From Bacteroidota bacterium (GTDB taxonomy: Bacteria; Bacteroidota; Bacteroidia; Bacteroidales; F082), in assembly GCA_020444415.1 (NCBI GenBank), contig JAHLLA010000001.1, positions 186,001 through 250,000 of the forward strand: a DNA stretch of 64,000 nucleotides, in the 5' to 3' direction. Made by a program: the position numbers and the translations under genes. Of this stretch, positions 1-64,000 are shown piece by piece (the first letter of the stretch is position 1; the number at the start of each line of letters is the position of its first letter). Under the pieces are notes generated by a model that worked only from the letters and a program-made list of their open reading frames with translations, made no database searches and had not been told where the DNA came from.

Positions 1-2361
1 CAGATCCACGACAAATTCAATTTCCACCGGCTTTCCCATTTCCTGCTCACCAAACTTCAGCACCTTTTGAATGATTTCGGCAATCGGTAAGGTTTTATGC
101 TTCAAAATATTTGAAAAGGTAATTAGTTTTTTGCCATCATAATTATAGCCATCTCTGAGTATGTTGTTATGCAGATCATAAGTTGAAGCAATTTTACTGA
201 TCGATCCGTCTTTTTCAGCATCTTTTATGCTCAGTTTTAGCAGGTCCTTGCTATCGTCGGGACTTGGCGAATACACATCCATATCCATTTTCAGTGCAAA
301 AAAGTGTTTTTGAGTTTCTTTTAATGCCATTTCGGGCGAAGAAATTTGCAAAACACGGTCAGGATGTTTTGGGGAGAAGCGCAGGGAAAGTCCGCCATCG
401 ACAATATATTTTCCCAGTCCGAGGGCGATGCTTGCGGTACCATCTTCTGGTTTTTCAGGTGGAATCGGATAATAATCGATGGACCGGGCCACACCCGAGA
501 TGGTTGGATAATACCTGTTTCCGTATTCTGATCCGGTAACAGATTGGATCACCACAGCCATTTTTTCCTCATCAATTACATTGGATGTAGCCTGCATATA
601 AGCCTTACTGTCGGCATAAAAAGCGGAAGCATATACGCCTTTGATCGCCTTTCGTACCATATGGAACATTTTCCTATAATTGCCTTTGATAAAGGGCACC
701 ATATAGGTGTTGTAAATTCCGGCGAAAGGCTGGTAATATGAATCTTCCAGCAAACTTGACGACCTTATAGCCAGTGGTTTTTCCACCTGTGAAATAATGG
801 CTAAAATATCTTCACTTAAACGATCAGGAAGTTTCGCTTTTAAGAAAGCTTCCAATATTTCTTCGTCACTGATTTTATCGTCCAGTGCAATATTATAAAG
901 CTGATTTTGTTCCATGAATTCATCGAACAGATCAGTTCCCAATACCACTGTTTTCGGGATGGTAATCTTGATGCTCTTAAAATGATCATACAGATGATTC
1001 CTTTTAATAAGTGAATCAAGGAAAGCGAGGCCCCTGGCTTTACCACCGATAGAACCATCGCCGATACGGGAAATTGTGAAATATTCATCAAAAGTTTCCC
1101 TGTTAAATTGGGCGATTACACCCCTTGATTTAATAAGTCGGAAATTAGCGATGGCATCAAAAATAAATGCCCTGATCTCGTGACTATTATCAAAATCATC
1201 CGTTGTAAATTGCCTTAATAAAGTAGCCAGAGGAAACAAAGCACGTGCCCGGAGCCATTTTGATATATGATCTCTCTTGATATGGTACATCAATGACCTT
1301 TCAGGCACCTGGTAGATTTTTTCCTGTAAGTCCTTCAAATCTTTGGCTCTGGCAACCGATTCACCAGTTTCAGGATCTTTAAATACAAAATCACCGAAAG
1401 CGAAATATTCTTTAATAAACTCGCGCAAATCATGCATCAGCGTTTTCGAGTTCTTATCGATAAAACCCACTCTCAGTACTTTTGCTTTCGCCCAATTTTC
1501 CTGATCTGATGATTGCAATAGCAACGGTGTATACTTATTTTCATTTTTAATATGCATGACGAGTGAAATGCCGGCTTCAGGATCTTTTTTTCCACCCCGG
1601 TTGTAACTAATATCAGAAATAACCCCCAGCAAGTTATTTTTATATTGGTTATACAATTTCAGGGCATCTTCGTAATTGGTTGCCAATAGTATTTTGGCAC
1701 GCCCACGGGCACGGTTCATTTTTTGATGTTCATTCAGGCCTTCACTCATAAAAGCCTTCGACTGCTTAAAGATTATTTTATAAATAAGCGGTAAAAAGCT
1801 GGAGTAAAACCTGATATTATCCTCCACAAGAATGATCGTTTGAACGCCCACTTCATTTACATCATGCTCCACATTCATCTTATCCTCAATAAGTTTGATG
1901 ATTGCCAGCAAAATATCTGCATTACCAAGCCAACTGAACACATAATCAATTGACCCCATTTTACGGCTCTCAACTTTCAGGCTTACTTCCCTCGAAAAAG
2001 GTGTCAACACCACTATGGGTATCAATGGGTATCTTGTTTTGATTTCATCAGCCAACTGGAAAGTGTCTTTTTCTTCAGCACTTATCATGGAAATGATCAG
2101 GTCAATATTTTCTGTTTTTAAAATATCAAAAGCCTCTTTTTCTGAAGTTACATTGAAAAAACGCGGTGGATATCTTAGGTTGAGCGACATATATTCGTAA
2201 AAAATCTGCTCCTCAATCCGGCCGTCTTCTTCTAAAATAAACGCATCATAAACACTGGAAATGATTAGCACATTATAAATCCGCTTTAACATTAATGTGG
2301 CAAACGACTGCTCTTCGAAATATTTTTTCTGGGTATATATATCAAGTTTGGATGGAATCAT
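1..2361 (-). CDS. Receiver-ATP-grasp (PEP synthase-like) protein, partial: C-terminus outside window
   Basis: The reading frame is open from an ATG at 2361 to the left edge of the window (787 codons, in frame at base 1), so only the N-terminal part is seen. Residues about 15-140 look like a degenerate receiver (starts NVLIISSVYDAF); about 160-310 is a second receiver-like domain with IILVEDN and VISDIS acidic motifs. From about residue 430 comes the PEP/pyruvate-binding ATP-grasp module: GGKARGLAFL, then AIRSSSLLEDS with PFAGIYNTY, and the last visible motif VEIEFVVDL. It is a clear paralogue of the 1145-residue protein at 57785-61222, with the same domain order but without that protein's N-terminal extension. 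A TACCTTTG element (2382-2389, minus strand) is a possible -7 box. The family normally phosphorylates a histidine from ATP, but the acceptor here is unknown and the region that would hold it lies outside the window. Confidence 0.85.
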   Translation of the reverse strand, partial: MIPSKLDIYTQKKYFEEQSFATLMLKRIYNVLIISSVYDAFILEEDGRIEEQIFYEYMSLNLRYPPRFFNVTSEKEAFDILKTENIDLIISMISAEEKDTFQLADEIKTRYPLIPIVVLTPFSREVSLKVESRKMGSIDYVFSWLGNADILLAIIKLIEDKMNVEHDVNEVGVQTIILVEDNIRFYSSFLPLIYKIIFKQSKAFMSEGLNEHQKMNRARGRAKILLATNYEDALKLYNQYKNNLLGVISDISYNRGGKKDPEAGISLVMHIKNENKYTPLLLQSSDQENWAKAKVLRVGFIDKNSKTLMHDLREFIKEYFAFGDFVFKDPETGESVARAKDLKDLQEKIYQVPERSLMYHIKRDHISKWLRARALFPLATLLRQFTTDDFDNSHEIRAFIFDAIANFRLIKSRGVIAQFNRETFDEYFTISRIGDGSIGGKARGLAFLDSLIKRNHLYDHFKSIKITIPKTVVLGTDLFDEFMEQNQLYNIALDDKISDEEILEAFLKAKLPDRLSEDILAIISQVEKPLAIRSSSLLEDSYYQPFAGIYNTYMVPFIKGNYRKMFHMVRKAIKGVYASAFYADSKAYMQATSNVIDEEKMAVVIQSVTGSEYGNRYYPTISGVARSIDYYPIPPEKPEDGTASIALGLGKYIVDGGLSLRFSPKHPDRVLQISSPEMALKETQKHFFALKMDMDVYSPSPDDSKDLLKLSIKDAEKDGSISKIASTYDLHNNILRDGYNYDGKKLITFSNILKHKTLPIAEIIQKVLKFGEQEMGKPVEIEFVVDL

Positions 2362-2440
2362 TGGCGTAAATTACTTTGTAGCAAAGGTAAAAAAATGGAG
2401 GTTCAGATAGTGTGATTTTTTTAGTAGTGAAAGTAAGAAA

Positions 2441-2518
2441 AGGAAGATGGAAGTTGGGAGTCGGAAGACTGATTGACTGAAGACTGAAGACCGAAGACTG
2501 TCAACTGGAGACTGGAGA
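2441..2518. repeat. Degenerate short tandem repeat (GAAGACTGA-like)
   Basis: This AG-rich spacer between divergent genes contains repeated variants of GGAAGACTGA, GAAGACTGAA, GAAGACCGA, GAAGACTGT and GGAGACTGGAGA, with a unit of roughly 8-10 bases. It has no coding potential. Similar purine-rich degenerate repeats are common in Bacteroidota spacers, but I cannot test copy number here. Confidence 0.5.
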
Positions 2519-2563
2519 TCACTTCCGCAATTTTACTACATTTGAATTTCCAACTTATTCACC

Positions 2564-3424
2564 ATGAGCCTCTGCTTTTTTGCTTCTGATTTGCATGGAA
2601 AAACGGAAAGGTACAAGCTGCTTTTCGAAAGAATCCTCTTAGAAAAACCCTCAGCCGTTTTTCTTGGTGGAGATTTGCTTCCATCGGGTTTATTTGCTTT
2701 TACTTCAGCACCGGAAATGCCTGAAGATTTTACGGATTATATATTTAGCAATCTCAGATCAATTAAAAAGAAATTAGGGCAGGATTATCCGGCCATTTTT
2801 ACCATACTTGGAAATGATGACGGCAGGGCGATTGAAACTGATTTTCTAAAAGCTGATAAAGAAGGACTGATTGTATATGTGCATGACAGAAAAGTAAAGT
2901 TCAAGGATTTTACTATTTATGGTTATGCCTGTATTCCTCCTTCCCCATTTATGCTCAAAGACTGGGAACGGTATGATGTTTCGCAGTATATTGATCCGGG
3001 ATGTGTAGCGCCCGAGGAAGGCTCTTTTTCTGTTGAAACCGATAAAAAGCGGATCAAATACGAAACCATTAAAAAAGATCTGGAAAAATTATGTGGCGGA
3101 GATGACCTGTCGAAATCCATCTTTCTTTTCCACTCGCCACCCTACCAGACAAAATTGGACCGAGCCGCACTGGATGGTAAGATGATCGATCATGTACCGT
3201 TGGATGTGCACATTGGCAGCATTGCTATCAAACGTTTTATTGAAGACCGAAAACCAACTATAAGTCTGCACGGACATGTGCATGAATCCACTTCCTTAAC
3301 CGGGTTTTGGAAAGATGGTATTGGAAACACTATTATGATGAATGCAGCCCACAATGGGCCCGAACTGAGCTTGATTCACTTTGATCTGAACACCCCTGAA
3401 AAGGCAGAAAGAGAGCTACTTTAA
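2564..3424 (+). CDS. Calcineurin-like metallophosphoesterase
   Basis: This 286-residue cytoplasmic protein has the ordered metal-binding motifs of the metallophosphoesterase superfamily: D9-L-H11, GGD37, G83-N84-D85-D86 (GND in place of the usual GNH), FLFHSPP near residue 190, and SLHGHVHES near 235. It should hydrolyse a phospho-monoester or -diester using two metal ions; the substrate cannot be read from the sequence. No signal peptide is present. The 3' end overlaps the convergent gene on the minus strand by 9 bases (stops at 3424 and 3416), so transcription of the two genes collides and no terminator fits between them. The start follows a 200-base spacer shared with the divergent gene at 2361. 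Confidence 0.85.
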   Translation: MSLCFFASDLHGKTERYKLLFERILLEKPSAVFLGGDLLPSGLFAFTSAPEMPEDFTDYIFSNLRSIKKKLGQDYPAIFTILGNDDGRAIETDFLKADKEGLIVYVHDRKVKFKDFTIYGYACIPPSPFMLKDWERYDVSQYIDPGCVAPEEGSFSVETDKKRIKYETIKKDLEKLCGGDDLSKSIFLFHSPPYQTKLDRAALDGKMIDHVPLDVHIGSIAIKRFIEDRKPTISLHGHVHESTSLTGFWKDGIGNTIMMNAAHNGPELSLIHFDLNTPEKAERELL

Positions 3425-6400
3425 GCCGTTTTTCTTCAATGCAGTTCCCATTGGTAACGGCCTGGCAGCATCTGAAACTGCACCAATTTTAATCGCGTAG
3501 CTATCCCGCTTCTTAATATCATCATCCGTTACTATATGGATATCAAGCAAACCTTCGGTCTTGTTTCCGGTTCTTAAAAAATTGATCTGGCTTAAACTGA
3601 GGCTCCATCCTTCGAGCCATGCCGAGAGGTCTTTTCTTTGTGCATCAGTTCCCACAAAATGAATCAAAATATCAATATCACTTGAAGGACCTGCCTGTGC
3701 ATTTTTAACGCTTCCAAATAAATAAAATCCTTTAACACCAAAACGTTGAGGGTCTAATTGCGATGCCAATTTTTCCACATTCCGCAGTCGCCATTGCCAG
3801 TGCACATCTTCCTGTATCACACCCGATCTTAATCCCAGTTGAAGTTCTTTGGCTTCATCATCTATGTAATCCGTTGGATCAGAAAAAATCGCCAATGCCT
3901 TATTTGAATCACCATTCATAAGTACATTCAACACCTGACCACCTGCTGAAGCAGGTACATCAATCACACGAATCACATCTTTTAGTTTCTCCATGTCGGG
4001 CAAGAAACTGGTCAGTAGATTTTCTGATTCTTCTAAAAATTTAAAATTGAAAATGATGCCATAATCATCAGGGTAAAGTGGCAGATATCGAATATTTGAT
4101 TCAACCAAATCCTGGAAAAAATGGGTTCCGAATGACAGATCTGGCGTATATTCATTTGTCTTTCTGGCAATCTCTATTAACATGGAGGTGTTATTAATCT
4201 CCGAATAGGTAACACTAACGCCCAATTTAATATCGCCCCTGCTGCCCCACCTTCCGGGGCCCATCAAAATAAACTGATGTTTGGGTAAAATTTTATTCAA
4301 TCTGCCTACCGATTTTCCAATTTCTTTCAGTGTTTCGTAATCTGATACTTCGCTATACTTTGTTGGATCTACGTAAACAATGTGCGTTATATCAGTTACT
4401 ATGCCATTTGAAATGTATTTGTTGGCTGAAAAAAGTGTTTTCTCAATGGGTACATTCGATGGGATAACTGCAGCTTTGTATTCTATTCCGGCACTCTGGG
4501 TACGACACTGTAATAAATACAGGTTATTTCCATCGTGAGCAAATTCGATATCAACGGGGTTGTTATATTCTTTGCTCAGTACTTCAAGCATATCCTTGGT
4601 TTGCTGAACATATTTGGTGCGGTTTACAAGCCCTTCGAAAGTGACCACCAGAAAATCTTTCTGGAAGTCGATGGTGAGCGGGTTCGCCAGTTGTAAAAAA
4701 TCCTGTTTCATCCTTGAAACTACCTGGTGGATCATTGGGTATTCCTTCCCGAACTGTTTCAACACCTCAAGTTCCACAGTTTCAAATTCGCCACTCTGAA
4801 GATTAATAACATCCAGGTATTTGGGAGAATATTTAATGACCTCGTCTACCGTAACATTTACCTTTAACTGAGGTTGTCCGGGTGCAATCAGTATCGGATA
4901 ATCATTACTGATCCTGTCAACTGCTCGTGTTCCCAAACCCGGCACCAATCTTATTAAGCCATCTTTTCTATTGATCCTCGGGGACCACCTGAATTCATTC
5001 TGGCTGAATGCCACGCCCGCAAATGAAGGTAAATAATAATGTCCGATTTTGGTACCCACTACCTGCTGTATCATAATGCCCATCTCCTCATGATAATCGA
5101 GGAGATCGTTTTCTGCTCTGTAATCGATAGGATCCGGACCAAAAACCGAAGCATAGACCTCGGCAATAGCATCCATTAAAGCAACCAATCGTTCTTCTTT
5201 TGTGCCCTGGTTAGCAATAAAAAGACTCTTATATTTACCGGCAAAGGCCATTCCAATGCGATCCTCGAGCAAACTGGAACTACGAATAATCAGCGGAACA
5301 CTTCCAAAATCATCTAATGCCATTAAAAGCCCTTTGATAATGGCCGGTGGAAAGGTGGAACTTTTGAACAACTGGATGACATAGGGATATTCCTGGCGTA
5401 TCTGGCCAATATCCTTGTATTTCTGTTCCATCACCTCTTCCAGGTTGTTGTAATCCATGAAGTTCAGCAAGCCATCGGAAGTAATATACCAGGTTTTTGG
5501 AATCTTGACTTCAGCAAACGATTCAAATTCGGGAGTATATTTTTTGATCATCTGGTTGGCGAGAAATAATCCGGCACTTTTTCCGCCCAATTTTCCATGA
5601 CTGCCTACCGGGGAGATAATCTTATTCAGTAATTCATTAAAACTATTGACATCTACAAATCTTTTGGCAATATCAATATAATCCGACTGGTCGGTTAGTA
5701 TCCGCCTGATCATGGCTACCCGCAGCCCTTTTTCCCTTGCTTCTGACAATTCCAGCATCTGTGGTGCCAGGTGGTGATAACGCTCAATCGCATTGTTAAT
5801 GTCCTGCAAAGAAGAGCCCATGTTTTCAAGTATTTTGGATAAAAACCCGGAACGATCTTCCTTGGTCCATTTCTGGATGTTGTTCAGTATTTTATCCAGG
5901 GTCAAATTATCTTCGGCAATCTCAAAAATCTCATAGCTCAGGCTTATCAGGTCGCTGTCGCTGCTCTTTTTAAATGGTTTGTTTTCATCAATCAATTCCC
6001 CTTCATCATGAAAAGCCGATCCAAATCGCTCAAGCAATTCTTCCGCTTTTTTTACCCCGGTCCAACACAGGTAATTGACCATTTTCCTAGACAGTCGTAT
6101 CAGTAGCTTTGGATTGGTCTGCCTGAGCATATCCAGAATGACCTCCCATTCTTTTTTATGTTCTGTATCTGCCTGGTTTTGCTTTTCAAAAACGTTTTTC
6201 AACTGTTGATGTAACAGGTGTAAGCCTACACGTTCTGCTATGGTATTGATCAATTTCCGCTCATCTTTTAAAAATGGGCCTTCATCCATATCTGGAGCCT
6301 CTTCTTCGTAATAAACATATATTTGTCCAACCGTTTCACCCTGAATTCGTATATCTGATTTCAACTCCCACTTCGTTTCAACCAGATCGTCAGATGCATA

Positions 6401-6607
6401 CGTTTTTGAATTAAGTTGAATTTTTGCCCGGCAGATATCGGGGTACTGCCAACCTGGAGGAATGACTTCTACCAAGCCATTACATATATCATCAACAGTA
6501 TTTTCTGAATTGTTCAGTAACTCCTGTACCTGGTATAGGCAATTGAGTTCTTTGGCGCGCTCCTTAAGTTCACCCAATAGTACATCCAACGGTTTTTTCT
6601 CACTCAT
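3416..6607 (-). CDS. GAF-like / ATP-grasp (PEP synthase-like) / nucleotidyltransferase fusion protein
   Basis: This 1063-residue multidomain protein has residues about 1-140 resembling a GAF-type sensory domain with a coiled N-terminus. The central part is the PEP/pyruvate-binding ATP-grasp of PEP synthase: LGGKSAGLFLANQM, then IIRSSSLLEDR with MAFAGKYKSL, then VDIEFAHDGNNLYLLQCR. Next come GPGRWGSRG and GTHFFQD (H829), motifs shared with the neighbouring 579-residue protein and the 1145-residue protein. The C-terminal 108 residues are a nucleotidyltransferase fold: GS (965-966), SDIDILI with D977 and D979, and a likely third carboxylate D1022 in LLDIHIV. The PEP-binding barrel is absent. It is the last gene of a run with glutamate dehydrogenase and the 579-residue paralogue, 3 bases downstream of the latter. 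Function unknown; a regulatory phospho- or nucleotidyl-transferase is possible. Confidence 0.85.
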   Translation of the reverse strand: MSEKKPLDVLLGELKERAKELNCLYQVQELLNNSENTVDDICNGLVEVIPPGWQYPDICRAKIQLNSKTYASDDLVETKWELKSDIRIQGETVGQIYVYYEEEAPDMDEGPFLKDERKLINTIAERVGLHLLHQQLKNVFEKQNQADTEHKKEWEVILDMLRQTNPKLLIRLSRKMVNYLCWTGVKKAEELLERFGSAFHDEGELIDENKPFKKSSDSDLISLSYEIFEIAEDNLTLDKILNNIQKWTKEDRSGFLSKILENMGSSLQDINNAIERYHHLAPQMLELSEAREKGLRVAMIRRILTDQSDYIDIAKRFVDVNSFNELLNKIISPVGSHGKLGGKSAGLFLANQMIKKYTPEFESFAEVKIPKTWYITSDGLLNFMDYNNLEEVMEQKYKDIGQIRQEYPYVIQLFKSSTFPPAIIKGLLMALDDFGSVPLIIRSSSLLEDRIGMAFAGKYKSLFIANQGTKEERLVALMDAIAEVYASVFGPDPIDYRAENDLLDYHEEMGIMIQQVVGTKIGHYYLPSFAGVAFSQNEFRWSPRINRKDGLIRLVPGLGTRAVDRISNDYPILIAPGQPQLKVNVTVDEVIKYSPKYLDVINLQSGEFETVELEVLKQFGKEYPMIHQVVSRMKQDFLQLANPLTIDFQKDFLVVTFEGLVNRTKYVQQTKDMLEVLSKEYNNPVDIEFAHDGNNLYLLQCRTQSAGIEYKAAVIPSNVPIEKTLFSANKYISNGIVTDITHIVYVDPTKYSEVSDYETLKEIGKSVGRLNKILPKHQFILMGPGRWGSRGDIKLGVSVTYSEINNTSMLIEIARKTNEYTPDLSFGTHFFQDLVESNIRYLPLYPDDYGIIFNFKFLEESENLLTSFLPDMEKLKDVIRVIDVPASAGGQVLNVLMNGDSNKALAIFSDPTDYIDDEAKELQLGLRSGVIQEDVHWQWRLRNVEKLASQLDPQRFGVKGFYLFGSVKNAQAGPSSDIDILIHFVGTDAQRKDLSAWLEGWSLSLSQINFLRTGNKTEGLLDIHIVTDDDIKKRDSYAIKIGAVSDAARPLPMGTALKKNGLK

Positions 6608-6610
6608 AAC

Positions 6611-8350
6611 TTAAGGTTTTATAATGGTTCCTTTGCCGGTTCGTCCATCTACTTTAATTTGAATGGGCTCTTTCAGATGAATATGTCTTACCATCCTGGT
6701 TTCATTGCTGGCTGGCATCGCATTCAGCCACGACCATTCGATTGTTTTTGTTTTTTCAAACGGAATCGAAAAATAGTACACACCGAAGCCTGTCACATTA
6801 TGGAAAAAATGAGATCCCTGGCTAAGATCAAAGTTCACATGGGCCAGGGCTGCTTCAATAATTGCTTTGGCACCAGAAATCTGTCCCCAGTTTACCGGAA
6901 TACCGGCAGATACATCCGAAGTTCCCCATCGGCCAAAACCGATCAGAAGATAAGGTTTGTTCTCATTAACCAGTGTCTTGTTAATCTTTTCAAGGTCTTC
7001 GGCTATCTGATAGGTTTTCAGCACATCAAATTCCTCTTGTTTGATATAAACGATATCCTGTATCAGGCCATTTGTTCCGTTCCCCAATACTTTTTCAGAA
7101 GAAGCCAGTACATGATCACCTGCCAGATCCTCATCCTTAAGTTCAACTACATCATTGGAAACTGCCATTGGCCTTACCTGCAGAAAACCAAACTTATGGG
7201 GCCCTTTGTCAGAAAATGTCATGGCAAACTCAATTTCGACGGGTGCTCCTTCATTTTTTTCACAAACATCCATCAGTTTTATCAGCAGGTTATTCAGGGG
7301 AATTTCACCCAAACGAAGGATAGGTGAGAAATTCAGCAATCGCGGACCACTTTTCGAAACACCCATAACGATCCGTCCTGACTGGCTATCAAGCGTTGAC
7401 GCCACATACCGAAGGGTATCATCTTCTTCAGCCGTAACAATATTTTCTTCCAGCATATACTCTGTTTCCTTTACCGGGTCGTATGCTGATGTTTTGCCCA
7501 TGTTCACGCTCCAGAAAGTACGTTGGGTATTGTTCAGCATATCGTTAATGGAATTAAAAGGTGGGTCGGCTTTGGGATAAGCGGGTGTATATGACCAAGA
7601 GTTGCCACCATCAACAATGGTTTTTCCCAATCCCAACGCCAGATTTACGATTCCATCTTTAGGATCGGCATGACCAAATGCGTAGTAATTATGTGATCTT
7701 CCAACTCCTGATAATTCAGGATAAAAGCGATTTTTATACTTTTTACCGATCACTTCCTGAATAATAATGGCCATTTTTTCGTCTTCGGTTTTATGAGGTG
7801 TGGCACTCATATAATCTTTAGCCGATTTAAAAAAAGTAGTGGCATACACGTACTTTATGGCTTCCACCAGTTTATTGAACCGTGCATTAATATCCGGCTG
7901 ATTATTTGGTGTCATTTTGGTGCCATAAATGCCTGCAAAAGGCTCATGCATGGCATCTTCCAGCATGCTTGACGACCTGACGGCCAAAGGTGAAGTAACC
8001 TGCGAAATCAGTGCGCGGAGATCACCCAGTATTTCAAAGGGCAAATCCGCCTTTTGAAACGCATGTGCTATCCGATCATCAGGCTCATCAGAATAGGCGA
8101 TATCGGCCAGCTTATTTCGTTTTATAAACGCATCGAACACATCTGTACGGATGATGGTCATAGCCGGGATACCCACTTCGATACCCGGAAACGCTCCCTC
8201 ATTTAAATCATTCAAGATAATATGGTTGATGCCCGCCAGACCATGCGCTTTTCCTCCAATGGCACCGGATCCGATATACGTTAGTTTATGCTCTGCATTT
8301 AAGAATTTACTGCGATTAAATGGAAGCAATTCGTTTTCAAAATTATTCAT
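6611..8350 (-). CDS. ATP-grasp (PEP synthase-like) protein with divergent swivel-like C-terminus
   Basis: This 579-residue protein is the smallest complete member of the family in this window. Its N-terminal two thirds match the PEP synthase ATP-binding module: IGGKAHGLAGIN near residue 32, AVRSSSMLEDAMHEPFAGIY near 125, MAIIIQEVIG, and VEIEFAMTF ... FLQVRPMAVS at its end. The C-terminal part contains GFGRWGTSD and GSHFFHN (H514), then VDGRTGKGTI at the end. I read this as a diverged counterpart of the phosphohistidine swivel domain, because its position and the terminal VDG..G motif fit; that is inference. The PEP/pyruvate barrel of true PEP synthase (usually about 800 residues in total) is missing. 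The gene sits 15 bases behind glutamate dehydrogenase and 3 bases before the 1063-residue relative, so the three are probably co-transcribed. Confidence 0.85.
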   Translation of the reverse strand: MNNFENELLPFNRSKFLNAEHKLTYIGSGAIGGKAHGLAGINHIILNDLNEGAFPGIEVGIPAMTIIRTDVFDAFIKRNKLADIAYSDEPDDRIAHAFQKADLPFEILGDLRALISQVTSPLAVRSSSMLEDAMHEPFAGIYGTKMTPNNQPDINARFNKLVEAIKYVYATTFFKSAKDYMSATPHKTEDEKMAIIIQEVIGKKYKNRFYPELSGVGRSHNYYAFGHADPKDGIVNLALGLGKTIVDGGNSWSYTPAYPKADPPFNSINDMLNNTQRTFWSVNMGKTSAYDPVKETEYMLEENIVTAEEDDTLRYVASTLDSQSGRIVMGVSKSGPRLLNFSPILRLGEIPLNNLLIKLMDVCEKNEGAPVEIEFAMTFSDKGPHKFGFLQVRPMAVSNDVVELKDEDLAGDHVLASSEKVLGNGTNGLIQDIVYIKQEEFDVLKTYQIAEDLEKINKTLVNENKPYLLIGFGRWGTSDVSAGIPVNWGQISGAKAIIEAALAHVNFDLSQGSHFFHNVTGFGVYYFSIPFEKTKTIEWSWLNAMPASNETRMVRHIHLKEPIQIKVDGRTGKGTIIKP

Positions 8351-8365
8351 AACTGAATTTCATTT

Positions 8366-9652
8366 TTATACCCAACCTCTGTCTTTACAAGCCTGCGACA
8401 CCCGGTTTACAGAAATTATATAAGCCGCATCGCGCATATTCAAATTATTAGTTTTCGCAAAATCACTTACTGAAATAAAAGCACTAGTCATTTTTAAATC
8501 CAGTTTGCTGAGCACTTCATCTTTTTCCCAGTAATAATTCATATTGCTTTGTACCTGCTCGAAATAGCTGCACGTAACCCCCCCAGCATTAGCCAGAAAA
8601 TCGGGGATGGTATAAATATCTTTTTTATCAAGCACTTTAGCTGCTTCTGGTGACGTAGGCCCGTTGGCAGCTTCTGCAATTACTTTAACCTTTTTATGGA
8701 TATCGTTCACATTATTTCCGGTGATCTGATTTTCGATGGCAGCGGGTATCAGAATATCCACCTCCTGCTTCAGCCAGTCTTCGCCAGGGATCATTTTATA
8801 ACCCATTTTTACCGCTTTTGAGATATTGATACCTCCAAAAGAATCCGTTACTGACCTGAGTTCTTCAAGATTGATGCCCTCAGGTTTGCAAACCGAATAA
8901 CTGTTCTGTTCGTCCTGCACCCATGATGATACACACTTCACTGTTCCACCCATCTGCTGGTACAATTCGATGGCGTATTGCGACACATTTCCAAATCCCT
9001 GCACACTGGCGGTAGTTTCGGAAGGATCAATACCCAATTCTTTTAGCGCTTCACGTAAGCTAATGATCACACCATAACCGGTGGCCTCTGCCCTGCCCAG
9101 CGAACCACCCATACCTACAGGTTTGCCAGTAATTACACCTGGCTGTCGTGAACCGCTGATCACCTCGTATTCATCCAGCATCCAAAGCATGTGCTGGGCA
9201 TTGGTCATCACTTCTGGTGCCGGAATATCAAGGTGTGGTCCTATATTTTTATATACCTGCCTGATCCAACCCCGGCATAACCTTTCCTGCTCAAAAGGAC
9301 TCAAATTATGCGGGTCGCAGATCACGCCTCCTTTACCACCACCCAATGGCAAATCCACCACGGCTGTTTTCCATGTCATCCACATGGCCAGCGCCCTCAC
9401 CGTATCTATTGTTTCGTGCGGATGGAAACGAATTCCACCTTTGGCCGGGCCACGTGCGTCATTGTGCATCACACGGTAACCCTGGAATATTTTTACTTTT
9501 CCATCATCCATCCTGACGGGAATACTGAAATGAAATTCCTTTTGTGGGGTGCGCAGCAAATCACGGGTGGCCTGATCCAAATCAAGCAGATCGGCAGCAC
9601 GATCAAAAAGCTTTTGTGCATCTGTAAATGCGTTGTATGAAGTGTCGCTCAT
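8366..9652 (-). CDS. gdhA: Glutamate dehydrogenase (Glu/Leu/Phe/Val dehydrogenase family)
   Basis: At 428 residues this is the length of hexameric NAD(P)-dependent glutamate dehydrogenases of the catabolic RocG/GdhA type. It interconverts glutamate with 2-oxoglutarate plus ammonium. Visible motifs are GYRVMHNDARGPAKGGIRFH (substrate site), WKTAVVDLPLGGGKGG with the expected catalytic lysine K107, PAPEVMTN, and a Rossmann segment ASVQGFGNVSQYA for the cofactor. Cofactor preference cannot be decided by eye. It is the first gene of a minus-strand run with two ATP-grasp proteins. That linkage suggests those proteins may act on or sense nitrogen/carbon status, but there is no direct evidence. The ATG at 9652 is preceded by a 228-base spacer. 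Confidence 0.93.
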   Translation of the reverse strand: MSDTSYNAFTDAQKLFDRAADLLDLDQATRDLLRTPQKEFHFSIPVRMDDGKVKIFQGYRVMHNDARGPAKGGIRFHPHETIDTVRALAMWMTWKTAVVDLPLGGGKGGVICDPHNLSPFEQERLCRGWIRQVYKNIGPHLDIPAPEVMTNAQHMLWMLDEYEVISGSRQPGVITGKPVGMGGSLGRAEATGYGVIISLREALKELGIDPSETTASVQGFGNVSQYAIELYQQMGGTVKCVSSWVQDEQNSYSVCKPEGINLEELRSVTDSFGGINISKAVKMGYKMIPGEDWLKQEVDILIPAAIENQITGNNVNDIHKKVKVIAEAANGPTSPEAAKVLDKKDIYTIPDFLANAGGVTCSYFEQVQSNMNYYWEKDEVLSKLDLKMTSAFISVSDFAKTNNLNMRDAAYIISVNRVSQACKDRGWV

Positions 9653-9880
9653 ATCTTAAAACAATTATGAATTGGTAATAATTCTATCGTCATTTCTTAT
9701 CCTTACGCTCGCTCATCATCAATCAGTAAAATTAAATAAATAAATCGGGGAATACCAAGCTCATCTACCGAAAATAACAAGCAAGAATAAGATCATAAAT
9801 TATTTTTGTTTAGTTTTTAAGCTTTTTAATTAAACATAAATGATTTTTAGTTGTTTTAAGTGTAAACAAATCTTTGATCC

Positions 9881-10933
9881 ATGAAAAAAACTACATTCAA
9901 TCACACATTTTTTCAACATGCTGTATGGTTGCTGATCTTTATAGTACTGACACAAACATCAAAAGCAAAAGAAACTATCTACCTCTCCGAGTCACCTGTT
10001 TATCAGCACAAAATCGCAGTGGTCACCAACAGGTCTGTCGTGCAATTAAACAACGATTCCATATTATTTGAATCAAAACCGGATGAGAGCGGCCATTTTA
10101 GTTATTTAACAGCATCTTATTCTAAAGACCAATGGAATTATACACGGAATAACTCAATAGAGGAATTGTTGAACCAGGATTTCGAACACGAAAACTGGCT
10201 TATATTTGTTCATGGCGACGGTAAAGACTTAAAAAGCGCTATTCAAAGGGCAAAAGAAATTCAGAAGTTGCACCTTGTGAACGTTCTTGTCTATGCATGG
10301 CCATCACGTAATCCCGATTTAGGTGCGATTAGGAATTTCAAAAATTCACTTTCCAATGTTGAAAAGGCAACTGTTCATTTCAGCCATTTCCTTCATAAAG
10401 TTGAACATACTCGGAGCAAAAAAGACAATTTATTTTCTGAAGGAAATTTATCCATGTTTTTTCACAGCCTCGGCAATTATTATCTTGAAAATTTAGTAGA
10501 AAAAAAACTACATGCAGATTTTGATCAACCATTTATCGATAACCTGATTATTAATGCTGCCGCAGTTGAGCAGGACAAACATGATAAGTGGGTTGAACAG
10601 CTCAATTTTCAAAAGCGCATCTATATCAACAGCAATGGAAAAGATATGAACCTAATTGGATTACGCGTTTTTTCGAGCATGGGTATGCAATTGGGTGAAG
10701 ACCCCGTGGCGCCCTATGCCATAAATGCAAATTATGTGAGTTTTACCGAAGCCGTTGGCGCATCTTTACCTCCAGGCCCTTCTCATTCCTATTTCTTTGC
10801 TTCTGTAACAGATGAAAGTGATCGAATTAAAACCTATTACTCTACCATTATCAATGGGTATGAAGTAAATTTTGAAGATAAGGACATGTTCACTACAAGC
10901 GCTAATTACCTTTCCTACTCAATCAAATTCTAA
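9881..10933 (+). CDS. Exported alpha/beta-hydrolase-like protein
   Basis: This 350-residue protein has an N-terminal signal peptide (hydrophobic residues about 9-25, then SKAKET). The middle resembles the alpha/beta-hydrolase fold of the DUF900 type: NWLIFVHGDGKDLKSA (HG motif), VLVYAWPSRNPDLG, and SMFFHSLGNYYLENLV, a nucleophile-elbow-like HSLGN containing the candidate catalytic Ser. The C-terminal His is probably in SHSYFF near residue 300. It is likely periplasmic or surface-associated; the substrate is unknown. A downstream lipoprotein gene starts 65 bases later, so the two may or may not be co-transcribed. Confidence 0.7.
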   Translation: MKKTTFNHTFFQHAVWLLIFIVLTQTSKAKETIYLSESPVYQHKIAVVTNRSVVQLNNDSILFESKPDESGHFSYLTASYSKDQWNYTRNNSIEELLNQDFEHENWLIFVHGDGKDLKSAIQRAKEIQKLHLVNVLVYAWPSRNPDLGAIRNFKNSLSNVEKATVHFSHFLHKVEHTRSKKDNLFSEGNLSMFFHSLGNYYLENLVEKKLHADFDQPFIDNLIINAAAVEQDKHDKWVEQLNFQKRIYINSNGKDMNLIGLRVFSSMGMQLGEDPVAPYAINANYVSFTEAVGASLPPGPSHSYFFASVTDESDRIKTYYSTIINGYEVNFEDKDMFTTSANYLSYSIKF

Positions 10934-10998
10934 AATATAATGTTTCACCCGCTACATTTTTTAAAACGATTGTTTATCTTCGCCGTCAAAACTTTGTA

Positions 10999-11748
10999 AT
11001 GATGAAACAGAAAATTATAATATTATTGAGCCTTATCTTATTAACTAGTTTAGTAGCCTGTAATTCGACTACTGAAAAAAAGAATTTCCGTTTGATAAAC
11101 CCAAATCTTAAAGAGGTGGTGGTGAAAGAGGTTATTCAGACATCTAATTATACCTATTTAAAATTAGATGAAGATGGTGAAGATTATTGGGGGGCTATTC
11201 CACGTAGCGAAGACATAAAAACCGGAAGCACCTATTATTTCGATAGCTTTATGGAAATGAAAGATTTCCCCAGCAAGGAACTTGACAGGACTTTCGATCA
11301 CATTCTTTTTATCCAGGAAGTACGTCCTGAGCCATTTGCAGCAGGACAACCAGCTGCAGAGCAGCATGCTGAAGAAAAAATGGGAAGCCCGAAATCCGGC
11401 AACCAGGAAATTGAACCTATGGAGGCAGTTGAAGGAGGTGTTACGCTTGCCACATTGTTGTCAGACCCATCTAGCTATAATGGTAAAAAGGTGAAAGTAC
11501 GTGGTGTGGTTGTAAAATATACCGAAGCGGTGATGAACAAAAACTGGGTACATATTCAGGATGGTACTGAAGCCGGTGGCAAATACGACCTGACCATTAC
11601 CACTGTAGCCGAATGCCAAATTGGTGACCTGGTAACCTTTGAAGGTACCATCGTACTGGATAAAGATTTTGGTTATGGCTATGCTTATGATGTACTGATG
11701 GAAGATGCTATGCTTCTGAACAATGAAAAAGCCAGTTCGCTGCAATAA
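10999..11748 (+). CDS. Lipoprotein with C-terminal OB-fold-like domain
   Basis: This 249-residue protein starts with a lipoprotein signal peptide ending in LLTSLVACNS, where the Cys at about residue 21 is the lipidation site. The middle is low-complexity and acidic (AAGQPAAEQHAEEK). The C-terminal about 100 residues (VTLATLLSDPSSYNGKKVKV, then WVHIQDGT and GDLVTFEGTI) have the look of the OB-fold nucleic-acid-binding-like domains found in bacterial exported proteins, in which DPxxYxGKxVxVRG is characteristic. Predicted to be membrane-anchored on the periplasmic side or outer membrane; function unknown. Confidence 0.75.
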   Translation: MMKQKIIILLSLILLTSLVACNSTTEKKNFRLINPNLKEVVVKEVIQTSNYTYLKLDEDGEDYWGAIPRSEDIKTGSTYYFDSFMEMKDFPSKELDRTFDHILFIQEVRPEPFAAGQPAAEQHAEEKMGSPKSGNQEIEPMEAVEGGVTLATLLSDPSSYNGKKVKVRGVVVKYTEAVMNKNWVHIQDGTEAGGKYDLTITTVAECQIGDLVTFEGTIVLDKDFGYGYAYDVLMEDAMLLNNEKASSLQ

Positions 11749-11881
11749 TTAATTTTCTGATTACCCTATTTTTATTTGTCTATTTCAGCTATTTCTAAAT
11801 TAGAAATGGCGAAACCTGACATATATTTTTTGGTTAAATTTGATCGCTTTTTACATATGAATTTGAAATCAAATAACCACC

Positions 11882-13993
11882 ATGAAAAATCTCATCCCCA
11901 TTATTGTAATACTGACCATGCTGTTCTCGGCCTGTGATCAAAACAAAGAGAAAGAAATGACAGACAATATTTTATTAACCGAATGGAATACACCCTTTGG
12001 TGTGCCCCCTTTCGAACAAATTAAAAATAGCAATTACCTGCCTGCTTATAAAGAAGCAATAAAAATCCATAACCAGGAAATAGAAGCAATCGTCAAGTCA
12101 GAAGAAGCACCTAACTTTGAAAATACCATTGCCGCTCTTGACGGAAGTGGCGAAATACTAACCAGAGTAGATAACGTATTCGGGAATGTGAATGAAGCAC
12201 ACACCAATCCTGAATTACAACAAATAGCAAAAGATGTGGCTCCGTTATTATCGGCCCACGAAGATGACATCTGGCTCAATGAGAAGCTTTTTGCACGTGT
12301 AAAAACGATCAGTGACAAGAAAGAAACACTGGGACTGACCACCGAGCAGAAAATGCTGCTGAAAAAAACCTACGATAATTTTGTAAGAGGCGGCGCTAAC
12401 CTACCTGCCGATCAAAAAGATGCGTTTCGTGATATTAATTCACGCCTTTCGTTGCTTTCCATACAATTTGGGGAGAATTTACTGGCCGAAACCAATAACT
12501 TTATGCTGGTTATTGAAGACGAGAATGACTTATCGGGTCTTCCTGCTTCAGTAATCGCTGCCGCCGCAGAAACTGCCAAATCAAACGATATGGAAGGAAA
12601 ATGGGTTTTCACACTGCACAAACCCAGCCTGATCCCATTCATCACCTATGCCGACAACCGTGAAAACCGCGAATATCTTTTCAAAGGATATATTGAACGA
12701 GGCAACAATGACAATGAATATGATAACAAAGCCATCGTGGATGAAATGGTTAATTTAAGACTTCAGCGTGCCAATATGCTGGGATTTAATACCCATGCCG
12801 ATTATGTGCTGGATAACAATATGGCCAAAACACCGGATAAGGTATATGAACTTATTGGCAGTCTGATGGATGCCGGATTACCCGTTGCCAAAGCAGAAGC
12901 TGCTGAATTACAAGCATTAATTGATCAGGAGGGTGGAAATTTTAAGCTTGAACCCTGGGATTGGTGGTATTATGCTGAAAAACTGAAAAAGGAAAAATAT
13001 GCTTTTGATGATGGTGCTTTACGTCCCTATTTTGTGCTTGATAATGTAAAAAAGGGCATGTTCACCGTTGCAGAGAAATTATATGGTTTACAGTTTGATG
13101 CAAGAACCGATCTACCTGTTTACCATCCTGAAGTGGTTACTTATGAAGTGAAAGAAGCAGACGGAAGCACGGTAGGTATTTTATACATGGATTTTTATCC
13201 CCGCGAAAGTAAACGGGGTGGTGCCTGGATGACCAGTTTCCGTAAACAATATGTGAAAGATGGAGATAACGTTATACCGGTAATCCAGATGGTTTGTAAT
13301 TTTACCAAGCCAACAGCAGATGAACCCTCTTTGTTAAGCATTGATGAGGTTTCCACCATGTTTCACGAATTTGGTCATGCATTGCATGGCTTATTGAGCA
13401 ATTGCAATTATGTGAGCATCTCGGGGACTTCGGTTCCACGCGATTTTGTGGAGTTACCTTCTCAAATTATGGAAAACTGGGCTACCCATCCTGAAGTGAT
13501 GAAAATGTATGCTACCCATTATGAAACTGGTGAAACCATTCCTGAAGCACTCATTCAGAAAATGAACGATGCAGATAAATTTAACCAGGGTTTCATTACT
13601 GTAGAATTTATGTCGGCGGCATTGCTGGATATGGATTGGCACACGATTACTGAAGAAAAGCAATACGATGTGATGGCTTTTGAAAATGCCGCGCTAGAAA
13701 ATATGCAGATGATACCGGAAATTGTAGTCCGTTACCGCAGTCCTTATTTTGCACATATCTTTTCAGGTGGCTATTCGGCAGGTTATTACAGCTATGCCTG
13801 GGCCGAAGTACTGGATGCTGATGCTTTTGAAGCTTTTAAAGAAAACGGCTTATTTGACAAGGAAACTGCCACAGCGTTCCGCGAAAATGTATTGTCAAAA
13901 GGTGGTTCTGATGATCCTATGAAATTGTATGTGCAATTCCGCGGGCAGGAGCCTGACCCGGATGCCATGCTAAGACGCAAAGGATTGAAGTAG
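11882..13993 (+). CDS. dcp: M3 family metallopeptidase (peptidyl-dipeptidase Dcp-like), lipoprotein
   Basis: This 703-residue zinc peptidase of the thimet oligopeptidase family cleaves dipeptides or short oligopeptides from peptide substrates. The zinc-binding HEFGH motif (H495-E496-F497-G498-H499) is intact, followed by ALHGLLSNC and the family segments FVELPSQIMENW and YSAGYYSYAWAEVLDAD. Length is typical for Dcp. The N-terminus is a lipoprotein signal (TMLFSACDQNKEKE, Cys about 18), so the enzyme is exported and anchored, as often in Bacteroidota. It is a monocistronic-looking gene, flanked upstream by a 133-base spacer and downstream by a hairpin shared with a convergent gene. Confidence 0.92.
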   Translation: MKNLIPIIVILTMLFSACDQNKEKEMTDNILLTEWNTPFGVPPFEQIKNSNYLPAYKEAIKIHNQEIEAIVKSEEAPNFENTIAALDGSGEILTRVDNVFGNVNEAHTNPELQQIAKDVAPLLSAHEDDIWLNEKLFARVKTISDKKETLGLTTEQKMLLKKTYDNFVRGGANLPADQKDAFRDINSRLSLLSIQFGENLLAETNNFMLVIEDENDLSGLPASVIAAAAETAKSNDMEGKWVFTLHKPSLIPFITYADNRENREYLFKGYIERGNNDNEYDNKAIVDEMVNLRLQRANMLGFNTHADYVLDNNMAKTPDKVYELIGSLMDAGLPVAKAEAAELQALIDQEGGNFKLEPWDWWYYAEKLKKEKYAFDDGALRPYFVLDNVKKGMFTVAEKLYGLQFDARTDLPVYHPEVVTYEVKEADGSTVGILYMDFYPRESKRGGAWMTSFRKQYVKDGDNVIPVIQMVCNFTKPTADEPSLLSIDEVSTMFHEFGHALHGLLSNCNYVSISGTSVPRDFVELPSQIMENWATHPEVMKMYATHYETGETIPEALIQKMNDADKFNQGFITVEFMSAALLDMDWHTITEEKQYDVMAFENAALENMQMIPEIVVRYRSPYFAHIFSGGYSAGYYSYAWAEVLDADAFEAFKENGLFDKETATAFRENVLSKGGSDDPMKLYVQFRGQEPDPDAMLRRKGLK

Positions 13994-14043
13994 TTTTAAA
14001 AGTTGAAAGCTGATTTAAAGGATTTGAAATCCTAAACTCTTGA

Positions 14044-14088
14044 CTTCCAGATTATGCCATAGGCACTCCTTCGGAGCAAATCTGGAAG
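14044..14088. terminator. Inverted repeat between convergent genes
   Basis: A perfect 10-bp inverted repeat CTTCCAGATT (14044-14053) / AATCTGGAAG (14079-14088) encloses a second small hairpin CTCC-TTC-GGAG. It lies between the convergent stops at 13993 and 14107, where a bidirectional terminator would be expected. No clear T-run follows on either strand, so it could equally be a small dispersed repeat. Confidence 0.4.
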
Positions 14089-14106
14089 AGCTTGTTAGAA
14101 TAAAAT

Positions 14107-14697
14107 TTACCGGGCTTTCCGCATCCAACGCGGGGAACCGCTTTTTGTAGCACCGGATATATAAGAAGCGTTTTCGAGATTCACTGAACGGACATCTTCT
14201 ATCGAATAAAATGCTTTCGGGTTGTAATTGTTGACGATGGAGATCACTTCCTTAGCTACCTGCCGCTTGGTAACCAGGAAAATCACATGCACCGGCCCGT
14301 CTTTGCCTTCTGCATCCACTGCTGTTACACCAAACCCTTTCTCACGAAGGGTTCCAATCAACTCACTGGCGTTTCTACCTGTCACAATGCGGATCATTTG
14401 CATGCCCATCGCCAGCTTTTCTTCAACTTTCAGACCCACATAATTTCCAACAGCAAATCCCGCAGCATATGCAAAGTAAGTAGTCACGTTATCAAGGTTA
14501 TCCATAATCCTGGTTATCGCTATCAACCAAATCAGTATTTCGAAAAAACCTAAAATGGGCGCTATTACCTTGTTACCGCGTGAAATGAACACAATTCGCA
14601 GGGTATCCAGGGTTACATCCACTATTCTTGACAGAAATATCAATAGCGGTAAGAGGCCATATATAAACCAGTTTGAATCTAAAAATGCAACTTCCAT
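14107..14697 (-). CDS. UPF0316-family membrane protein (DUF2179/DUF5698)
   Basis: This 196-residue protein has three hydrophobic segments in its first 90 residues (about 10-30, 43-63, 70-88), containing the family signature RIVDVTLDTLRIVFISRGNK. A cytosolic C-terminal domain (about 95-175) has MGMQMIRIVTGRNASELIGT and VHVIFLVTKRQ. This is the architecture of UPF0316 proteins. The C-terminal DUF2179-type domain is known from other small membrane proteins, but no reaction is established. It is convergent with the peptidase gene and separated from hydE by 317 bases. Confidence 0.8.
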   Translation of the reverse strand: MEVAFLDSNWFIYGLLPLLIFLSRIVDVTLDTLRIVFISRGNKVIAPILGFFEILIWLIAITRIMDNLDNVTTYFAYAAGFAVGNYVGLKVEEKLAMGMQMIRIVTGRNASELIGTLREKGFGVTAVDAEGKDGPVHVIFLVTKRQVAKEVISIVNNYNPKAFYSIEDVRSVNLENASYISGATKSGSPRWMRKAR

Positions 14698-15014
14698 AAT
14701 TCAATTTTGTTTGGGAGTGCAAAAGTGAGGGTTTTCTGTTTACTATGCGTATTTTAATTTGAGTTTTTTCAGAAAATTTAATGCCTGAAGAAATGTGTTA
14801 TTTTAATTGTAACTAAGTCAAGAGATGAAATATAATTCCCTTGAAAGCGTCAATTGAAACTATATCACCTTTGCAATATTGCGCAACAACTTTTTATGAA
14901 TTGGATATTCTGACATCATAGAAATTGTCATACTATTATGCTAAGCAGAGAAGCGCGAAAAATCGCAACGGAACTTGCTGAGCATATTTAAATACCGAGA
15001 AGGGTTTATCAGCA
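14698..15014. other. 317-base intergenic region, nothing recognised
   Basis: AT-rich spacer between the 3' end of hydE and the start of the UPF0316 gene. It probably holds the promoter of the latter (CAAAAGTG at 14719-14726 is near the TAnnTTTG consensus on the minus strand). I see no RNA gene, coding sequence or clear terminator for the hydrogenase cluster. Confidence 0.4.
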
Positions 15015-16097
15015 CTAAACTTTTGAAAATATGAAATGCTTTGAGTCACCCCACGCATCATAAACCACCTCACAACCTGCCCTTTTAGCAAGCAGTTCAA
15101 GATTTTTTTTACTGTCTTCAGCTTCTTCATTGATACCGGGTTTGTTACAGTATAAAGCGTATTTGTTGCGATAGATACCCGGCGTAATATTGGGCATCAC
15201 AATGTTGGCACCTGCGCTAAGTGCCTGTTCACGCCCCTCATCTGCCAAGGCTTGTAAAGCTGTTGTTGATGCAATATTGATGTCTTTCATGATGATTCGC
15301 AGCAGGGCAATCATTTTAAGGGTCAGCGTCAGACGTTCCTGCACTGGTTTCAACATCGAATTATATTTGGAAAGCGGTGTTTGTTCATGCTCCACATAAG
15401 GTCCCATGCCGCACATATCAATATCAAAATCACGCATAAAAAGTAAGTCATCAGCAAGATCTTCGATGGTTTGAAAAGGCAAACCGATCATGACACCTGT
15501 TCCTGTTTGATAGCCACAGTTTTTCAGACTTGTGAGCGCAGTTAATCTTCTGTCGTAATCGTGCAAGAGGTTATTTGGATGGATCCGGTTATAAAGTTCA
15601 CGATTAGATGCTTCGATGCGTAGCAGGTAACGGTGTGCACCGGCCGCTTTCCATCGTAAATATGTTTCTTCGGTTTGTTCTCCGCACGACAGGGTAATGC
15701 CCAATTTACCGTCGCTCATTTCTTTGGCTTTCCTGAGGTAGCTTTCCACCTTTTCAATAAAAGCCAGGCTGCTTAGCTCGCCCGACTGAATTACAACTGA
15801 ACCAAGCTTGTTCTGAATGGCAAATTGAAAAGCTGTTTCCACATCAGCATCAGATAAGGAATACCGCTCGACTGATTTGTTTTCACGACGGATACCACAG
15901 TACAGGCAATTTTTAGCACACATATTCGAAAGTTCAATCAATCCACGTAAATGCACTCTGTTGCCAATATATGTTGCTTTAATCTCTGCTGCTTTTTGAA
16001 AGATCAAAGCAGCATCTTCGGGTCCGGCATTTAACAAAACAACCAAATCTTCTTTAGAAAGTTCCTGCTTCGCCAGTATGTTTTTAACCGTGTCCAC
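15015..16097 (-). CDS. hydE: [FeFe] hydrogenase H-cluster radical SAM maturase HydE
   Basis: This 360-residue radical SAM enzyme is one of three proteins that build the 2Fe subcluster of the H-cluster. The [4Fe-4S]-binding motif is C60-x3-C64-x2-C67 in SNMCAKNCLYCGIR. Other family segments are IQSGELSS, LRIEASNRELYNRIHP and TGVMIGLPFQT. The start is GTG at 16097, whose G is shared with the TAG stop of hydF (TAGTG), so translation is likely coupled. It is the last gene of the hydrogenase cluster (hydC-B-A ... G-F-E). Length and motifs are typical. Confidence 0.95.
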   Translation of the reverse strand: MDTVKNILAKQELSKEDLVVLLNAGPEDAALIFQKAAEIKATYIGNRVHLRGLIELSNMCAKNCLYCGIRRENKSVERYSLSDADVETAFQFAIQNKLGSVVIQSGELSSLAFIEKVESYLRKAKEMSDGKLGITLSCGEQTEETYLRWKAAGAHRYLLRIEASNRELYNRIHPNNLLHDYDRRLTALTSLKNCGYQTGTGVMIGLPFQTIEDLADDLLFMRDFDIDMCGMGPYVEHEQTPLSKYNSMLKPVQERLTLTLKMIALLRIIMKDINIASTTALQALADEGREQALSAGANIVMPNITPGIYRNKYALYCNKPGINEEAEDSKKNLELLAKRAGCEVVYDAWGDSKHFIFSKV

Positions 16098-17311
16098 TAT
16101 ACAGCTATTTCCTGCTTTAAAAAAGGTGCTACCGCCCTTTTAAAAATCCCATTCATAAAAGCAATGGCCATCCCGTAATTGGTAACCGGAATTCCTGCCT
16201 CAATCGCAGGCAACAACCTGTTTTTTACCTGTTTTTGCGTAGCCACACATCCACCGCACTGAACCACCAGCGCATAATCATTCAAATTTCCGGGAATATT
16301 ATCCAGACCCGCAACAATTTCAAATTCAATCTGTTTTTTTGTGAATTTTTTGATCCAATCCGGTAGCTTAAATCTGCCAATGTCTTCGCAGCTTATATGG
16401 TGAGTGCACGATTCAAGGATTAGCACCTTATCACCATCTATTAGATTGGCCAATGCAGGTGTGCCTTCCAGGTATTTTTCAAAGTTTGCCCTATTCTTGG
16501 CAAAAACAATGCTGAATCCGGTAAGCGGAATATCATCCGGAATGATGGATGCAACAAATTTAAATACCTGGCTATCCGTAACTACCAATGCCGGACGAAT
16601 GCCCATTTCCATAAAATCTTCCAGCTCTGTTTCTTTAATGGTGATGCAAATGCCATCATGATCGAGCACGTCACGAATGGCCATTTGCTGGGGAAGAATC
16701 ATCCTTCCTTCTGGTGCTTCAGAGTCGATGGGGGTAATGAGCAGCACAATGTCTTTAGGACTAATCAGTCCTTCAAACAGCGATGGCTTTATATAAGCCA
16801 TTTCAGGAATACTGCTTTTTAGTTCTTCAATAATGGTTTCCAGTTCCCGGTTATTGATGGCGCTGTAATCAATGACTTTTTTACCAGTGATGGCTTTTAT
16901 CCTGCTCGCTTTCCTAATATTGACACGCTTGATGTCGCTTTTATTATGAACGATCAGAAACGGCACCTCATATTTTTTAAATGCTTCGATCAATTCAATT
17001 TCAAAGCTGTCAAATATATTTTCCGCTATTAAAAGGATGGCACAATCAATGGTTTTGATCACGTTCATTGTTTTTTCAACCCGTTTTTTTCCCAGCTCTC
17101 CGGCATCATCAATTCCTGCCGTATCAATAATAATAGCCGGTCCGATGCCAAATATCTCAACAGATTTTCTCACCGGGTCGGTGGTGGTACCTGGATGATC
17201 AGAAACAATAGCTACCTCTTGTCCAGTAATGCGGTTGATAAAAGAACTTTTTCCATTGTTCCGCCTGCCGAAGATACCAATATGCGGTTTGAGGTCTTTC
17301 CCTTTAGCCAT
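16097..17311 (-). CDS. hydF: [FeFe] hydrogenase maturation GTPase HydF
   Basis: This 404-residue scaffold GTPase receives the 2Fe precursor and delivers it to apo-HydA. The N-terminal G domain shows P-loop GRRNNGKS (residues 15-22), GTTTDP, DTAGID and NKSD. The C-terminal cluster-binding domain has C302-x-H304 and C352-x2-C355, the CxH...CxxC pattern of HydF. It lies 20 bases downstream of hydG and overlaps hydE by one base. Confidence 0.95.
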   Translation of the reverse strand: MAKGKDLKPHIGIFGRRNNGKSSFINRITGQEVAIVSDHPGTTTDPVRKSVEIFGIGPAIIIDTAGIDDAGELGKKRVEKTMNVIKTIDCAILLIAENIFDSFEIELIEAFKKYEVPFLIVHNKSDIKRVNIRKASRIKAITGKKVIDYSAINNRELETIIEELKSSIPEMAYIKPSLFEGLISPKDIVLLITPIDSEAPEGRMILPQQMAIRDVLDHDGICITIKETELEDFMEMGIRPALVVTDSQVFKFVASIIPDDIPLTGFSIVFAKNRANFEKYLEGTPALANLIDGDKVLILESCTHHISCEDIGRFKLPDWIKKFTKKQIEFEIVAGLDNIPGNLNDYALVVQCGGCVATQKQVKNRLLPAIEAGIPVTNYGMAIAFMNGIFKRAVAPFLKQEIAV

Positions 17312-17331
17312 TTTTTACCATTTACAATTTG

Positions 17332-18759
17332 TTAATAATACAAATCCCGCTCACCACTTTTAATGCGGTCGATTCTTTCACGGACCGAATTTTCCAACTT
17401 ATCGTCATTCAATTTAGCGACGTTCTTTTCAATCACCTGCCAGCCTTTTGATGCCAATTCTTGGCCTGCATAATCTTCAATGTATTCTGAAAGTGTCAGT
17501 ATGGCATTCGGTGTGCAAAATCTTTTGATGAATCCGGGCACAGAAAATTCCATGAAGTGCTCGCCGGTCCGGCCTTTCCTGTAACATGCCGTGCAGAACG
17601 ACGGCAGGTAATCTTCATCCAGTAATTCATCAATCACATCACCCAGCGATCGTTCATCATTGATCAGGAATTGTTCTTTGTTCAAATCCTGTTTTTCACC
17701 AAAAACTTCGGCGTAGGCTCCCATTTCTATTTTTGTTCCTGCATCTATCTGTGAACAACCATATTTAAGCACTTCTTTCCTGATGTGCTCCGGTTCGCGG
17801 GCTGTTAAGATCATCCCGGTATAAGGCACAGCAAGACGCAAAATGGCTATGATCCGTGTAAACTCCTCATCACTTACCCTGTATCGTTCATCTACCTTAA
17901 AGTGCGCGGCATCCTGCAAACGCGGAAAAGAAATGGTATGAGGACCCACATTATAACAAGCCTCTAAATGGTTGGTATGGCGCACCAAACCCAGCACTTC
18001 AAAACGCCAGTCGTAAAGTCCAAATAAAGCACCGATGCCTACATCATCCAGACCTGCTTCCTGTGCCCGGTCGAGGGATGTTAAACGATAATCGTAATTC
18101 TTTTTCCTTCCACCGGTATGGTATCTTTTATAAGCATCAGGATGGTATGTTTCCTGGAACACCTGGTACGTTCCTATTCCAGCTTCCCTAACGGTTTTGA
18201 ATCCTTCAATTTCCAAAGGAGCAGCATTGATATTCACCCGTCGAATCTCTCCATTACCGGTTTTTACGCCATACACGGTTTTCACGGTTTCAGCTATGTA
18301 TTCAGGTGTGTATGAAGTATGCTCTCCATATACCAGGATCAATCTTTTTTGCCCGTTTTGTTCCAGGGCTTTCACGTTGTCGATCAGCTCCTTTTTGGTG
18401 AGTGTCGTTCGCTGTGCCTCTTTGTTGGTGGCTTTAAACCCGCAGTATTCACAGTTGTTCATGCAAAGATTACCCACGTATAACGGCGCAAATAATACGA
18501 TGCGGTTGCCATATACCTTTTCTTTGAGCATCTGCGCACCTTTTCGTATTTCGTTTACAAGCTCCGGTTCGGTGGTTTGTACCAGGCTTGCCACTTCTTT
18601 CAGATTGAGCCGCTGTTTGTTTAAAGATTTACTGATGATGCGCCTGATCTCTGTTTCGGTTGTATCAGCCGAATGAATGAAGTCCCATATTTCGTCTTTA
18701 TCGATGAAGGACTGCATCGGTACATCTTTAATACCGTATATTTCAGGTGTGAATTTCAT
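17332..18759 (-). CDS. hydG: [FeFe] hydrogenase maturase HydG (tyrosine-cleaving radical SAM enzyme)
   Basis: This 475-residue protein cleaves tyrosine to supply the CO and CN ligands of the H-cluster. The radical SAM motif is C99-x3-C103-x2-C106 (NLCMNNCEYCGFK). The C-terminal auxiliary cluster motif is C389-x2-C392-x22-C415 (FCTACYRKGRTGEHFMEF), which separates HydG from ThiH. It starts 1 base after the stop of the receiver-kinase gene on the minus strand and continues into hydF, so maturases and signalling genes appear to share one transcript. Confidence 0.96.
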   Translation of the reverse strand: MKFTPEIYGIKDVPMQSFIDKDEIWDFIHSADTTETEIRRIISKSLNKQRLNLKEVASLVQTTEPELVNEIRKGAQMLKEKVYGNRIVLFAPLYVGNLCMNNCEYCGFKATNKEAQRTTLTKKELIDNVKALEQNGQKRLILVYGEHTSYTPEYIAETVKTVYGVKTGNGEIRRVNINAAPLEIEGFKTVREAGIGTYQVFQETYHPDAYKRYHTGGRKKNYDYRLTSLDRAQEAGLDDVGIGALFGLYDWRFEVLGLVRHTNHLEACYNVGPHTISFPRLQDAAHFKVDERYRVSDEEFTRIIAILRLAVPYTGMILTAREPEHIRKEVLKYGCSQIDAGTKIEMGAYAEVFGEKQDLNKEQFLINDERSLGDVIDELLDEDYLPSFCTACYRKGRTGEHFMEFSVPGFIKRFCTPNAILTLSEYIEDYAGQELASKGWQVIEKNVAKLNDDKLENSVRERIDRIKSGERDLYY

Positions 18760-18760
18760 T

Positions 18761-19885
18761 TTAATTCATCATTGGAATGGTAACTGTAAAGGTGGAACCA
18801 GCGTCGGGCGTGCTTTCCACATCAATATGGCCATGGTACTCTTCCACCATGCGCTTCGTAATGGACAAGCCGAGACCGCTTCCGGTGATGTCGCGCGTTT
18901 GTTCATTTTTGATCCTCGAAAACTCTTTGAACAATTTTTTCTTGTTTTCTTCTGAAATGCCAATGCCCGTATCTTTCACTTTAAACACCACCTCGTCTTT
19001 CCGCTTCCGGATATTTAAATCCACTTTTCCGCCTTCTTTGTTATATTTTACAGCGTTTGAAAGCAGGTTATTGAGGATGATCTCAATCTCGTCAGGATCG
19101 GCTGTCAGCACGATATCACTATCGGCATCAAAATGCAATTTTACATTTCGCTGTATAGCCAATGGATCAACGGTATCCATAGCTATCCTGGCCAATTCGC
19201 AAACATCCACTTTCTTTAACTCACGACTTTTCTTACCGGATTCGAGTTTGGTAAGGTCCAGTAAGTCCATAATCAGGTTACGCATACCTTTAATTCGGAT
19301 CAGCGAACGGTCAATCATGGCCTCGTAATCATCCATATTATTACCTACCTGGCGTTCTTCCATGATCTTTAAATAGCCCTCAATGGCATTCAAAGGTGAT
19401 TTGAGTTCATGTGATAACACTGATAGAAACTGGAATCGAATCTGCTTGCCTTCCTTGTTCATCTGTCGGGTCATCCGTTTGAGAAAAAGGTGCTTACTGA
19501 TGTTTTCAATAGCAGATTTTAATTCCTGCGGTGTAAAGGGTTTGGGTACAAAATTATAAGCCCCGAAATTGGTGGCTTTCACAGCAATATCAAGTGATGC
19601 GTAAGATGTGATCATCATGACGGCTGTATCCAGTTTTTGCTTATTGATCTCTTCCAGTACTTCGATACCCTGGATGCCCGGCAGCTTGTTATCGAGTAGA
19701 ATTATATCAGGGGTAGCAGCGTGGATCAATTCCAATGCTTCCTCTCCTGTTGCGGCTTCGATTACATCAAATGAGAAATCTTCATCCATGAATGGGAAAC
19801 CGACGGAGTAGTTTTGTAAGATGCGTGTAATTCCGGAACGGATACCCGGTTCATCGTCAACGATCAATATTTTGAGTGTATTCAT
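18761..19885 (-). CDS. Response regulator-histidine kinase hybrid (receiver first)
   Basis: This 374-residue soluble protein has residues 1-125 as a receiver with the acidic pair D10-D11, phospho-acceptor D65 (IILLDNKLPG) and K115. Residues about 150-370 are a kinase core with H159 in LSVLSHELKSPLN, then N, G1 (VKDTGIGIS) and G2 (TGSGLGLSI) boxes of the ATPase domain. It lacks membrane segments. Receiver-before-kinase proteins usually relay a signal from another kinase. Here the obvious partner is the hydrogenase-like kinase two genes upstream, with the single-domain receiver between them. Sits 1 base from hydG. Confidence 0.92.
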   Translation of the reverse strand: MNTLKILIVDDEPGIRSGITRILQNYSVGFPFMDEDFSFDVIEAATGEEALELIHAATPDIILLDNKLPGIQGIEVLEEINKQKLDTAVMMITSYASLDIAVKATNFGAYNFVPKPFTPQELKSAIENISKHLFLKRMTRQMNKEGKQIRFQFLSVLSHELKSPLNAIEGYLKIMEERQVGNNMDDYEAMIDRSLIRIKGMRNLIMDLLDLTKLESGKKSRELKKVDVCELARIAMDTVDPLAIQRNVKLHFDADSDIVLTADPDEIEIILNNLLSNAVKYNKEGGKVDLNIRKRKDEVVFKVKDTGIGISEENKKKLFKEFSRIKNEQTRDITGSGLGLSITKRMVEEYHGHIDVESTPDAGSTFTVTIPMMN

Positions 19886-19905
19886 GGCTTTTACTAATTA
19901 GAAAT

Positions 19906-20301
19906 TTAAATTTTAAGCAGCTTGTTAATTTCACGATGGAGTTGATCGCCGCGGACACCCTTTTCAAGGTATTTGTCTGCCTTGATCCAGTTCTGGTCTT
20001 CTTTGGTTTCGAGGCTGAACATCATGCCGGTTTCAGCAGTTACTGCTGTGGCAATAATCACCGGAACATCGGGATATTTCTTTTTGGTTTTATAAGCCAG
20101 GATGAATCCACTGTCCTGGGTTTCCATCATGAGATCATAAATGGCGAGATCTGGTTTTATTTCCTCCAGTTTTTGCTCTCCTTCTCTACCACTTGTCGCA
20201 GTAACTACATCAAATCCAAAGTTTTCAACTTGTAATTTCATTTGATCGAGCATGTCAGCGTCATCATCAACGATCAAAATTATTTTTCTATTTTCTGACA
20301 T
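19906..20301 (-). CDS. Single-domain response regulator
   Basis: This 131-residue protein consists only of a receiver domain: VDDDADM (D12-D14), phospho-acceptor D56 in LAIYDLMME, the ATAVTAE switch region and K112 region (WIKADKYLEKG). There is no output domain, so it should act by protein contact or as a phosphate shuttle. It lies 17 bases after the hydrogenase-like kinase and 20 before the receiver-kinase hybrid, and is similar in style to the receiver at 26610-27122, including the DxMMExxxxGF segment. Confidence 0.9.
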   Translation of the reverse strand: MSENRKIILIVDDDADMLDQMKLQVENFGFDVVTATSGREGEQKLEEIKPDLAIYDLMMETQDSGFILAYKTKKKYPDVPVIIATAVTAETGMMFSLETKEDQNWIKADKYLEKGVRGDQLHREINKLLKI

Positions 20302-20318
20302 TTTCTTATATTTTTCTG

Positions 20319-22307
20319 TTAACTCACTGGTTTTCTTGGTAATTCGATTTTAAATTTTGTTCCCGTCGGCCCTTCTGCCGGATCAGCATTGGAACTCACG
20401 GATATTTGTCCGCGATGCATTTTTATGATTCCATACACCAACGGCAAACCCATGCCGGTACCTTTTCCAATGCCTTTGGTGGTAAAAAATGGTGTAAATA
20501 CTTTTTCCATATTCTCTTTTGCAATTCCCTCTCCGGTATCTGAGATCAGTATGAGCACTGAATTTTCATTTCCTTTTATTTCCAATTTCAACTCACCACC
20601 TGACGGCATGGCTTCCACGGCATTTTTTTCCAGATTGGTAAGTACTTGCATCAACTGGTCGCTATCAAAATGCACCATTGGGTCTGATACTTCATCTATA
20701 AAAGTTATTTCTACATTATCAGGCTTAATGATAGATTGAAGGCTATGCCTGCAAAACTCAACAATATTTGATTCTATCAGGTTTACCTGGCTTTTCCGGG
20801 CAAAATTCAGCAGTCCCCCGACAATTTTTTTGCATCGATCTGCTTGTTCTGCAATCAGGTCGAGATCTTTAACAATGGGATCATCCTTGGCTATCTCATC
20901 TTTCAAAATATTGCTGTACATAGTAATCACACCCAGGGGATTGTTTAGCTCGTGTGCAATTCCGGCTGAAAGCTGCCCCATGGTAGCCAGTTTTTCTGTT
21001 TGTTTTAAGTCTTGCCTTACATCAGCCAATTCGCTATTTGTAATGTTCAAGTCCTCCACCATCCGGTGTAATTTTTCAATAGAGAAAGGAAGACACATTT
21101 CTGTTTCTGCCAAACCGTTATAGATGGCAATCGCATGCTCACGACATGTTTCGTAACCACAGGCACCACAGTTCAGTTGGTCTTTTAATTCAAATTTACC
21201 GAGTTGCTGCAGCACCTGCTGAATGTGATCCTCTGAAGGTAATTCGATTCGCTGGTCCAAGGGAATAAACTCCCTGGAAAGGTCAAGATTAGAAAATGTA
21301 TCCATGTCATTTTGCCACGCTTGTCTATCCAGCTTTTCCAGTTTTTCATTCACATAATTACTAATGATCGTGCGCCTGTTGTAGCGATTTCCATTTTTGG
21401 ACATACCCGGCCCCATGATACAACCTTTGCAGCATAGCAATTCGAGGTGGGCTGACCCAAGGCTGCCGTTTTCAAATTCGCGGATGGCGTCTTTAAAACC
21501 TGCCTGACCATCGGCCACAATTATATCGCTTACCGTGATATCAAGCGAACGGCCCATCGAATTTAACAGTCCGTGACTAACAGGAAAAGCGGCACCTTTT
21601 GCCGATCGCGGGGGATCAAATTCTGAGGGCGTAACTGTTGAAAGGCGCACATTGTAGAGATTGAATAAATCGCGCAATTCAGTAAATGTTATGGATGCAT
21701 CTATTTCGGTGCTTTCTCCTTTTTTTGCAATACAGGGGCCAATAAAAACCACCCTTGTTTGTGCTCCATGTTTTTTTCTGATCACCCTCGATGTGGCCAC
21801 CATGGGCGAAACCACCGGTGCCAATGATGAAATCAAATCAGGATGATGCTGCTCGATACATGCTACGATGGCCGGACAGTCGGATGAGATCAGGCCTTTA
21901 TCCCTTTTTATATGTATTAATTTATCGTATTCTTTAGCTACCAGGTCGGCCCCAAATGATACCTCAACCACTTTATCAAAACCTATTTCCTTTAGGAGTC
22001 CTACAAAGTGGGTATAGTCTTGTATTTCTGTAAATTCTGCCGGAAAACTTGGTGCTATGGCAGCTACCACGAATTCACCCGAGCGGAGTAATTCTACTAC
22101 ATCGCTTTTCATTTCCACAAATGCTTTCGCGCTCTGGCTGCATACATTCACACAATTTCCGCAAGCAATGCATCGGCTACCTACTACTTCGGCCTGTCCA
22201 TTTATAATTTTAATGGCCTTTACCGGGCACTCACGTACACAGGTATAGCATACCCGGCAACGGTCTTTCACCGTGTAAACCAACATATTTCTGCTAACCT
22301 GTTTCAT
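20319..22307 (-). CDS. Hydrogenase-like sensor histidine kinase ([FeFe] hydrogenase domain + kinase)
   Basis: This 662-residue soluble fusion has residues about 8-62 as two ferredoxin [4Fe-4S] motifs (CRVCYTCVREC; CIACGNCVNVC). Residues about 75-330 are an [FeFe] hydrogenase catalytic-type domain with H-cluster ligand candidates C144, C192, C292 and C296. The first motif reads SSDCP, where catalytic hydrogenases have TSCCP, so the proton-relay Cys is Asp143. Residues about 378-406 hold an extra Cys cluster (CGACGYETC ... C405). From about 435 comes the kinase: H452 in AGIAHELNNPLG, then ATPase boxes SDTGEGI and GTGMGLPLVYGI. The domain set fits an H2 or redox sensor that signals to the adjacent receivers. 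It follows hydA after an 89-base gap with a stem-loop. Whether it binds a full H-cluster is not shown. Confidence 0.93.
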   Translation of the reverse strand: MKQVSRNMLVYTVKDRCRVCYTCVRECPVKAIKIINGQAEVVGSRCIACGNCVNVCSQSAKAFVEMKSDVVELLRSGEFVVAAIAPSFPAEFTEIQDYTHFVGLLKEIGFDKVVEVSFGADLVAKEYDKLIHIKRDKGLISSDCPAIVACIEQHHPDLISSLAPVVSPMVATSRVIRKKHGAQTRVVFIGPCIAKKGESTEIDASITFTELRDLFNLYNVRLSTVTPSEFDPPRSAKGAAFPVSHGLLNSMGRSLDITVSDIIVADGQAGFKDAIREFENGSLGSAHLELLCCKGCIMGPGMSKNGNRYNRRTIISNYVNEKLEKLDRQAWQNDMDTFSNLDLSREFIPLDQRIELPSEDHIQQVLQQLGKFELKDQLNCGACGYETCREHAIAIYNGLAETEMCLPFSIEKLHRMVEDLNITNSELADVRQDLKQTEKLATMGQLSAGIAHELNNPLGVITMYSNILKDEIAKDDPIVKDLDLIAEQADRCKKIVGGLLNFARKSQVNLIESNIVEFCRHSLQSIIKPDNVEITFIDEVSDPMVHFDSDQLMQVLTNLEKNAVEAMPSGGELKLEIKGNENSVLILISDTGEGIAKENMEKVFTPFFTTKGIGKGTGMGLPLVYGIIKMHRGQISVSSNADPAEGPTGTKFKIELPRKPVS

Positions 22308-22319
22308 CGTTTAAGTTTT

Positions 22320-22380
22320 AAAAAGGCCGGGGACTTGTATTTGTTTAGCTATGAACAAATGAATTCACCCAAAGTCCCCG
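22320..22380 (-). terminator. Intra-operon stem-loop between hydA and the sensor kinase
   Basis: Perfect 9-bp outer stem CGGGGACTT (22328-22336) / AAGTCCCCG (22372-22380) and perfect 7-bp inner stem ATTTGTT (22339-22345) / AACAAAT (22354-22360). Reading on the minus strand, the stem is followed by GCC and a run of five T (22320-22324). It may be a partial terminator or an RNA-processing element that lowers kinase expression relative to HydA. Confidence 0.6.
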
Positions 22381-22396
22381 TGCCTCGCGTAATTAA

Positions 22397-24121
22397 TCAA
22401 ACCAAAACCTTTCGCTCATTATATTTTGTATGTAATAATTCATGGCTTTTATGCCCTAATGGTTCTCCCAAAAATTTGTTATACAATTCAATAATTTCCG
22501 GGTTTTTATGGGATACCTTCACGGGCTCATTTTCATCAATCCTATACAAAGCGCCCATTCGTGCTTTCAGTTCTTCCTCACTTGTGCCGATATGTTGGCC
22601 ACCTCCGCCAATACATCCTCCCGGACAAGCCATTACTTCGATGAAATGAATATCTTTTCTGCCATTTTTAATTTCATCCAGCAATTTTCTTGCATTTGCC
22701 AAGCCACTTACCACAGCCACTCCCAATTCGAGCTCACCAAGCTGTATGTTTGCTTCTTTTCTTCCTTCAAACCCACGTACCGCCTGCACCTGGAATTTGG
22801 TTAATTCCTTTCCCGTAATCTTATAATGTGCTGTTCTGATGGCTGCTTCCATCACCCCACCTGAAGCACCGAATAATTTTCCGGCTGTACTTCTGAATCC
22901 CAATGGCGAATCTGTTGACTCAGGCTGAATACGGAACATATCAACACCATAAAGTTTTAAAAACCGTGTTAACTCACGGGTGGTAAGTACTGCATCCACA
23001 TCGCTGATACCGTTTTGTGTCATTTCTTCACGCTGTGCTTCAAACTTTTTGGCCGTACATGGCATGATGGACACTGAGTATATCTCGTCTGCTTTCAGCT
23101 TTTCGATATCAGCAAAATAACTTTTGATCACTGCACCCATCATCTGCTGGGGAGATTTACAACTGGATAGGTTCGGAATAAATTCCGGCGTAAACTCTTC
23201 GGCGTATTTTACCCAACCGGGGCAACAACTGGTGATCATGGGCAATGTACCTCCGTTTTGAATGCGATCTATTAACTCCGCTGATTCTTCCATGATGGTA
23301 AGGTCAGCCGAGAATGATGAATCAAAAACAGCATCAAAACCTACTTTCCGAAGTGCCGCATTTAAAATTCCATTGATATCCTTTCCGGACTCCATACCCA
23401 ATTCTTCAGCCATCGATACGGAAATGGAAGGCGCGTATTGCACCACTACCTTTTTTGCAGGGTCATTCAGCGCCTGCTGAATTTCGGCGAAGTGATTTTG
23501 TTCGGTTAAAGCCCCGGTAGGACATACCATAATACACTGTCCGCAATTTATACAACTGGAAGTATTCAATCCCTGGTGGAAAGCTGTGCCCACCGTCGAT
23601 TTATTACCGCGGTTGATGAAATCAATACAGGCCACCCCCATTACTTGCTCACAAACATACACGCATCTACCGCAAAGAATACATTTTTCGGGATCACGAA
23701 CAATGCTGGCACTTGAAATATCAAGATGCTGTTTGTTTTTCTGACCTCTAATTCTTCGATTTCGAACATGGTGTTCATCTGCCAGATCCTGCAACTCACA
23801 GTTTTTATTCCGTACACAATACAGGCAATCATCTGGATGGTTCGAGAGTAATAATTCGATGATAGTTTTACGTGATTCGACTACCCTGGGCGAATGTGTT
23901 TGTATTTTCATATTGAGCTCCACCGGGAATGAACATGCAGTTACCAGCCTGCCACTATTCAAATCTTCCACAACGCACATTCTACAGGCACCTGTCGGGA
24001 AAGCATCTTTAATATGACACAGCGTTGGCACTTTAATACCATTGCGATTCAGCACGTCCAGTAACATCTCTCCCTGATTTGCCTCCAACTCCTGATTGTT
24101 AATATTTACTGTTATATCCAT
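22397..24121 (-). CDS. hydA: [FeFe] hydrogenase catalytic subunit HydA
   Basis: This 574-residue protein is the H2-evolving/consuming subunit of a trimeric NADH- and ferredoxin-linked enzyme. Order of domains: [2Fe-2S] (C35, C46, C49, C63), HC3-type [4Fe-4S] motif (HPDDCLYCVRNKNC), two ferredoxin [4Fe-4S] motifs (CILCGRCVYVC; CINCGQCIMVC), and the H domain with TSCCPGW (C299, C300), MPCTAKK (C355) and VMACPGGCIGGGG (C499, C503). All H-cluster ligands and the proton-relay Cys are present. I chose ATG 24121 because AAGGAG lies 7 bases upstream; a longer TTG start at 24139 would include that ribosome site. It follows hydB by 18 bases. Confidence 0.96.
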   Translation of the reverse strand: MDITVNINNQELEANQGEMLLDVLNRNGIKVPTLCHIKDAFPTGACRMCVVEDLNSGRLVTACSFPVELNMKIQTHSPRVVESRKTIIELLLSNHPDDCLYCVRNKNCELQDLADEHHVRNRRIRGQKNKQHLDISSASIVRDPEKCILCGRCVYVCEQVMGVACIDFINRGNKSTVGTAFHQGLNTSSCINCGQCIMVCPTGALTEQNHFAEIQQALNDPAKKVVVQYAPSISVSMAEELGMESGKDINGILNAALRKVGFDAVFDSSFSADLTIMEESAELIDRIQNGGTLPMITSCCPGWVKYAEEFTPEFIPNLSSCKSPQQMMGAVIKSYFADIEKLKADEIYSVSIMPCTAKKFEAQREEMTQNGISDVDAVLTTRELTRFLKLYGVDMFRIQPESTDSPLGFRSTAGKLFGASGGVMEAAIRTAHYKITGKELTKFQVQAVRGFEGRKEANIQLGELELGVAVVSGLANARKLLDEIKNGRKDIHFIEVMACPGGCIGGGGQHIGTSEEELKARMGALYRIDENEPVKVSHKNPEIIELYNKFLGEPLGHKSHELLHTKYNERKVLV

Positions 24122-24139
24122 CTTGTTTCTCCTTATCAA

Positions 24140-26074
24140 TTATGAAATCACTACTGCATCAAACTTGCACACCTCAAAACAATTACCACAAGCAATACAT
24201 TTTTCATTCACCACAAAATGGGGTGTTTTCTTAGATCCGATGATAGCGTCCGTTGGGCATTTTTTAGCACAAATGGTACAACCTGTGCATTTATCCACAT
24301 CAATGGTGAAAGTCCGGAGTTCGGTACAAACACCTGCCCTGCATTTCCTGTCGAAAATGTGTTCTTCATATTCTTCCCTGAACCATTTTAAAGTGCTGAG
24401 TACCGGATTTGGAGCTGTTTGTCCGAGGCCGCATAGAGATGTTTCTTTGATTACTTTACCAAGCTGCTCCAATTGCATCACACCTTTAAATCTTTCCAGT
24501 GCTTCATTCACATCAGGATTGACCGCTTTTTTAGTAATGCTTTCCAGGATTTCGAGCATCCGTTTGGTTCCTTCCCGGCAGGGGATGCATTTACCACAGC
24601 TTTCGCGCTGAATAAAATCCATAAAGAATTTGGCTACATCCACCATGCAGGTATCTTCATCCATCACCACAAGTCCACCAGAACCCATCATGGCACCGAT
24701 TTTTAATAGGGACTCGTACTCAATAGGTGTATCGAGGTTCTGTTCTGTCACACATCCACCAGATGGACCACCAACCTGCACTGACTTAAAATCCTTTTGA
24801 TCAGGAATACCTCCTGCAATGTCGAAAATAACTTGCCGAAGTGTTGTACCCATAGGCACCTCTATCAAACCTGTGAGTTTCACTTTTCCTGAAAGGGCAA
24901 ATACCTTGGTACCCTTGCTGCTTTCTGTACCAATATTACTGAAGTTTTCCACACCCAGACGAATGATCTCCGGGATATTGGAAAGGGTTTCCACGTTGTT
25001 AATGATGGTTGGTTTTCCAAACAACCCCTGCACAGCCGGAAATGGCGGACGGGGACGTGGCATGCCACGCATACCCTCAATACTGTTAATCAGTGCTGTT
25101 TCTTCACCACAAACAAAAGCACCGGCGCCCATTTTCACTTTAATTTCGAAATCGGTTCCGGTGTTGAAAATATTTTTTCCGAGTAATCCGGTATCACTTG
25201 CCTGTTGCAGAGCTATATTCAATCGCTGGATGGCCAGGGGATACTCGGCACGGATATATACATAGGCTTTTGTAGCACCGATACCGTAAGCTGCGATGGC
25301 CATTCCTTCTATCAACCTGTGGGGATCACCTTCTATAACCGCACGATCCATAAATGCGCCAGGATCACCTTCATCGGCATTGCAAATAAGATACTTTTGA
25401 TCAGCTTCGGTTTGAGCAGCAAATTTCCATTTCTTACCTGATGGGAAACCACCACCTCCCCTGCCTCTCAAACCGCTTTTCTCTATCATATCGCAGATTT
25501 CCATCGGTGAATTGGTTTCCAACAAATTCAGGTAACCCGCGTATCCACCACTGGCTATGTATTCTTCAATGCTAACGGGGTTAACTAGTCCGCAGTTTTT
25601 TAAAACCAGACGATTTTGAGGTGCAAAAAATGGATGTTCATTGATAAAATCAACACCTTCCCATTTTTTATTGTTTCCATTGGAAAACTGCCCCAGCACT
25701 TCAATATCTCCGGGTATTTCGAGTTGCAAAACAGCATCCATCAGGCCTTCCACCTTGTCATCAGTAACATGCTGAAATGATAACCTGTTAAATCCGGGAA
25801 GCTGAATATCCATCAGTGGTTCTGCTGAACACAAACCGATACAGCCTACTTCAATCACATCTGCTGCCAATTTATTTTTTTCAAGGTATTCCTTAACTGC
25901 TTTCAGGGTTTTTCCGGCACCGGCTCCCAGTCCACAAGTACCTGCACCCATAAAGATGGCCGGTTTTTTAAGCTTCTCCCTTCTGATGAACAACTTAGAA
26001 GTTTCAAAATCCTGATCGTTCCCAATCACTTTTTTTAACAGAAGCTCCTGTTTTTCTATCGTAACATGGTTCAT
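24140..26074 (-). CDS. hydB: NADH-binding subunit of trimeric [FeFe] hydrogenase (NuoF-like HydB)
   Basis: This 644-residue flavoprotein has an N-terminal thioredoxin-like [2Fe-2S] domain (GTCGLGAGAGK; VGCIGLCSAEP), then a NuoF core: FMN/NADH site GLRGRGGGGFPSGKKW, NADEGDPGAFMDRAV, and [4Fe-4S] motif ESCGKCIPCREG with a later Cys in TSLCGLGQTAPNP. Two ferredoxin clusters follow at the C-terminus (CTGCTICAKKC; CIACGNCFEVC). It passes electrons between NAD(H), ferredoxin and HydA; in characterised relatives this allows flavin-based electron bifurcation. Overlaps hydC by 4 bases. Confidence 0.95.
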   Translation of the reverse strand: MNHVTIEKQELLLKKVIGNDQDFETSKLFIRREKLKKPAIFMGAGTCGLGAGAGKTLKAVKEYLEKNKLAADVIEVGCIGLCSAEPLMDIQLPGFNRLSFQHVTDDKVEGLMDAVLQLEIPGDIEVLGQFSNGNNKKWEGVDFINEHPFFAPQNRLVLKNCGLVNPVSIEEYIASGGYAGYLNLLETNSPMEICDMIEKSGLRGRGGGGFPSGKKWKFAAQTEADQKYLICNADEGDPGAFMDRAVIEGDPHRLIEGMAIAAYGIGATKAYVYIRAEYPLAIQRLNIALQQASDTGLLGKNIFNTGTDFEIKVKMGAGAFVCGEETALINSIEGMRGMPRPRPPFPAVQGLFGKPTIINNVETLSNIPEIIRLGVENFSNIGTESSKGTKVFALSGKVKLTGLIEVPMGTTLRQVIFDIAGGIPDQKDFKSVQVGGPSGGCVTEQNLDTPIEYESLLKIGAMMGSGGLVVMDEDTCMVDVAKFFMDFIQRESCGKCIPCREGTKRMLEILESITKKAVNPDVNEALERFKGVMQLEQLGKVIKETSLCGLGQTAPNPVLSTLKWFREEYEEHIFDRKCRAGVCTELRTFTIDVDKCTGCTICAKKCPTDAIIGSKKTPHFVVNEKCIACGNCFEVCKFDAVVIS

Positions 26075-26538
26075 GCTAATTCCTCCAAAGCTTTATATTC
26101 TTCAATTAACCTGGCAATTGATTGTGCGGTTACTTTTGCATGGAACTCACCGTTCACAGTGATTACCGGTGCCAATCCGCATGCCCCGATACAAGCAACA
26201 ACTTCAATAGAAAATAATCCATCGCGGCTGGTTTGCCCGGCTTTTATTTTCAGGTTTTTCTCCAACTCCTGAAGTACTGTTTTTGATCCCAACACATGGC
26301 AAGCCGTTCCTCTGCAAACCTGGATGTGGTATTTGCCATAAGGTTCAAAGCGAAACTGGTTATAAAAAGTGGCTACCCCGAAAATTTTACTCGTGGGCAT
26401 GTGTAAATGCTTTCCCACCTCAATAATTGAATCTTTCGACAGGTAACCGTCATTATTTTGAATATCCTGCAGGATCGGAATCAGGTTATCTCTCCCCGTA
26501 TCCGGATATTTTTTCAGAATTGTTTGTACTTCCGTCAT
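26071..26538 (-). CDS. hydC: NuoE-like [2Fe-2S] subunit of trimeric hydrogenase (HydC)
   Basis: This 155-residue thioredoxin-like subunit has the NuoE cluster motif C75-x4-C80 (VCRGTACHVLG) and C116-x3-C120 (ACIGACGLAP). The helical N-terminus (PILQDIQNNDGYLSKD) and GVATFYNQF are typical. The stop overlaps the start of hydB (ATGA), implying translational coupling and fixed stoichiometry. It follows the response regulator gene after 71 bases. Confidence 0.95.
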   Translation of the reverse strand: MTEVQTILKKYPDTGRDNLIPILQDIQNNDGYLSKDSIIEVGKHLHMPTSKIFGVATFYNQFRFEPYGKYHIQVCRGTACHVLGSKTVLQELEKNLKIKAGQTSRDGLFSIEVVACIGACGLAPVITVNGEFHAKVTAQSIARLIEEYKALEELA

Positions 26539-26609
26539 CTTTTCTTCTTTTCAAATTGTATTTTCCTCTTTTTTTAAGATGAAATTGATCACTGTCATGT
26601 GCAGAAAGA

Positions 26610-27122
26610 TCAGTTTACTGCCACACCTGCAAGCAACTTCTCAATAGTCGGAAGTAATACGTTCGCACTTACTGGTTTTTTTACGAACGCATCTACCGGG
26701 AACCAGATGGTTCTGCCATGCTCATCCAGGTAGTCTACACCAGAAGTTCCGGTAACGATGTCTTTTACCAAGATCACTCTTAAATCACTAAAAGCAGGAT
26801 CGTTTCTGAACTGACGAGCCATTTCCTGTACATAAGGTTTGGTAGTTGTAAGCACTTCGATAGAAGTTTGAATAATGACCGGCATATTTTTAAAGTCTTC
26901 GTGCTCCACGATTTCTTTGGCCATTTCAAAGCCTTCGTAAGCTGTGGTCATCATCACATCAAGAATGGCGAGATCTGGTTTTTCATTTTTGATCATTTCC
27001 ATTCCCTGTTTCTTGTCGTTGGCAGAAATTACCTCATATCCTTTTGTTGTCAGGATTGAACTTACCACTGTGATGATATCGATGTCATCATCTACGACTA
27101 AAATTTTCTTTTTTGTTTCCAT
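26610..27122 (-). CDS. Single-domain response regulator (first gene of hydrogenase cluster)
   Basis: This 170-residue receiver has D11-D13, phospho-acceptor D55 (LAILDVMMTT), switch Thr/Ser in VIIQTSIE and a Lys in AFVKKPVS near the C-terminus. It has an insertion between beta-strand 4 and the last helix (VTGTSGVDYLDEHGRTIWFP) that makes it longer than usual. There is no DNA-binding domain. Being first in the same direction as hydC-B-A, it may be an output or feedback element for the hydrogenase-like kinase. A TACTTTTG element (27148-27155, minus strand) could be the -7 box of the cluster promoter, though I see no good -33 element. Confidence 0.9.
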   Translation of the reverse strand: METKKKILVVDDDIDIITVVSSILTTKGYEVISANDKKQGMEMIKNEKPDLAILDVMMTTAYEGFEMAKEIVEHEDFKNMPVIIQTSIEVLTTTKPYVQEMARQFRNDPAFSDLRVILVKDIVTGTSGVDYLDEHGRTIWFPVDAFVKKPVSANVLLPTIEKLLAGVAVN

Positions 27123-27613
27123 TTTATTGCTATTTAGGTTGACGATTCAAAAGTAGCAGGGTAAAATGAAGTGCATCAGGCAGGGAAATACCTTTTTACA
27201 TAGGAGAAGACTACCTTTTTTCAAAATGCAAAACCGGGAGTTTTAAGAAGGGAATTGCGTAAAAGTACTGGTTAAATAAATTGAAAGTAAAACCTTGTTA
27301 AAAGTCTTTAAAACATCAATTTTCAAATAACAAATATCAAAGAATTTTCAAAGAGTATAATTTCCAAAAGGTGCACGACTAGTTTCATAAAAATCCAAAA
27401 TTTCTTTTTCTGTTAGCCCCAAACCCTGAAGGGAGCCAGAAAATGAATCCTTGGTAAGTCCCTCTAGGGGGATTTAGATGAAAAAAAGGGGAATTTGTCA
27501 TGCATTTTTCCAAAACTCAGAAATGCTTCATTTCTTAGAATTTTGTTTATTGAAAATTAAGATTTATTTGAAATTTGAGTTTTGTGATTTGTGATTTTGA
27601 ATAAGTTATTATT
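27123..27613. other. 491-base intergenic region with imperfect palindrome
   Basis: AT-rich spacer upstream of the hydrogenase cluster and downstream of the LuxR-type regulator. It holds the presumed cluster promoter near 27148 and an imperfect 20-base palindrome at 27456-27475 (AAGTCCCTCTAGGGGGATTT). The palindrome sits in a GC-richer patch (27415-27500) that looks like a decayed repeat. No gene was found in it. Confidence 0.45.
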
Positions 27614-28261
27614 CTATATGATCACCAGCTTGTTTTTGATGGCATAAGCAAGCAGACCAATTGCATTTTTACATCCGGTTTTGGCGAGTAAATTTGATTT
27701 ATGGCCTACTACGGTACGCTCGGAAATGTAAAGCACATCCGCGATTTCTTTGTTATTGAGGCCTTCAGCCAGCAACTGCAAAATTTCTTTTTCGCGGCTT
27801 GTAAATGTGGTTTCGGGTGCTTCCTCTTTTTGAGCTGAAGTGAATTTCTTAGTGAAGAAATTGAACAGTTCTTCGGAATAGAATGTGCCGCCTTTGTATA
27901 CAGTTTGGATAGCTTTCCCCAGCGTTTCTTTTCCGACATTCTTAATCAGAAAACCGCGTACACCGGCATCCATCATGCTTTGGATGTAATCGTCATCATT
28001 GAACATGGTTAAAGCGATAATCTTCATATCAGGGTGCTCCTTCACAGCCTGCTTTGTTGCATCAATACCGTTCATTACCGGCATTTCAATATCCATTAAA
28101 ACCACGTCAACAGCCTTGGTACGGATTAAGTCAAGAAATTCCTGGCCGTTTGATGCTTCTCCAACTATATCGATATAATCCAATTTACCCAGCACCATCT
28201 TTAAACCATTTCGAAAGATTTCGTGGTCGTCAACAATGATTATTTTTATTAATTGATCCAT
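27614..28261 (-). CDS. LuxR/NarL-family response regulator
   Basis: This 215-residue protein has an N-terminal receiver (IIIVDDHEIFRNGL; phospho-acceptor Asp in VVLMDIEMPVMNG; K in FLIKNVGKET) and a C-terminal helix-turn-helix of the LuxR type (TSREKEILQLLAEGLNNKEI, then ISERTVVGHKSNLLAKTG). It should bind DNA after phosphorylation. The gene begins 38 bases after the stop of the Cache/PAS kinase, its evident partner. Nearby CAAAGGTA (28279-28286) would be a -7 box on the minus strand. Confidence 0.93.
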   Translation of the reverse strand: MDQLIKIIIVDDHEIFRNGLKMVLGKLDYIDIVGEASNGQEFLDLIRTKAVDVVLMDIEMPVMNGIDATKQAVKEHPDMKIIALTMFNDDDYIQSMMDAGVRGFLIKNVGKETLGKAIQTVYKGGTFYSEELFNFFTKKFTSAQKEEAPETTFTSREKEILQLLAEGLNNKEIADVLYISERTVVGHKSNLLAKTGCKNAIGLLAYAIKNKLVII

Positions 28262-28299
28262 GATGCCATTTACTGTTGCAAAGGTAAAAAAGACTGTGG

Positions 28300-30402
28300 T
28301 TAAATATCGATAAATATTTTAAAACCATGCCCTTTAAAACTTTTAAAAATAACCCGACCATTAACAGATTTTACGCGACTGATGATACTTTTCAGGCCAA
28401 TGCCCGTTTTTGGATTGTTCATCACCTCGTTCATATTGAAACCTATTCCATCGTCTTCAAATGCCAGTGAAATTCGCTCTTCATCTTTGGTCAACTTGAT
28501 GCGTATATGTTTTGCATCGGCATGTTTCATCGTGTTATTAATCAATTCACTTACGACCCTGAAAAGAATGAGCTGCAAATCCTTGTCTAACGATTCACTT
28601 ATTCCCGAATAATCAAAATCGATATGCAATTTTTTGGTTTTGTTCACTTTCTCACTAAAAGCTTCTACCGCACGGATCAGGCCATATTCATGGATCACAC
28701 GGGGCATCAGGTTATTGGAGATTTCGCGGGTACTGGTAACTGCCTGGTCCAGCATATCATTGATCTGTTCGATATAACTTTCCTTTTCAGAAACAGATGT
28801 TTCAGCATCGTTCAATTCATTCACATACAATTTTATAGCTGACAGTAACGGGCCTAATCCATCGTGCATATCTTTTGCAAAACGTTCCCGTTCCTTTTCT
28901 TCAGTTTTAATTACAGCGCTCAACACTTTTCGCTCCAACTCTTTGCGTTCCTCAATCGATCTGAAAATACTGAGAATGGCTTTTTCTCCCTTGTATTCAA
29001 ACAAACGACTTTTAGTCTCCACAGGGATTACTTTGCCTGATTTGGTCACATTCTCCGACTCGAACATATGATTTCCCTTGCTGATCGTTGATTCACGGTT
29101 TTCAGTTACCTGATGCACATATTTTGGTGATTTCAATTCCCTGATGTTCATTCCAAGGAACTCGTCGCGTGTATACCCAAGGCTGTCGCAGGCCACCTGG
29201 TTCACCTCAATAATGTTGGCATCCATATCAGTTACGATGATTTCATCACTGCTATTATTGAAGAGGGTTTTGAAGTTTTCCTCGCTCAATTCCAATGCCT
29301 GGTGTGCCGACTTCAGTTTTGCCTGGCTTTTATCAATCACCTCGAGCAACCGGTATACACGTTTTGTTGTGGTAAGGAAAATGGTGATCACGAAAAAAAC
29401 GGTTACGATCAGGCTGATCAGGAAAGCACCCAAAATGATATTCCGGATAGGTTCATCAGTTAATTCATCAACAGGAACGATGGCTGAAATAAATAACTCA
29501 AAATCATAATAGTACGTTGACGCCAATACATATTCATTATTTTCAGTCACACTTTGGAATTTAAACACGGTATCACTATCGGTCGTAAATAAATCGAGTA
29601 ATATTTGATCCTGAAAAAGTTTACCTTTTCCAGAGGGGTGGATGACCAAACGCTTGTTTTTATCCAATACGGCAACATAACCTGTTGAACCGATATTCAG
29701 GCTGTTTAAAATAGTGGTAAGCTTTTGGAGATCCTTTTCTTTATCGCCCACGTATAGCATACCTACAATTTCTCCATTCAGATAAATAGGTTCATAGGCG
29801 GTAATATACCAGTCGTTCACAACAAAAGCCCTTCCATAATAAGTCAGGCCTTTTTCAATCGTTTTTACCACTGGTGATTCATTTGGGATAAAGGTACCCA
29901 CAGCTCTTTCTCCTTTGTCGTCGAGCACATTTGTTGATAACCTGAGATAGCCACTGTCAATTTTCTGAAAAATGGTGGTTGTAATTCCGATAAGGTCGTG
30001 TGTCATATCAGGGAATTCTGACGACTCAAATACATTTTCACCATTCAACTGGAGAGATTGTATCGTCACTCGGATGGATTCTTTAGTAATCTGGTTGACG
30101 GCATTAATAGTTTGTTTTTCCCGGCTTAAATTAATTTGATTATCATAAAAAAGCTCGTGAGCAACTTTAAGGTCGCTCTTAACTTTCTCCAGTTTTAATT
30201 CGCGTTCCCGTTCAAACATTTTTTTTATGGTTGCCACTTCCAGTTGCAATTGACTCTTTGTAAGATCGTAAATAGCATTACGGGAGATGTTCACCATAAA
30301 AATGGTGGTGACTGCAATGGCCACCAGAAAGCCGATAAATACCGGGTAGAACAATTTCAATTTGGCAGTCCAGCCAGGTGAAAATCTTTTCATAAAACCC
30401 AA
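28300..30402 (-). CDS. Membrane sensor histidine kinase (Cache-PAS-HisKA_3)
   Basis: This 700-residue kinase has a first membrane helix (about 18-40), a large periplasmic domain with Cache features (YYGRAFVVNDWYITAYEPI; GEIVGMLYVGDKEKDL; VAVLDKNKRLVIHPSGKGK), and a second helix (about 335-360). Then follow a PAS domain (LFNNSSDEIIVTDMDANIIE) and a HisKA_3 kinase with the phospho-acceptor His in RFAKDMHDGLGPLLSAIK and ATPase segment FEDDGIGFN. Cache domains bind small ligands such as carboxylates, but the ligand is not predictable. Pairs with the LuxR-type regulator downstream. Start could be Met1 or Met4. Confidence 0.92.
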   Translation of the reverse strand: MGFMKRFSPGWTAKLKLFYPVFIGFLVAIAVTTIFMVNISRNAIYDLTKSQLQLEVATIKKMFERERELKLEKVKSDLKVAHELFYDNQINLSREKQTINAVNQITKESIRVTIQSLQLNGENVFESSEFPDMTHDLIGITTTIFQKIDSGYLRLSTNVLDDKGERAVGTFIPNESPVVKTIEKGLTYYGRAFVVNDWYITAYEPIYLNGEIVGMLYVGDKEKDLQKLTTILNSLNIGSTGYVAVLDKNKRLVIHPSGKGKLFQDQILLDLFTTDSDTVFKFQSVTENNEYVLASTYYYDFELFISAIVPVDELTDEPIRNIILGAFLISLIVTVFFVITIFLTTTKRVYRLLEVIDKSQAKLKSAHQALELSEENFKTLFNNSSDEIIVTDMDANIIEVNQVACDSLGYTRDEFLGMNIRELKSPKYVHQVTENRESTISKGNHMFESENVTKSGKVIPVETKSRLFEYKGEKAILSIFRSIEERKELERKVLSAVIKTEEKERERFAKDMHDGLGPLLSAIKLYVNELNDAETSVSEKESYIEQINDMLDQAVTSTREISNNLMPRVIHEYGLIRAVEAFSEKVNKTKKLHIDFDYSGISESLDKDLQLILFRVVSELINNTMKHADAKHIRIKLTKDEERISLAFEDDGIGFNMNEVMNNPKTGIGLKSIISRVKSVNGRVIFKSFKGHGFKIFIDI

Positions 30403-30462
30403 TTAATTCAGTTGGCAAAGTTAGCTATAGTGTCGTTGCGCTCCAACAATTAGCTTTTAATT

Positions 30463-30497
30463 ACATAAAAAAGCCTCAACCGAAATGGCCGAGGCTT
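30463..30497 (-). terminator. Rho-independent terminator of slyD
   Basis: 7-bp stem AAGCCTC (30471-30477) / GAGGCTT (30491-30497). On the minus strand it is followed by a T-run (TTTTTT). It lies 20 bases beyond the slyD stop, in the right orientation. Confidence 0.8.
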
Positions 30498-30516
30498 CAT
30501 ATACTTTTTTCATGCA

Positions 30517-31155
30517 TTAACCACATCCGCAGTTACCCGATCCTTTACCTCTTTCTTCAGCAGGGTTACCACAAGTAGGGCAATCTTCTTCATAAGCGTT
30601 TTCTGATCCACTGGAACAGCAAGAAGATGATTCCTCGTGGCTACCACATCCACCTCCTCCGGAGCCACATCCGCAGCCACCTGATGGATTCAAATCTTCT
30701 GCCGTTACCTGTCGCACATCCTGAATGCTGCCAGAGACAAATAATTTCTTTCCTGCCAGCTGGTGGTTGAAATCCATTTTCACGTGCTCGTCGTGTAATT
30801 CAACAATTCGTCCTCTGATTGGATTTCCCTGGCTGTCCATCATCCCAATTTCACTTTCAATAAACAAGAGGTCATCCCTTAATTTACCCTCCACAACAAA
30901 AGCCGTTTTTGGCACATCAATAACCATTTCGCTCCTGTAATCGCCAAAAGCTTCAGCGGCAGTTAAACCAAATTCGAATGAATCCCCTGGCTGGTAACCC
31001 AACAGCTTACTTTCAAAACCCGGAATCATTTTATTTAAACCGAATAACATTGATTTTGGATGTTGCTCATCAGCCGATTCAATGAGCTCGCCGTTTTTAT
31101 CGTCAATAGTGATCTTATATGCCATGATGGCGACTGTATTATTTTCTATTTTCAT
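30517..31155 (-). CDS. slyD: SlyD-like FKBP peptidyl-prolyl isomerase with Cys-rich tail
   Basis: This 212-residue protein contains an FKBP domain with the insert-in-flap architecture of SlyD (residues about 1-150): LFGLNKMIPGFESKLLGYQP, then the IF region and FNHQLAGKKLFVSGSI. These proteins catalyse prolyl isomerisation and act as chaperones. The tail from residue 159 is Gly-rich and holds nine Cys (161, 163, 170, 179, 180, 192, 195, 209, 211) and a His, with a CPTC motif, suitable for metal binding as in E. coli SlyD although that tail is His-rich. A terminator follows. Confidence 0.88.
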   Translation of the reverse strand: MKIENNTVAIMAYKITIDDKNGELIESADEQHPKSMLFGLNKMIPGFESKLLGYQPGDSFEFGLTAAEAFGDYRSEMVIDVPKTAFVVEGKLRDDLLFIESEIGMMDSQGNPIRGRIVELHDEHVKMDFNHQLAGKKLFVSGSIQDVRQVTAEDLNPSGGCGCGSGGGGCGSHEESSSCCSSGSENAYEEDCPTCGNPAEERGKGSGNCGCG

Positions 31156-31225
31156 GCTTCGTTTTTTACTGTAAGAATGGCAACAAAATTATAAAATATT
31201 TCTTATTTAGATGCATTTTAAACAA

Positions 31226-31257
31226 TTTGCATATGCTGAGTTTTTGTTATACTTTTG
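31226..31257 (+). promoter_or_regulatory. Bacteroidota-type promoter of the transhydrogenase operon
   Basis: TTTG (31226-31229), a 20-base spacer, and TACTTTTG (31250-31257) match the TTTG / TAnnTTTG consensus. Transcription should start near 31264, about 13 bases before the pntAA start. Confidence 0.7.
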
Positions 31258-31276
31258 GCGCTAAATAATTTAGACA

Positions 31277-32401
31277 ATGATTATTGGAGTTTTAAAAGAA
31301 CCTGAATTCGAAAAACGGGTGAGTTTACTGCCCGAAGCCGTTAAAACACTTAAAAACCTGAAAGCTGATATTGTGGTCGAAAAAAATGCCGGGGAACCTG
31401 CATTTGCTTCTGATAAGGAATATCTGGATGCCGGTTCTGAAATACTTGATCATGATCAAGTGATTGAAAAATCCGACTTGCTACTTTCTATCAACAAGCC
31501 GGAAGCAGCCACCATTAAAAAGCTGAAAAAAGGACAGGTGCTGGTAAGTGTTTTTAACCCGCTTGCTGAAAAAGAATCTGTAGATCAGTTATTGAAAAGT
31601 GATCAGACTTTCTTCAGTATGGACCTGATCCCCCGCACAACACGTGGGCAAGCCATGGATATTTTATCATCGATGGCTACCATTGCCGGTTACCGGGCGG
31701 TGTTGGATGCCGCTTTGCAATTGCCTAACTTTTTCCCGATGTTCATGACTGCCGCGGGCACCATCCGTCCCGCCAAAGTACTGATCCTTGGTGCCGGTGT
31801 GGCAGGATTGCAGGCCATTGCCACGGCCAGAAAACTCGGTGCGGTTGTAGAAGTTTTTGATGTAAGGTCTGCTGTAAAGGAACAAGTACAAAGTCTTGGT
31901 GGTAAATTTGTTGAAGTGGAAGGTGCCACTGAAGATGCAGCTGCCGGTGGTTATGCAGTTGAACAAACGGAGGAATTCAAAGCCAAGCAAAAGCAACTCA
32001 TTCACGACCATGCAGCCAAATCGAATGTCATTATTTGTACGGCACAAATTCCGGGAAGAAAAGCACCGGTTCTTATTGAAAAAGCAACTATTGAAGCCAT
32101 GAAACCTGGTTCGGTGATCATTGACCTGGCAGCTTCTACAGGCGGCAATGCTGAATTAACCGAAGATGGGAAAACAATAGTGAAACATGGTATAACTATC
32201 ATCGGAAATTCCAATTATCCGACGGATATGCCCAATGATGCGAGCCGAATGTATGGCAACAACCTCGTCAACTTTTTAAAACTCCTAATTGACGAAGAAG
32301 GTGGATTGATGATGGACTTTGAAGATGACATCGTAAAAGGCACATGCATGATTCACAACAAAGAAATAGTGAGTGACAGACTCAAACAATTTTACGCATA
32401 A
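31277..32401 (+). CDS. pntAA: NAD(P) transhydrogenase alpha subunit, domain I part
   Basis: This 374-residue soluble NAD(H)-binding subunit of proton-translocating transhydrogenase has an N-terminal alanine-dehydrogenase-like fold. Motifs: RGQAMDILSSMATIAGYRAV, the NAD Rossmann segment VLILGAGVAGLQAIATARKL, IPGRKAPVLI and DLAASTGGNAE. It hands hydride between NADH and NADP+ with domain III of PntB. The alpha subunit is split here: the membrane part is the next gene, 11 bases downstream. This split is seen in many bacteria. Confidence 0.95.
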   Translation: MIIGVLKEPEFEKRVSLLPEAVKTLKNLKADIVVEKNAGEPAFASDKEYLDAGSEILDHDQVIEKSDLLLSINKPEAATIKKLKKGQVLVSVFNPLAEKESVDQLLKSDQTFFSMDLIPRTTRGQAMDILSSMATIAGYRAVLDAALQLPNFFPMFMTAAGTIRPAKVLILGAGVAGLQAIATARKLGAVVEVFDVRSAVKEQVQSLGGKFVEVEGATEDAAAGGYAVEQTEEFKAKQKQLIHDHAAKSNVIICTAQIPGRKAPVLIEKATIEAMKPGSVIIDLAASTGGNAELTEDGKTIVKHGITIIGNSNYPTDMPNDASRMYGNNLVNFLKLLIDEEGGLMMDFEDDIVKGTCMIHNKEIVSDRLKQFYA

Positions 32402-32412
32402 TAAAACTAATC

Positions 32413-32730
32413 ATGGAAGATTTTCTCGTTTATTTCTATCAGAATAAGGAGGTGATATTTATTATCGCCCTTTCCATTTTTCTGGGAGTCGAAGTTATTT
32501 CAAATGTACCATCAGTGCTCCACACACCATTGATGTCGGGGGCAAATGCCATTAGCGGTGTGATTATCATCGGAGGTATTATCCTGTTGGGCCACACAAA
32601 TTTGAACACATTCAGTCTGAACCTGGTGCTGGGTATTTTTGCCGTTATATTCGGTACACTCAATGTGGTGGGCGGTTTTGTTGTGACCGACAGAATGCTT
32701 GATATGTTTAAGAAAAAGAAGAAAAAATAG
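32413..32730 (+). CDS. pntAB: NAD(P) transhydrogenase alpha subunit, membrane part
   Basis: This 105-residue protein has three hydrophobic helices (about 12-32, 44-64, 68-92) and the family segments SNVPSVLHTPLMSGANAISG and GTLNVVGGFVVTDRMLDMF, ending in a Lys-rich tail. It provides the membrane helices of the split alpha subunit. Lies 11 bases after pntAA and 2 before pntB. Confidence 0.95.
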   Translation: MEDFLVYFYQNKEVIFIIALSIFLGVEVISNVPSVLHTPLMSGANAISGVIIIGGIILLGHTNLNTFSLNLVLGIFAVIFGTLNVVGGFVVTDRMLDMFKKKKKK

Positions 32731-32732
32731 CT

Positions 32733-34154
32733 ATGGAAACGACTTTACAAGACCTCGGAATAACAACAGGAGATGTGATCTTAGAGATCAGTTACCTGGT
32801 AGCAGCCATTCTTTTTGTGATTGGATTGAAATTGATGAGCCACCCGGAAAGTGCAAAGAAAGGAAACCTATGGGCTGCCGTTGGTATGGGTTTGGCTATG
32901 GTAACTACATTATTTCTGCATCGTGGTGTATCAGGACAAACAATTTCCCTATTGAACGGTATAGTGATTGTCTCTGCCATCATTTTTGGTGGTATTATCG
33001 GAACTGTCATTGCACGCCGTATTAAAATGACAGCCATGCCTCAATTGGTATCATTTTTTAATGCCACGGGCGGCGCTGCATCCGCATTGGTAGCCCTGAT
33101 GGAATATTCAAATCCTGATAACTCCTCTGCAACAGTAACACTTTTAGGACTCATTATTGGAGCCATTGCATTTAGCGGTAGTATGATCGCTTATGGAAAA
33201 TTAGACGGCAAAGTAGGCGACATCTTTGCCAAGTGGACCACCTATTTTAATATTTTCATGCTGGTTTTAATTACCGCTCTTACGGTTTATATGCTGGCAT
33301 TTGACCATGATATGGCGACACAAACCATGTTATCCTACATTCTTTTAGGACTCGCACTCATTTATGGTATTATGTTCGTAATGCCTATTGGCGGTGCCGA
33401 TATGCCGGTGGTTATTTCCCTGCTGAACTCTTTAACTGGTATTGCAGCAGCTATGGCAGGTTTCATATACAGCAACCAGGCGATGATCCTGGGAGGTATT
33501 TTTGTAGGTTCGGCAGGTGCTATTCTCACCCTTCTCATGTGTAAAGCCATGAACCGTTCGTTATTGAATGTGATCATCGGCGCTTTTGGAGGAGGTGGTG
33601 CAGCTGCGGATAAAGACCAGGGCACGATCAAAGAAATTTCCTTAAGTGATGCATCTGTTTTACTCAGCTATTCGCAAAAAGTAGTGATCGTTCCCGGTTA
33701 TGGTCTCGCAGTCGCCCAAGCACAATATGCCACCAACGACTTGGTGAAATTACTTGAAGATAAAGGAGTAGAAGTAAAGTTTGCCATTCACCCTGTTGCG
33801 GGGCGTATGCCAGGACATATGAATGTATTGCTGGCTGAAGCCGATGTACCTTATACCAAACTGGTGGAAATGGACGATATCAACCCGGATATGCCAAATA
33901 CGGATGTAACCATCGTAGTGGGTGCCAATGATGTGGTGAATCCGGCGGCACTGGATGATCCTTCAAGCCCGATTTATGGTATGCCGATCATCAATGCGCA
34001 TGAATCCAAAAATATCATCGTGATGAAGCGTGGTATGGGTAAAGGGTATGCAGGTATTGAGAACTTCTTGTTCTTTAATGATAAAACTCGGATGCTTTTT
34101 GGCAATGCTAAAGACTCCATTCAAGCACTTGTAAATGAGATCAAACAATTGTAA
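32733..34154 (+). CDS. pntB: NAD(P) transhydrogenase beta subunit
   Basis: This 473-residue protein has eight or nine membrane helices in its N-terminal two thirds, then a soluble NADP(H)-binding domain III (VVIVPGYGLAVAQAQY; HPVAGRMPGHMNVLLAEADV; VIVGANDVVNPAA; VMKRGMGKGYAG). With PntAA and PntAB it forms the enzyme that uses the proton gradient to make NADPH from NADH. It complements the bifurcating NfnAB further along the window. Confidence 0.96.
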   Translation: METTLQDLGITTGDVILEISYLVAAILFVIGLKLMSHPESAKKGNLWAAVGMGLAMVTTLFLHRGVSGQTISLLNGIVIVSAIIFGGIIGTVIARRIKMTAMPQLVSFFNATGGAASALVALMEYSNPDNSSATVTLLGLIIGAIAFSGSMIAYGKLDGKVGDIFAKWTTYFNIFMLVLITALTVYMLAFDHDMATQTMLSYILLGLALIYGIMFVMPIGGADMPVVISLLNSLTGIAAAMAGFIYSNQAMILGGIFVGSAGAILTLLMCKAMNRSLLNVIIGAFGGGGAAADKDQGTIKEISLSDASVLLSYSQKVVIVPGYGLAVAQAQYATNDLVKLLEDKGVEVKFAIHPVAGRMPGHMNVLLAEADVPYTKLVEMDDINPDMPNTDVTIVVGANDVVNPAALDDPSSPIYGMPIINAHESKNIIVMKRGMGKGYAGIENFLFFNDKTRMLFGNAKDSIQALVNEIKQL

Positions 34155-34186
34155 TCAGGAATTTTAACACAAAAATTAACAAACGA

Positions 34187-34220
34187 TTTGTTGCTTGTTA
34201 AAAATTAATTTTTAGATTTG
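34187..34220 (+). promoter_or_regulatory. Promoter of the phenylalanine/tyrosine operon
   Basis: TTTGTTG (34187-34193) and a perfect TAnnTTTG box TAGATTTG (34213-34220) are separated by 19 bases counting from TTG at 34191-34193. Start of transcription is expected near 34227, just before the first leader peptide at 34240. Confidence 0.7.
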
Positions 34221-34239
34221 ACCCATCATAATTAACACG

Positions 34240-34293
34240 ATGCATACATTTTCAACATATTTCAGCTATTATTTCTTCTATTTTTTAAGATAG
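34240..34293 (+). CDS. Leader peptide 1, Phe/Tyr-rich (attenuator)
   Basis: This 17-residue open frame reads MHTFSTYFSYYFFYFLR. Nine of 17 residues are Phe or Tyr (five Phe, four Tyr), and their codons come in runs (TAT TAT TTC TTC TAT TTT). It lies between a promoter and an intrinsic terminator upstream of prephenate dehydratase. This is the form expected of an attenuation leader whose translation stalls when charged tRNA-Phe or tRNA-Tyr is low. Confidence 0.88.
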   Translation: MHTFSTYFSYYFFYFLR

Positions 34294-34295
34294 AA

Positions 34296-34354
34296 CAGGG
34301 CTGGAATAAATTGAATTTAAAATATTTTAACCCTGCCGAAAAGCGGGGTTTTTT
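34296..34354 (+). terminator. Attenuator terminator 1 with competing pairing
   Basis: Terminator hairpin AACCCTGC (34329-34336) / GCGGGGTT (34343-34350, with one G-T pair), then a T-run to 34354. CAGGG (34296-34300), immediately after the leader stop, can pair with CCCTG (34331-34335), which would disrupt the terminator. A ribosome at the stop codon would mask CAGGG and favour termination, while one stalled on the aromatic codons would leave it free. Confidence 0.82.
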
Positions 34355-34365
34355 ATTGCAAAACA

Positions 34366-34452
34366 ATGGAATATAGCACTTTTAATACATATTATTATTT
34401 CTGGTATTTCAATTTCAGAAAAAAACCGGGACGATTGAGAAGCATTAAATAG
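34366..34452 (+). CDS. Leader peptide 2, Tyr/Phe/Trp-rich (second attenuator)
   Basis: This 28-residue open frame begins MEYSTFNTYYYFWYFNF and ends in a basic tail (RKKPGRLRSIK). Residues 3-17 include five Tyr, four Phe and one Trp. It starts just beyond the T-run of terminator 1 and is followed by a second terminator, so it is a second attenuation leader in series. The anti-terminator half-site lies inside its codons 21-23. Confidence 0.88.
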   Translation: MEYSTFNTYYYFWYFNFRKKPGRLRSIK

Positions 34453-34498
34453 TTAAAAAATAATACTTTGAAAGTCCCGGATAAAACCGGGATTTTTT
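34426..34498 (+). terminator. Attenuator terminator 2 with 7-bp anti-terminator
   Basis: Hairpin TCCCGG (34475-34480) / CCGGGA (34487-34492) followed by TTTTTT (34493-34498). CCGGGAC (34426-34432), inside leader 2, is perfectly complementary to GTCCCGG (34474-34480). Stalling at the Tyr/Phe/Trp run leaves 34426-34432 free to form the anti-terminator; reaching the stop at 34450 covers it. prephenate dehydratase starts 17 bases after the T-run. Confidence 0.87.
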
Positions 34499-34514
34499 AA
34501 TTAAAAAAGGGAAG

Positions 34515-35372
34515 ATGACAATTAGTATACAAGGTGTAAAAGGCGCATTTCACGAAGAAGCAGCCATCAATTATTATGGTGGAGAAATTGAAATCCTGCC
34601 GAACATCTCATTTTTTAAAGTGATTGAAAGTATCAGGGATAACAATGCCAAAGCAGGTATCATGGCAGTCGAGAATACCATCTCGGGCACCATCCATTCC
34701 AATTTAAACCTGATCAGGGAATCAGGATTAAGCATCTGCGGTGAAGTGTACCTGCAAATTGAACAAAACCTGGTTGGATTGCCCGGCACAGGCATTGAAG
34801 ATTTGGTTGAAGTACATTCACATTATATGGCCATTGACCAATGCCGGAGTTTTTTCAGAAATCATCCACATATCAAACTGATTGAATCGGATGATACCGC
34901 TTTGAGCATGAAAGAAATTGCAGAAAAACAACTTACAAATGTCGGCGCCATCGGAAGCAGGATCGGTGCTCATCACTATGGTTTGAACATCATTGCTGAA
35001 AGTATTGAAACAAATAAGAAAAACTATACACGATTTCTGATTGTTGAAAGGAAAAACAAAACCGGTTCTGACAAGATTAACAAATCATCTATTTCGATGA
35101 GCTTACCCAACCAAAAAGGCAGTTTGTCGCAGGTACTTAGTGTGATCGCCTTTTATAATGTGGACCTGAGCAAGATCGAATCTGTTCCGGTAGTAGGTGA
35201 ACCCTGGCATTACAGATTCTATATTGATGTGCTATTTGACAATTACGAAAAATATAAAAGTATGCTGCAGGCAATTGGTCCTTTGACTGATAAACTCCAG
35301 ATACTGGGAGAATATGTGTCTGGTTCCAAATCATTTGAACAAATTCATTCACAATCAAAAATAGAATCCTAA
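34515..35372 (+). CDS. pheA: Prephenate dehydratase
   Basis: This 285-residue enzyme converts prephenate to phenylpyruvate, the committed step to phenylalanine. The catalytic domain begins ISIQGVKGAFHEEAA, with VENTISGTIHSNLNL and the family motif NYTRFLIVERK. The C-terminal ACT domain (about 190-270) has NQKGSLSQVLSVI and KIESVP, in the position of the ESRP regulatory motif, consistent with Phe feedback. There is no chorismate mutase fused; that activity is on the DAHP synthase three genes on. Its stop shares a base with the next start (TAATG). Confidence 0.94.
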   Translation: MTISIQGVKGAFHEEAAINYYGGEIEILPNISFFKVIESIRDNNAKAGIMAVENTISGTIHSNLNLIRESGLSICGEVYLQIEQNLVGLPGTGIEDLVEVHSHYMAIDQCRSFFRNHPHIKLIESDDTALSMKEIAEKQLTNVGAIGSRIGAHHYGLNIIAESIETNKKNYTRFLIVERKNKTGSDKINKSSISMSLPNQKGSLSQVLSVIAFYNVDLSKIESVPVVGEPWHYRFYIDVLFDNYEKYKSMLQAIGPLTDKLQILGEYVSGSKSFEQIHSQSKIES

Positions 35373-36544
35373 TGAACATAAAACCTGCTGATAGGATCGG
35401 AAAAGTAAAAGAATATTATTTCTCAAAAAAGCTTGCTGAAGTTCATATGCTGAAGGAACAGGGAAAACCCATTATCAACCTGGGTATCGGCAGCCCTGAG
35501 CTCCCCACCCACCCTGATGTAATTGATGAGCTCAACCGATCGAGTCGCGAAAAAGGCAGCAATTACTACCAATCATACCGTGGCATACCGGAACTCAGAG
35601 AAGCATTTTCAACCTGGTACCAGGATATTTATGGGGTTGATCTAAATCCTGCAAATGAGATATTACCGCTCATAGGCTCCAAAGAGGGTATCATGCATAT
35701 CAGTATGGCTTTTGCCAATCCGGGTGACCAGGTGCTGATACCAAATCCCGGTTATCCAGCATATAGCTCCGTTTCGAAACTGCTCAACCTTGATATCCAA
35801 TATTATAATTTAAAGGGAGTCAATAATTGGCTGCCCAATATCAGCGAATTGGCAACACTTGCTCAGGACAATTGCAAGATCATCTGGCTGAATTATCCAC
35901 ATATGCCCAGCGGTGCCAAGGGTAATGCAGCAGCGTTCGGAGAATTAATTGAATTTGCCCAATTGAGGAATATATTAGTAGTTAATGACAATCCATACAG
36001 TTTGATTTTAAACAGCGAACCCATGAGTTTACTGAATGGAATTGTATCGAAAAGCCATGTGCTGGAATTGAATTCGCTGAGCAAATCGCACAATATGGCT
36101 GGGTGGCGAATCGGCATGGTGGCCGGAAGTGAAGAAAACATCAATCACATACTGAAAGTGAAAAGCAATTTCGATTCGGGTATGTTCAAGCCTTTGCAGC
36201 AGGCAGCAGCAAAAGCACTGCAGTTGCCACGTTCATGGTATGATGAAATCAATAAGCTATATGGCGAAAGGCGTAAACTGGTCTGGCAAATAATGGATCA
36301 ACTGGGTTGCGCCTACGATAAAAACACATCGGGGATGTTTGTTTGGGCGAAAGTGCCATATAACTACAAAGATGGTGCTGCATTGTCAGACGAATTACTA
36401 TATGTGCATTCCATTTTTACCGCTCCGGGCTTTATTTTCGGAAGCAATGGAAATAATTATATACGTATTTCGCTTTGCGCTGATGGAAATCAGCTAAAGG
36501 AAGCATTAAAGAGACTGGAAACAATTAAAAAAGTAATTGCATGA
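35372..36544 (+). CDS. PLP-dependent aminotransferase, class I/II (probably aromatic)
   Basis: This 390-residue fold-type I aminotransferase shows INLGIGSPELPTHPDVI at the N-terminus, IPNPGYPAYSS, a substrate-loop NYPHMPSGAK (usually NYPxNPTG), VVNDNPYS, and the PLP lysine in LNSLSKSHNMAGWRIGM. Placed between prephenate dehydratase and prephenate dehydrogenase, it probably transaminates phenylpyruvate and 4-hydroxyphenylpyruvate to Phe and Tyr. Substrate is inferred from context. It overlaps tyrA by 4 bases (ATGA). Confidence 0.9.
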   Translation: MNIKPADRIGKVKEYYFSKKLAEVHMLKEQGKPIINLGIGSPELPTHPDVIDELNRSSREKGSNYYQSYRGIPELREAFSTWYQDIYGVDLNPANEILPLIGSKEGIMHISMAFANPGDQVLIPNPGYPAYSSVSKLLNLDIQYYNLKGVNNWLPNISELATLAQDNCKIIWLNYPHMPSGAKGNAAAFGELIEFAQLRNILVVNDNPYSLILNSEPMSLLNGIVSKSHVLELNSLSKSHNMAGWRIGMVAGSEENINHILKVKSNFDSGMFKPLQQAAAKALQLPRSWYDEINKLYGERRKLVWQIMDQLGCAYDKNTSGMFVWAKVPYNYKDGAALSDELLYVHSIFTAPGFIFGSNGNNYIRISLCADGNQLKEALKRLETIKKVIA

Positions 36545-37380
36545 AAATTTGTATCATAGGCTTGGGACTGATGGGCGGTTCCATGGCCATCGACTTAAAA
36601 AAAAGAAACTACGCCACGCATATCATTGGTTACGACCAGAGTAATTTGCATGCGCAAACGGCCAAGAATATCGGTATCGTTGATGAAATTATGGGTCTCG
36701 AAGATGCCGTTAGCTCTGCTGAAATGATTGTTCTTGCCATCCCGGCAGATGCCACGCTGGTTATTTTGCCCAAAGTACTCGACCTGATCGAAAACCAGGT
36801 AGTAACTGATGTTTGCTCCATCAAAGGAAATTTAGCCGAGCGCATCAAATACCATCAGAAAAGAGCCAACTATGTAGCTGCCCATCCGATGGCCGGAACT
36901 GAACATACAGGCCCTTGGGCCGCCAAATCAGGTATGTTCGACGGGAAGGCGGTGATTTTTTGTGATGCCGAAAGCAGCAACGAAGAAGCGCTTCATACCG
37001 TAAGAGATATGTATGACCATTTGCATATGCGCCCGGTGTATATGAACTCATTTAATCATGACGCCCACGCGGCTTACATTTCGCACATTTCACATATCAG
37101 TTCTTTCGCACTGGCACTTACTGTGCTCGACAAAGAAAGAAATGAGAAAAATATATTTGATTTGGCAAGCGGTGGATTTGATTCGACGGTTCGTCTTGCG
37201 AAAAGTTCTGCCGATATGTGGACGCCTATATTCGCGCAGAATGCGGATAATGTGGTGACGGTGCTGGATACGTATATCAGTAAACTCCAGGACTTTAAAA
37301 AAGCTATCAAAGAAAACAATAAAACATCTATCAATCAATTAATTACCGAAGCTAATAAAATCAAAAAAGTTTTATCCTAA
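36541..37380 (+). CDS. tyrA: Prephenate dehydrogenase
   Basis: This 279-residue enzyme oxidises prephenate to 4-hydroxyphenylpyruvate with NAD(P)+. Motifs: N-terminal Rossmann IIGLGLMGGSMAIDL, VTDVCSIKGN, AAHPMAGTEHTGPWAA (catalytic His region) and HDAHAAYISHISH. No ACT or chorismate mutase domain is fused. The gene starts inside the end of the aminotransferase gene and is followed after 11 bases by the bifunctional DAHP synthase. Confidence 0.94.
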   Translation: MKICIIGLGLMGGSMAIDLKKRNYATHIIGYDQSNLHAQTAKNIGIVDEIMGLEDAVSSAEMIVLAIPADATLVILPKVLDLIENQVVTDVCSIKGNLAERIKYHQKRANYVAAHPMAGTEHTGPWAAKSGMFDGKAVIFCDAESSNEEALHTVRDMYDHLHMRPVYMNSFNHDAHAAYISHISHISSFALALTVLDKERNEKNIFDLASGGFDSTVRLAKSSADMWTPIFAQNADNVVTVLDTYISKLQDFKKAIKENNKTSINQLITEANKIKKVLS

Positions 37381-37391
37381 CAACTAAAATC

Positions 37392-38510
37392 ATGGAAGTA
37401 CAACTCGATATCAGAAAATTTTCAGACTGGGAAATCGGAAATACTGACAAACCTTTTATAATCTCCGGACCCTGTAGTGCCGAAACCGAAGAACAAACCC
37501 TCAAATCGGCTCATGAATTGAACAGGCTTGGCATACAGGTTTTCAGGGCAGGAATTTGGAAGCCGCGCACCCGCCCCAACTCATTTGAAGGGGTGGGCAG
37601 CAAAGGTTTGAAATGGCTCAAAAAAGTGAAAAAAGAAACCGGCATGCTCACCAGTACCGAAGTCGCCAATGTAAAGCATGTGTACGAATCGTTGAGAGCC
37701 GGTGTGGATATATTGTGGATAGGTGCCCGGACCTCTGCCAATCCGTTTGCCATGCAGGAAATAGCTGATGCCTTGCAGGGAATGGATATTCCGGTATTTG
37801 TAAAAAACCCCGTAAACCCGGATGCCGATTTATGGTTAGGGGCGATTGAAAGACTTCAAAAAGCAGGTATCTCAAGGATCGGGGCTATACACCGTGGTTT
37901 CTCCAGTTTCGACCACAGCATTTACCGTAATCCGCCTTCCTGGCAAATTCCTATCGAACTGAAAAGAAGAATCCCTGACCTGCCCATTATTTGCGATCCG
38001 AGCCATATTGGAGGAAAAAGGGAGCTGCTGCAAAGTATTTCTCAAAAAGCTATGGACCTGAATTACGATGGACTGATGATCGAATCACACCCGGACCCTG
38101 ATAATGCCTGGAGCGATGCACAACAACAGGTAAGCGCCGCTTCTTTACAAATTATCATTGAAAGCCTGGTCTTGCGACAGGTGAATCCGGAAGGCATTTC
38201 GTACGATACGCTTGAGGATTTAAGATTCAAAATTGACAAATACGACAATGAATTATTAGATATTTTACAAAAAAGAATGGAAGTGGCAGAATCCATCGGT
38301 ACCTATAAAAAGCAAAGCAATATGACTATTTTACAGCCCAACCGTTGGGAAGAAGTGGTTGAAAATAGTTTGGTAAAAGGAAGGAAAAGAGATTTAAGCG
38401 ATCGCTTCACTTCCAAGATATTCAAAGCTATTCATGAAGAGTCCATCAGTAAGCAAACCGCTATTATGAATGGGCAACCAATCGTAAATGGACATAGTAA
38501 AACATCTTAG
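37392..38510 (+). CDS. Bifunctional DAHP synthase / chorismate mutase (type II mutase)
   Basis: This 372-residue fusion has residues about 1-265 as a DAHP synthase of the short AroA(I-beta)/KDO8P-like type: PFIISGPCSAETEEQ, FRAGIWKPRTRPNSFEGVG, VKNPVNPD, and IICDPSHIGGKRE. Residues about 275-360 are an AroQ chorismate mutase: EDLRFKIDKYDNELLDILQ, RMEVAESIGTYKK. It supplies both the first step of the shikimate pathway and the chorismate-to-prephenate step, so the four genes here cover chorismate to Phe and Tyr. A linked mutase is known to mediate feedback in related fusions. Confidence 0.93.
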   Translation: MEVQLDIRKFSDWEIGNTDKPFIISGPCSAETEEQTLKSAHELNRLGIQVFRAGIWKPRTRPNSFEGVGSKGLKWLKKVKKETGMLTSTEVANVKHVYESLRAGVDILWIGARTSANPFAMQEIADALQGMDIPVFVKNPVNPDADLWLGAIERLQKAGISRIGAIHRGFSSFDHSIYRNPPSWQIPIELKRRIPDLPIICDPSHIGGKRELLQSISQKAMDLNYDGLMIESHPDPDNAWSDAQQQVSAASLQIIIESLVLRQVNPEGISYDTLEDLRFKIDKYDNELLDILQKRMEVAESIGTYKKQSNMTILQPNRWEEVVENSLVKGRKRDLSDRFTSKIFKAIHEESISKQTAIMNGQPIVNGHSKTS

Positions 38511-38531
38511 TGTTAACTTTTTTCAAACTTT

Positions 38532-38562
38532 TTTGGAATTGTACATTTTTTTTCCATCTTTG
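38532..38562 (+). promoter_or_regulatory. Promoter of the trp operon
   Basis: TTTG (38532-38535), a 19-base spacer, and CATCTTTG (38555-38562, one mismatch to TAnnTTTG). Transcription would start near 38569, some 17 bases before the leader frame. Confidence 0.6.
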
Positions 38563-38585
38563 TACCCATTAAACGAAATGAAAAA

Positions 38586-38651
38586 TTGATTCAATCAAAT
38601 AATACTTCTTGGTGGTGGCTTTTTTCGCTTACAAATAGTGAGGAAAGATAA
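38586..38651 (+). CDS. trpL: trp leader peptide with three consecutive Trp codons
   Basis: The open frame from TTG 38586 to TAA 38649-38651 reads MIQSNNTSWWWLFSLTNSEER (first Met from TTG). TGG TGG TGG at 38610-38618 precede an intrinsic terminator and trpE, the classic form of a trp attenuator. No in-frame ATG is present. An ATG at 38578 is out of frame by one base because of a run of five A (38581-38585); with six A it would read MKKLIQSNNTSWWW. So the start is either TTG, or the run has lost an A in this genome or in the assembly. Confidence 0.78.
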   Translation: MIQSNNTSWWWLFSLTNSEER

Positions 38652-38672
38652 CCTATCATTTAAAAAAAATAG

Positions 38673-38708
38673 AAACGGCTTGTCGAACTCACGGCAGGCC
38701 GTTTTTTT
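38673..38708 (+). terminator. trp attenuator terminator
   Basis: 13-bp stem AAACGGCTTGTCG (38673-38685) / CGGCAGGCCGTTT (38692-38704), with two G-T pairs and a six-base loop, followed by a T-run ending at 38708. It lies between the Trp-rich leader and trpE. A weak competing pairing is GTGAG (38638-38642) with CTCAC (38688-38692). Confidence 0.85.
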
Positions 38709-40130
38709 ATGCAGCAATTTATGACACAAAAGAAAATAACAATCCACTCGCACAGTAAAAGGCACCTGGCTGATATGATTACTCCTGTGGGCCTTTACCT
38801 GAAAATGCGGGATACATTCAACGGAGGGCTACTGCTTGAAAGTTCTGATTACCAAACAAAAGAAAATTCATATTCATTCCTTTGTTTCGACCCAATCGTA
38901 GGTTTTAAGATAGAGAACGGACAGCTTACATTTTCAGAAAAAGAATTTAAAGAGGTACAGGACATTTCAGATGTAAAAGGAAAAGCCGTTGATAAAATTC
39001 AGGCATTCATAGAAAATATTGAGATCAAGGGAGATGAAATATCTACAAAATATGGTGGCTTTTTTGGTTATACCACCTTTGATACGATTCCCTACTTTGA
39101 GAATATCTCATTTGATGAAAAAAAGAAGAACTTGCAGATACCAGAAATGCAGTATTCACTTTTCAGGGTGGTCATCGTGATCAATCATTTCAACAACGAA
39201 CTTTTTGTCATTCTGAACCACATAGACAATCAAAATCCAGATTTCTCTGAGATTGATGTATTACTGAATAACATAGACAATCCTGCATTTAGTTTTGAGG
39301 CCCTTGGCAATGAAACTTCATCAACCAATGAAAATGAGTTTAAAGAGCTTGTAAAAAAAGCCAAATCACATTGCCAGCGTGGCGATGTTTTCCAGTTGGT
39401 ATTGTCCAAAAGATTTTCACAGCAGTTTAATGGTGACGATTTCAATGTGTACAGGGCATTGCGTTCGATCAACCCGTCGCCTTATTTATTCTATTTCGAT
39501 TATGGAGGATTCCGCATCTTTGGTTCTTCACCCGAAGCGCAACTGATCATCAATGATGGCAAAGCGCAAATTCATCCAATTGCTGGTACTTATCGACGCA
39601 CAGGTGACGATGAAACAGACCGGTTGGCGGCCATTGAATTATCAAAAGACCCAAAAGAAAATTCGGAACACGTCATGCTGGTCGACCTGGCGCGAAATGA
39701 CCTGAGCAGGAATACCAAAAAAGTGCATGTCGAAACCTATAAGGAAATACAGTATTTCAGTCATGTGATACACCTGGTATCTAAAGTGGAGGGCGAATTG
39801 GACGCAGGAAGCAAGAGCATGAGAATTTATGCAGATACCTTTCCGGCCGGAACCCTTTCTGGTGCGCCAAAATATAAAGCGCTCGAGTTAATTGATAAAT
39901 ATGAAAAAGAAAACAGGAGTTTCTATGGTGGAGCCATTGGTTTTCTGAAACTAAATGGTGAACTGAATCATGCCATACTCATTCGTTCATTCCTGAGCAT
40001 GAATAATACTTTGTATTACCAGGCCGGGGCCGGAATCGTCATTGATTCGAAGGAAGAAAATGAATTGCAGGAAGTAAAAAATAAATCAGAAGCATTGCGG
40101 AAAGCGATCATCATGGCAAATGAAATATAA
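38709..40130 (+). CDS. trpE: Anthranilate synthase component I
   Basis: This 473-residue enzyme converts chorismate and ammonia (from TrpG) to anthranilate. The N-terminal feedback segment LLLESSD matches the Trp-binding LLES motif. The chorismate-binding domain shows VFQLVLSKRFSQQF, RIFGSSPEAQL, HPIAGTYRRTGDDE, DLARNDLSR and GAPKYKALELI. The first ATG (38709) directly follows the attenuator T-run; the second ATG at 38721 (MTQKK) is an equally plausible start. The stop is one base before the preferred trpG start. Confidence 0.94.
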   Translation: MQQFMTQKKITIHSHSKRHLADMITPVGLYLKMRDTFNGGLLLESSDYQTKENSYSFLCFDPIVGFKIENGQLTFSEKEFKEVQDISDVKGKAVDKIQAFIENIEIKGDEISTKYGGFFGYTTFDTIPYFENISFDEKKKNLQIPEMQYSLFRVVIVINHFNNELFVILNHIDNQNPDFSEIDVLLNNIDNPAFSFEALGNETSSTNENEFKELVKKAKSHCQRGDVFQLVLSKRFSQQFNGDDFNVYRALRSINPSPYLFYFDYGGFRIFGSSPEAQLIINDGKAQIHPIAGTYRRTGDDETDRLAAIELSKDPKENSEHVMLVDLARNDLSRNTKKVHVETYKEIQYFSHVIHLVSKVEGELDAGSKSMRIYADTFPAGTLSGAPKYKALELIDKYEKENRSFYGGAIGFLKLNGELNHAILIRSFLSMNNTLYYQAGAGIVIDSKEENELQEVKNKSEALRKAIIMANEI

Positions 40131-40131
40131 C

Positions 40132-40704
40132 ATGAAAAAGATACTGATCATAGATAATTACGATTCCTTTACATACAACCTTGTGCAGATCGTTGACGAG
40201 AATTTTAAAGGAACATATACCATTAAAAGAAACGATGAAATTGACTTAGAAGAAGTTGACACATACGATGGTATTATTCTATCACCCGGGCCCGGTATTC
40301 CCGATGAAGCCGGTCTATTGAAACAAATCATTGCAACCTACGGCCCGACAAAAAAAATATTTGGTGTTTGTCTCGGTTTGCAAGCTATCGGTGAAGTGTA
40401 TGGTGCCAAACTTAAAAACCTGGATAAAGTATATCATGGTGTTAAAACAAAAATGCGTGTTGTGAATCGACCCGATTTGATTTTTAACAACATCCCATCT
40501 GAATTTGAAGCCGGACGATACCATTCATGGATTGTTGACAAAGAAGGACTGCCAGAAACCATAGAAGTAACATGTGTTGATGAAAACAATGAAATTATGG
40601 CTGCTAAACACAAGGAATTTGACGTGCGCGGAGTTCAATTCCACCCTGAGTCGATATTAACGGAACACGGCCAGCAAATGATCATTAATTTTTTAAACTC
40701 TTAG
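40132..40704 (+). CDS. trpG: Anthranilate synthase component II (glutamine amidotransferase)
   Basis: This class I glutamine amidotransferase supplies ammonia to TrpE. It shows IIDNYDSFTYNLVQ, LSPGPGIPDEAG, the nucleophile Cys in FGVCLGLQAIGE, and the catalytic HPE in VQFHPESILT. I chose ATG 40132, one base after the trpE stop; an upstream ATG at 40120 overlaps trpE by 11 bases and adds four residues not typical of the family. Followed by trpD after one base. Confidence 0.94.
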   Translation: MKKILIIDNYDSFTYNLVQIVDENFKGTYTIKRNDEIDLEEVDTYDGIILSPGPGIPDEAGLLKQIIATYGPTKKIFGVCLGLQAIGEVYGAKLKNLDKVYHGVKTKMRVVNRPDLIFNNIPSEFEAGRYHSWIVDKEGLPETIEVTCVDENNEIMAAKHKEFDVRGVQFHPESILTEHGQQMIINFLNS

Positions 40705-40705
40705 C

Positions 40706-41698
40706 ATGAAACAAATACTCAACCAGCTATTTGAACATCAACACCTGGATAAAGAGCAGGCAAGGGAGATATTGATCAATATTGCCAACCAGCAATACAA
40801 TCCGTCGCAGGTAGCAGCTTTCATTACCGTATTTCTTATGCGTTCCGTAAGTGTTGAGGAGTTGAAAGGATTCCGTGAAGCCCTGCTTGAGTTGTGTATT
40901 AAGGTTGACTTTTCAGAATTCAACACCATCGACCTATGTGGCACCGGCGGCGACGGTAAAAATACCTTCAACATTTCCACGCTTTCCTCATTTGTGGTCG
41001 CCGGAGCAGGATACAAAGTAGCAAAACATGGCAATTATGGGGTTTCGTCAGTCAGTGGTTCGTCCAATGTACTGGAACACCTGGGTTTTCGTTTTACAAA
41101 TGATCATGACCTTTTAAAAAAACAACTCGAAAAAGCCAATATTGCGTTCCTGCATGCTCCCTTGTTCCACCCTGCCATGAAATCAGTGGCCCCTATCCGA
41201 AAAGAATTAGGTGTGAAAACCTTTTTCAATATGCTGGGACCGCTGGTAAATCCTTCCATGCCTCAGAACCAAATTGTTGGCGTGTTCGATTTAAAAGTTA
41301 TGAGATTGTACCATTATATCTACCAGGATTTGAATCGCAATTATTCCATCATACATTCGCTGGACGGATATGACGAAATATCATTGACCAGCCCGTTCAA
41401 ACTGATCGGGAATACCAAAGAAGAAATTATCGAACCCGAATCTATCGGATTGGCCAGGCTGAAAAAGGAGCAGATCACAGGGGGAGAATCTATTGAAGAT
41501 GCAGCTCAGATATTTATGAATGTATTAAAAAACAAGGCTACGTATGCTCAGAAAAATGTGGTGGTCGCCAATTCTGCCATGGCCATTCAATGCATCCAAC
41601 CGGAATTACAACTTGAAGATTGTATCGACCAGGCCCGGGCTTCCATTGAAGCAGGAAACGCACTTCAATCATTTAACACACTTTTAAGCATCAATTAA
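40706..41698 (+). CDS. trpD: Anthranilate phosphoribosyltransferase
   Basis: This 330-residue enzyme transfers phosphoribose from PRPP to anthranilate. Motifs: the PRPP-binding DLCGTGGDGKNTFNIST, KHGNYGVSSVSGSSNVLEHL, and FNMLGPLVNPS. Length is typical. Tightly spaced between trpG and trpC (1 base each side). Confidence 0.95.
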   Translation: MKQILNQLFEHQHLDKEQAREILINIANQQYNPSQVAAFITVFLMRSVSVEELKGFREALLELCIKVDFSEFNTIDLCGTGGDGKNTFNISTLSSFVVAGAGYKVAKHGNYGVSSVSGSSNVLEHLGFRFTNDHDLLKKQLEKANIAFLHAPLFHPAMKSVAPIRKELGVKTFFNMLGPLVNPSMPQNQIVGVFDLKVMRLYHYIYQDLNRNYSIIHSLDGYDEISLTSPFKLIGNTKEEIIEPESIGLARLKKEQITGGESIEDAAQIFMNVLKNKATYAQKNVVVANSAMAIQCIQPELQLEDCIDQARASIEAGNALQSFNTLLSIN

Positions 41699-41699
41699 A

Positions 41700-42515
41700 A
41701 TGAATATACTCGATCAAATAGTTGCATATAAAAAACAGGAAGTAGCTGAAAGAAAGGAATTGTACCCGGTCAAATTGCTGGAGAAATCATTGTACTTCTA
41801 TTCTCCTACCGTTTCCTTAAAAAAATATCTTGCCAGGAAGGATAAGAGCGGTATCATCGCTGAATTCAAAAGAAAATCTCCTTCCAAAGGCATCATCAAT
41901 GCCTATGCCGATGTGGAAGAAACTTCGATTGGATATATGCGGGCAGGTGCTTCTGCACTATCGGTTCTCACTGATCATCATTTTTTTGGTGGTTCGAATG
42001 AAGACTTAAAAACTGCCCGAAAATTCAATTTCTGTCCCATTCTCAGAAAAGAATTCATCATTGACGAATACCAGCTCTATGAAGCACGTTCCATGGGTGC
42101 GGATGCCATTTTGCTGATCGCTGAGATTCTTAGCGAAAAAGAAGTAAAGCAATTGGCTGACCTTGCCAGATCTCTCGAAATGGAAGTGTTGATGGAAGTG
42201 CATTCGAAAAACCAGCTTCAAAAAGCATCAGGTTCTGTAGATATTATCGGAGTAAATAACCGCAACCTGGAAACCTTTGAAGTTGACATCCAGACTTCAT
42301 TTGAATTGCTCAATCATATTCCTGCTGATACTTTCAAAATATCTGAGAGTGGGATCAGTCATCCGGAGGTGGTGTATAGGTTGAAAGAGTCAGGTTATAA
42401 TGGGTTTTTAATTGGAGAACAATTTATGAAATCGTCGCATCCGGGTAAAAGTTGCTTAAAGTTCATTGAGGAATTAAACCAGTTGGTTGACTGTCAGCCA
42501 GCAAATAAAGAATAA
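41700..42515 (+). CDS. trpC: Indole-3-glycerol phosphate synthase
   Basis: This 271-residue TIM-barrel enzyme closes the indole ring from CdRP. Visible segments: IIAEFKRKSPSKGII (catalytic Lys), LSVLTDHHFFGGS, ILRKEFIIDEYQLYEARSMG, EVLMEVHSK, IGVNNRNLETF and SESGISHPE. Monofunctional, since trpF is the separate next gene. Confidence 0.95.
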   Translation: MNILDQIVAYKKQEVAERKELYPVKLLEKSLYFYSPTVSLKKYLARKDKSGIIAEFKRKSPSKGIINAYADVEETSIGYMRAGASALSVLTDHHFFGGSNEDLKTARKFNFCPILRKEFIIDEYQLYEARSMGADAILLIAEILSEKEVKQLADLARSLEMEVLMEVHSKNQLQKASGSVDIIGVNNRNLETFEVDIQTSFELLNHIPADTFKISESGISHPEVVYRLKESGYNGFLIGEQFMKSSHPGKSCLKFIEELNQLVDCQPANKE

Positions 42516-42516
42516 G

Positions 42517-43134
42517 ATGCTTGTAAAAGTTTGTGGCATAGCGAATTCGGAATTCATTCATCGAATAAATGAAATGCGCATCTATTTTACGGGGTTCATT
42601 TTTTATCCGAAATCAGAGAGATATGCAGCAAAAAAACTTTCGGAGGAACAAATCAAATCTATACCCGGACATGTCAAAAAGGTGGGAGTATTCGTCAATG
42701 AAAATATGGAAAGTATCCTTAGAACAATTAAAAGGTATCAACTCGATTTCGTGCAACTCCATGGTGATGAAAACATTTCATTTGTGAAAGTTATTTCAAA
42801 GAAAATTCCGGTTATCAAAGCCTTCAGACTTGACGAAGAATTCGATTTTGAGCAATTATCAGACTTCGAAAACTATTGTTCATATTTCCTCTTCGATACA
42901 AAAGACAAACTCTATGGTGGTACCGGTAAAAAGTTTAACTGGGAAATCCTTCAAAAGTATTCCGGGAATACCCCGTTTTTATTAAGCGGTGGCATTTCGC
43001 CTGGCGATGCAGAAAATATTCATAAAATACATCATCCCATGTGTAAGGGAATAGATATCAACAGCGGTTTCGAGACGGAACCCGGCATTAAAAATATAGA
43101 TCAAATAAAAGAGTTTCTAAATCAAATTATATGA
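42517..43134 (+). CDS. trpF: Phosphoribosylanthranilate isomerase
   Basis: This TIM-barrel isomerase of about 205 residues starts MLVKVCGIA, the usual N-terminus with the catalytic Cys in KVCGI. Other family motifs are GVFVNE, FVQLHGDE, LFDTK...YGGTGKKFNW, and LSGGISPGDA; the general acid Asp is in LFDTK. ATG 42517 was chosen because it gives this canonical N-terminus and follows the trpC stop by one base. Its stop overlaps the trpB start (ATGA). Confidence 0.94.
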   Translation: MLVKVCGIANSEFIHRINEMRIYFTGFIFYPKSERYAAKKLSEEQIKSIPGHVKKVGVFVNENMESILRTIKRYQLDFVQLHGDENISFVKVISKKIPVIKAFRLDEEFDFEQLSDFENYCSYFLFDTKDKLYGGTGKKFNWEILQKYSGNTPFLLSGGISPGDAENIHKIHHPMCKGIDINSGFETEPGIKNIDQIKEFLNQII

Positions 43135-44363
43135 GTTTTACTACAGATCAAAATGGCTATTACGGTAACTATGGTGGTGCATATATCCCTGAAATGTTAC
43201 ATCAGAATATTCAGCAGTTGCAGAACAACTATGAAAAAATTATTAAAATGTCATCTTTCCAGGAGGCTTATAGGAAGCTGTTGAATGATTATGCTGGCAG
43301 GCCAAGCCCCTTATATTTTGCGACGAGGCTATCTGATAAATACGGCTGCAAAATTTACCTGAAGCGGGAAGACTTAAACCATACGGGTTCACATAAGATC
43401 AATAATACGCTGGGGCAGATACTTGTGGCAAAGCAAATGGGCAAAAAGCGCATCATAGCTGAAACCGGTGCCGGCCAGCATGGAGTAGCGACAGCTACTG
43501 TTTGTGCGCTTATGGACCTTGAATGTGTGGTGTATATGGGTGCCTTAGATGTAAAACGCCAGGCACCGAACGTAGCACGCATGAAAATGCTCGGAGCAAA
43601 GGTGATCACGGCCAATTCAGGCAGCCAAACCCTAAAAGATGCCACCAATGAAGCCATCCGAGACTGGATCAACAACCCGGAAGATACGTATTACCTGATT
43701 GGTTCTGTGGTAGGACCTCACCCTTACCCGGATATGGTGGCTCATTTCCAGTCGATTATTAGTGAAGAACTGCAACAGCAGTTGATAAAAAAAGAAGGCA
43801 TAAAAAATCCCCATCGGATTTTAGCGTGTATTGGAGGAGGGAGTAATGCTGCAGGTATTTATTACCATTATCTCAAAAACAAAAAAGTGCAACTCATTGC
43901 CGCTGAAGCTGCAGGAAAAGGCATCGACTCAGGAGAATCGGCAGCAACCAGCATTTTAGGCAGAGATGGCATCATCCATGGTAGTAAAACTTTGCTCATG
44001 CAAACCTCTGACGGGCAGATTACCGAGCCCTACTCCATTTCGGCAGGACTCGATTACCCTGGTATCGGCCCCATGCATGCACACCTGATCAAAGAGAAAA
44101 GGCTGGACGTTTATCCTATTACAGATATTGAAGCCCTGGAAGCGGCTATGGAGTTAACAAGTCTTGAAGGTATTATTCCAGCACTGGAATCGGCGCATGC
44201 ACTAGGTATCCTACCAAAACTTGAAATCGAAAAGGATGAAATCATTGTTATTAGCTTATCAGGAAGAGGCGACAAAGACATGGAGGCCTATCAGAAATAT
44301 TTCAAATATGCCAAAAAACATCCACATGAAGATCTTGAAAAAAGCTTTCTGTTTGTACCATAA
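43131..44363 (+). CDS. trpB: Tryptophan synthase beta chain
   Basis: This 410-residue PLP enzyme condenses indole with serine. Motifs: GYYGNYGGAYIPEML, GRPSPLYFATRLSDKYG, KREDLNHTGSHKINNTLGQ (PLP Lys in SHKIN), AETGAGQHGVATAT, ACIGGGSNA and SLSGRGDKDME. It is a standard TrpB1 length. Followed 12 bases on by trpA. Confidence 0.96.
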   Translation: MSFTTDQNGYYGNYGGAYIPEMLHQNIQQLQNNYEKIIKMSSFQEAYRKLLNDYAGRPSPLYFATRLSDKYGCKIYLKREDLNHTGSHKINNTLGQILVAKQMGKKRIIAETGAGQHGVATATVCALMDLECVVYMGALDVKRQAPNVARMKMLGAKVITANSGSQTLKDATNEAIRDWINNPEDTYYLIGSVVGPHPYPDMVAHFQSIISEELQQQLIKKEGIKNPHRILACIGGGSNAAGIYYHYLKNKKVQLIAAEAAGKGIDSGESAATSILGRDGIIHGSKTLLMQTSDGQITEPYSISAGLDYPGIGPMHAHLIKEKRLDVYPITDIEALEAAMELTSLEGIIPALESAHALGILPKLEIEKDEIIVISLSGRGDKDMEAYQKYFKYAKKHPHEDLEKSFLFVP

Positions 44364-44375
44364 AACTGAAAAAAG

Positions 44376-45128
44376 ATGAAATCAATCACAGACATATTAA
44401 AATCGAGAAACCTGTTAAGTATTTATTTAACGGCAGGTTTTCCAACAGTGGAAAGAACTATCGAAATACTTACTGAAATTGAAGATTACGGAGTGGACTT
44501 CGTAGAACTCGGAATGCCATTTTCCGATCCACTGGCAGATGGCGAAACCATCCAGCAAAGTAGTGTGACAGCCATTAGAAACGGAATGACGCTTGCCAAT
44601 TATTTTGAAGTGCTGAAAATTGTCCGGGAAAGAACGGACTTGCCTATTGTTTACATGGGTTACCTGAACCAGATCATGCAATACGGTGCAGAAGCATTTT
44701 GCAAAAAATGTAATGAACTGGATATTCAAAACCTGATCATTCCGGATTTACCTATTGAAGTGTATGAAAAAGAGTACAAGCAATTGTATAAGAAATATGG
44801 GTTGCTCATGAGTTTCCTGATTACGCCGACAACACCCGAAGAACGAATCCGGAAAATTGAAGCACTGACCACCGGGTTTATTTACGTTGTTTCGAGCAGT
44901 TCAATTACGGGGAAAAAACGCAAAATCACAAAAAAGCAGCAAAGGCATTACGAAAAGATAAGGGCCATGAATCTTTCAAAACCAACCATGATCGGATTTG
45001 GCATTTATGACAAAGAAACCTACGAATTTGCTTGCCGATATGCCAATGGTGCCATCATCGGGAGCGAGTTTATCAGGTATGTGGCCAAAGAAAATGCAGC
45101 TCAATTTCTAACATCATTAAAATCATAA
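44376..45128 (+). CDS. trpA: Tryptophan synthase alpha chain
   Basis: This 250-residue TIM-barrel subunit cleaves indole-3-glycerol phosphate. Motifs: YLTAGFPTVERT, VELGMPFSDPLADGETIQQ with the catalytic Glu and Asp, IVYMGYLNQIMQYG, IIPDLPIEVYEKE and FIYVVSSSSITG. It ends the biosynthetic trp set; a DAHP synthase gene follows after one base. Confidence 0.95.
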   Translation: MKSITDILKSRNLLSIYLTAGFPTVERTIEILTEIEDYGVDFVELGMPFSDPLADGETIQQSSVTAIRNGMTLANYFEVLKIVRERTDLPIVYMGYLNQIMQYGAEAFCKKCNELDIQNLIIPDLPIEVYEKEYKQLYKKYGLLMSFLITPTTPEERIRKIEALTTGFIYVVSSSSITGKKRKITKKQQRHYEKIRAMNLSKPTMIGFGIYDKETYEFACRYANGAIIGSEFIRYVAKENAAQFLTSLKS

Positions 45129-45129
45129 A

Positions 45130-46143
45130 ATGATTATCCAACTCGAAAATAATATTTCCGGAGACAGACTGGAAAAAATCAAAAGCCAGGTGTTGAAAAT
45201 GGGTTTTGACCATAATCTTGTGAAAACCCAGTTCGCCAATTATTTGGTTGGTATCGGAAAAAAAGATATCGACTTACGGACAATTGGTTCCCTGGAAGGA
45301 ATCGAAGATATCCACCGCGTTAGCGATCAGTATAAACTGGTTTCATCCAAATGGAAACTCAACCAAACGGCCGTCGACCTGGGCGATGGTATCCTCATTG
45401 GCAATGGTAACTTTGGCATTATGGCCGGTCCGTGTTCAATAGAAAGTGAAGAACAGGTGATACATACGGTAGAACATCTGAAAAAGAACCATATCTACAT
45501 CATGCGAGGCGGTGTTTACAAGCCCCGCAGCTCACCCTATAGTTTCAGGGGACTTGGTATTGAAGGATTAAGAATGTTCCACAAACACTGCTCTGAAAAC
45601 GGGATCAAGATCATCACCGAAGTCATGCAGGTTTCACAGATTGATGAAATGCTCAAATACGTGGATATTTTCCAGGTGGGCGCTCGTAACTCCCAGAATT
45701 TCAACTTATTGGACGCACTTGGCAAAGTAGATAAACCTGTGATGCTGAAACGCGGTATTGCCGGAACAATTGATGAACTGTTACAAGCTGCCGAATACAT
45801 ATTTTCAAATGGTAACGAAAAAATACTATTGTGCGAAAGGGGCATCCGTACTTTTGAAAAAGCCTATCGAAATACACTAGATTTGAATGCCGTGGCCATC
45901 CTAAAAGATAAATCTCATCTACCCGTTATTGTCGACTCATCGCATGGCATTGGTATCCGGAAATATATCGAACCCATGACGCTTGCCGGGGTAATGACCG
46001 GTGCTGACGGCATCATCATTGAAGTACACGAAGAACCAGAAAAAGCCATTTCCGATGGTCAGCAAAGCCTGAATTTCGATGAAGCAGATGCACTATACAA
46101 AAATGTAAGAACCATTTTACAGGCAAAGCGTCAACTCAATTAA
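45130..46143 (+). CDS. aroF: 3-deoxy-7-phosphoheptulonate (DAHP) synthase
   Basis: This 337-residue DAHP synthase has an N-terminal ferredoxin-like regulatory domain (residues about 1-75), the form known from Thermotoga-type enzymes, followed by the barrel: GIMAGPCSIESEEQ, IMRGGVYKPRSSPYSFRGLG, VGARNSQNFNLL, VMLKRGIAGTIDE, LCERGIRTFE and VDSSHGIGIRKY. It catalyses the first step of the shikimate pathway. It is the last gene of the trp operon, so supply of the precursor can rise together with tryptophan synthesis. A second DAHP synthase, fused to chorismate mutase, is in the Phe/Tyr operon. Confidence 0.93.
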   Translation: MIIQLENNISGDRLEKIKSQVLKMGFDHNLVKTQFANYLVGIGKKDIDLRTIGSLEGIEDIHRVSDQYKLVSSKWKLNQTAVDLGDGILIGNGNFGIMAGPCSIESEEQVIHTVEHLKKNHIYIMRGGVYKPRSSPYSFRGLGIEGLRMFHKHCSENGIKIITEVMQVSQIDEMLKYVDIFQVGARNSQNFNLLDALGKVDKPVMLKRGIAGTIDELLQAAEYIFSNGNEKILLCERGIRTFEKAYRNTLDLNAVAILKDKSHLPVIVDSSHGIGIRKYIEPMTLAGVMTGADGIIIEVHEEPEKAISDGQQSLNFDEADALYKNVRTILQAKRQLN

Positions 46144-46413
46144 ATATTTTAATTATTGAAATAACAATCATCAATATTCAAAAACCAAATAATATCTAAT
46201 AATTAAAAATACCAATATCGAAATGCTTCGCACTAACAGTTTTGGTCATTAATGATTGAAATTTGTGATTTGTTTGTAATTTGGTACTTGTTGCTTGAGG
46301 TTTAAAAACAGCATCCTTCCCTGGCTTACAAGCGCTGAATTCACATTCTGGCAAGCTATTATTATTTATCCAAAATTCGTAATTTTAACCTGACAAATCA
46401 ACATACCAAGTGT

Positions 46414-47358
46414 ATGAAAAAGAAAATGAACCGGAGGTTGTTCCTTCGTAACACCGGTATAGCCGGAACAAGTGCTTTTATTTTAAGTCAATTTGCACCT
46501 CAAAAACTATTTGGTGCCTTATCAAAAGAGAAAGCAGATATCGCTGTTGTGAACGGCGAAAACATCTTTAAAAATACCCTCAAAGCCATCAAAATGTTGG
46601 GTGGAATGAAAACCTTTGTTCCGGAAGGTGCTAAAGTTGGATTGTTAATCAATTCCGATTTTGAAATTCCGGGTACCTATACCCATCCAGATGTTTCCAT
46701 TGCAGTCGCGAAAATGTGTTTCGATGCTGGTGCTGCAGAAGTAATCACATTACAAAATGTTAAACCTGAATATTGGCAGCGTTCCGTTTATGCTCAAAAG
46801 TATGTCGAAATGATTGACAGCATGGGTAATATTGAATATAACCAATTCCCTTGTGAGTTTGACGAAGCCCATTTTATGATCTCTGAGGTTCCCGGTATCA
46901 GCCTCAAATCTGCCGAGGTGATTAAAGCCCTTTTTGAGGTCGATGTATTGATTAACTTACCCATTGCTAAGCATCATGCTACTACTATTTACACAGGTGC
47001 TTTAAAAAATATGATGGGCGTGAACACACGAAAGACCAATGTAGGTTTCCACCTCGATTCGGGTATACGAAACGACCCAGTTTACCTGGCTCAGTGTATT
47101 GCAGACATCAACCTATTGCGCGTGGCCGATCTCACCGTTGTAGATGTTACCGAAGTACTGGTGTCGAATGGACCCAGCGGACCGGGAGATATTGAAAAAC
47201 CCATGAAAATAGTTGCCGGAAAAGACATGGTAGCTGTTGATGCTTACTGTGCATCATTGCTGGGCCATCAAAAAGATGACATTCTTTCCATTTTAAAAGC
47301 ATCTGAAATAGGGATCGGGAATATAAACTACAATGAATTAAAAATCATAGAAGTCTAA
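46414..47358 (+). CDS. DUF362-family protein with twin-arginine signal
   Basis: This 314-residue protein begins with a Tat-type signal: NRRLFLRNTGIAGTSAFIL. The body shows the DUF362 segments VGLLINSDFE, GAAEVITLQNV, VDVLINLPIAKHHATTIYTG and ALKNMMGVN, and VVDVTEVLVSNGPSGPG. The DUF362 family includes proteins with C-terminal ferredoxin domains, but no Cys cluster is present here. Tat export suggests a folded cofactor-bearing or oxidoreductase-like protein. Next gene follows after one base. Confidence 0.83.
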   Translation: MKKKMNRRLFLRNTGIAGTSAFILSQFAPQKLFGALSKEKADIAVVNGENIFKNTLKAIKMLGGMKTFVPEGAKVGLLINSDFEIPGTYTHPDVSIAVAKMCFDAGAAEVITLQNVKPEYWQRSVYAQKYVEMIDSMGNIEYNQFPCEFDEAHFMISEVPGISLKSAEVIKALFEVDVLINLPIAKHHATTIYTGALKNMMGVNTRKTNVGFHLDSGIRNDPVYLAQCIADINLLRVADLTVVDVTEVLVSNGPSGPGDIEKPMKIVAGKDMVAVDAYCASLLGHQKDDILSILKASEIGIGNINYNELKIIEV

Positions 47359-47359
47359 A

Positions 47360-48235
47360 ATGAAAAAAATATTCCTATTCATATCCGTATTTTCTTCGAT
47401 TCAGCTCATTGCTCAAAATGAAGTTCTGTCGGAACTATTGCCATCCAAAAGTGAATTAAAAGGGTTTGAACTCAAATCAGAACCAGAATATTACCAGGGT
47501 GATGACTTATTTTATCTCATAAACGGGGGTGCTGATATTTACCTGGAATATGGTTTCAAAGATGTTATATCGGCTTCCTACGAAAATAAAACCGGCCTTA
47601 GTTTTAAGGCAGAGATCTATCAAATGCTTAACGACAGTGCTGCATATGGAATTTTCAGTTTTAACAGAAACGATAAAACTATTTACCATGATATCGGGGA
47701 CGAATCAATCCGCCAGGATGATTTTCTCATATTTATAAAGGGCCGTTACTATGTCGTATTTACTACCCAGTCAAACAGCGAAGAACAGAAAGTCAAATTA
47801 CTGGCAAAAGCCAGACTTACAGAAGCTCACATTAAAGGATCAGGCAATGTACCGGATTTGATTTCTGACTATGAATCATTGGCACCCCATGCTATATATT
47901 TAAGGGGCCCTCTGGCTGTGAACAACATCTATTTATTCGACTATACGGATATATTCCAGTTTGCTGATGGCATATTTTTTAAGCAAAATGATATTTCTAC
48001 TTTCATTTTTAATTATCCATCAGCAGAAATATACGATCAATCATTTCAAAAAGTTAAAAACAGGCTGCAGAGCAGTACTCGTTTTTTAAACTTTGAGGAA
48101 ACCGAAATCGGTTTTTCTTTGAATGACAAAAAGGGACAACTTCTATTGTTTACATCACATAATAACAGAATCTATGTTTTTATTGGTAAAAACATAACTG
48201 ACATTGAAAATCATGTGAAAATCATTTTTGAATAA
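47360..48235 (+). CDS. Exported DUF6599-like protein
   Basis: This 291-residue protein has a signal peptide (FLFISVFSSIQLIAQ). The body contains ELLPSKSELKGFELKSEPEYY, LFYLINGGADIYLEYGF, and YQMLNDSAAYGIFSF, in the manner of DUF6599 proteins. It has no catalytic motif I can name. One base separates it from the DUF362 gene, so the two exported proteins probably work together. Confidence 0.65.
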   Translation: MKKIFLFISVFSSIQLIAQNEVLSELLPSKSELKGFELKSEPEYYQGDDLFYLINGGADIYLEYGFKDVISASYENKTGLSFKAEIYQMLNDSAAYGIFSFNRNDKTIYHDIGDESIRQDDFLIFIKGRYYVVFTTQSNSEEQKVKLLAKARLTEAHIKGSGNVPDLISDYESLAPHAIYLRGPLAVNNIYLFDYTDIFQFADGIFFKQNDISTFIFNYPSAEIYDQSFQKVKNRLQSSTRFLNFEETEIGFSLNDKKGQLLLFTSHNNRIYVFIGKNITDIENHVKIIFE

Positions 48236-48293
48236 TCCGCCGGCTTTTTCGTCAACCTATTTATCCCACTTTTCTCATTTTCAGTCTATTTAC

Positions 48294-48324
48294 TTGACAT
48301 CTAACACTTAATTAATTATATTTG
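48294..48324 (+). promoter_or_regulatory. Promoter for the first small lipoprotein gene
   Basis: TTG (48294-48296), a 20-base spacer and a perfect TAnnTTTG box TATATTTG (48317-48324). It lies 63 bases upstream of the lipoprotein start at 48387. Confidence 0.7.
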
Positions 48325-48386
48325 TTTGCCCCGGATATATTGACCTGATTTGGATTGTAATTTCGTGAAACCCAAAATATACTGCT

Positions 48387-48962
48387 ATGAAAAAAAACGA
48401 CCTCCTTTTAAGCCTTATATTTCTGATGTTCCTTTCATTTCTTGTCATGCTGGGTTGCAAGAAAAAAGAAGCGCCCAATATGATTCCCGACCCGGTACTG
48501 ACCAATGATTACCAGGGCCAGCTTTATGTGCGATATACGAGTACTTTACCTCCCTGGGATGTATCAACCACTATGAATGTGCATATAGCCAAAGACCTGG
48601 GCGTTGTTACCATTGATGGTGGCACATTATCCTATTCAGGAGATACCATAATAAATGGCGATTCCCGACTTGTAAGAAGTGGAGAATGGGCCATGAATCC
48701 CAACGGTATACTGATGGAAGATGCCGGCAGAAAATATATGGATGTGGATGCCCATGTAACTGTACAAAATGATGTGCAACGAATTTATGCAAAAGACAAT
48801 GATGGCAACTGGGTGCTGGTGAATGAAACCCCATTTAACGAAACGCCTTATTCGGTTGTATCATTTGATTTTGACGATGCCGTTTTAAATGGCTCATACC
48901 AGTCTCTTGTGGTAGCCACAGGTTCCATCATCTGGCGGCTGACACTTACACCTGTGCCTTAA
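48387..48962 (+). CDS. Small lipoprotein, paralogue of the one at 51570
   Basis: This 191-residue protein has a lipoprotein signal (FLSFLVMLGCKKKEAPN). The mature part has LTNDYQGQLYVRYTSTLPPW, STTMNVHI, VQNDVQRIYAKDNDGNW and a C-terminal WRLTLTPVP. Residue-by-residue it parallels the protein at 51570-52163 (NDYQGQL/KDYTGEL, LPPW/MPPW, STTMNV in both, VQNDVQ in both, DGNWVL in both). No known family is recognised; it is probably beta-rich and outer-membrane anchored. Followed after 47 bases by the T9SS protein. Confidence 0.75.
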   Translation: MKKNDLLLSLIFLMFLSFLVMLGCKKKEAPNMIPDPVLTNDYQGQLYVRYTSTLPPWDVSTTMNVHIAKDLGVVTIDGGTLSYSGDTIINGDSRLVRSGEWAMNPNGILMEDAGRKYMDVDAHVTVQNDVQRIYAKDNDGNWVLVNETPFNETPYSVVSFDFDDAVLNGSYQSLVVATGSIIWRLTLTPVP

Positions 48963-49009
48963 ATTTTAAATTAAATATTCTTTAATAAACAACCAATAAA
49001 CCTACTGCT

Positions 49010-51355
49010 ATGAAAAAGCTTTTTATTTTTTTATTTACACTTTTAAGTACTTATTTTATTTATGCACAGGGTTGCCTGCCGGAAGGCATCACTTTTACAA
49101 CGCAAACACAAATTGACAGTTTCCCGATCAATTATCCGGGGTGCGACACCATTGAAGGGAATGTCGTGATTCAAGGACAAATTACCAACTTTACAGCCTT
49201 AAGTGGCATTGCGCATATCAATGGGAGCCTGGAAATACGAGCTTGCAGTATGAACAACCCCCAGGGCCTGGAAAACCTGAACCAGATAGGTGGAAACCTG
49301 ATCATTGATGGGGGAGAGAATTCGACAGGATTTGTGAATCTTATTGGATTGGATAACCTGGAATCTGTTGGAGGTGACCTTGAGGTTTCTCATAGCAGTA
49401 TTGAAAGCCTCGAGGGACTTGGGAGTCTCACAAATGTCGGAGGAAATGTCACTATTGGGGGCAGCCTGAACTTTATGATTAATCCCGGGAACTGGTTGCT
49501 AACAGACCTTAATGGATTATCAAATCTTAGTACAATTGGTGGAAGGCTCCTTATTGGGTATAATGATTTACTCACTGACCTGTCAGGTTTGGAAAGCTTA
49601 GTGCAAGTAGAAACAGTTTCTATAGTTCATAGTGATTCATTGCAAAGTTTATCCGGTATTGACGGCCTCACCAATACAGATTATCTGTCAATCCTTGATT
49701 GTCCCGAGCTATCCGACCTGTCGGGACTGGAGAATTTGGGCTCTCTAAATGCAATCTACATTCGCCTTAACGAAAGTTTAACTGATCTTTCAGGAACGGA
49801 GAATATAAGCTCTATTCATGAAATCAGTATTATTAATAATCCTGCTTTAAGTAATCTTTCAGGATTGGATAATCTGGATCACACTGTTATAGAAAACTTA
49901 AGCATTTATGAAAATCAATCGCTGTCAATCTGCGATCTGCCCTGGATCTGCGATTTTCTGAGTGCACCAACCGGCACAGTAAATATCTACAATAATGACC
50001 AGGGATGTGAAAACCCTTCACAAATTGCCAGTGTCTGCGGAATAACACTTCCTTGCCTCCCTTATGGAAACTATCATTTCACTTCTCAGGATGAGGTTGA
50101 TAATTTCCAAAACAATTACCCCGCTTGTAGCGAATTAGAGGGAGATTTATTGATCCACGGGGAAGATTACAATAATCCGAATAGCGACATCACTCACCTG
50201 GATGGATTGAGTTCAATAACATCAGTAAGTGGTAGATGCGTTATTGAAAACAACCAGTTGCTTGAGAATGTAGATGGATTATATAATTTGTCATCAATTG
50301 GGGAATATCTCAGTATTACTAACAACGAAAGCTTAACATCAATTAATGGATTTGCTGGACTGGATTCTATAGGAACAAGTCTGGGTATTTCGAATAATCC
50401 TAATTTGACTAGCCTGTCAGGTCTTGAGGGATTAACCGTGATTAATGGTAGCCTCTATGTAGGTTCTAATGACGGTTTATCGGATATGTCTTCAATGCTT
50501 GGAATTAATTCAGTTGGAGGTGATTTAAATATTTCATATAATGATGAATTAACGATGCTGTATGGGTTAAACAATATAAATTCAATAGGAGGGGATTTTA
50601 AAATCAGTAGCAATGAAAAGCTTGCAGATATAACCGATATAGGAAATTTCCCAAGAGTTTATGGAAGAATGGATATTTATAATAATCCGGCTCTTATTTC
50701 TCTTGAAGGACTTGAAAACCTGACCACTGTGGATGAAAGATTATATATTAGGTCAAATGATTCACTCCAAAGCCTGTCGGGGCTAAACAATCTTGATTCC
50801 GTAGGTGACAGGTTAGAAATATCAAATAACTATGCTTTAAATAGTTTAGCGGCCTTAGGTAATCTGCAGTGCATTAACTGGCTGACCCTCTCCATGAATT
50901 ATACTTTAGAAAGCCTTTCCGGGCTGGATAATCTTGATCCTGAGTCATTGCAAAAGATATATATAGGTAATAACCCGTTATTATACCATTGCGAGGTTGA
51001 AAGCATATGTTCATACCTGGCATTGCCCGGTGCAGATGTTTATATCGATGATAATACGCAAGGCTGCAACACACCCGAAGAAGTCGAAGAAGCCTGTGCT
51101 TCTTTTGTGCCTGATCATGCAGATGCCAATGCCATACGCACCTACCCCAACCCGGCAAAAGATGCCCTGTACATCCAATGCGAAAATGGGGTTAGTCTTA
51201 CGGAAATTTGCCTCTATAACCAAACAGGACGGCGGGTTTTATATGTTAAAGGCAGCCAGGAAACCATAGATATTTCCATGCTTCCAAAAGGCTTGTATAT
51301 CGTCGAACTGTTGGCCAATACAATAACCATACGTAAAAAACTGCTTGTTCAATAG
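49010..51355 (+). CDS. Leucine-rich, T9SS-sorted surface protein with internal duplication
   Basis: This 781-residue protein has a signal peptide (LFTLLSTYFIYAQG). Two similar halves follow: about 21-346 and about 347-700. Each begins with a CLP(E/Y)G...F segment, continues with irregular leucine-rich repeats of the L-domain kind (LSGLENL, LSGLNNLDSVGDRLEISNN), and ends with a Cys-bearing cap (CDLPWICDFL...GCENP; CEVESICSYL...GCNTP). The last about 75 residues form a type A T9SS sorting domain (RTYPNPAKDALYIQ, TGRRVLYV, GLYIVELL), so the protein should pass the outer membrane by the type IX system. Likely a ligand-binding or adhesive surface protein. Confidence 0.86.
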   Translation: MKKLFIFLFTLLSTYFIYAQGCLPEGITFTTQTQIDSFPINYPGCDTIEGNVVIQGQITNFTALSGIAHINGSLEIRACSMNNPQGLENLNQIGGNLIIDGGENSTGFVNLIGLDNLESVGGDLEVSHSSIESLEGLGSLTNVGGNVTIGGSLNFMINPGNWLLTDLNGLSNLSTIGGRLLIGYNDLLTDLSGLESLVQVETVSIVHSDSLQSLSGIDGLTNTDYLSILDCPELSDLSGLENLGSLNAIYIRLNESLTDLSGTENISSIHEISIINNPALSNLSGLDNLDHTVIENLSIYENQSLSICDLPWICDFLSAPTGTVNIYNNDQGCENPSQIASVCGITLPCLPYGNYHFTSQDEVDNFQNNYPACSELEGDLLIHGEDYNNPNSDITHLDGLSSITSVSGRCVIENNQLLENVDGLYNLSSIGEYLSITNNESLTSINGFAGLDSIGTSLGISNNPNLTSLSGLEGLTVINGSLYVGSNDGLSDMSSMLGINSVGGDLNISYNDELTMLYGLNNINSIGGDFKISSNEKLADITDIGNFPRVYGRMDIYNNPALISLEGLENLTTVDERLYIRSNDSLQSLSGLNNLDSVGDRLEISNNYALNSLAALGNLQCINWLTLSMNYTLESLSGLDNLDPESLQKIYIGNNPLLYHCEVESICSYLALPGADVYIDDNTQGCNTPEEVEEACASFVPDHADANAIRTYPNPAKDALYIQCENGVSLTEICLYNQTGRRVLYVKGSQETIDISMLPKGLYIVELLANTITIRKKLLVQ

Positions 51356-51459
51356 GCTTGCAGGTCAGCCTAAAATCCTTTTTTCCTTTATTAATTGCTT
51401 ATTCATAATTTTCTGATGATGATGTGAATATTATCGTGATAAATCATAGAGATTCTTCA

Positions 51460-51489
51460 TTGGCAATAACAAAATAATAGCTACGTTTG
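51460..51489 (+). promoter_or_regulatory. Promoter for the second small lipoprotein gene
   Basis: TTG (51460-51462), a 19-base spacer and TACGTTTG (51482-51489), a perfect TAnnTTTG box. Transcription would start near 51496, which argues for a translation start well downstream of 51498. Confidence 0.68.
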
Positions 51490-51569
51490 TAGAACATATG
51501 AGCGCTATTGTAATGCTAATATTTGCTCATAAAATAAAACAGCAACGTATGATCTTTAAAGGAAAACCT

Positions 51570-52163
51570 ATGAAAACAAAACAATTTTTAAAGCCATTCG
51601 AAACCATTTTTTTTCTACTTCTTTTTACAACCATCATCTTCGTTGGGTGCAATAAAGATGACGATCCTGAAGACCAGGAACCCACTACTGTGCTTGATAA
51701 AGACTACACAGGAGAACTTTCAGTAAGCTATATAAACACCATGCCTCCATGGTCATCATCAACCACAATGAACGTCCAGATTGAAAAAACACAAGGAAAT
51801 ATAACCATTACCGCAGGCACATTGACATATGCAGGAGATTCAATTGACGTAAGTACTAAAATTGAAAGAAGCGGTCAATGGAATTTGACGCCACTTGGCG
51901 AACTAAAAGCGAATGGCAATACTTTTGATGTAGAAGTCAATGCCCAGGCAATTGTGCAGAACGATGTGCAAAAAACCTATACAAAAGATTTTGATGGCAA
52001 TTGGGTATTAGAAGCGGAAGATAGTTTTGACAATCCACCCAATTCCAATCTCGTTTTCATTTTTAATGACGCAACAAGTGTTGGGTCTGTCGTAACAGAA
52101 ACAACTGATTCCACAAGTGTTACATGGACACTAACGCTAACACCCCAGGCGCTTCTTAATTAA
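51570..52163 (+). CDS. Small lipoprotein, paralogue of the one at 48387
   Basis: A lipoprotein of about 197 residues from ATG 51570 (MKTKQFLKPF), with signal LLFTTIIFVGCNKDDDPE. The start was preferred because an upstream ATG at 51498 lies at the predicted transcription start and would place 24 extra polar residues before the signal; ATG 51549 is a further alternative. Shared blocks with the 48387 gene include STTMNV, VQNDVQ, DGNWVL, and the terminal WTLTLTP. Function unknown. Confidence 0.73.
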   Translation: MKTKQFLKPFETIFFLLLFTTIIFVGCNKDDDPEDQEPTTVLDKDYTGELSVSYINTMPPWSSSTTMNVQIEKTQGNITITAGTLTYAGDSIDVSTKIERSGQWNLTPLGELKANGNTFDVEVNAQAIVQNDVQKTYTKDFDGNWVLEAEDSFDNPPNSNLVFIFNDATSVGSVVTETTDSTSVTWTLTLTPQALLN

Positions 52164-52313
52164 GAAAAGCCGAAAAAATAACGCTTGTATTTGGTTTCGT
52201 AAATCTAGTTTTTAGTGGTGTGATGTAAAACACCTTTTTAAGTGATGGATAACTCACGTTTGATGTCTTTTATCAATACCTCTTTCTTAAATTTGCATTA
52301 AAATAATCGACAT

Positions 52314-52691
52314 ATGAGAATTGCTATACCTACCGATGACCGTCAAACCATTGCAGGCCATTTTGGAAGAACCAAAGGCTTTATGACCTTCGACGTTGAA
52401 AATAATAAAGTTGTACTGGAAGCCTACAAAACCAATAATTTTACGGGCCATGCGCAGGGTTTGCATGATCACGATCATGGGAATCACCAGCACAGCCATA
52501 AAGGCATTTTCGAAGCCTTGGAAGGATGTTCAACTGTGATTGCCCGGGGCATGGGCCGAAGGCTGTATGACGATTTTGCTGCAAAAAAAATCAGTGTTTT
52601 CATCACCGAGGAAACAGATATCAAAAAAGCAGTGGATCGCTATCTAAAAGATTCACTCGACAACAATCCTGATTCTTGCTGCAGTCACTAA
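52314..52691 (+). CDS. NifX/NifB-type dinitrogenase cofactor domain protein
   Basis: This 125-residue protein is a stand-alone FeMo-cofactor-type RNase H-like domain: MRIAIPTDDRQTIAGHFGRT at the N-terminus, and CSTVIARGMGRRLYDDF. It has a His-rich insert (HDHDHGNHQHSH, residues about 52-63) and a CCSH tail, suggesting metal binding. No nif genes are present nearby, and such proteins are widespread in non-fixing anaerobes, often linked to iron-sulfur handling. A TAAATTTG box (52288-52295) may be its -7 element. Confidence 0.86.
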   Translation: MRIAIPTDDRQTIAGHFGRTKGFMTFDVENNKVVLEAYKTNNFTGHAQGLHDHDHGNHQHSHKGIFEALEGCSTVIARGMGRRLYDDFAAKKISVFITEETDIKKAVDRYLKDSLDNNPDSCCSH

Positions 52692-52748
52692 GCTGTTTAT
52701 CAGATGTATTTTTCTATTTTTGCGCTTTATTACTAAGCCCAAAAGCGT

Positions 52749-54041
52749 ATGTCAGTTCAAATTCAACCTACCAATTATCAGTTGCAATCAGTTGCCACTC
52801 AACAAATTTTCGATGATTCTGGCTGGTTATTGGATGCGCCGGGTGAAAAACTGCCGGGGCTAATCAGGGCCCTGTATGAAAAGAAACAACTGAACCTGCA
52901 TGGTTTGGATTATGGTATTTACACCTTCGCCGACTGGCTCCCGGTACAACGCATACTGAAAGGGTCGTTTGCACCTGTAACTTATAAAAGTAAGGGTTTA
53001 GCAAATTACTTAGGTCTTACTAATTTATATATCACTTTTAGCGGATACTGGCCTGAAAAAGGCATTGAGATGAAAACCTGCTCATTCAAGGAAACAGAAT
53101 CCTATTCAGTTTGCGCCCGGATGGAAGAAAATACGGATAAAATTTTGGTGGTCGCATCGGCAGGTAATACTGCACGTGCTTTTGCTAGGGTGTGCTCCGA
53201 TAATAACATTCCTCTGCTGCTATGTGTTCCTGAAGACAATTTAAATGCCCTTTGGTTTGATGAACCCATTAAAGACTGTGTAAAACTGGTTGTCAGCAAA
53301 AGTGGTGGTGATTATTTTGATGCCATTCATTTGTCGAATATTGCCAGCACCATGGATCAGTTTATAGCTGAAGGCGGCGCTAAAAATGTAGCACGCCGCG
53401 ATGGCATGGGAACCACCGTTTTATCGGCTGTTACTACCATTGGTAAAATACCTGATTATTATTTCCAGGCCGTAGGCAGCGGAACAGGCGCAATTGCAGC
53501 ATGGGAAGCCAATTTAAGGCTGATTGCGGATGGACGCTTTGGCTCAAATAAAATGAAACTGATGGTGTCGCAAAATGTGCCTTTCCACCCGATCTATAAT
53601 GCATGGAAAGCTGTTTCACGTGCTATGCTACCCTATGATGATGTATTGGCAAGGCAACATGTTGAAGAAATTGACGCTAAGGTACTTTCCAATCGAAAAC
53701 CACCCTATTCGTTGATAGGTGGATTATATGATGCCATGAAAGATGCAGGTGGTGATGTTTTGTTGGCTGATAACGCAGCAGCGCGCGAAGCAGCACAACT
53801 CTTTAAAAAACTGGAAGGCAATGACATTCATCCAGCTGCAGCTATTGCCACTGCCACATTAATACAGCAGGTTAAAGAAAATCGACTTGATAAAGATGCA
53901 CTCGTCATGCTCAACATTACCGGCGGTGGTGAGGAGCGGTTTCAGCAAACACATCAATTGTATTATTTAAAACCATCGTTAATTTTTGATATTGATCCTG
54001 ATGAGGAGGAAGTGAAAGAAAAATTGGAAAGGCTTTTTTGA
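52749..54041 (+). CDS. Cysteate synthase homologue (threonine synthase-like PLP enzyme)
   Basis: This 430-residue protein resembles the cysteate synthase branch of the threonine synthase family: GLDYGIYTFADWLPVQRI, YITFSGYWPEKGIEMKTCSF with KETESYSVCARM following, ASAGNTARAFARVC (PLP phosphate loop region), and QAVGSGTGAIAAWEA. In methanogens this enzyme makes cysteate from phosphoserine and sulfite for coenzyme M. In Bacteroidota cysteate is a precursor of sulfonolipids such as capnine, which fits better here. Confirming Ser/Thr specificity needs alignment. A TATTTTTG box (52715-52722) is a candidate -7 element. Confidence 0.84.
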   Translation: MSVQIQPTNYQLQSVATQQIFDDSGWLLDAPGEKLPGLIRALYEKKQLNLHGLDYGIYTFADWLPVQRILKGSFAPVTYKSKGLANYLGLTNLYITFSGYWPEKGIEMKTCSFKETESYSVCARMEENTDKILVVASAGNTARAFARVCSDNNIPLLLCVPEDNLNALWFDEPIKDCVKLVVSKSGGDYFDAIHLSNIASTMDQFIAEGGAKNVARRDGMGTTVLSAVTTIGKIPDYYFQAVGSGTGAIAAWEANLRLIADGRFGSNKMKLMVSQNVPFHPIYNAWKAVSRAMLPYDDVLARQHVEEIDAKVLSNRKPPYSLIGGLYDAMKDAGGDVLLADNAAAREAAQLFKKLEGNDIHPAAAIATATLIQQVKENRLDKDALVMLNITGGGEERFQQTHQLYYLKPSLIFDIDPDEEEVKEKLERLF

Positions 54042-54051
54042 TAAATTTTAA

Positions 54052-54159
54052 TTGTCTTCCTGAACGTAAGCAAAGCCTGCCTGTCGGCTAGGCTGGGATC
54101 TCATCCGTCATTGTTCTGAGGAGATTCTTCACTACACTTCATTCTGTTCAGAATGACAA
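54052..54159. repeat. MITE-like dispersed repeat with terminal inverted repeats
   Basis: A 108-base non-coding element ends in near-perfect inverted repeats TTGTCTTCCTGAAC (54052-54065) and GTTCAGAATGACAA (54146-54159), matching at 12 of 14 positions. Internal hairpins include CATTCTG-TT-CAGAATG (54140-54155). It lies between convergent stops (54041 and 54226). Similar GAATGACA-ended repeats are familiar in Bacteroidota genomes; copy number cannot be tested here. Confidence 0.6.
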
Positions 54160-54225
54160 ATCAAACTGCCTGTCTTTCAAAACGCAGTGATGAATCTAAT
54201 TTTAATTTGAACGGGATGAGAGAGG

Positions 54226-55224
54226 CTACTTAATCTCACTGAAATAACGCATGAACTGCATGCGTTCATACACTTCAGGATGGTCCACTTTACCCTGGCT
54301 GAGTTTGCCCCTGAACTGGTCGATATAATTATAACCCCGGTCCTCCATCCAATCGTTTACAAACTTGAGCACCTCAACAATATGTTCCGGTCCTTTTTTA
54401 TAAATACCCGAAGCCATCTGCGTTACCGTTGCCCCTGCCAACAACATTTTAATGACATCTTCCCCTTCATGAATCCCCGTTGAAGCAGCTATATCCATTT
54501 TGAGTTGTTTCGCCATAATAGCTGTCCAGCGCAATGTGTTGGCAATTTCATAACGATGGCTAAAAACTTGAGCAGAAGTAACTTTTAAAGCATCGATATC
54601 AATATCAGGACTTGCGAAGCGATTGAACATGACGATACCATCAGCACCATGCTCTTCCAGCCTTAAAATTACCCTGCCCAAATTGGCAAAATAAGGACTG
54701 ATTTTTATGGAAACCGGAATACTGACCAGGTCTTTCACTTTGTTGACAATATCATAATATACCTGTTCACTTTCAATGGAATTTTGATCAAAATTGAATG
54801 GCATCACGAAAATGTTCAGTTCCAACGCATCAGCACCAGCATCTTCAATCTGCCTGGCAAATGTTGTCCATTCCATGGCTGAAATACAATTAATACTCGC
54901 TATCACCGGTATCATTACCTTCTTTTTTGTATTCCTGATCAAATCCAGGTAAGTACCCAATTCTTTCTCTTTGATATGTTCATCAATATAATCGAGGGTT
55001 TCCGAATATTCTGAGTAGATGAGACCATCTTCCTTTGCTTTCTTCAGTCTATGGTCTGCTTCACGCATAATCTGTTCCTCAAAAATGGATTTCAGAACGA
55101 CGGCTGCAGCACCATTCTTATCAAGTTCAACAATGTCTTCCGCTGAATTGGTAAGGCCTGAACTTGCAATAACGATAGGGTTTCGCAATGTAAGTCCGAG
55201 ATAATTTGTTGTTAGGTCTGGCAT
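54226..55224 (-). CDS. Dihydroorotate dehydrogenase-like flavoprotein
   Basis: This 332-residue TIM-barrel protein of the DHOD/PreA superfamily starts TTNYLGLTLRNPIVIASSGL. It contains VIASINCISAMEWTTFARQI, AGADALELNIF, IPVSIKISPY, and ADGIVMFNRF, and an FMN-site-like STGIHEGEDVIKMLLAGAT. True PyrD activity is not evident. It lies 26 bases downstream of NfnB in the same direction, suggesting that it draws electrons from, or is co-regulated with, that complex. Relatives are often annotated only as dihydroorotate dehydrogenase-like. Confidence 0.82.
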   Translation of the reverse strand: MPDLTTNYLGLTLRNPIVIASSGLTNSAEDIVELDKNGAAAVVLKSIFEEQIMREADHRLKKAKEDGLIYSEYSETLDYIDEHIKEKELGTYLDLIRNTKKKVMIPVIASINCISAMEWTTFARQIEDAGADALELNIFVMPFNFDQNSIESEQVYYDIVNKVKDLVSIPVSIKISPYFANLGRVILRLEEHGADGIVMFNRFASPDIDIDALKVTSAQVFSHRYEIANTLRWTAIMAKQLKMDIAASTGIHEGEDVIKMLLAGATVTQMASGIYKKGPEHIVEVLKFVNDWMEDRGYNYIDQFRGKLSQGKVDHPEVYERMQFMRYFSEIK

Positions 55225-55250
55225 TTGAATATGATTTAAGAAATGGGTTA

Positions 55251-56738
55251 TTAATTTGCTTTTATTTTTTCCTGGATGTATTTGTGCATGCCTGCTGCTG
55301 CTTTCCGTCCATCGCCCATGGCGAGGATTACAGTAGCTCCTCCCCTAACGATATCACCACCGGCAAATAATTCAGGAATTGATGATTGCATCGTTTCCTT
55401 ATCCACAACTATGGTTCCCCAATCAGTCACTTTTAAATCAGCGAGTGCTTTCGGGATCAGCGGATTTGGCGAAACACCTACGCTCACCACCACGGTATCC
55501 ACATCAACATAAAATTCAGATCCTTCGATAGGAACGGGCCTGCGTCTGCCGGAAGCATCTGGTTCGCCTAATTCCATCTTCTGGATCTTCATTCTATTGA
55601 CACGACCGCTTTCATCGGCATAATATTCGAGCGGATTGTGGAGGTTCATAAATTCGATATCTTCTTCTTTCGCATGTTTGATTTCTTCTACCCGTGCCGG
55701 CATTTCTTTTTCCGAACGTCGGTAAATGATCATGGCCCTGTCGGCACCCAGACGTTTTGCTGTGCGTACAGAATCCATAGCTGTATTACCACCACCAATA
55801 ACCGCCACATTTTTACCGCTGATGACCGGGGTATCATAATCCGGATCAGCTGCATTCATAAGGTTTACACGGGTGAGGTATTCATTGGAGGAGAAAATAC
55901 CATTATAATTTTCACCCGGGATATTCATAAAACGTGGCAATCCGGCACCGCTTCCCACAAAGAAAGCTTCGAAACCATCTTTCTTCAGGTCGTCGAATGA
56001 AGCAGTTTTTCCCACGATAAAATTGGTCCTGAACTTCACACCCATTTTTTTCAGGTTGTCAATCTCCACATCTACAATAACATTGGGTAATCTGAATTCG
56101 GGGATACCATATTTGAGCACACCACCAATTTCGTGCAGTGCTTCAAAAACTGTAACATCATAACCAAATTTGGCAAGATCACCCGCGGCTGCCAACCCTG
56201 CCGGTCCGGAGCCTACAATACCCACTTTGATTTTGTTAGAATCAGCAACATTTGGCACATTCATTTTTCCGCTTTCTCTTTCATAATCTGCGGCAAAACG
56301 TTCCAGGTAACCAATGGCAACAGGTGGTTTTTTCAATTTTATGGTATAAAAACAGGTCGATTCGCACTGTACTTCCTGCGGACAAACCCGGCCACAAACT
56401 GCCGGAAGGCCATTGGTTTCTTTTAGCACAGAAGCGGCTCCCAGAAAGTCTTTTGTTTCAATCTTTTTAATGAATTTAGGAATATTGATTCCTACAGGGC
56501 AGCCTGTCATACAGGTAGGGTCAGGACAATCGAGACAACGCTGTGCTTCCAATATCGCATTTTCAATGGGCAGGCCAGAGTTGACTTCAATATTGCTCTT
56601 GTTACGGACGTTCGGGTCTTCTTCGGGCATTTTCACACGTTCGCGACTAGTTCGTTCCTTCGCTTTCATGCTTTTACGAATTTCAGCCCGCCATTCCTGG
56701 CTTCTTTCCTCTTTTAAATATTCCAGTATGTTTTCCAT
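55251..56738 (-). CDS. nfnB: NfnB-like large subunit (NADPH-dependent glutamate synthase small-chain family)
   Basis: This 495-residue flavoprotein has an N-terminal iron-sulfur segment (ILEAQRCLDCPDPTCMTGCP, then CGRVCPQEVQCESTC), an FAD-binding GIVGSGPAGLAAAGDLAKFG and an NADPH-binding VIGGGNTAMDSVRTA. It could be read as GltD, but the partner at 56738 is a NfnA/SudB protein rather than GltB, pointing to the NADH-dependent ferredoxin:NADP oxidoreductase, which couples NADPH, NADH and ferredoxin by electron bifurcation. Overlaps nfnA by one base (TAATG). Confidence 0.85.
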   Translation of the reverse strand: MENILEYLKEERSQEWRAEIRKSMKAKERTSRERVKMPEEDPNVRNKSNIEVNSGLPIENAILEAQRCLDCPDPTCMTGCPVGINIPKFIKKIETKDFLGAASVLKETNGLPAVCGRVCPQEVQCESTCFYTIKLKKPPVAIGYLERFAADYERESGKMNVPNVADSNKIKVGIVGSGPAGLAAAGDLAKFGYDVTVFEALHEIGGVLKYGIPEFRLPNVIVDVEIDNLKKMGVKFRTNFIVGKTASFDDLKKDGFEAFFVGSGAGLPRFMNIPGENYNGIFSSNEYLTRVNLMNAADPDYDTPVISGKNVAVIGGGNTAMDSVRTAKRLGADRAMIIYRRSEKEMPARVEEIKHAKEEDIEFMNLHNPLEYYADESGRVNRMKIQKMELGEPDASGRRRPVPIEGSEFYVDVDTVVVSVGVSPNPLIPKALADLKVTDWGTIVVDKETMQSSIPELFAGGDIVRGGATVILAMGDGRKAAAGMHKYIQEKIKAN

Positions 56739-57574
56739 TATGATAGAGTTTCAGCGGTTTTCAAATATCTTTCGTAGGCTTCCAGTTCCTGGTCCTTATA
56801 GGCGCCAAGCCTGGCCAGCATCTCATCAAAATCCACCTGGTGGGCATCAAACTCAGGACCATCAACACAAACAAATTTTGTCCGGCCACCCACGCTTACC
56901 CTGCAGGCACCACACATACCTGTTCCATCCACCATGATCGTATTCAGGCTGGCATAGGTTTCAATATTGTATTTCTTGGTTGTCAGGGCAGCATATTTCA
57001 TCATAATGGCCGGACCGATGACAACGGACAGATTCACTTTTTCCCGCTGGATTACTTCTTCCATTCCGGCAGTTACAAGTCCTTTTTTTCCATACGAACC
57101 ATCATCGGTCATGATGATCACCTCGTCAGAAAATTCCCGCATTTGTTTTTCGAGAATAATAAGGTCTTTAGAACGAGCCGCCAGGATGGTGATCACACGG
57201 TTGCCTGCTTTTTTAAATCCTTCAACGATAGGAAGCAATGGAGCAACGCCAACGCCACCACCGGCACACAATACGGTTCCTACTTTCTCAATATGGGTAG
57301 CTTCACCCAGAGGCCCAACGACATCCGTTACTTCATCACCTACTTCCAGGTTGCATAATTTCCCTGAAGTCACCCCTACTTTTTGCACGACCAGCGTTAT
57401 GTTGCCTTTTTTTGCATCCGCCGAAGCAATGGTCAAGGGTATTCTTTCGCCTTTTTTCCCTATTTTAATTATGACAAAATGCCCGGGTTTACGCGTCCGG
57501 GCAATTTCTGGTGCATCAAGCACGAGCTTTACGACATTTTTTGAAAAGATTTCCTTTTCTAAAATTTTGCTCAT
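56738..57574 (-). CDS. nfnA: NfnA-like small subunit (FAD/[2Fe-2S] NADH-binding)
   Basis: This 278-residue ferredoxin-NADP reductase-like protein of the sulfide dehydrogenase/Nfn type shows an FAD-binding region (GHFVIIKIGKKGERIPLTI), an NAD-binding LCAGGGVGVAPLLPI, and a C-terminal [2Fe-2S] motif VDGTGMCGACRVSVGG ... FVCVDGPEFD. This matches the family in which an Asp (in the DGTG) helps three Cys to bind the cluster. It begins the nfnA-nfnB-DHOD-like run. Start ATG 57574. Confidence 0.88.
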   Translation of the reverse strand: MSKILEKEIFSKNVVKLVLDAPEIARTRKPGHFVIIKIGKKGERIPLTIASADAKKGNITLVVQKVGVTSGKLCNLEVGDEVTDVVGPLGEATHIEKVGTVLCAGGGVGVAPLLPIVEGFKKAGNRVITILAARSKDLIILEKQMREFSDEVIIMTDDGSYGKKGLVTAGMEEVIQREKVNLSVVIGPAIMMKYAALTTKKYNIETYASLNTIMVDGTGMCGACRVSVGGRTKFVCVDGPEFDAHQVDFDEMLARLGAYKDQELEAYERYLKTAETLS

Positions 57575-57784
57575 ATTTTTTTATCTGTTAAAGTTCTATT
57601 AATTCTGTTGCCTTTAAGAAGGGTAAATTTAGGAAATATACAAGCCTCTAATCTATTAACTTATAGCTGTTTATGCTATATTCAGATTATCAGGAAATTA
57701 GCTGTTTAATTTATATTTATTCTAATTGGAAGGCGTTGAAATATGATGTAACTGCTCAACTGCTTTCGAAAGAAAATACTTCAC

Positions 57785-60700
57785 TTAATCTGGTTTGATG
57801 ACTTCGCCGGAATTTGAATTGTCATCCGTATGAATCACATAAATTCTTCTTCTGCCATCCATTTTTACCGATACCGGTTCATTAAATTCGACATGGTTGA
57901 AAAATTTTCCCTGCTGAATTACTTTTTGATTATCCAACAGTTCATATTTAATGTAGCTTCGTGTGATCTCCGGTTGAACCGTAAAATACCCCACATCCAT
58001 GGTTGTTACATTATGAAAGAAGTGTGAACCTGATGAAGCATCCAATGGAAAATCATCCAGGCTCGTTTCCACAATAATTTTTGCATTGGATATCTGGTGC
58101 CATTTAACGGGAATACCAATCCAACGATCTCGTGTGCCCCACCTTCCCGGCCCCATCAAAATGTATTTTTTATTGGCATCCTGCATGCTGGCATTGATCT
58201 TTTCGATTTCAAGTGCCATTTCAAGGGTTTTGCTTTTATCAAAATGGGTGGGATCCACATAAATCACATCCCTGATATCATCCACACAGCCATTTCCCAT
58301 GCCTTTTTCCGAGAAAAGAATGATCTCCTTCTTATCAATTTCCTTCAAATTTACATCACACTTTTGCATGCTGCTGATCAGCGGTTTGATCTGCAAGAGG
58401 TAGAAAGATGCTTTGCCATCTTTATCCCTTTTCAAATCAACTGCATACTCAATTTCAATGGCGGTTCCCATGGCATCTTTTCCGAGTTCCAGGATGAGTT
58501 GCAGGGCTTTAGCCAACTCGATATAATTGTGCTTCAGAATATTGGCAAAGTCAACAATGCGGGGCCCACGTTTCCGCAGCCCAGGATAAATGGTATTGTT
58601 ATCGGGGTCGTAAACCGATGCACAATGTGTTAAAGTGCCATGCCGCTCTGAAACCGACATATCTTCTTCCGAAATGCCCGCTAACTCACCTTCCAGCAGA
58701 TCCAGGTCTTTGCGTTTCATATCAATGGCATAAAACCATACCTGGGAATTGTTAAATTGATCTTTCAGTGAGTTGATCCGGGTAGCCGGATATTTAGGTG
58801 AAAACCTGTAAGCGCGGTTTCCTTCCACCACGTATTTACCAAGCCCGACCGAAGCGATGGCAAAACCTTCTTCCGGTTTCATGTGTGCGAAAGGATAAAA
58901 ATTAAAGGACTGCGCTACACCGCTGATGTGCGGGTAATACAAATCGTCATATTGGTTGCCCACAACTTCCTGAATGACCACGGCCATCTTCTCTTCTTCT
59001 ATCTTATAATCAATAGCTTTTACATAGCCTTTGGCCGTACTTGAATACACGGACGCATATACCAGTTTGACAGCTTCACATACTTTCTTAAGCCGTAATT
59101 TATGGTTAGGATGATTATTGGGTAAAAGATAGGTTTCAAAAATGCCTGCAAAAGGGCGCATCAAAGAGTCTTCAAATAAACCGGATGACCTGATGGCCAG
59201 TGGCCGTTTTAATTTTTTTAGCAAGTGATCCAGTTTTTTCACCAATTGATCTGAGAGTTTTCCTTTAATGAAAATCTCTCTTATCCGTTCGTAATTTTTT
59301 TCGTCTACGATTAACGAAGAAAAGTCATTGTTGCTGATAAATTCTTCGAACTCGCGGGTTCCGATAATGAAAGTTTTGGGTGTCCTTATTCGGATATCAG
59401 TCAAGTGCTCATCAAAATTATATTTGTTGATCAGCGCATTGATAAATGCAAGCCCTCGGCCTTTACCCCCCATTGAACCATCTGCCAGTGTATAGATATT
59501 ATCTTCTGTTACTTCTGATTTTGTAGTGTAGGGTAAAATGTTACCGGTATCCTGCTCATTCCTGTTTTCCTTGATCATTTGAAGAATGGCATTACGCAAT
59601 TCATCCGTATTTTTAAAATCGGATACTTTTTTCGGGTTTAAAATACTGGCAGCGCGTATTTCGCCCCTGGCCATCAACCACATGGAAAGGTGATCGCGAC
59701 TGGCATGAAACAGCAAAGAATCTTCGGGAATAGTGCGTAACTGATCCTCAAACATTTTTAGATTCTCCGCCCTTGAAATTTCATTGCCATCTCCATCTTT
59801 AAAAACAAAATCGCCAAAACCGAGGTAATTCGTTAAAAAACTTTGAATATCCTGGTACAGGGTTTCTGAATGTTTATGTATGAAAAGTGAGTTGTATTGC
59901 TTTGCCACATCGGCATAGGTATGGTCGGCTGATTGAAGTATAGTGGGCAGGTTTTTTAATTTTTTATGAGCAAATTTGAGTAATTCTATGCCGGCATCTT
60001 CATCCAGTTTTCCATTTCTTTCAAATTTAACATCTGAAATAAGACAGAGCATATAATTCTTGTATTCATTAAGTATTTCAGTAGCTTCCTCGAAATTGGT
60101 GGCCAATAATATTTTTGGCCTCGCCCGCATCCTGAGCACTTTATAAAGTTCGTCCGTACCTACTTCTTCTATTATTTCTTTCGTCTGGTTCATCACCACA
60201 TGGTACAAAAACGAAAGATAGCGGGTGTAATAATCAGGTGAATCTTCAACCACTAATATCACCCTTACTTTTCCAATCTTCGTATCATTCTCCACATTGA
60301 TCTTGTCCTCTAACAATTTAATCATTGAAAAGAAAATACTGGTATCTCCATTCCAGGTAAAGATCTTATCAACGTAATCAATTTTCTTAATTTCCTCCGT
60401 AAAATAACCTAAGTCTGTACTGTTGTTCAGCAACAGATAAATCGGGATATAGGGATATTGCTTTTTAATTTCTTCACTAACAAGCAAGGGTGTTTTCTTA
60501 TCAACACCCACCATATAGATGATCAGATCGAAATGTTTGTTACTCAGATTTTCGAGGGCAAACTCAATGGAAGATGCAGCCGTTATCCGCGGGATGGACG
60601 TCAGGTTCAACTGTCCATATTGTCCCAGCATATGTTCTGAAAAGCGCCCTTCTTTCTCAATCGCATAAGCATCATAAAGACTTGAAATCAAGAGAATTTC

Positions 60701-61222
60701 GCGCACTTTAAAAGGCATCAGGTCGTGATAAAGATCCCGGTTGTCCGTATATTTATTCAGAAACTTTTGTAAAAACTGGTTATTGATAGAACTTTTCACT
60801 TTTTGGTCTGATTTGCTTTTTCTATTTGATTCCGCTTGAATTTCAAGTCCGGTCCTGTTCAGATATCTTACGATTAAATTACTAAGGTTGTGGAGAAAAT
60901 TCTCCAGGTCAAGTTTATTTTTATCGCTATGGATAATCGTTTGATCGTGTAAACTTAATACAATAGTCCCCTTCTTTCCGTCCTGTGCAGAAAATAATTG
61001 TTCAAAACATTTTTCCGTCTTTTTAAAACCGGATGTGCTGAACTCCTGCTGATTAAAAACTAGCTGCAGACCCGAACAAGAAACAAATTCATGATGGTTT
61101 GAATAAATCTGAACCAACTGCTTGAAGCTGGCCTCCGGATTTTTATTCTGATTCAATAGATGATTGATCTGATTAAACAACTCCAGTGAATCGGGATATT
61201 GAAAAGGGTGGCCTGAAGGCAT
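57785..61222 (-). CDS. GAF-like / double receiver-like / ATP-grasp (PEP synthase-like) protein
   Basis: This 1145-residue protein is the full-length version of the truncated one at 1-2361. Residues about 1-140 are GAF-like. About 170-305 is a degenerate receiver (ILLISSLYDAYAIEKEG; no clear phospho-acceptor) and about 325-470 a second receiver-like domain (RVILVVEDSPDYY; LISDVKF; LFIHKHSETL). From about 590 comes the ATP-grasp: GGKGRGLAFINALI, AIRSSGLFEDSLMRPFAGIF, MAVVIQEVVG, and IEIEYAVDL with FYLLQIKPL. The C-terminus has ILMGPGRWGTRD, GSHFFHN (H1067) and KMDGRRRIYVI. The PEP barrel is absent. It is divergent from a LuxR-type regulator (95 bases between). TAACTTTG (61245-61252, minus strand) may be its -7 box. 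Confidence 0.86.
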   Translation of the reverse strand: MPSGHPFQYPDSLELFNQINHLLNQNKNPEASFKQLVQIYSNHHEFVSCSGLQLVFNQQEFSTSGFKKTEKCFEQLFSAQDGKKGTIVLSLHDQTIIHSDKNKLDLENFLHNLSNLIVRYLNRTGLEIQAESNRKSKSDQKVKSSINNQFLQKFLNKYTDNRDLYHDLMPFKVREILLISSLYDAYAIEKEGRFSEHMLGQYGQLNLTSIPRITAASSIEFALENLSNKHFDLIIYMVGVDKKTPLLVSEEIKKQYPYIPIYLLLNNSTDLGYFTEEIKKIDYVDKIFTWNGDTSIFFSMIKLLEDKINVENDTKIGKVRVILVVEDSPDYYTRYLSFLYHVVMNQTKEIIEEVGTDELYKVLRMRARPKILLATNFEEATEILNEYKNYMLCLISDVKFERNGKLDEDAGIELLKFAHKKLKNLPTILQSADHTYADVAKQYNSLFIHKHSETLYQDIQSFLTNYLGFGDFVFKDGDGNEISRAENLKMFEDQLRTIPEDSLLFHASRDHLSMWLMARGEIRAASILNPKKVSDFKNTDELRNAILQMIKENRNEQDTGNILPYTTKSEVTEDNIYTLADGSMGGKGRGLAFINALINKYNFDEHLTDIRIRTPKTFIIGTREFEEFISNNDFSSLIVDEKNYERIREIFIKGKLSDQLVKKLDHLLKKLKRPLAIRSSGLFEDSLMRPFAGIFETYLLPNNHPNHKLRLKKVCEAVKLVYASVYSSTAKGYVKAIDYKIEEEKMAVVIQEVVGNQYDDLYYPHISGVAQSFNFYPFAHMKPEEGFAIASVGLGKYVVEGNRAYRFSPKYPATRINSLKDQFNNSQVWFYAIDMKRKDLDLLEGELAGISEEDMSVSERHGTLTHCASVYDPDNNTIYPGLRKRGPRIVDFANILKHNYIELAKALQLILELGKDAMGTAIEIEYAVDLKRDKDGKASFYLLQIKPLISSMQKCDVNLKEIDKKEIILFSEKGMGNGCVDDIRDVIYVDPTHFDKSKTLEMALEIEKINASMQDANKKYILMGPGRWGTRDRWIGIPVKWHQISNAKIIVETSLDDFPLDASSGSHFFHNVTTMDVGYFTVQPEITRSYIKYELLDNQKVIQQGKFFNHVEFNEPVSVKMDGRRRIYVIHTDDNSNSGEVIKPD

Positions 61223-61317
61223 AAAGCTGGTGTTTTAAACTTTACAAAGTTAATTTGAAATGTTGAAATAACATTTTGTATTTTCGCTTTTTGTTCAAAA
61301 ACAAGTAATTCTTCAAC

Positions 61318-61974
61318 ATGATCTATGTTGCTATCCTTGATGAACACCCAGTAGCCTGCGATGCCATAAAAGCATTGCTGCATGATGCTGATGATATTGC
61401 AATTGAAGGATGCAGCACCACTTACAGAGAACTCATCAGCAAACTTTCAGAAAATCAAACCCATGTTATATTGCTGGTATTGTACCAGCCCGATGAAAAT
61501 GATATTGAGAGTATTCGTTTGTTGAATCAGCGGTTTCCAAAAGTAAAGGTACTTGTGCTTTCGATGTTTAAAGATGAACGGTTCATTTTGAAGATGATCA
61601 AAGCGGGCGCTAAAGGGCATTTAAGCCGCGACACCAACCGTTCTGAAATTCTGGAAGCCATTTATACGCTCAGAAACGGCTATGAATTTTATGCCAAAAC
61701 CATCACAAACATCCTATTAAGCAGTTATTTAAGTGATGACCAAATTGATAATGATGAAAAGGAAAACCGTCAGAAAAGCTTATCGGACAGAGAAATGGAA
61801 GTGTTCAAACTATTTGCCGAAGGATTCTCAAACCGCGAAATAGCAGAACAACTGTTCATCAGTGTGAGAACCGTTGAAACACATAAGAACAACATCATGA
61901 AAAAGATCAATATCAAAACGACAGTTGATCTGGTAAAGTTTGCCATTAAAAATAATATCATTGACCTCGACTAA
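61318..61974 (+). CDS. LuxR-family regulator with degenerate receiver
   Basis: This 218-residue protein has a NarL-type layout. The receiver keeps the acidic pair (AILDEHP) but the phospho-acceptor position in HVILLVLYQPD is Val54 instead of Asp, and the conserved Lys before the last helix is Arg (GHLSRDTNR). The C-terminal LuxR helix-turn-helix is intact (LSDREMEVFKLFAEGFSNRE, then ISVRTVETHKNNIMKKI). It probably acts independently of phosphorylation. Divergent from the 1145-residue receiver-ATP-grasp gene, so the two may be functionally linked. Confidence 0.88.
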   Translation: MIYVAILDEHPVACDAIKALLHDADDIAIEGCSTTYRELISKLSENQTHVILLVLYQPDENDIESIRLLNQRFPKVKVLVLSMFKDERFILKMIKAGAKGHLSRDTNRSEILEAIYTLRNGYEFYAKTITNILLSSYLSDDQIDNDEKENRQKSLSDREMEVFKLFAEGFSNREIAEQLFISVRTVETHKNNIMKKINIKTTVDLVKFAIKNNIIDLD

Positions 61975-61975
61975 A

Positions 61976-63388
61976 TTGTCGTATCGGTATTTTAATAAAA
62001 ACCTCTTTGCTGATATCAGGTTCTGGATTTTGGTATTTGCCCTGATAAGACTTTATGGAATAACCAATCCGCCACTTGAAGTTGCGCATAACTGGCGGCA
62101 GACAACAGTTACCATGGTAGCCCGGAATTTTTATGAAATAAGTCCGGATATTATGCACCCACGCATTGATATTGCAGGTGAAAAAACAGGCATCACAGGT
62201 ATGGAGTTCCCCTTGTTCAACTACCTCATTTATTTGGTTTCGTTGATTTTTGGCTATGAACATTGGTTCGGAAGACTCATTAACCTGGCAGTTTCAAGTA
62301 CAGGTATTTTATTCTTTTATAAGCTGGTTAAAAAGTATTTTAAGCCTGATACGGCTTTTTATGCAGCATTTATCTTACTGGTTTCCTTTTGGTTTTCGTA
62401 TTCCAGAAAGATTATGCCCGACACTTTCGCCTCTTCTCTTGTGATGATTTCACTGTATTATGGCACCAAATATCTCGACAAAAAACCCTCAAATACCAAC
62501 CTGCTGCTTTATTTTATTTTCGGACTGGCCGGCATACTGTCAAAATTACCTGTGGCCTATTTTTGGGTATTTTACGTTATTTTGTTTTATTCAAAAAGCG
62601 TAACACTGCGCCGCAAAACAATGTTTAGCCTTGTGAGTTTTGCGCTGGCTATTCCCGTCTACTTCTGGTATTTCATTTGGGTGCCACATTTAGTTGAAGC
62701 ATATGGCTTTTGGCACTTTTTCATGGGCGATCCTTTTGAAAAGGGCATTAGAGATGCGGTCACTTATTATCCGAGGATTTTAAATCACTTTTATGAATCG
62801 GCAATAAGATACAGTGGCTTTGTGATGATGCTTGCAGGTATTTTTTATGCCTTCTTAAAAAAGAACCGGATATTACAGGCTATATTCTTTCTTTCACTTT
62901 TCGCGTTTACGCTTATTATTTTTAAATCAGGAAGAACCTTTGCATTTCATTCTTATTACATCATACCATTCATTCCAGTATTAGCGATTTTTGCAGCTCA
63001 CGGGATCAGCATGGTTCAAAACAAAAAATTCGTATTCATCTTACTGTTGCTCATAAGCATTGAAGGTTTATTAAACCAATGGGATGATTTTGTTATTAAA
63101 CCCGATGAAAAAGCCCTTACGCAGCTTGAAGCCGACCTGGACAAAGTATCAAATCGCAATGATCTGATCGTAATCAATAGCGATTATGTGCCCACCCCCA
63201 TGTATTTTGCACATCGCAAAGGCTGGATTACATCCAATGAGAATTTGTTTGATCATTCGTATCTTGAGGCCTTAAGAGAAAAAGGTTGTAAATATATCCT
63301 GGTGCTTAAAAAATCCTTTGGCGAGAATATCCATTTGAATAAGAAGATTCTATTTGAAAATGAGCATTATAAGGTGTATCAAAATTAA
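61976..63388 (+). CDS. GT39/ArnT-like membrane glycosyltransferase
   Basis: A polytopic membrane protein of about 470 residues with about 11 hydrophobic segments. It starts with a short N-terminus, then [12 protein letters not shown] and [20 protein letters not shown], the first luminal loop typical of GT-C transferases with a likely catalytic Asp in [20 protein letters not shown]. No in-frame ATG exists near the start. I place it at TTG 61976, one base past the stop of the preceding regulator; TTG 61961 or 61940 are alternatives, which would overlap that gene. It probably transfers a sugar from a polyprenyl-phosphate donor; acceptor unknown. Confidence 0.78.
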
Positions 63389-64000
63389 ACAAGCAATTTC
63401 TGCCATATCATGTCTTTCAGTTGCATAATGCCTTTTTGCGTAATAGACGAAATGAACATATGTGGGGTCTCCGGTAATTCCTTTTCAATTTCCGCCCGCA
63501 ATTCTTCATCCAGCATATCTGATTTAGAAATGGCCAGAATGTGTTCTTTGTCCATCAATTCAGGATTGTACTGTCTGAGCTCATTTAACAGTATTTTGTA
63601 TTCCTTTTTGATATCATCACTGTCAGCCGGTACTAAAAACAACAATATCGAATTTCTTTCAATATGCCGTAAAAATCTCAGGCCAAGACCTTTACCTTCA
63701 TGTGCTCCTTCAATAATACCGGGAATGTCAGCCATAACAAATGAATAATTATCACGATAAGAAACAATACCCAGGTTAGGACGTAAGGTAGTAAAAGGAT
63801 AATCGGCAATCTCAGGTTTTGCTGCCGAAACAACAGATAACAAAGTTGATTTTCCGGCATTCGGAAATCCTACCAGTCCAACGTCAGCCAGTATTTTCAA
63901 TTCGAATACGATATTCGCTTCAACTCCTTCTTCGCCAGGTTGCGCGTATTTAGGTGCCTGGTTGGTGGAAGTTTTAAAATGATCATTACCAAGTCCTCCC
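63385..64000 (-). CDS. obgE: GTPase Obg, partial: N-terminus beyond the window
   Basis: Only the C-terminal about 205 residues are present, running off the right edge. The Obg-fold end is visible ([34 protein letters not shown]), followed by the G domain: [18 protein letters not shown] (P-loop), [28 protein letters not shown], and AISKSDML (the guanine-binding NKxD appears as SKSD). Obg GTPases act in ribosome assembly and stringent control. The stop overlaps the end of the convergent glycosyltransferase gene by 4 bases (63385-63388). Confidence 0.94.

Follow-up and report, generated by a model that had tools for sequence, protein, structure and literature searches.

The intergenic region considered here lies in a 64,000-nt stretch of contig JAHLLA010000001.1 from a Bacteroidota bacterium (hereafter the window), between pntB, which ends at 34154, and pheA, which starts at 34515. 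Its 360 nt (34155-34514) hold two leader-terminator modules on the + strand, in the 5' to 3' order Bacteroidota-type promoter, leader 1, terminator 1, leader 2, terminator 2 and pheA. The promoter (34191-34220, +) is comprised of a TTG at 34191-34193, which we take to be the Bacteroidota -33 element, 19 intervening nt, and a -7 box, TAGATTTG (34213-34220), with a predicted transcript start at ~34225. This box exactly matches TAnnTTTG, the Bacteroidota -7 consensus, which is placed at -12 to -5 in the available passages of a Flavobacterium psychrophilum transcriptome study (PMC9723704). An imperfect inverted repeat, TTAACAAACGATTTGTTGCTTGTTAA, was seen by eye on the upstream side of the promoter (34176-34201), and is possibly a weak terminator of pntB or an operator.

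The first leader ORF (34240-34293, +) encodes the peptide MHTFSTYFSYYFFYFLR, ending at a stop codon, in which 9 of 17 residues are Phe or Tyr. It is followed by terminator 1 (34329-34350, +), an 8 bp stem and then TTTTATT (-12.2 kcal/mol; z -3.2 against shuffles). The start codon of the second leader ORF (34366-34452, +) is situated 16 nt past the stem of terminator 1; its product, MEYSTFNTYYYFWYFNFRKKPGRLRSIK, again closed by a stop codon, has 10 aromatic residues (F/Y/W) among its first 17, one of them Trp. Terminator 2 (34470-34497, +) has an 11 bp stem with a T run at its end (-15.5 kcal/mol; z -4.1 against shuffles). A sequence-only reading of this DNA had proposed two Phe/Tyr-rich leaders, a promoter and two terminators within ~330 bases before pheA, and all these elements are indeed present, with both terminators ending in T runs. 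A module, defined as an ORF with at least 6 aromatic residues in 12 plus a terminator at most 95 nt downstream, arose in 0 of 5000 dinucleotide-preserving shuffles of the 360-nt region, and an ORF with 9 aromatics in 12, the density of both real leaders, in 6 of 5000. The two leader-terminator modules at the pheA locus are therefore confirmed as real.

When both strands of the whole window were scanned for such modules, only one other match emerged, before trpE, which we read as a Trp leader in the wrong frame. The candidate Trp attenuator at that position (38586-38706) is single: a leader ending in IQSNNTSWWWLFSLTNSEER and a stop codon is followed by a 15-bp terminator stem (38671-38706); this leader has no in-frame ATG, and the nearest common start is a TTG at 38586.

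The pheA gene (34515-35372, +) encodes a prephenate dehydratase (Pfam PF00800, E 2.8e-52), with an ACT domain match below the cut-off (PF01842, 22.1 bits against 27). Downstream of it (35372-38510, +) are genes for an aminotransferase (PF00155), TyrA (PF02153/PF20463) and a DAHP synthase-chorismate mutase (PF00793+PF01817), each overlapping its neighbor or 11 nt from it, so that the stretch from pheA to the DAHP synthase-chorismate mutase is likely to be one operon. Its Pfam content implies that it serves phenylalanine and tyrosine synthesis and feeds the common aromatic pathway. The locus thus has the hallmarks of an attenuator in that the leader ORFs are rich in codons for the product amino acids, and that an intrinsic terminator lies between leader and first structural gene. 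With regard to other amino acids, the window genome (96.2% complete) has no match to HisG, IlvD or homoserine dehydrogenase, against 13, 14 and 14 of 14 in control genomes; it seems to be without histidine, branched-chain and threonine synthesis, yet to have kept aromatic synthesis under attenuator-like control.

Predicted competing RNA folds in the two modules

Each module was examined for the alternative pairings of a classical attenuator, namely a 1:2 protector, a 2:3 antiterminator and the 3:4 terminator. In module 1 the protector hairpin joins 34251-34267 to 34299-34315 (+); it is found in the minimum free energy fold of 34250-34339 (-18.0 kcal/mol) and also in a fold of 291 nt. Region 2, the 5' part of the antiterminator (34295-34308, +), begins 1 nt after the stop codon of leader 1 and pairs with 34323-34335 (p 0.02); the corresponding 2:3 fold, in which 34296-34300 pairs with 34331-34335 beside an adjoining helix, has a predicted stability of -10.8 kcal/mol. 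In module 2, region 2 (CCGGGAC, 34426-34432, +) is located within leader 2, beginning ~27 nt before the end of the ORF, and pairs with 34474-34480 (p 0.005; -15.5 kcal/mol). With the leader removed and segment 4 as yet unmade, the predicted fold is the 2:3 hairpin in both modules, in agreement with the earlier claim that each terminator has a competing partner.

The protectors differ in strength between the modules. If leader 1 is left free, its 1:2 protector is predicted to form and pre-empt the 2:3 pairing. The equivalent in module 2, between UUUCUGG (34398 on) and region 2, is found in the 291-nt fold but absent from a shorter one, and is hence regarded as weak; the 1:2 protector is thus strong in module 1 and weak in module 2 of the window, with aggregate support across modules from other loci (see below). 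Once segment 4 is present, the equilibrium fold of module 2 is the terminator, which beats the antiterminator, and antitermination would therefore have to win kinetically, as it does in known attenuators.

Distribution and history of the double leader

To place the locus in a wider context, pheA loci were assembled from three sources: 1) relatives of the window genome and its family; 2) named genome contigs, which were the best matches to the window PheA; and 3) an even draw across the phylum (60 further upstream stretches), which contributed 89 loci, taken as the best-scoring of the 340 genomes, out of 395 searched, that had a match. After removal of 3 duplicates, and exclusion of 5 loci with too little upstream sequence and 2 partial matches, the survey comprised 200 distinct loci, nearly all from Bacteroidota, with at least 150 nt upstream of pheA. 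One aromatic module was recovered in 138 of these upstream regions, a tandem pair in 24 (20 by script, and L049, L050, L082 and L094 by eye), and none in 38. The last figure is an upper bound, since L005, in which an aromatic leader and a bulged hairpin are visible by eye, was scored by the script as having none. Conservation of the leader in relatives, on which the sequence-only reading had hinged, was thus borne out, with a Phe/Tyr leader and terminator before pheA in 162 of 200 loci; of the controls, 3 of the 4000 shuffled sequences and 2 of the 200 reverse strands contained a module, and none contained two. Six further loci considered as possible doubles (L019, L087, L088, L090, L096 and L105) were left as single on inspection by eye. 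Three of these (L087, L088 and L090), from assemblies titled Saprospiraceae or Chitinophagales, carry, as judged by eye, recurrent short palindromes (CCCATGGATTTATCCGTGGG type) in the stretch that separates the terminator from pheA.

The doubles are unevenly distributed: they account for 4 of the 37 relative and family loci, 19 of the 74 on named contigs and 1 of the 89 in the phylum draw, making them rare away from the relatives of the window, at least among the best-scoring loci of the draw. Ancylomarina and Pontibacter ramchanderi are among the named doubles, as are several assemblies with Bacteroidales or Saprospirales in their titles. Within the window family the double is found only in the window's own genus (L001 and L002), with the other scored family loci having one module or none. 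Two of the four genomes of this genus have no pheA match, and in the only other genome that does, that of L002, leader 1 differs at 0 of 54 nt. Among 21 doubles from named contigs (two of them duplicating other loci), an aminotransferase is encoded downstream or nearby in 15, TyrA in 14 and a DAHP synthase in 19, with some loci being cut by contig ends. As many loci are related to each other, none of these counts of loci is a count of evolutionary events.

In a quick tree of 139 PheA proteins, from the loci with the gene itself, the 24 doubles require 10 changes against a mean of 22.6 for shuffled states, and 6 of the 10 are forced by well supported branches. On this tree the double arrangement is clustered, yet has been gained or lost several times. 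Within the window clade, modules in the same position are more alike across loci (similarity 0.435) than modules in different positions (0.188), the observed labelling being the only one of 256 to score as high. This implies that the two modules have been kept as separate parts and that the pair is older than the clade, and it rules out a recent duplication of one module into two in this clade. Across 12 lineages, the similarity within a locus (0.151) is slightly above that between same positions (0.138), so that independent duplications might have occurred among them. The window genus stands apart from its family in PheA, and a test on 38 chosen proteins (20 from the family and 18 others), picked after earlier trees had been seen, rejects monophyly of the family (p-AU 2.5e-60); the operon has probably been exchanged between lineages, leader included. 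One locus that groups with the window genus in PheA, L043, comes from an assembly titled Chlorobiota, which is possibly misnamed.

The window and its sister genome differ at 6 positions in the 360-nt leader region against 110 in 846 nt of pheA. We dropped this near identity as proof of constraint on the leaders, because the tract of low divergence, which runs from ~600 nt upstream of pheA to the start of the gene (0-4 differences in each 100 nt, as opposed to 7-22 in flanking bins), covers the last 240 nt of pntB in addition to the leader. Shared between two species of the genus, the tract looks like recombination.

The promoter box recurs along with the leaders. A TAnnTTTG is present within 70 nt before 95 of the 162 first or only leaders, as against 481 of 8100 shuffled 80-nt segments, and 73 of 97 such boxes are placed 24-36 nt before the leader ATG. 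Between the two start codons of the 20 scripted doubles, where 8-60 nt separate terminator 1 from the second ATG, a TAnnTTTG was found in none, while 245 of 2000 shuffles of those stretches contain one; a perfect box is missing even before leader 1 in 10 of the 20. As far as the TAnnTTTG consensus can tell, one promoter would serve both modules, and a single promoter box upstream of both implies that they act in series.

Pairing specificity and module design

If the predicted pairings are functional, each region 2 should fit the region 3 of its own module better than that of another. In comparisons of 4425 module pairs with unlike arms, the own 2:3 partners are more stable than swapped ones in 4312 cases, equal in 5 and worse in 108. 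In a strict set of 19 modules sharing no 11-mer, the own partner is better in 165 of 171 comparisons, equal in 1 and worse in 5, and 0 of 20000 random assignments of partners are as stable on average. The 1:2 pairing behaves likewise in this set, with the own partner better in 153 of 171 and 0 of 20000 permutations as low. Further, the sum of own 2:3 energies within a locus is below the swapped sum in 19 of the 20 scripted doubles, L074 being tied. The predicted antiterminator pairing is thus module-specific, and the 1:2 pairing is supported in aggregate; locus by locus, a codon-shuffle test of 1:2 was passed by 9 of 40 modules of doubles and 51 of 142 others. When the doubles are taken alone, in necessarily small sets, the 2:3 matching is clear only for proximal modules: permutations as low numbered 174 of 20000 for 2:3 and 4842 of 20000 for 1:2 in 5 proximal modules, and 2498 and 834 of 20000, respectively, in 4 distal ones.

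Compensatory change was assessed on an alignment of 11 of the 24 proximal modules (A3), drawn from the window clade, with the window included, and L052; two of them, L049 and L050, were placed by hand. Base pairs were counted on A3 only, as the MAFFT alignments built for module 1 and for distant module 2 sequences (A1, A2 and A4) had arms out of register. The 2:3 helix gave mixed measures on A3: 85.2% of its cells are paired and the covariation score reaches 0.184, each value being equaled or exceeded in 3 of 500 shuffles, whereas its 2 pairs changed on both sides and 4 further pair types are equaled by 293 and 415 of 500 shuffles. One of its pairs (22-79) occurs as G-C in 7 of the 11 sequences and as A-U in the other 4, and the 3:4 pair that shares a column with it (79-95) is C-G in 5, U-A in 4 and unpaired in 2. 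With this qualification, a competing 2:3 antiterminator joins the leader and terminator as an attenuator feature of the locus. In the helix of terminator 2, 94.8% of cells are paired, and both sides have changed in 6 of 7 counted pairs; neither value is reached in any of 500 shuffles.

The placement of region 2 relative to the leader also bears on function. Among the 143 of 182 scripted modules with a 2:3 p of at most 0.05, the distance from the last aromatic codon to region 2 has a median of 9 nt (quartiles 8-11). From its footprint geometry, a ribosome with the last aromatic codon in its A site would have its front edge about at region 2. Distal and proximal modules of the 20 scripted doubles differ in where region 2 falls: of the 20 proximal modules, 17 have it within the ORF, whereas in distal ones it starts beyond the stop codon in 13, within the ORF in 5 and across the stop in 2, as against 33, 74 and 35, respectively, among the 142 other modules. 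This distal/proximal order is reversed in L021 and tied in L074.

Two proposed attenuators in series: alternatives and precedents

The leaders, the terminators, the matched regions 1, 2 and 3, the single promoter box and the occurrence in relatives are all directly seen in the sequences. They are best explained, with a probability of about 0.85, by two complete ribosome-mediated transcription attenuators that would act in series behind one promoter to control the Phe/Tyr operon, a reading that the sequence-only account had anticipated and that gains support from the match of both 2:3 and 1:2 partners and the absence of a second promoter box from the scripted doubles. Transcription would begin near 34225, and a ribosome on leader 1 would meet the Phe/Tyr run, stalling there if charged tRNA-Phe or tRNA-Tyr were short. 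The run ends ~10 nt before region 2, roughly the distance to which a ribosome stalled there would reach ahead, so that region 2 should stay free; stalling would thereby free it to pair with region 3 and keep terminator 1 from forming. With plentiful amino acids the ribosome would reach the end of the leader, region 2 would be either covered or sequestered in a pairing with region 1, and the polymerase would be stopped at terminator 1. Polymerases that pass terminator 1 would face the same test at leader 2, and expression would be the product of promoter rate, readthrough 1 and readthrough 2, so that leakage would be lower and the response steeper than with a single module. In a toy race model with parameters of our own choosing, meant as illustration and not as evidence, squared readthrough doubles the logarithmic sensitivity. 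Leader translation, stalling, termination, amino acid sensing and the multiplication of readthrough are steps that we infer.

The alternative that survives best, though it is unlikely, is that the modules read partly different signals and form an AND gate, with leader 2, for instance, also monitoring tryptophan. In its favor, Trp occurs in 13 of 20 proximal but only 5 of 20 distal leaders of the scripted doubles (49 of 142 other leaders), and the DAHP synthase of the operon feeds all three aromatic amino acids; yet the loci behind these counts are not independent, Phe and Tyr are mixed in both kinds of leader (means of 3.75 and 3.4 per distal and 4.8 and 3.8 per proximal leader), and the TGG codon in the window is also part of region 1 (UUUCUGGU with ACCGGGA), so that the Trp may be present for the sake of pairing. 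More doubtful still is the proposal that the proximal module alone regulates, the distal leader and terminator being vestigial or redundant and serving mainly to lower basal transcription, with no part in sensing. The preponderance of single modules over doubles (138 to 24), the lack of significance of distal modules alone in the strict 2:3 permutation, and the weaker terminator 1 (-12.2 against -15.5 kcal/mol) are compatible with it, and the aromatic richness of scripted distal leaders is no independent evidence against it because the script selects for aromatics. Against it, distal modules in the window clade have kept position-specific sequence, and it is module 1 that has the clearest set of 1:2, 2:3 and 3:4 folds in the window and the best Rfam resemblance (to Phe_leader, at a score below the cut-off). 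The leaders are short aromatic, hydrophobic ORFs in AT-rich DNA, but that these are no attenuators at all, and instead short hydrophobic peptides (e.g. of the type I toxin kind) or small RNAs, is highly improbable given that such modules precede pheA in 162 of the 200 distinct loci, and given the spacing from run to region 2, the partner-matched regions 1, 2 and 3, and the lack of any Rfam family over its cut-off in the window.

Known families offer a partial precedent for the proposed series attenuators. No Rfam family, T-box leaders included, matched the window above its cut-off, and in 20 of the 24 double loci the only such match was a tRNA. Below its cut-off of 55 bits, Phe_leader (RF01859) scores 27.0 bits (E 0.016) in module 1 and 16.9 bits in module 2; the module 1 match spans the full model (positions 1-125 of 125) and surpasses the other families listed there in both bit score and E-value. 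The enterobacterial pheL has a Phe-rich leader, a terminator and competing hairpins before pheA. The window is like the Phe leader attenuator of RF01859 in leader, terminator and competing hairpins before pheA, and unlike it in mixing Phe and Tyr, in having two modules in series and in its Bacteroidota host.

Tandem attenuators as such are already known, which narrows the novelty of the locus and qualifies the earlier view of attenuators in series as a rarity. The Salmonella mgtCBR leader, described as singular in the available text, shares with the window two short ORFs, each part of an attenuator; its signals are different, ATP and proline, their action is additive, and intrinsic-terminator-like structures are stated to be absent in that text (PMC3641672). 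In contrast, both window leaders are aromatic-codon-rich, specifically in Phe and Tyr, and both are followed by intrinsic terminators; across doubles, Trp is commoner in proximal leaders. The two attenuators upstream of msrD, called a double-lock by their authors, are also alike, but there stalling is induced by macrolides, and the second attenuator controls msrD alone within the mefA/msrD operon (PMC10314930). Other studies note that some rimP leaders have a further terminator in tandem (PMC2965389) and that two leader peptides are involved in the translational control of ermB (PMC8274638). A same-signal tandem amino-acid attenuator was not found in the open-licence literature searched, which is no proof of absence.

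The companion claim, that attenuation is little explored in Bacteroidota, holds to the extent that it is little documented in the literature searched, but it had already been noted in the phylum. The 2021 transcriptome of Flavobacterium psychrophilum suggested leader-peptide attenuation before amino-acid operons and reported a conserved pheA 5' element without an Rfam match, which is like the window in gene and phylum; the available passages mention a structured element and describe no tandem (PMC9723704). Leader-like sORFs are mentioned in 5' UTRs of Bacteroides thetaiotaomicron (PMC7366714). A 2010 survey knew of no leader-peptide attenuation shown before outside Proteobacteria and Actinobacteria, ermC excepted (PMC2965389). 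A single pheA module is ordinary; what is new is the predicted series of two complete, partner-matched modules in several Bacteroidota lineages.

It is tempting to go further, and to view same-signal series attenuators as a recurrent, selected design of Bacteroidota in which the stages are built differently, the first as a coarse gate and the second as a sharper one, jointly replacing an aromatic repressor protein; we hold this tentatively, at somewhat less than even odds. The survey itself yields a wide range of predicted pheA attenuators, their pairings matched to their own partners, in a phylum where leader-peptide attenuation is little documented. The single-module relatives would provide natural controls for the double leader. 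Theory, in the passages available, ties the sensitivity of an attenuator to the number and fraction of its regulatory codons (PMC1183508), and the stacking of whole attenuators may represent another way of raising it.
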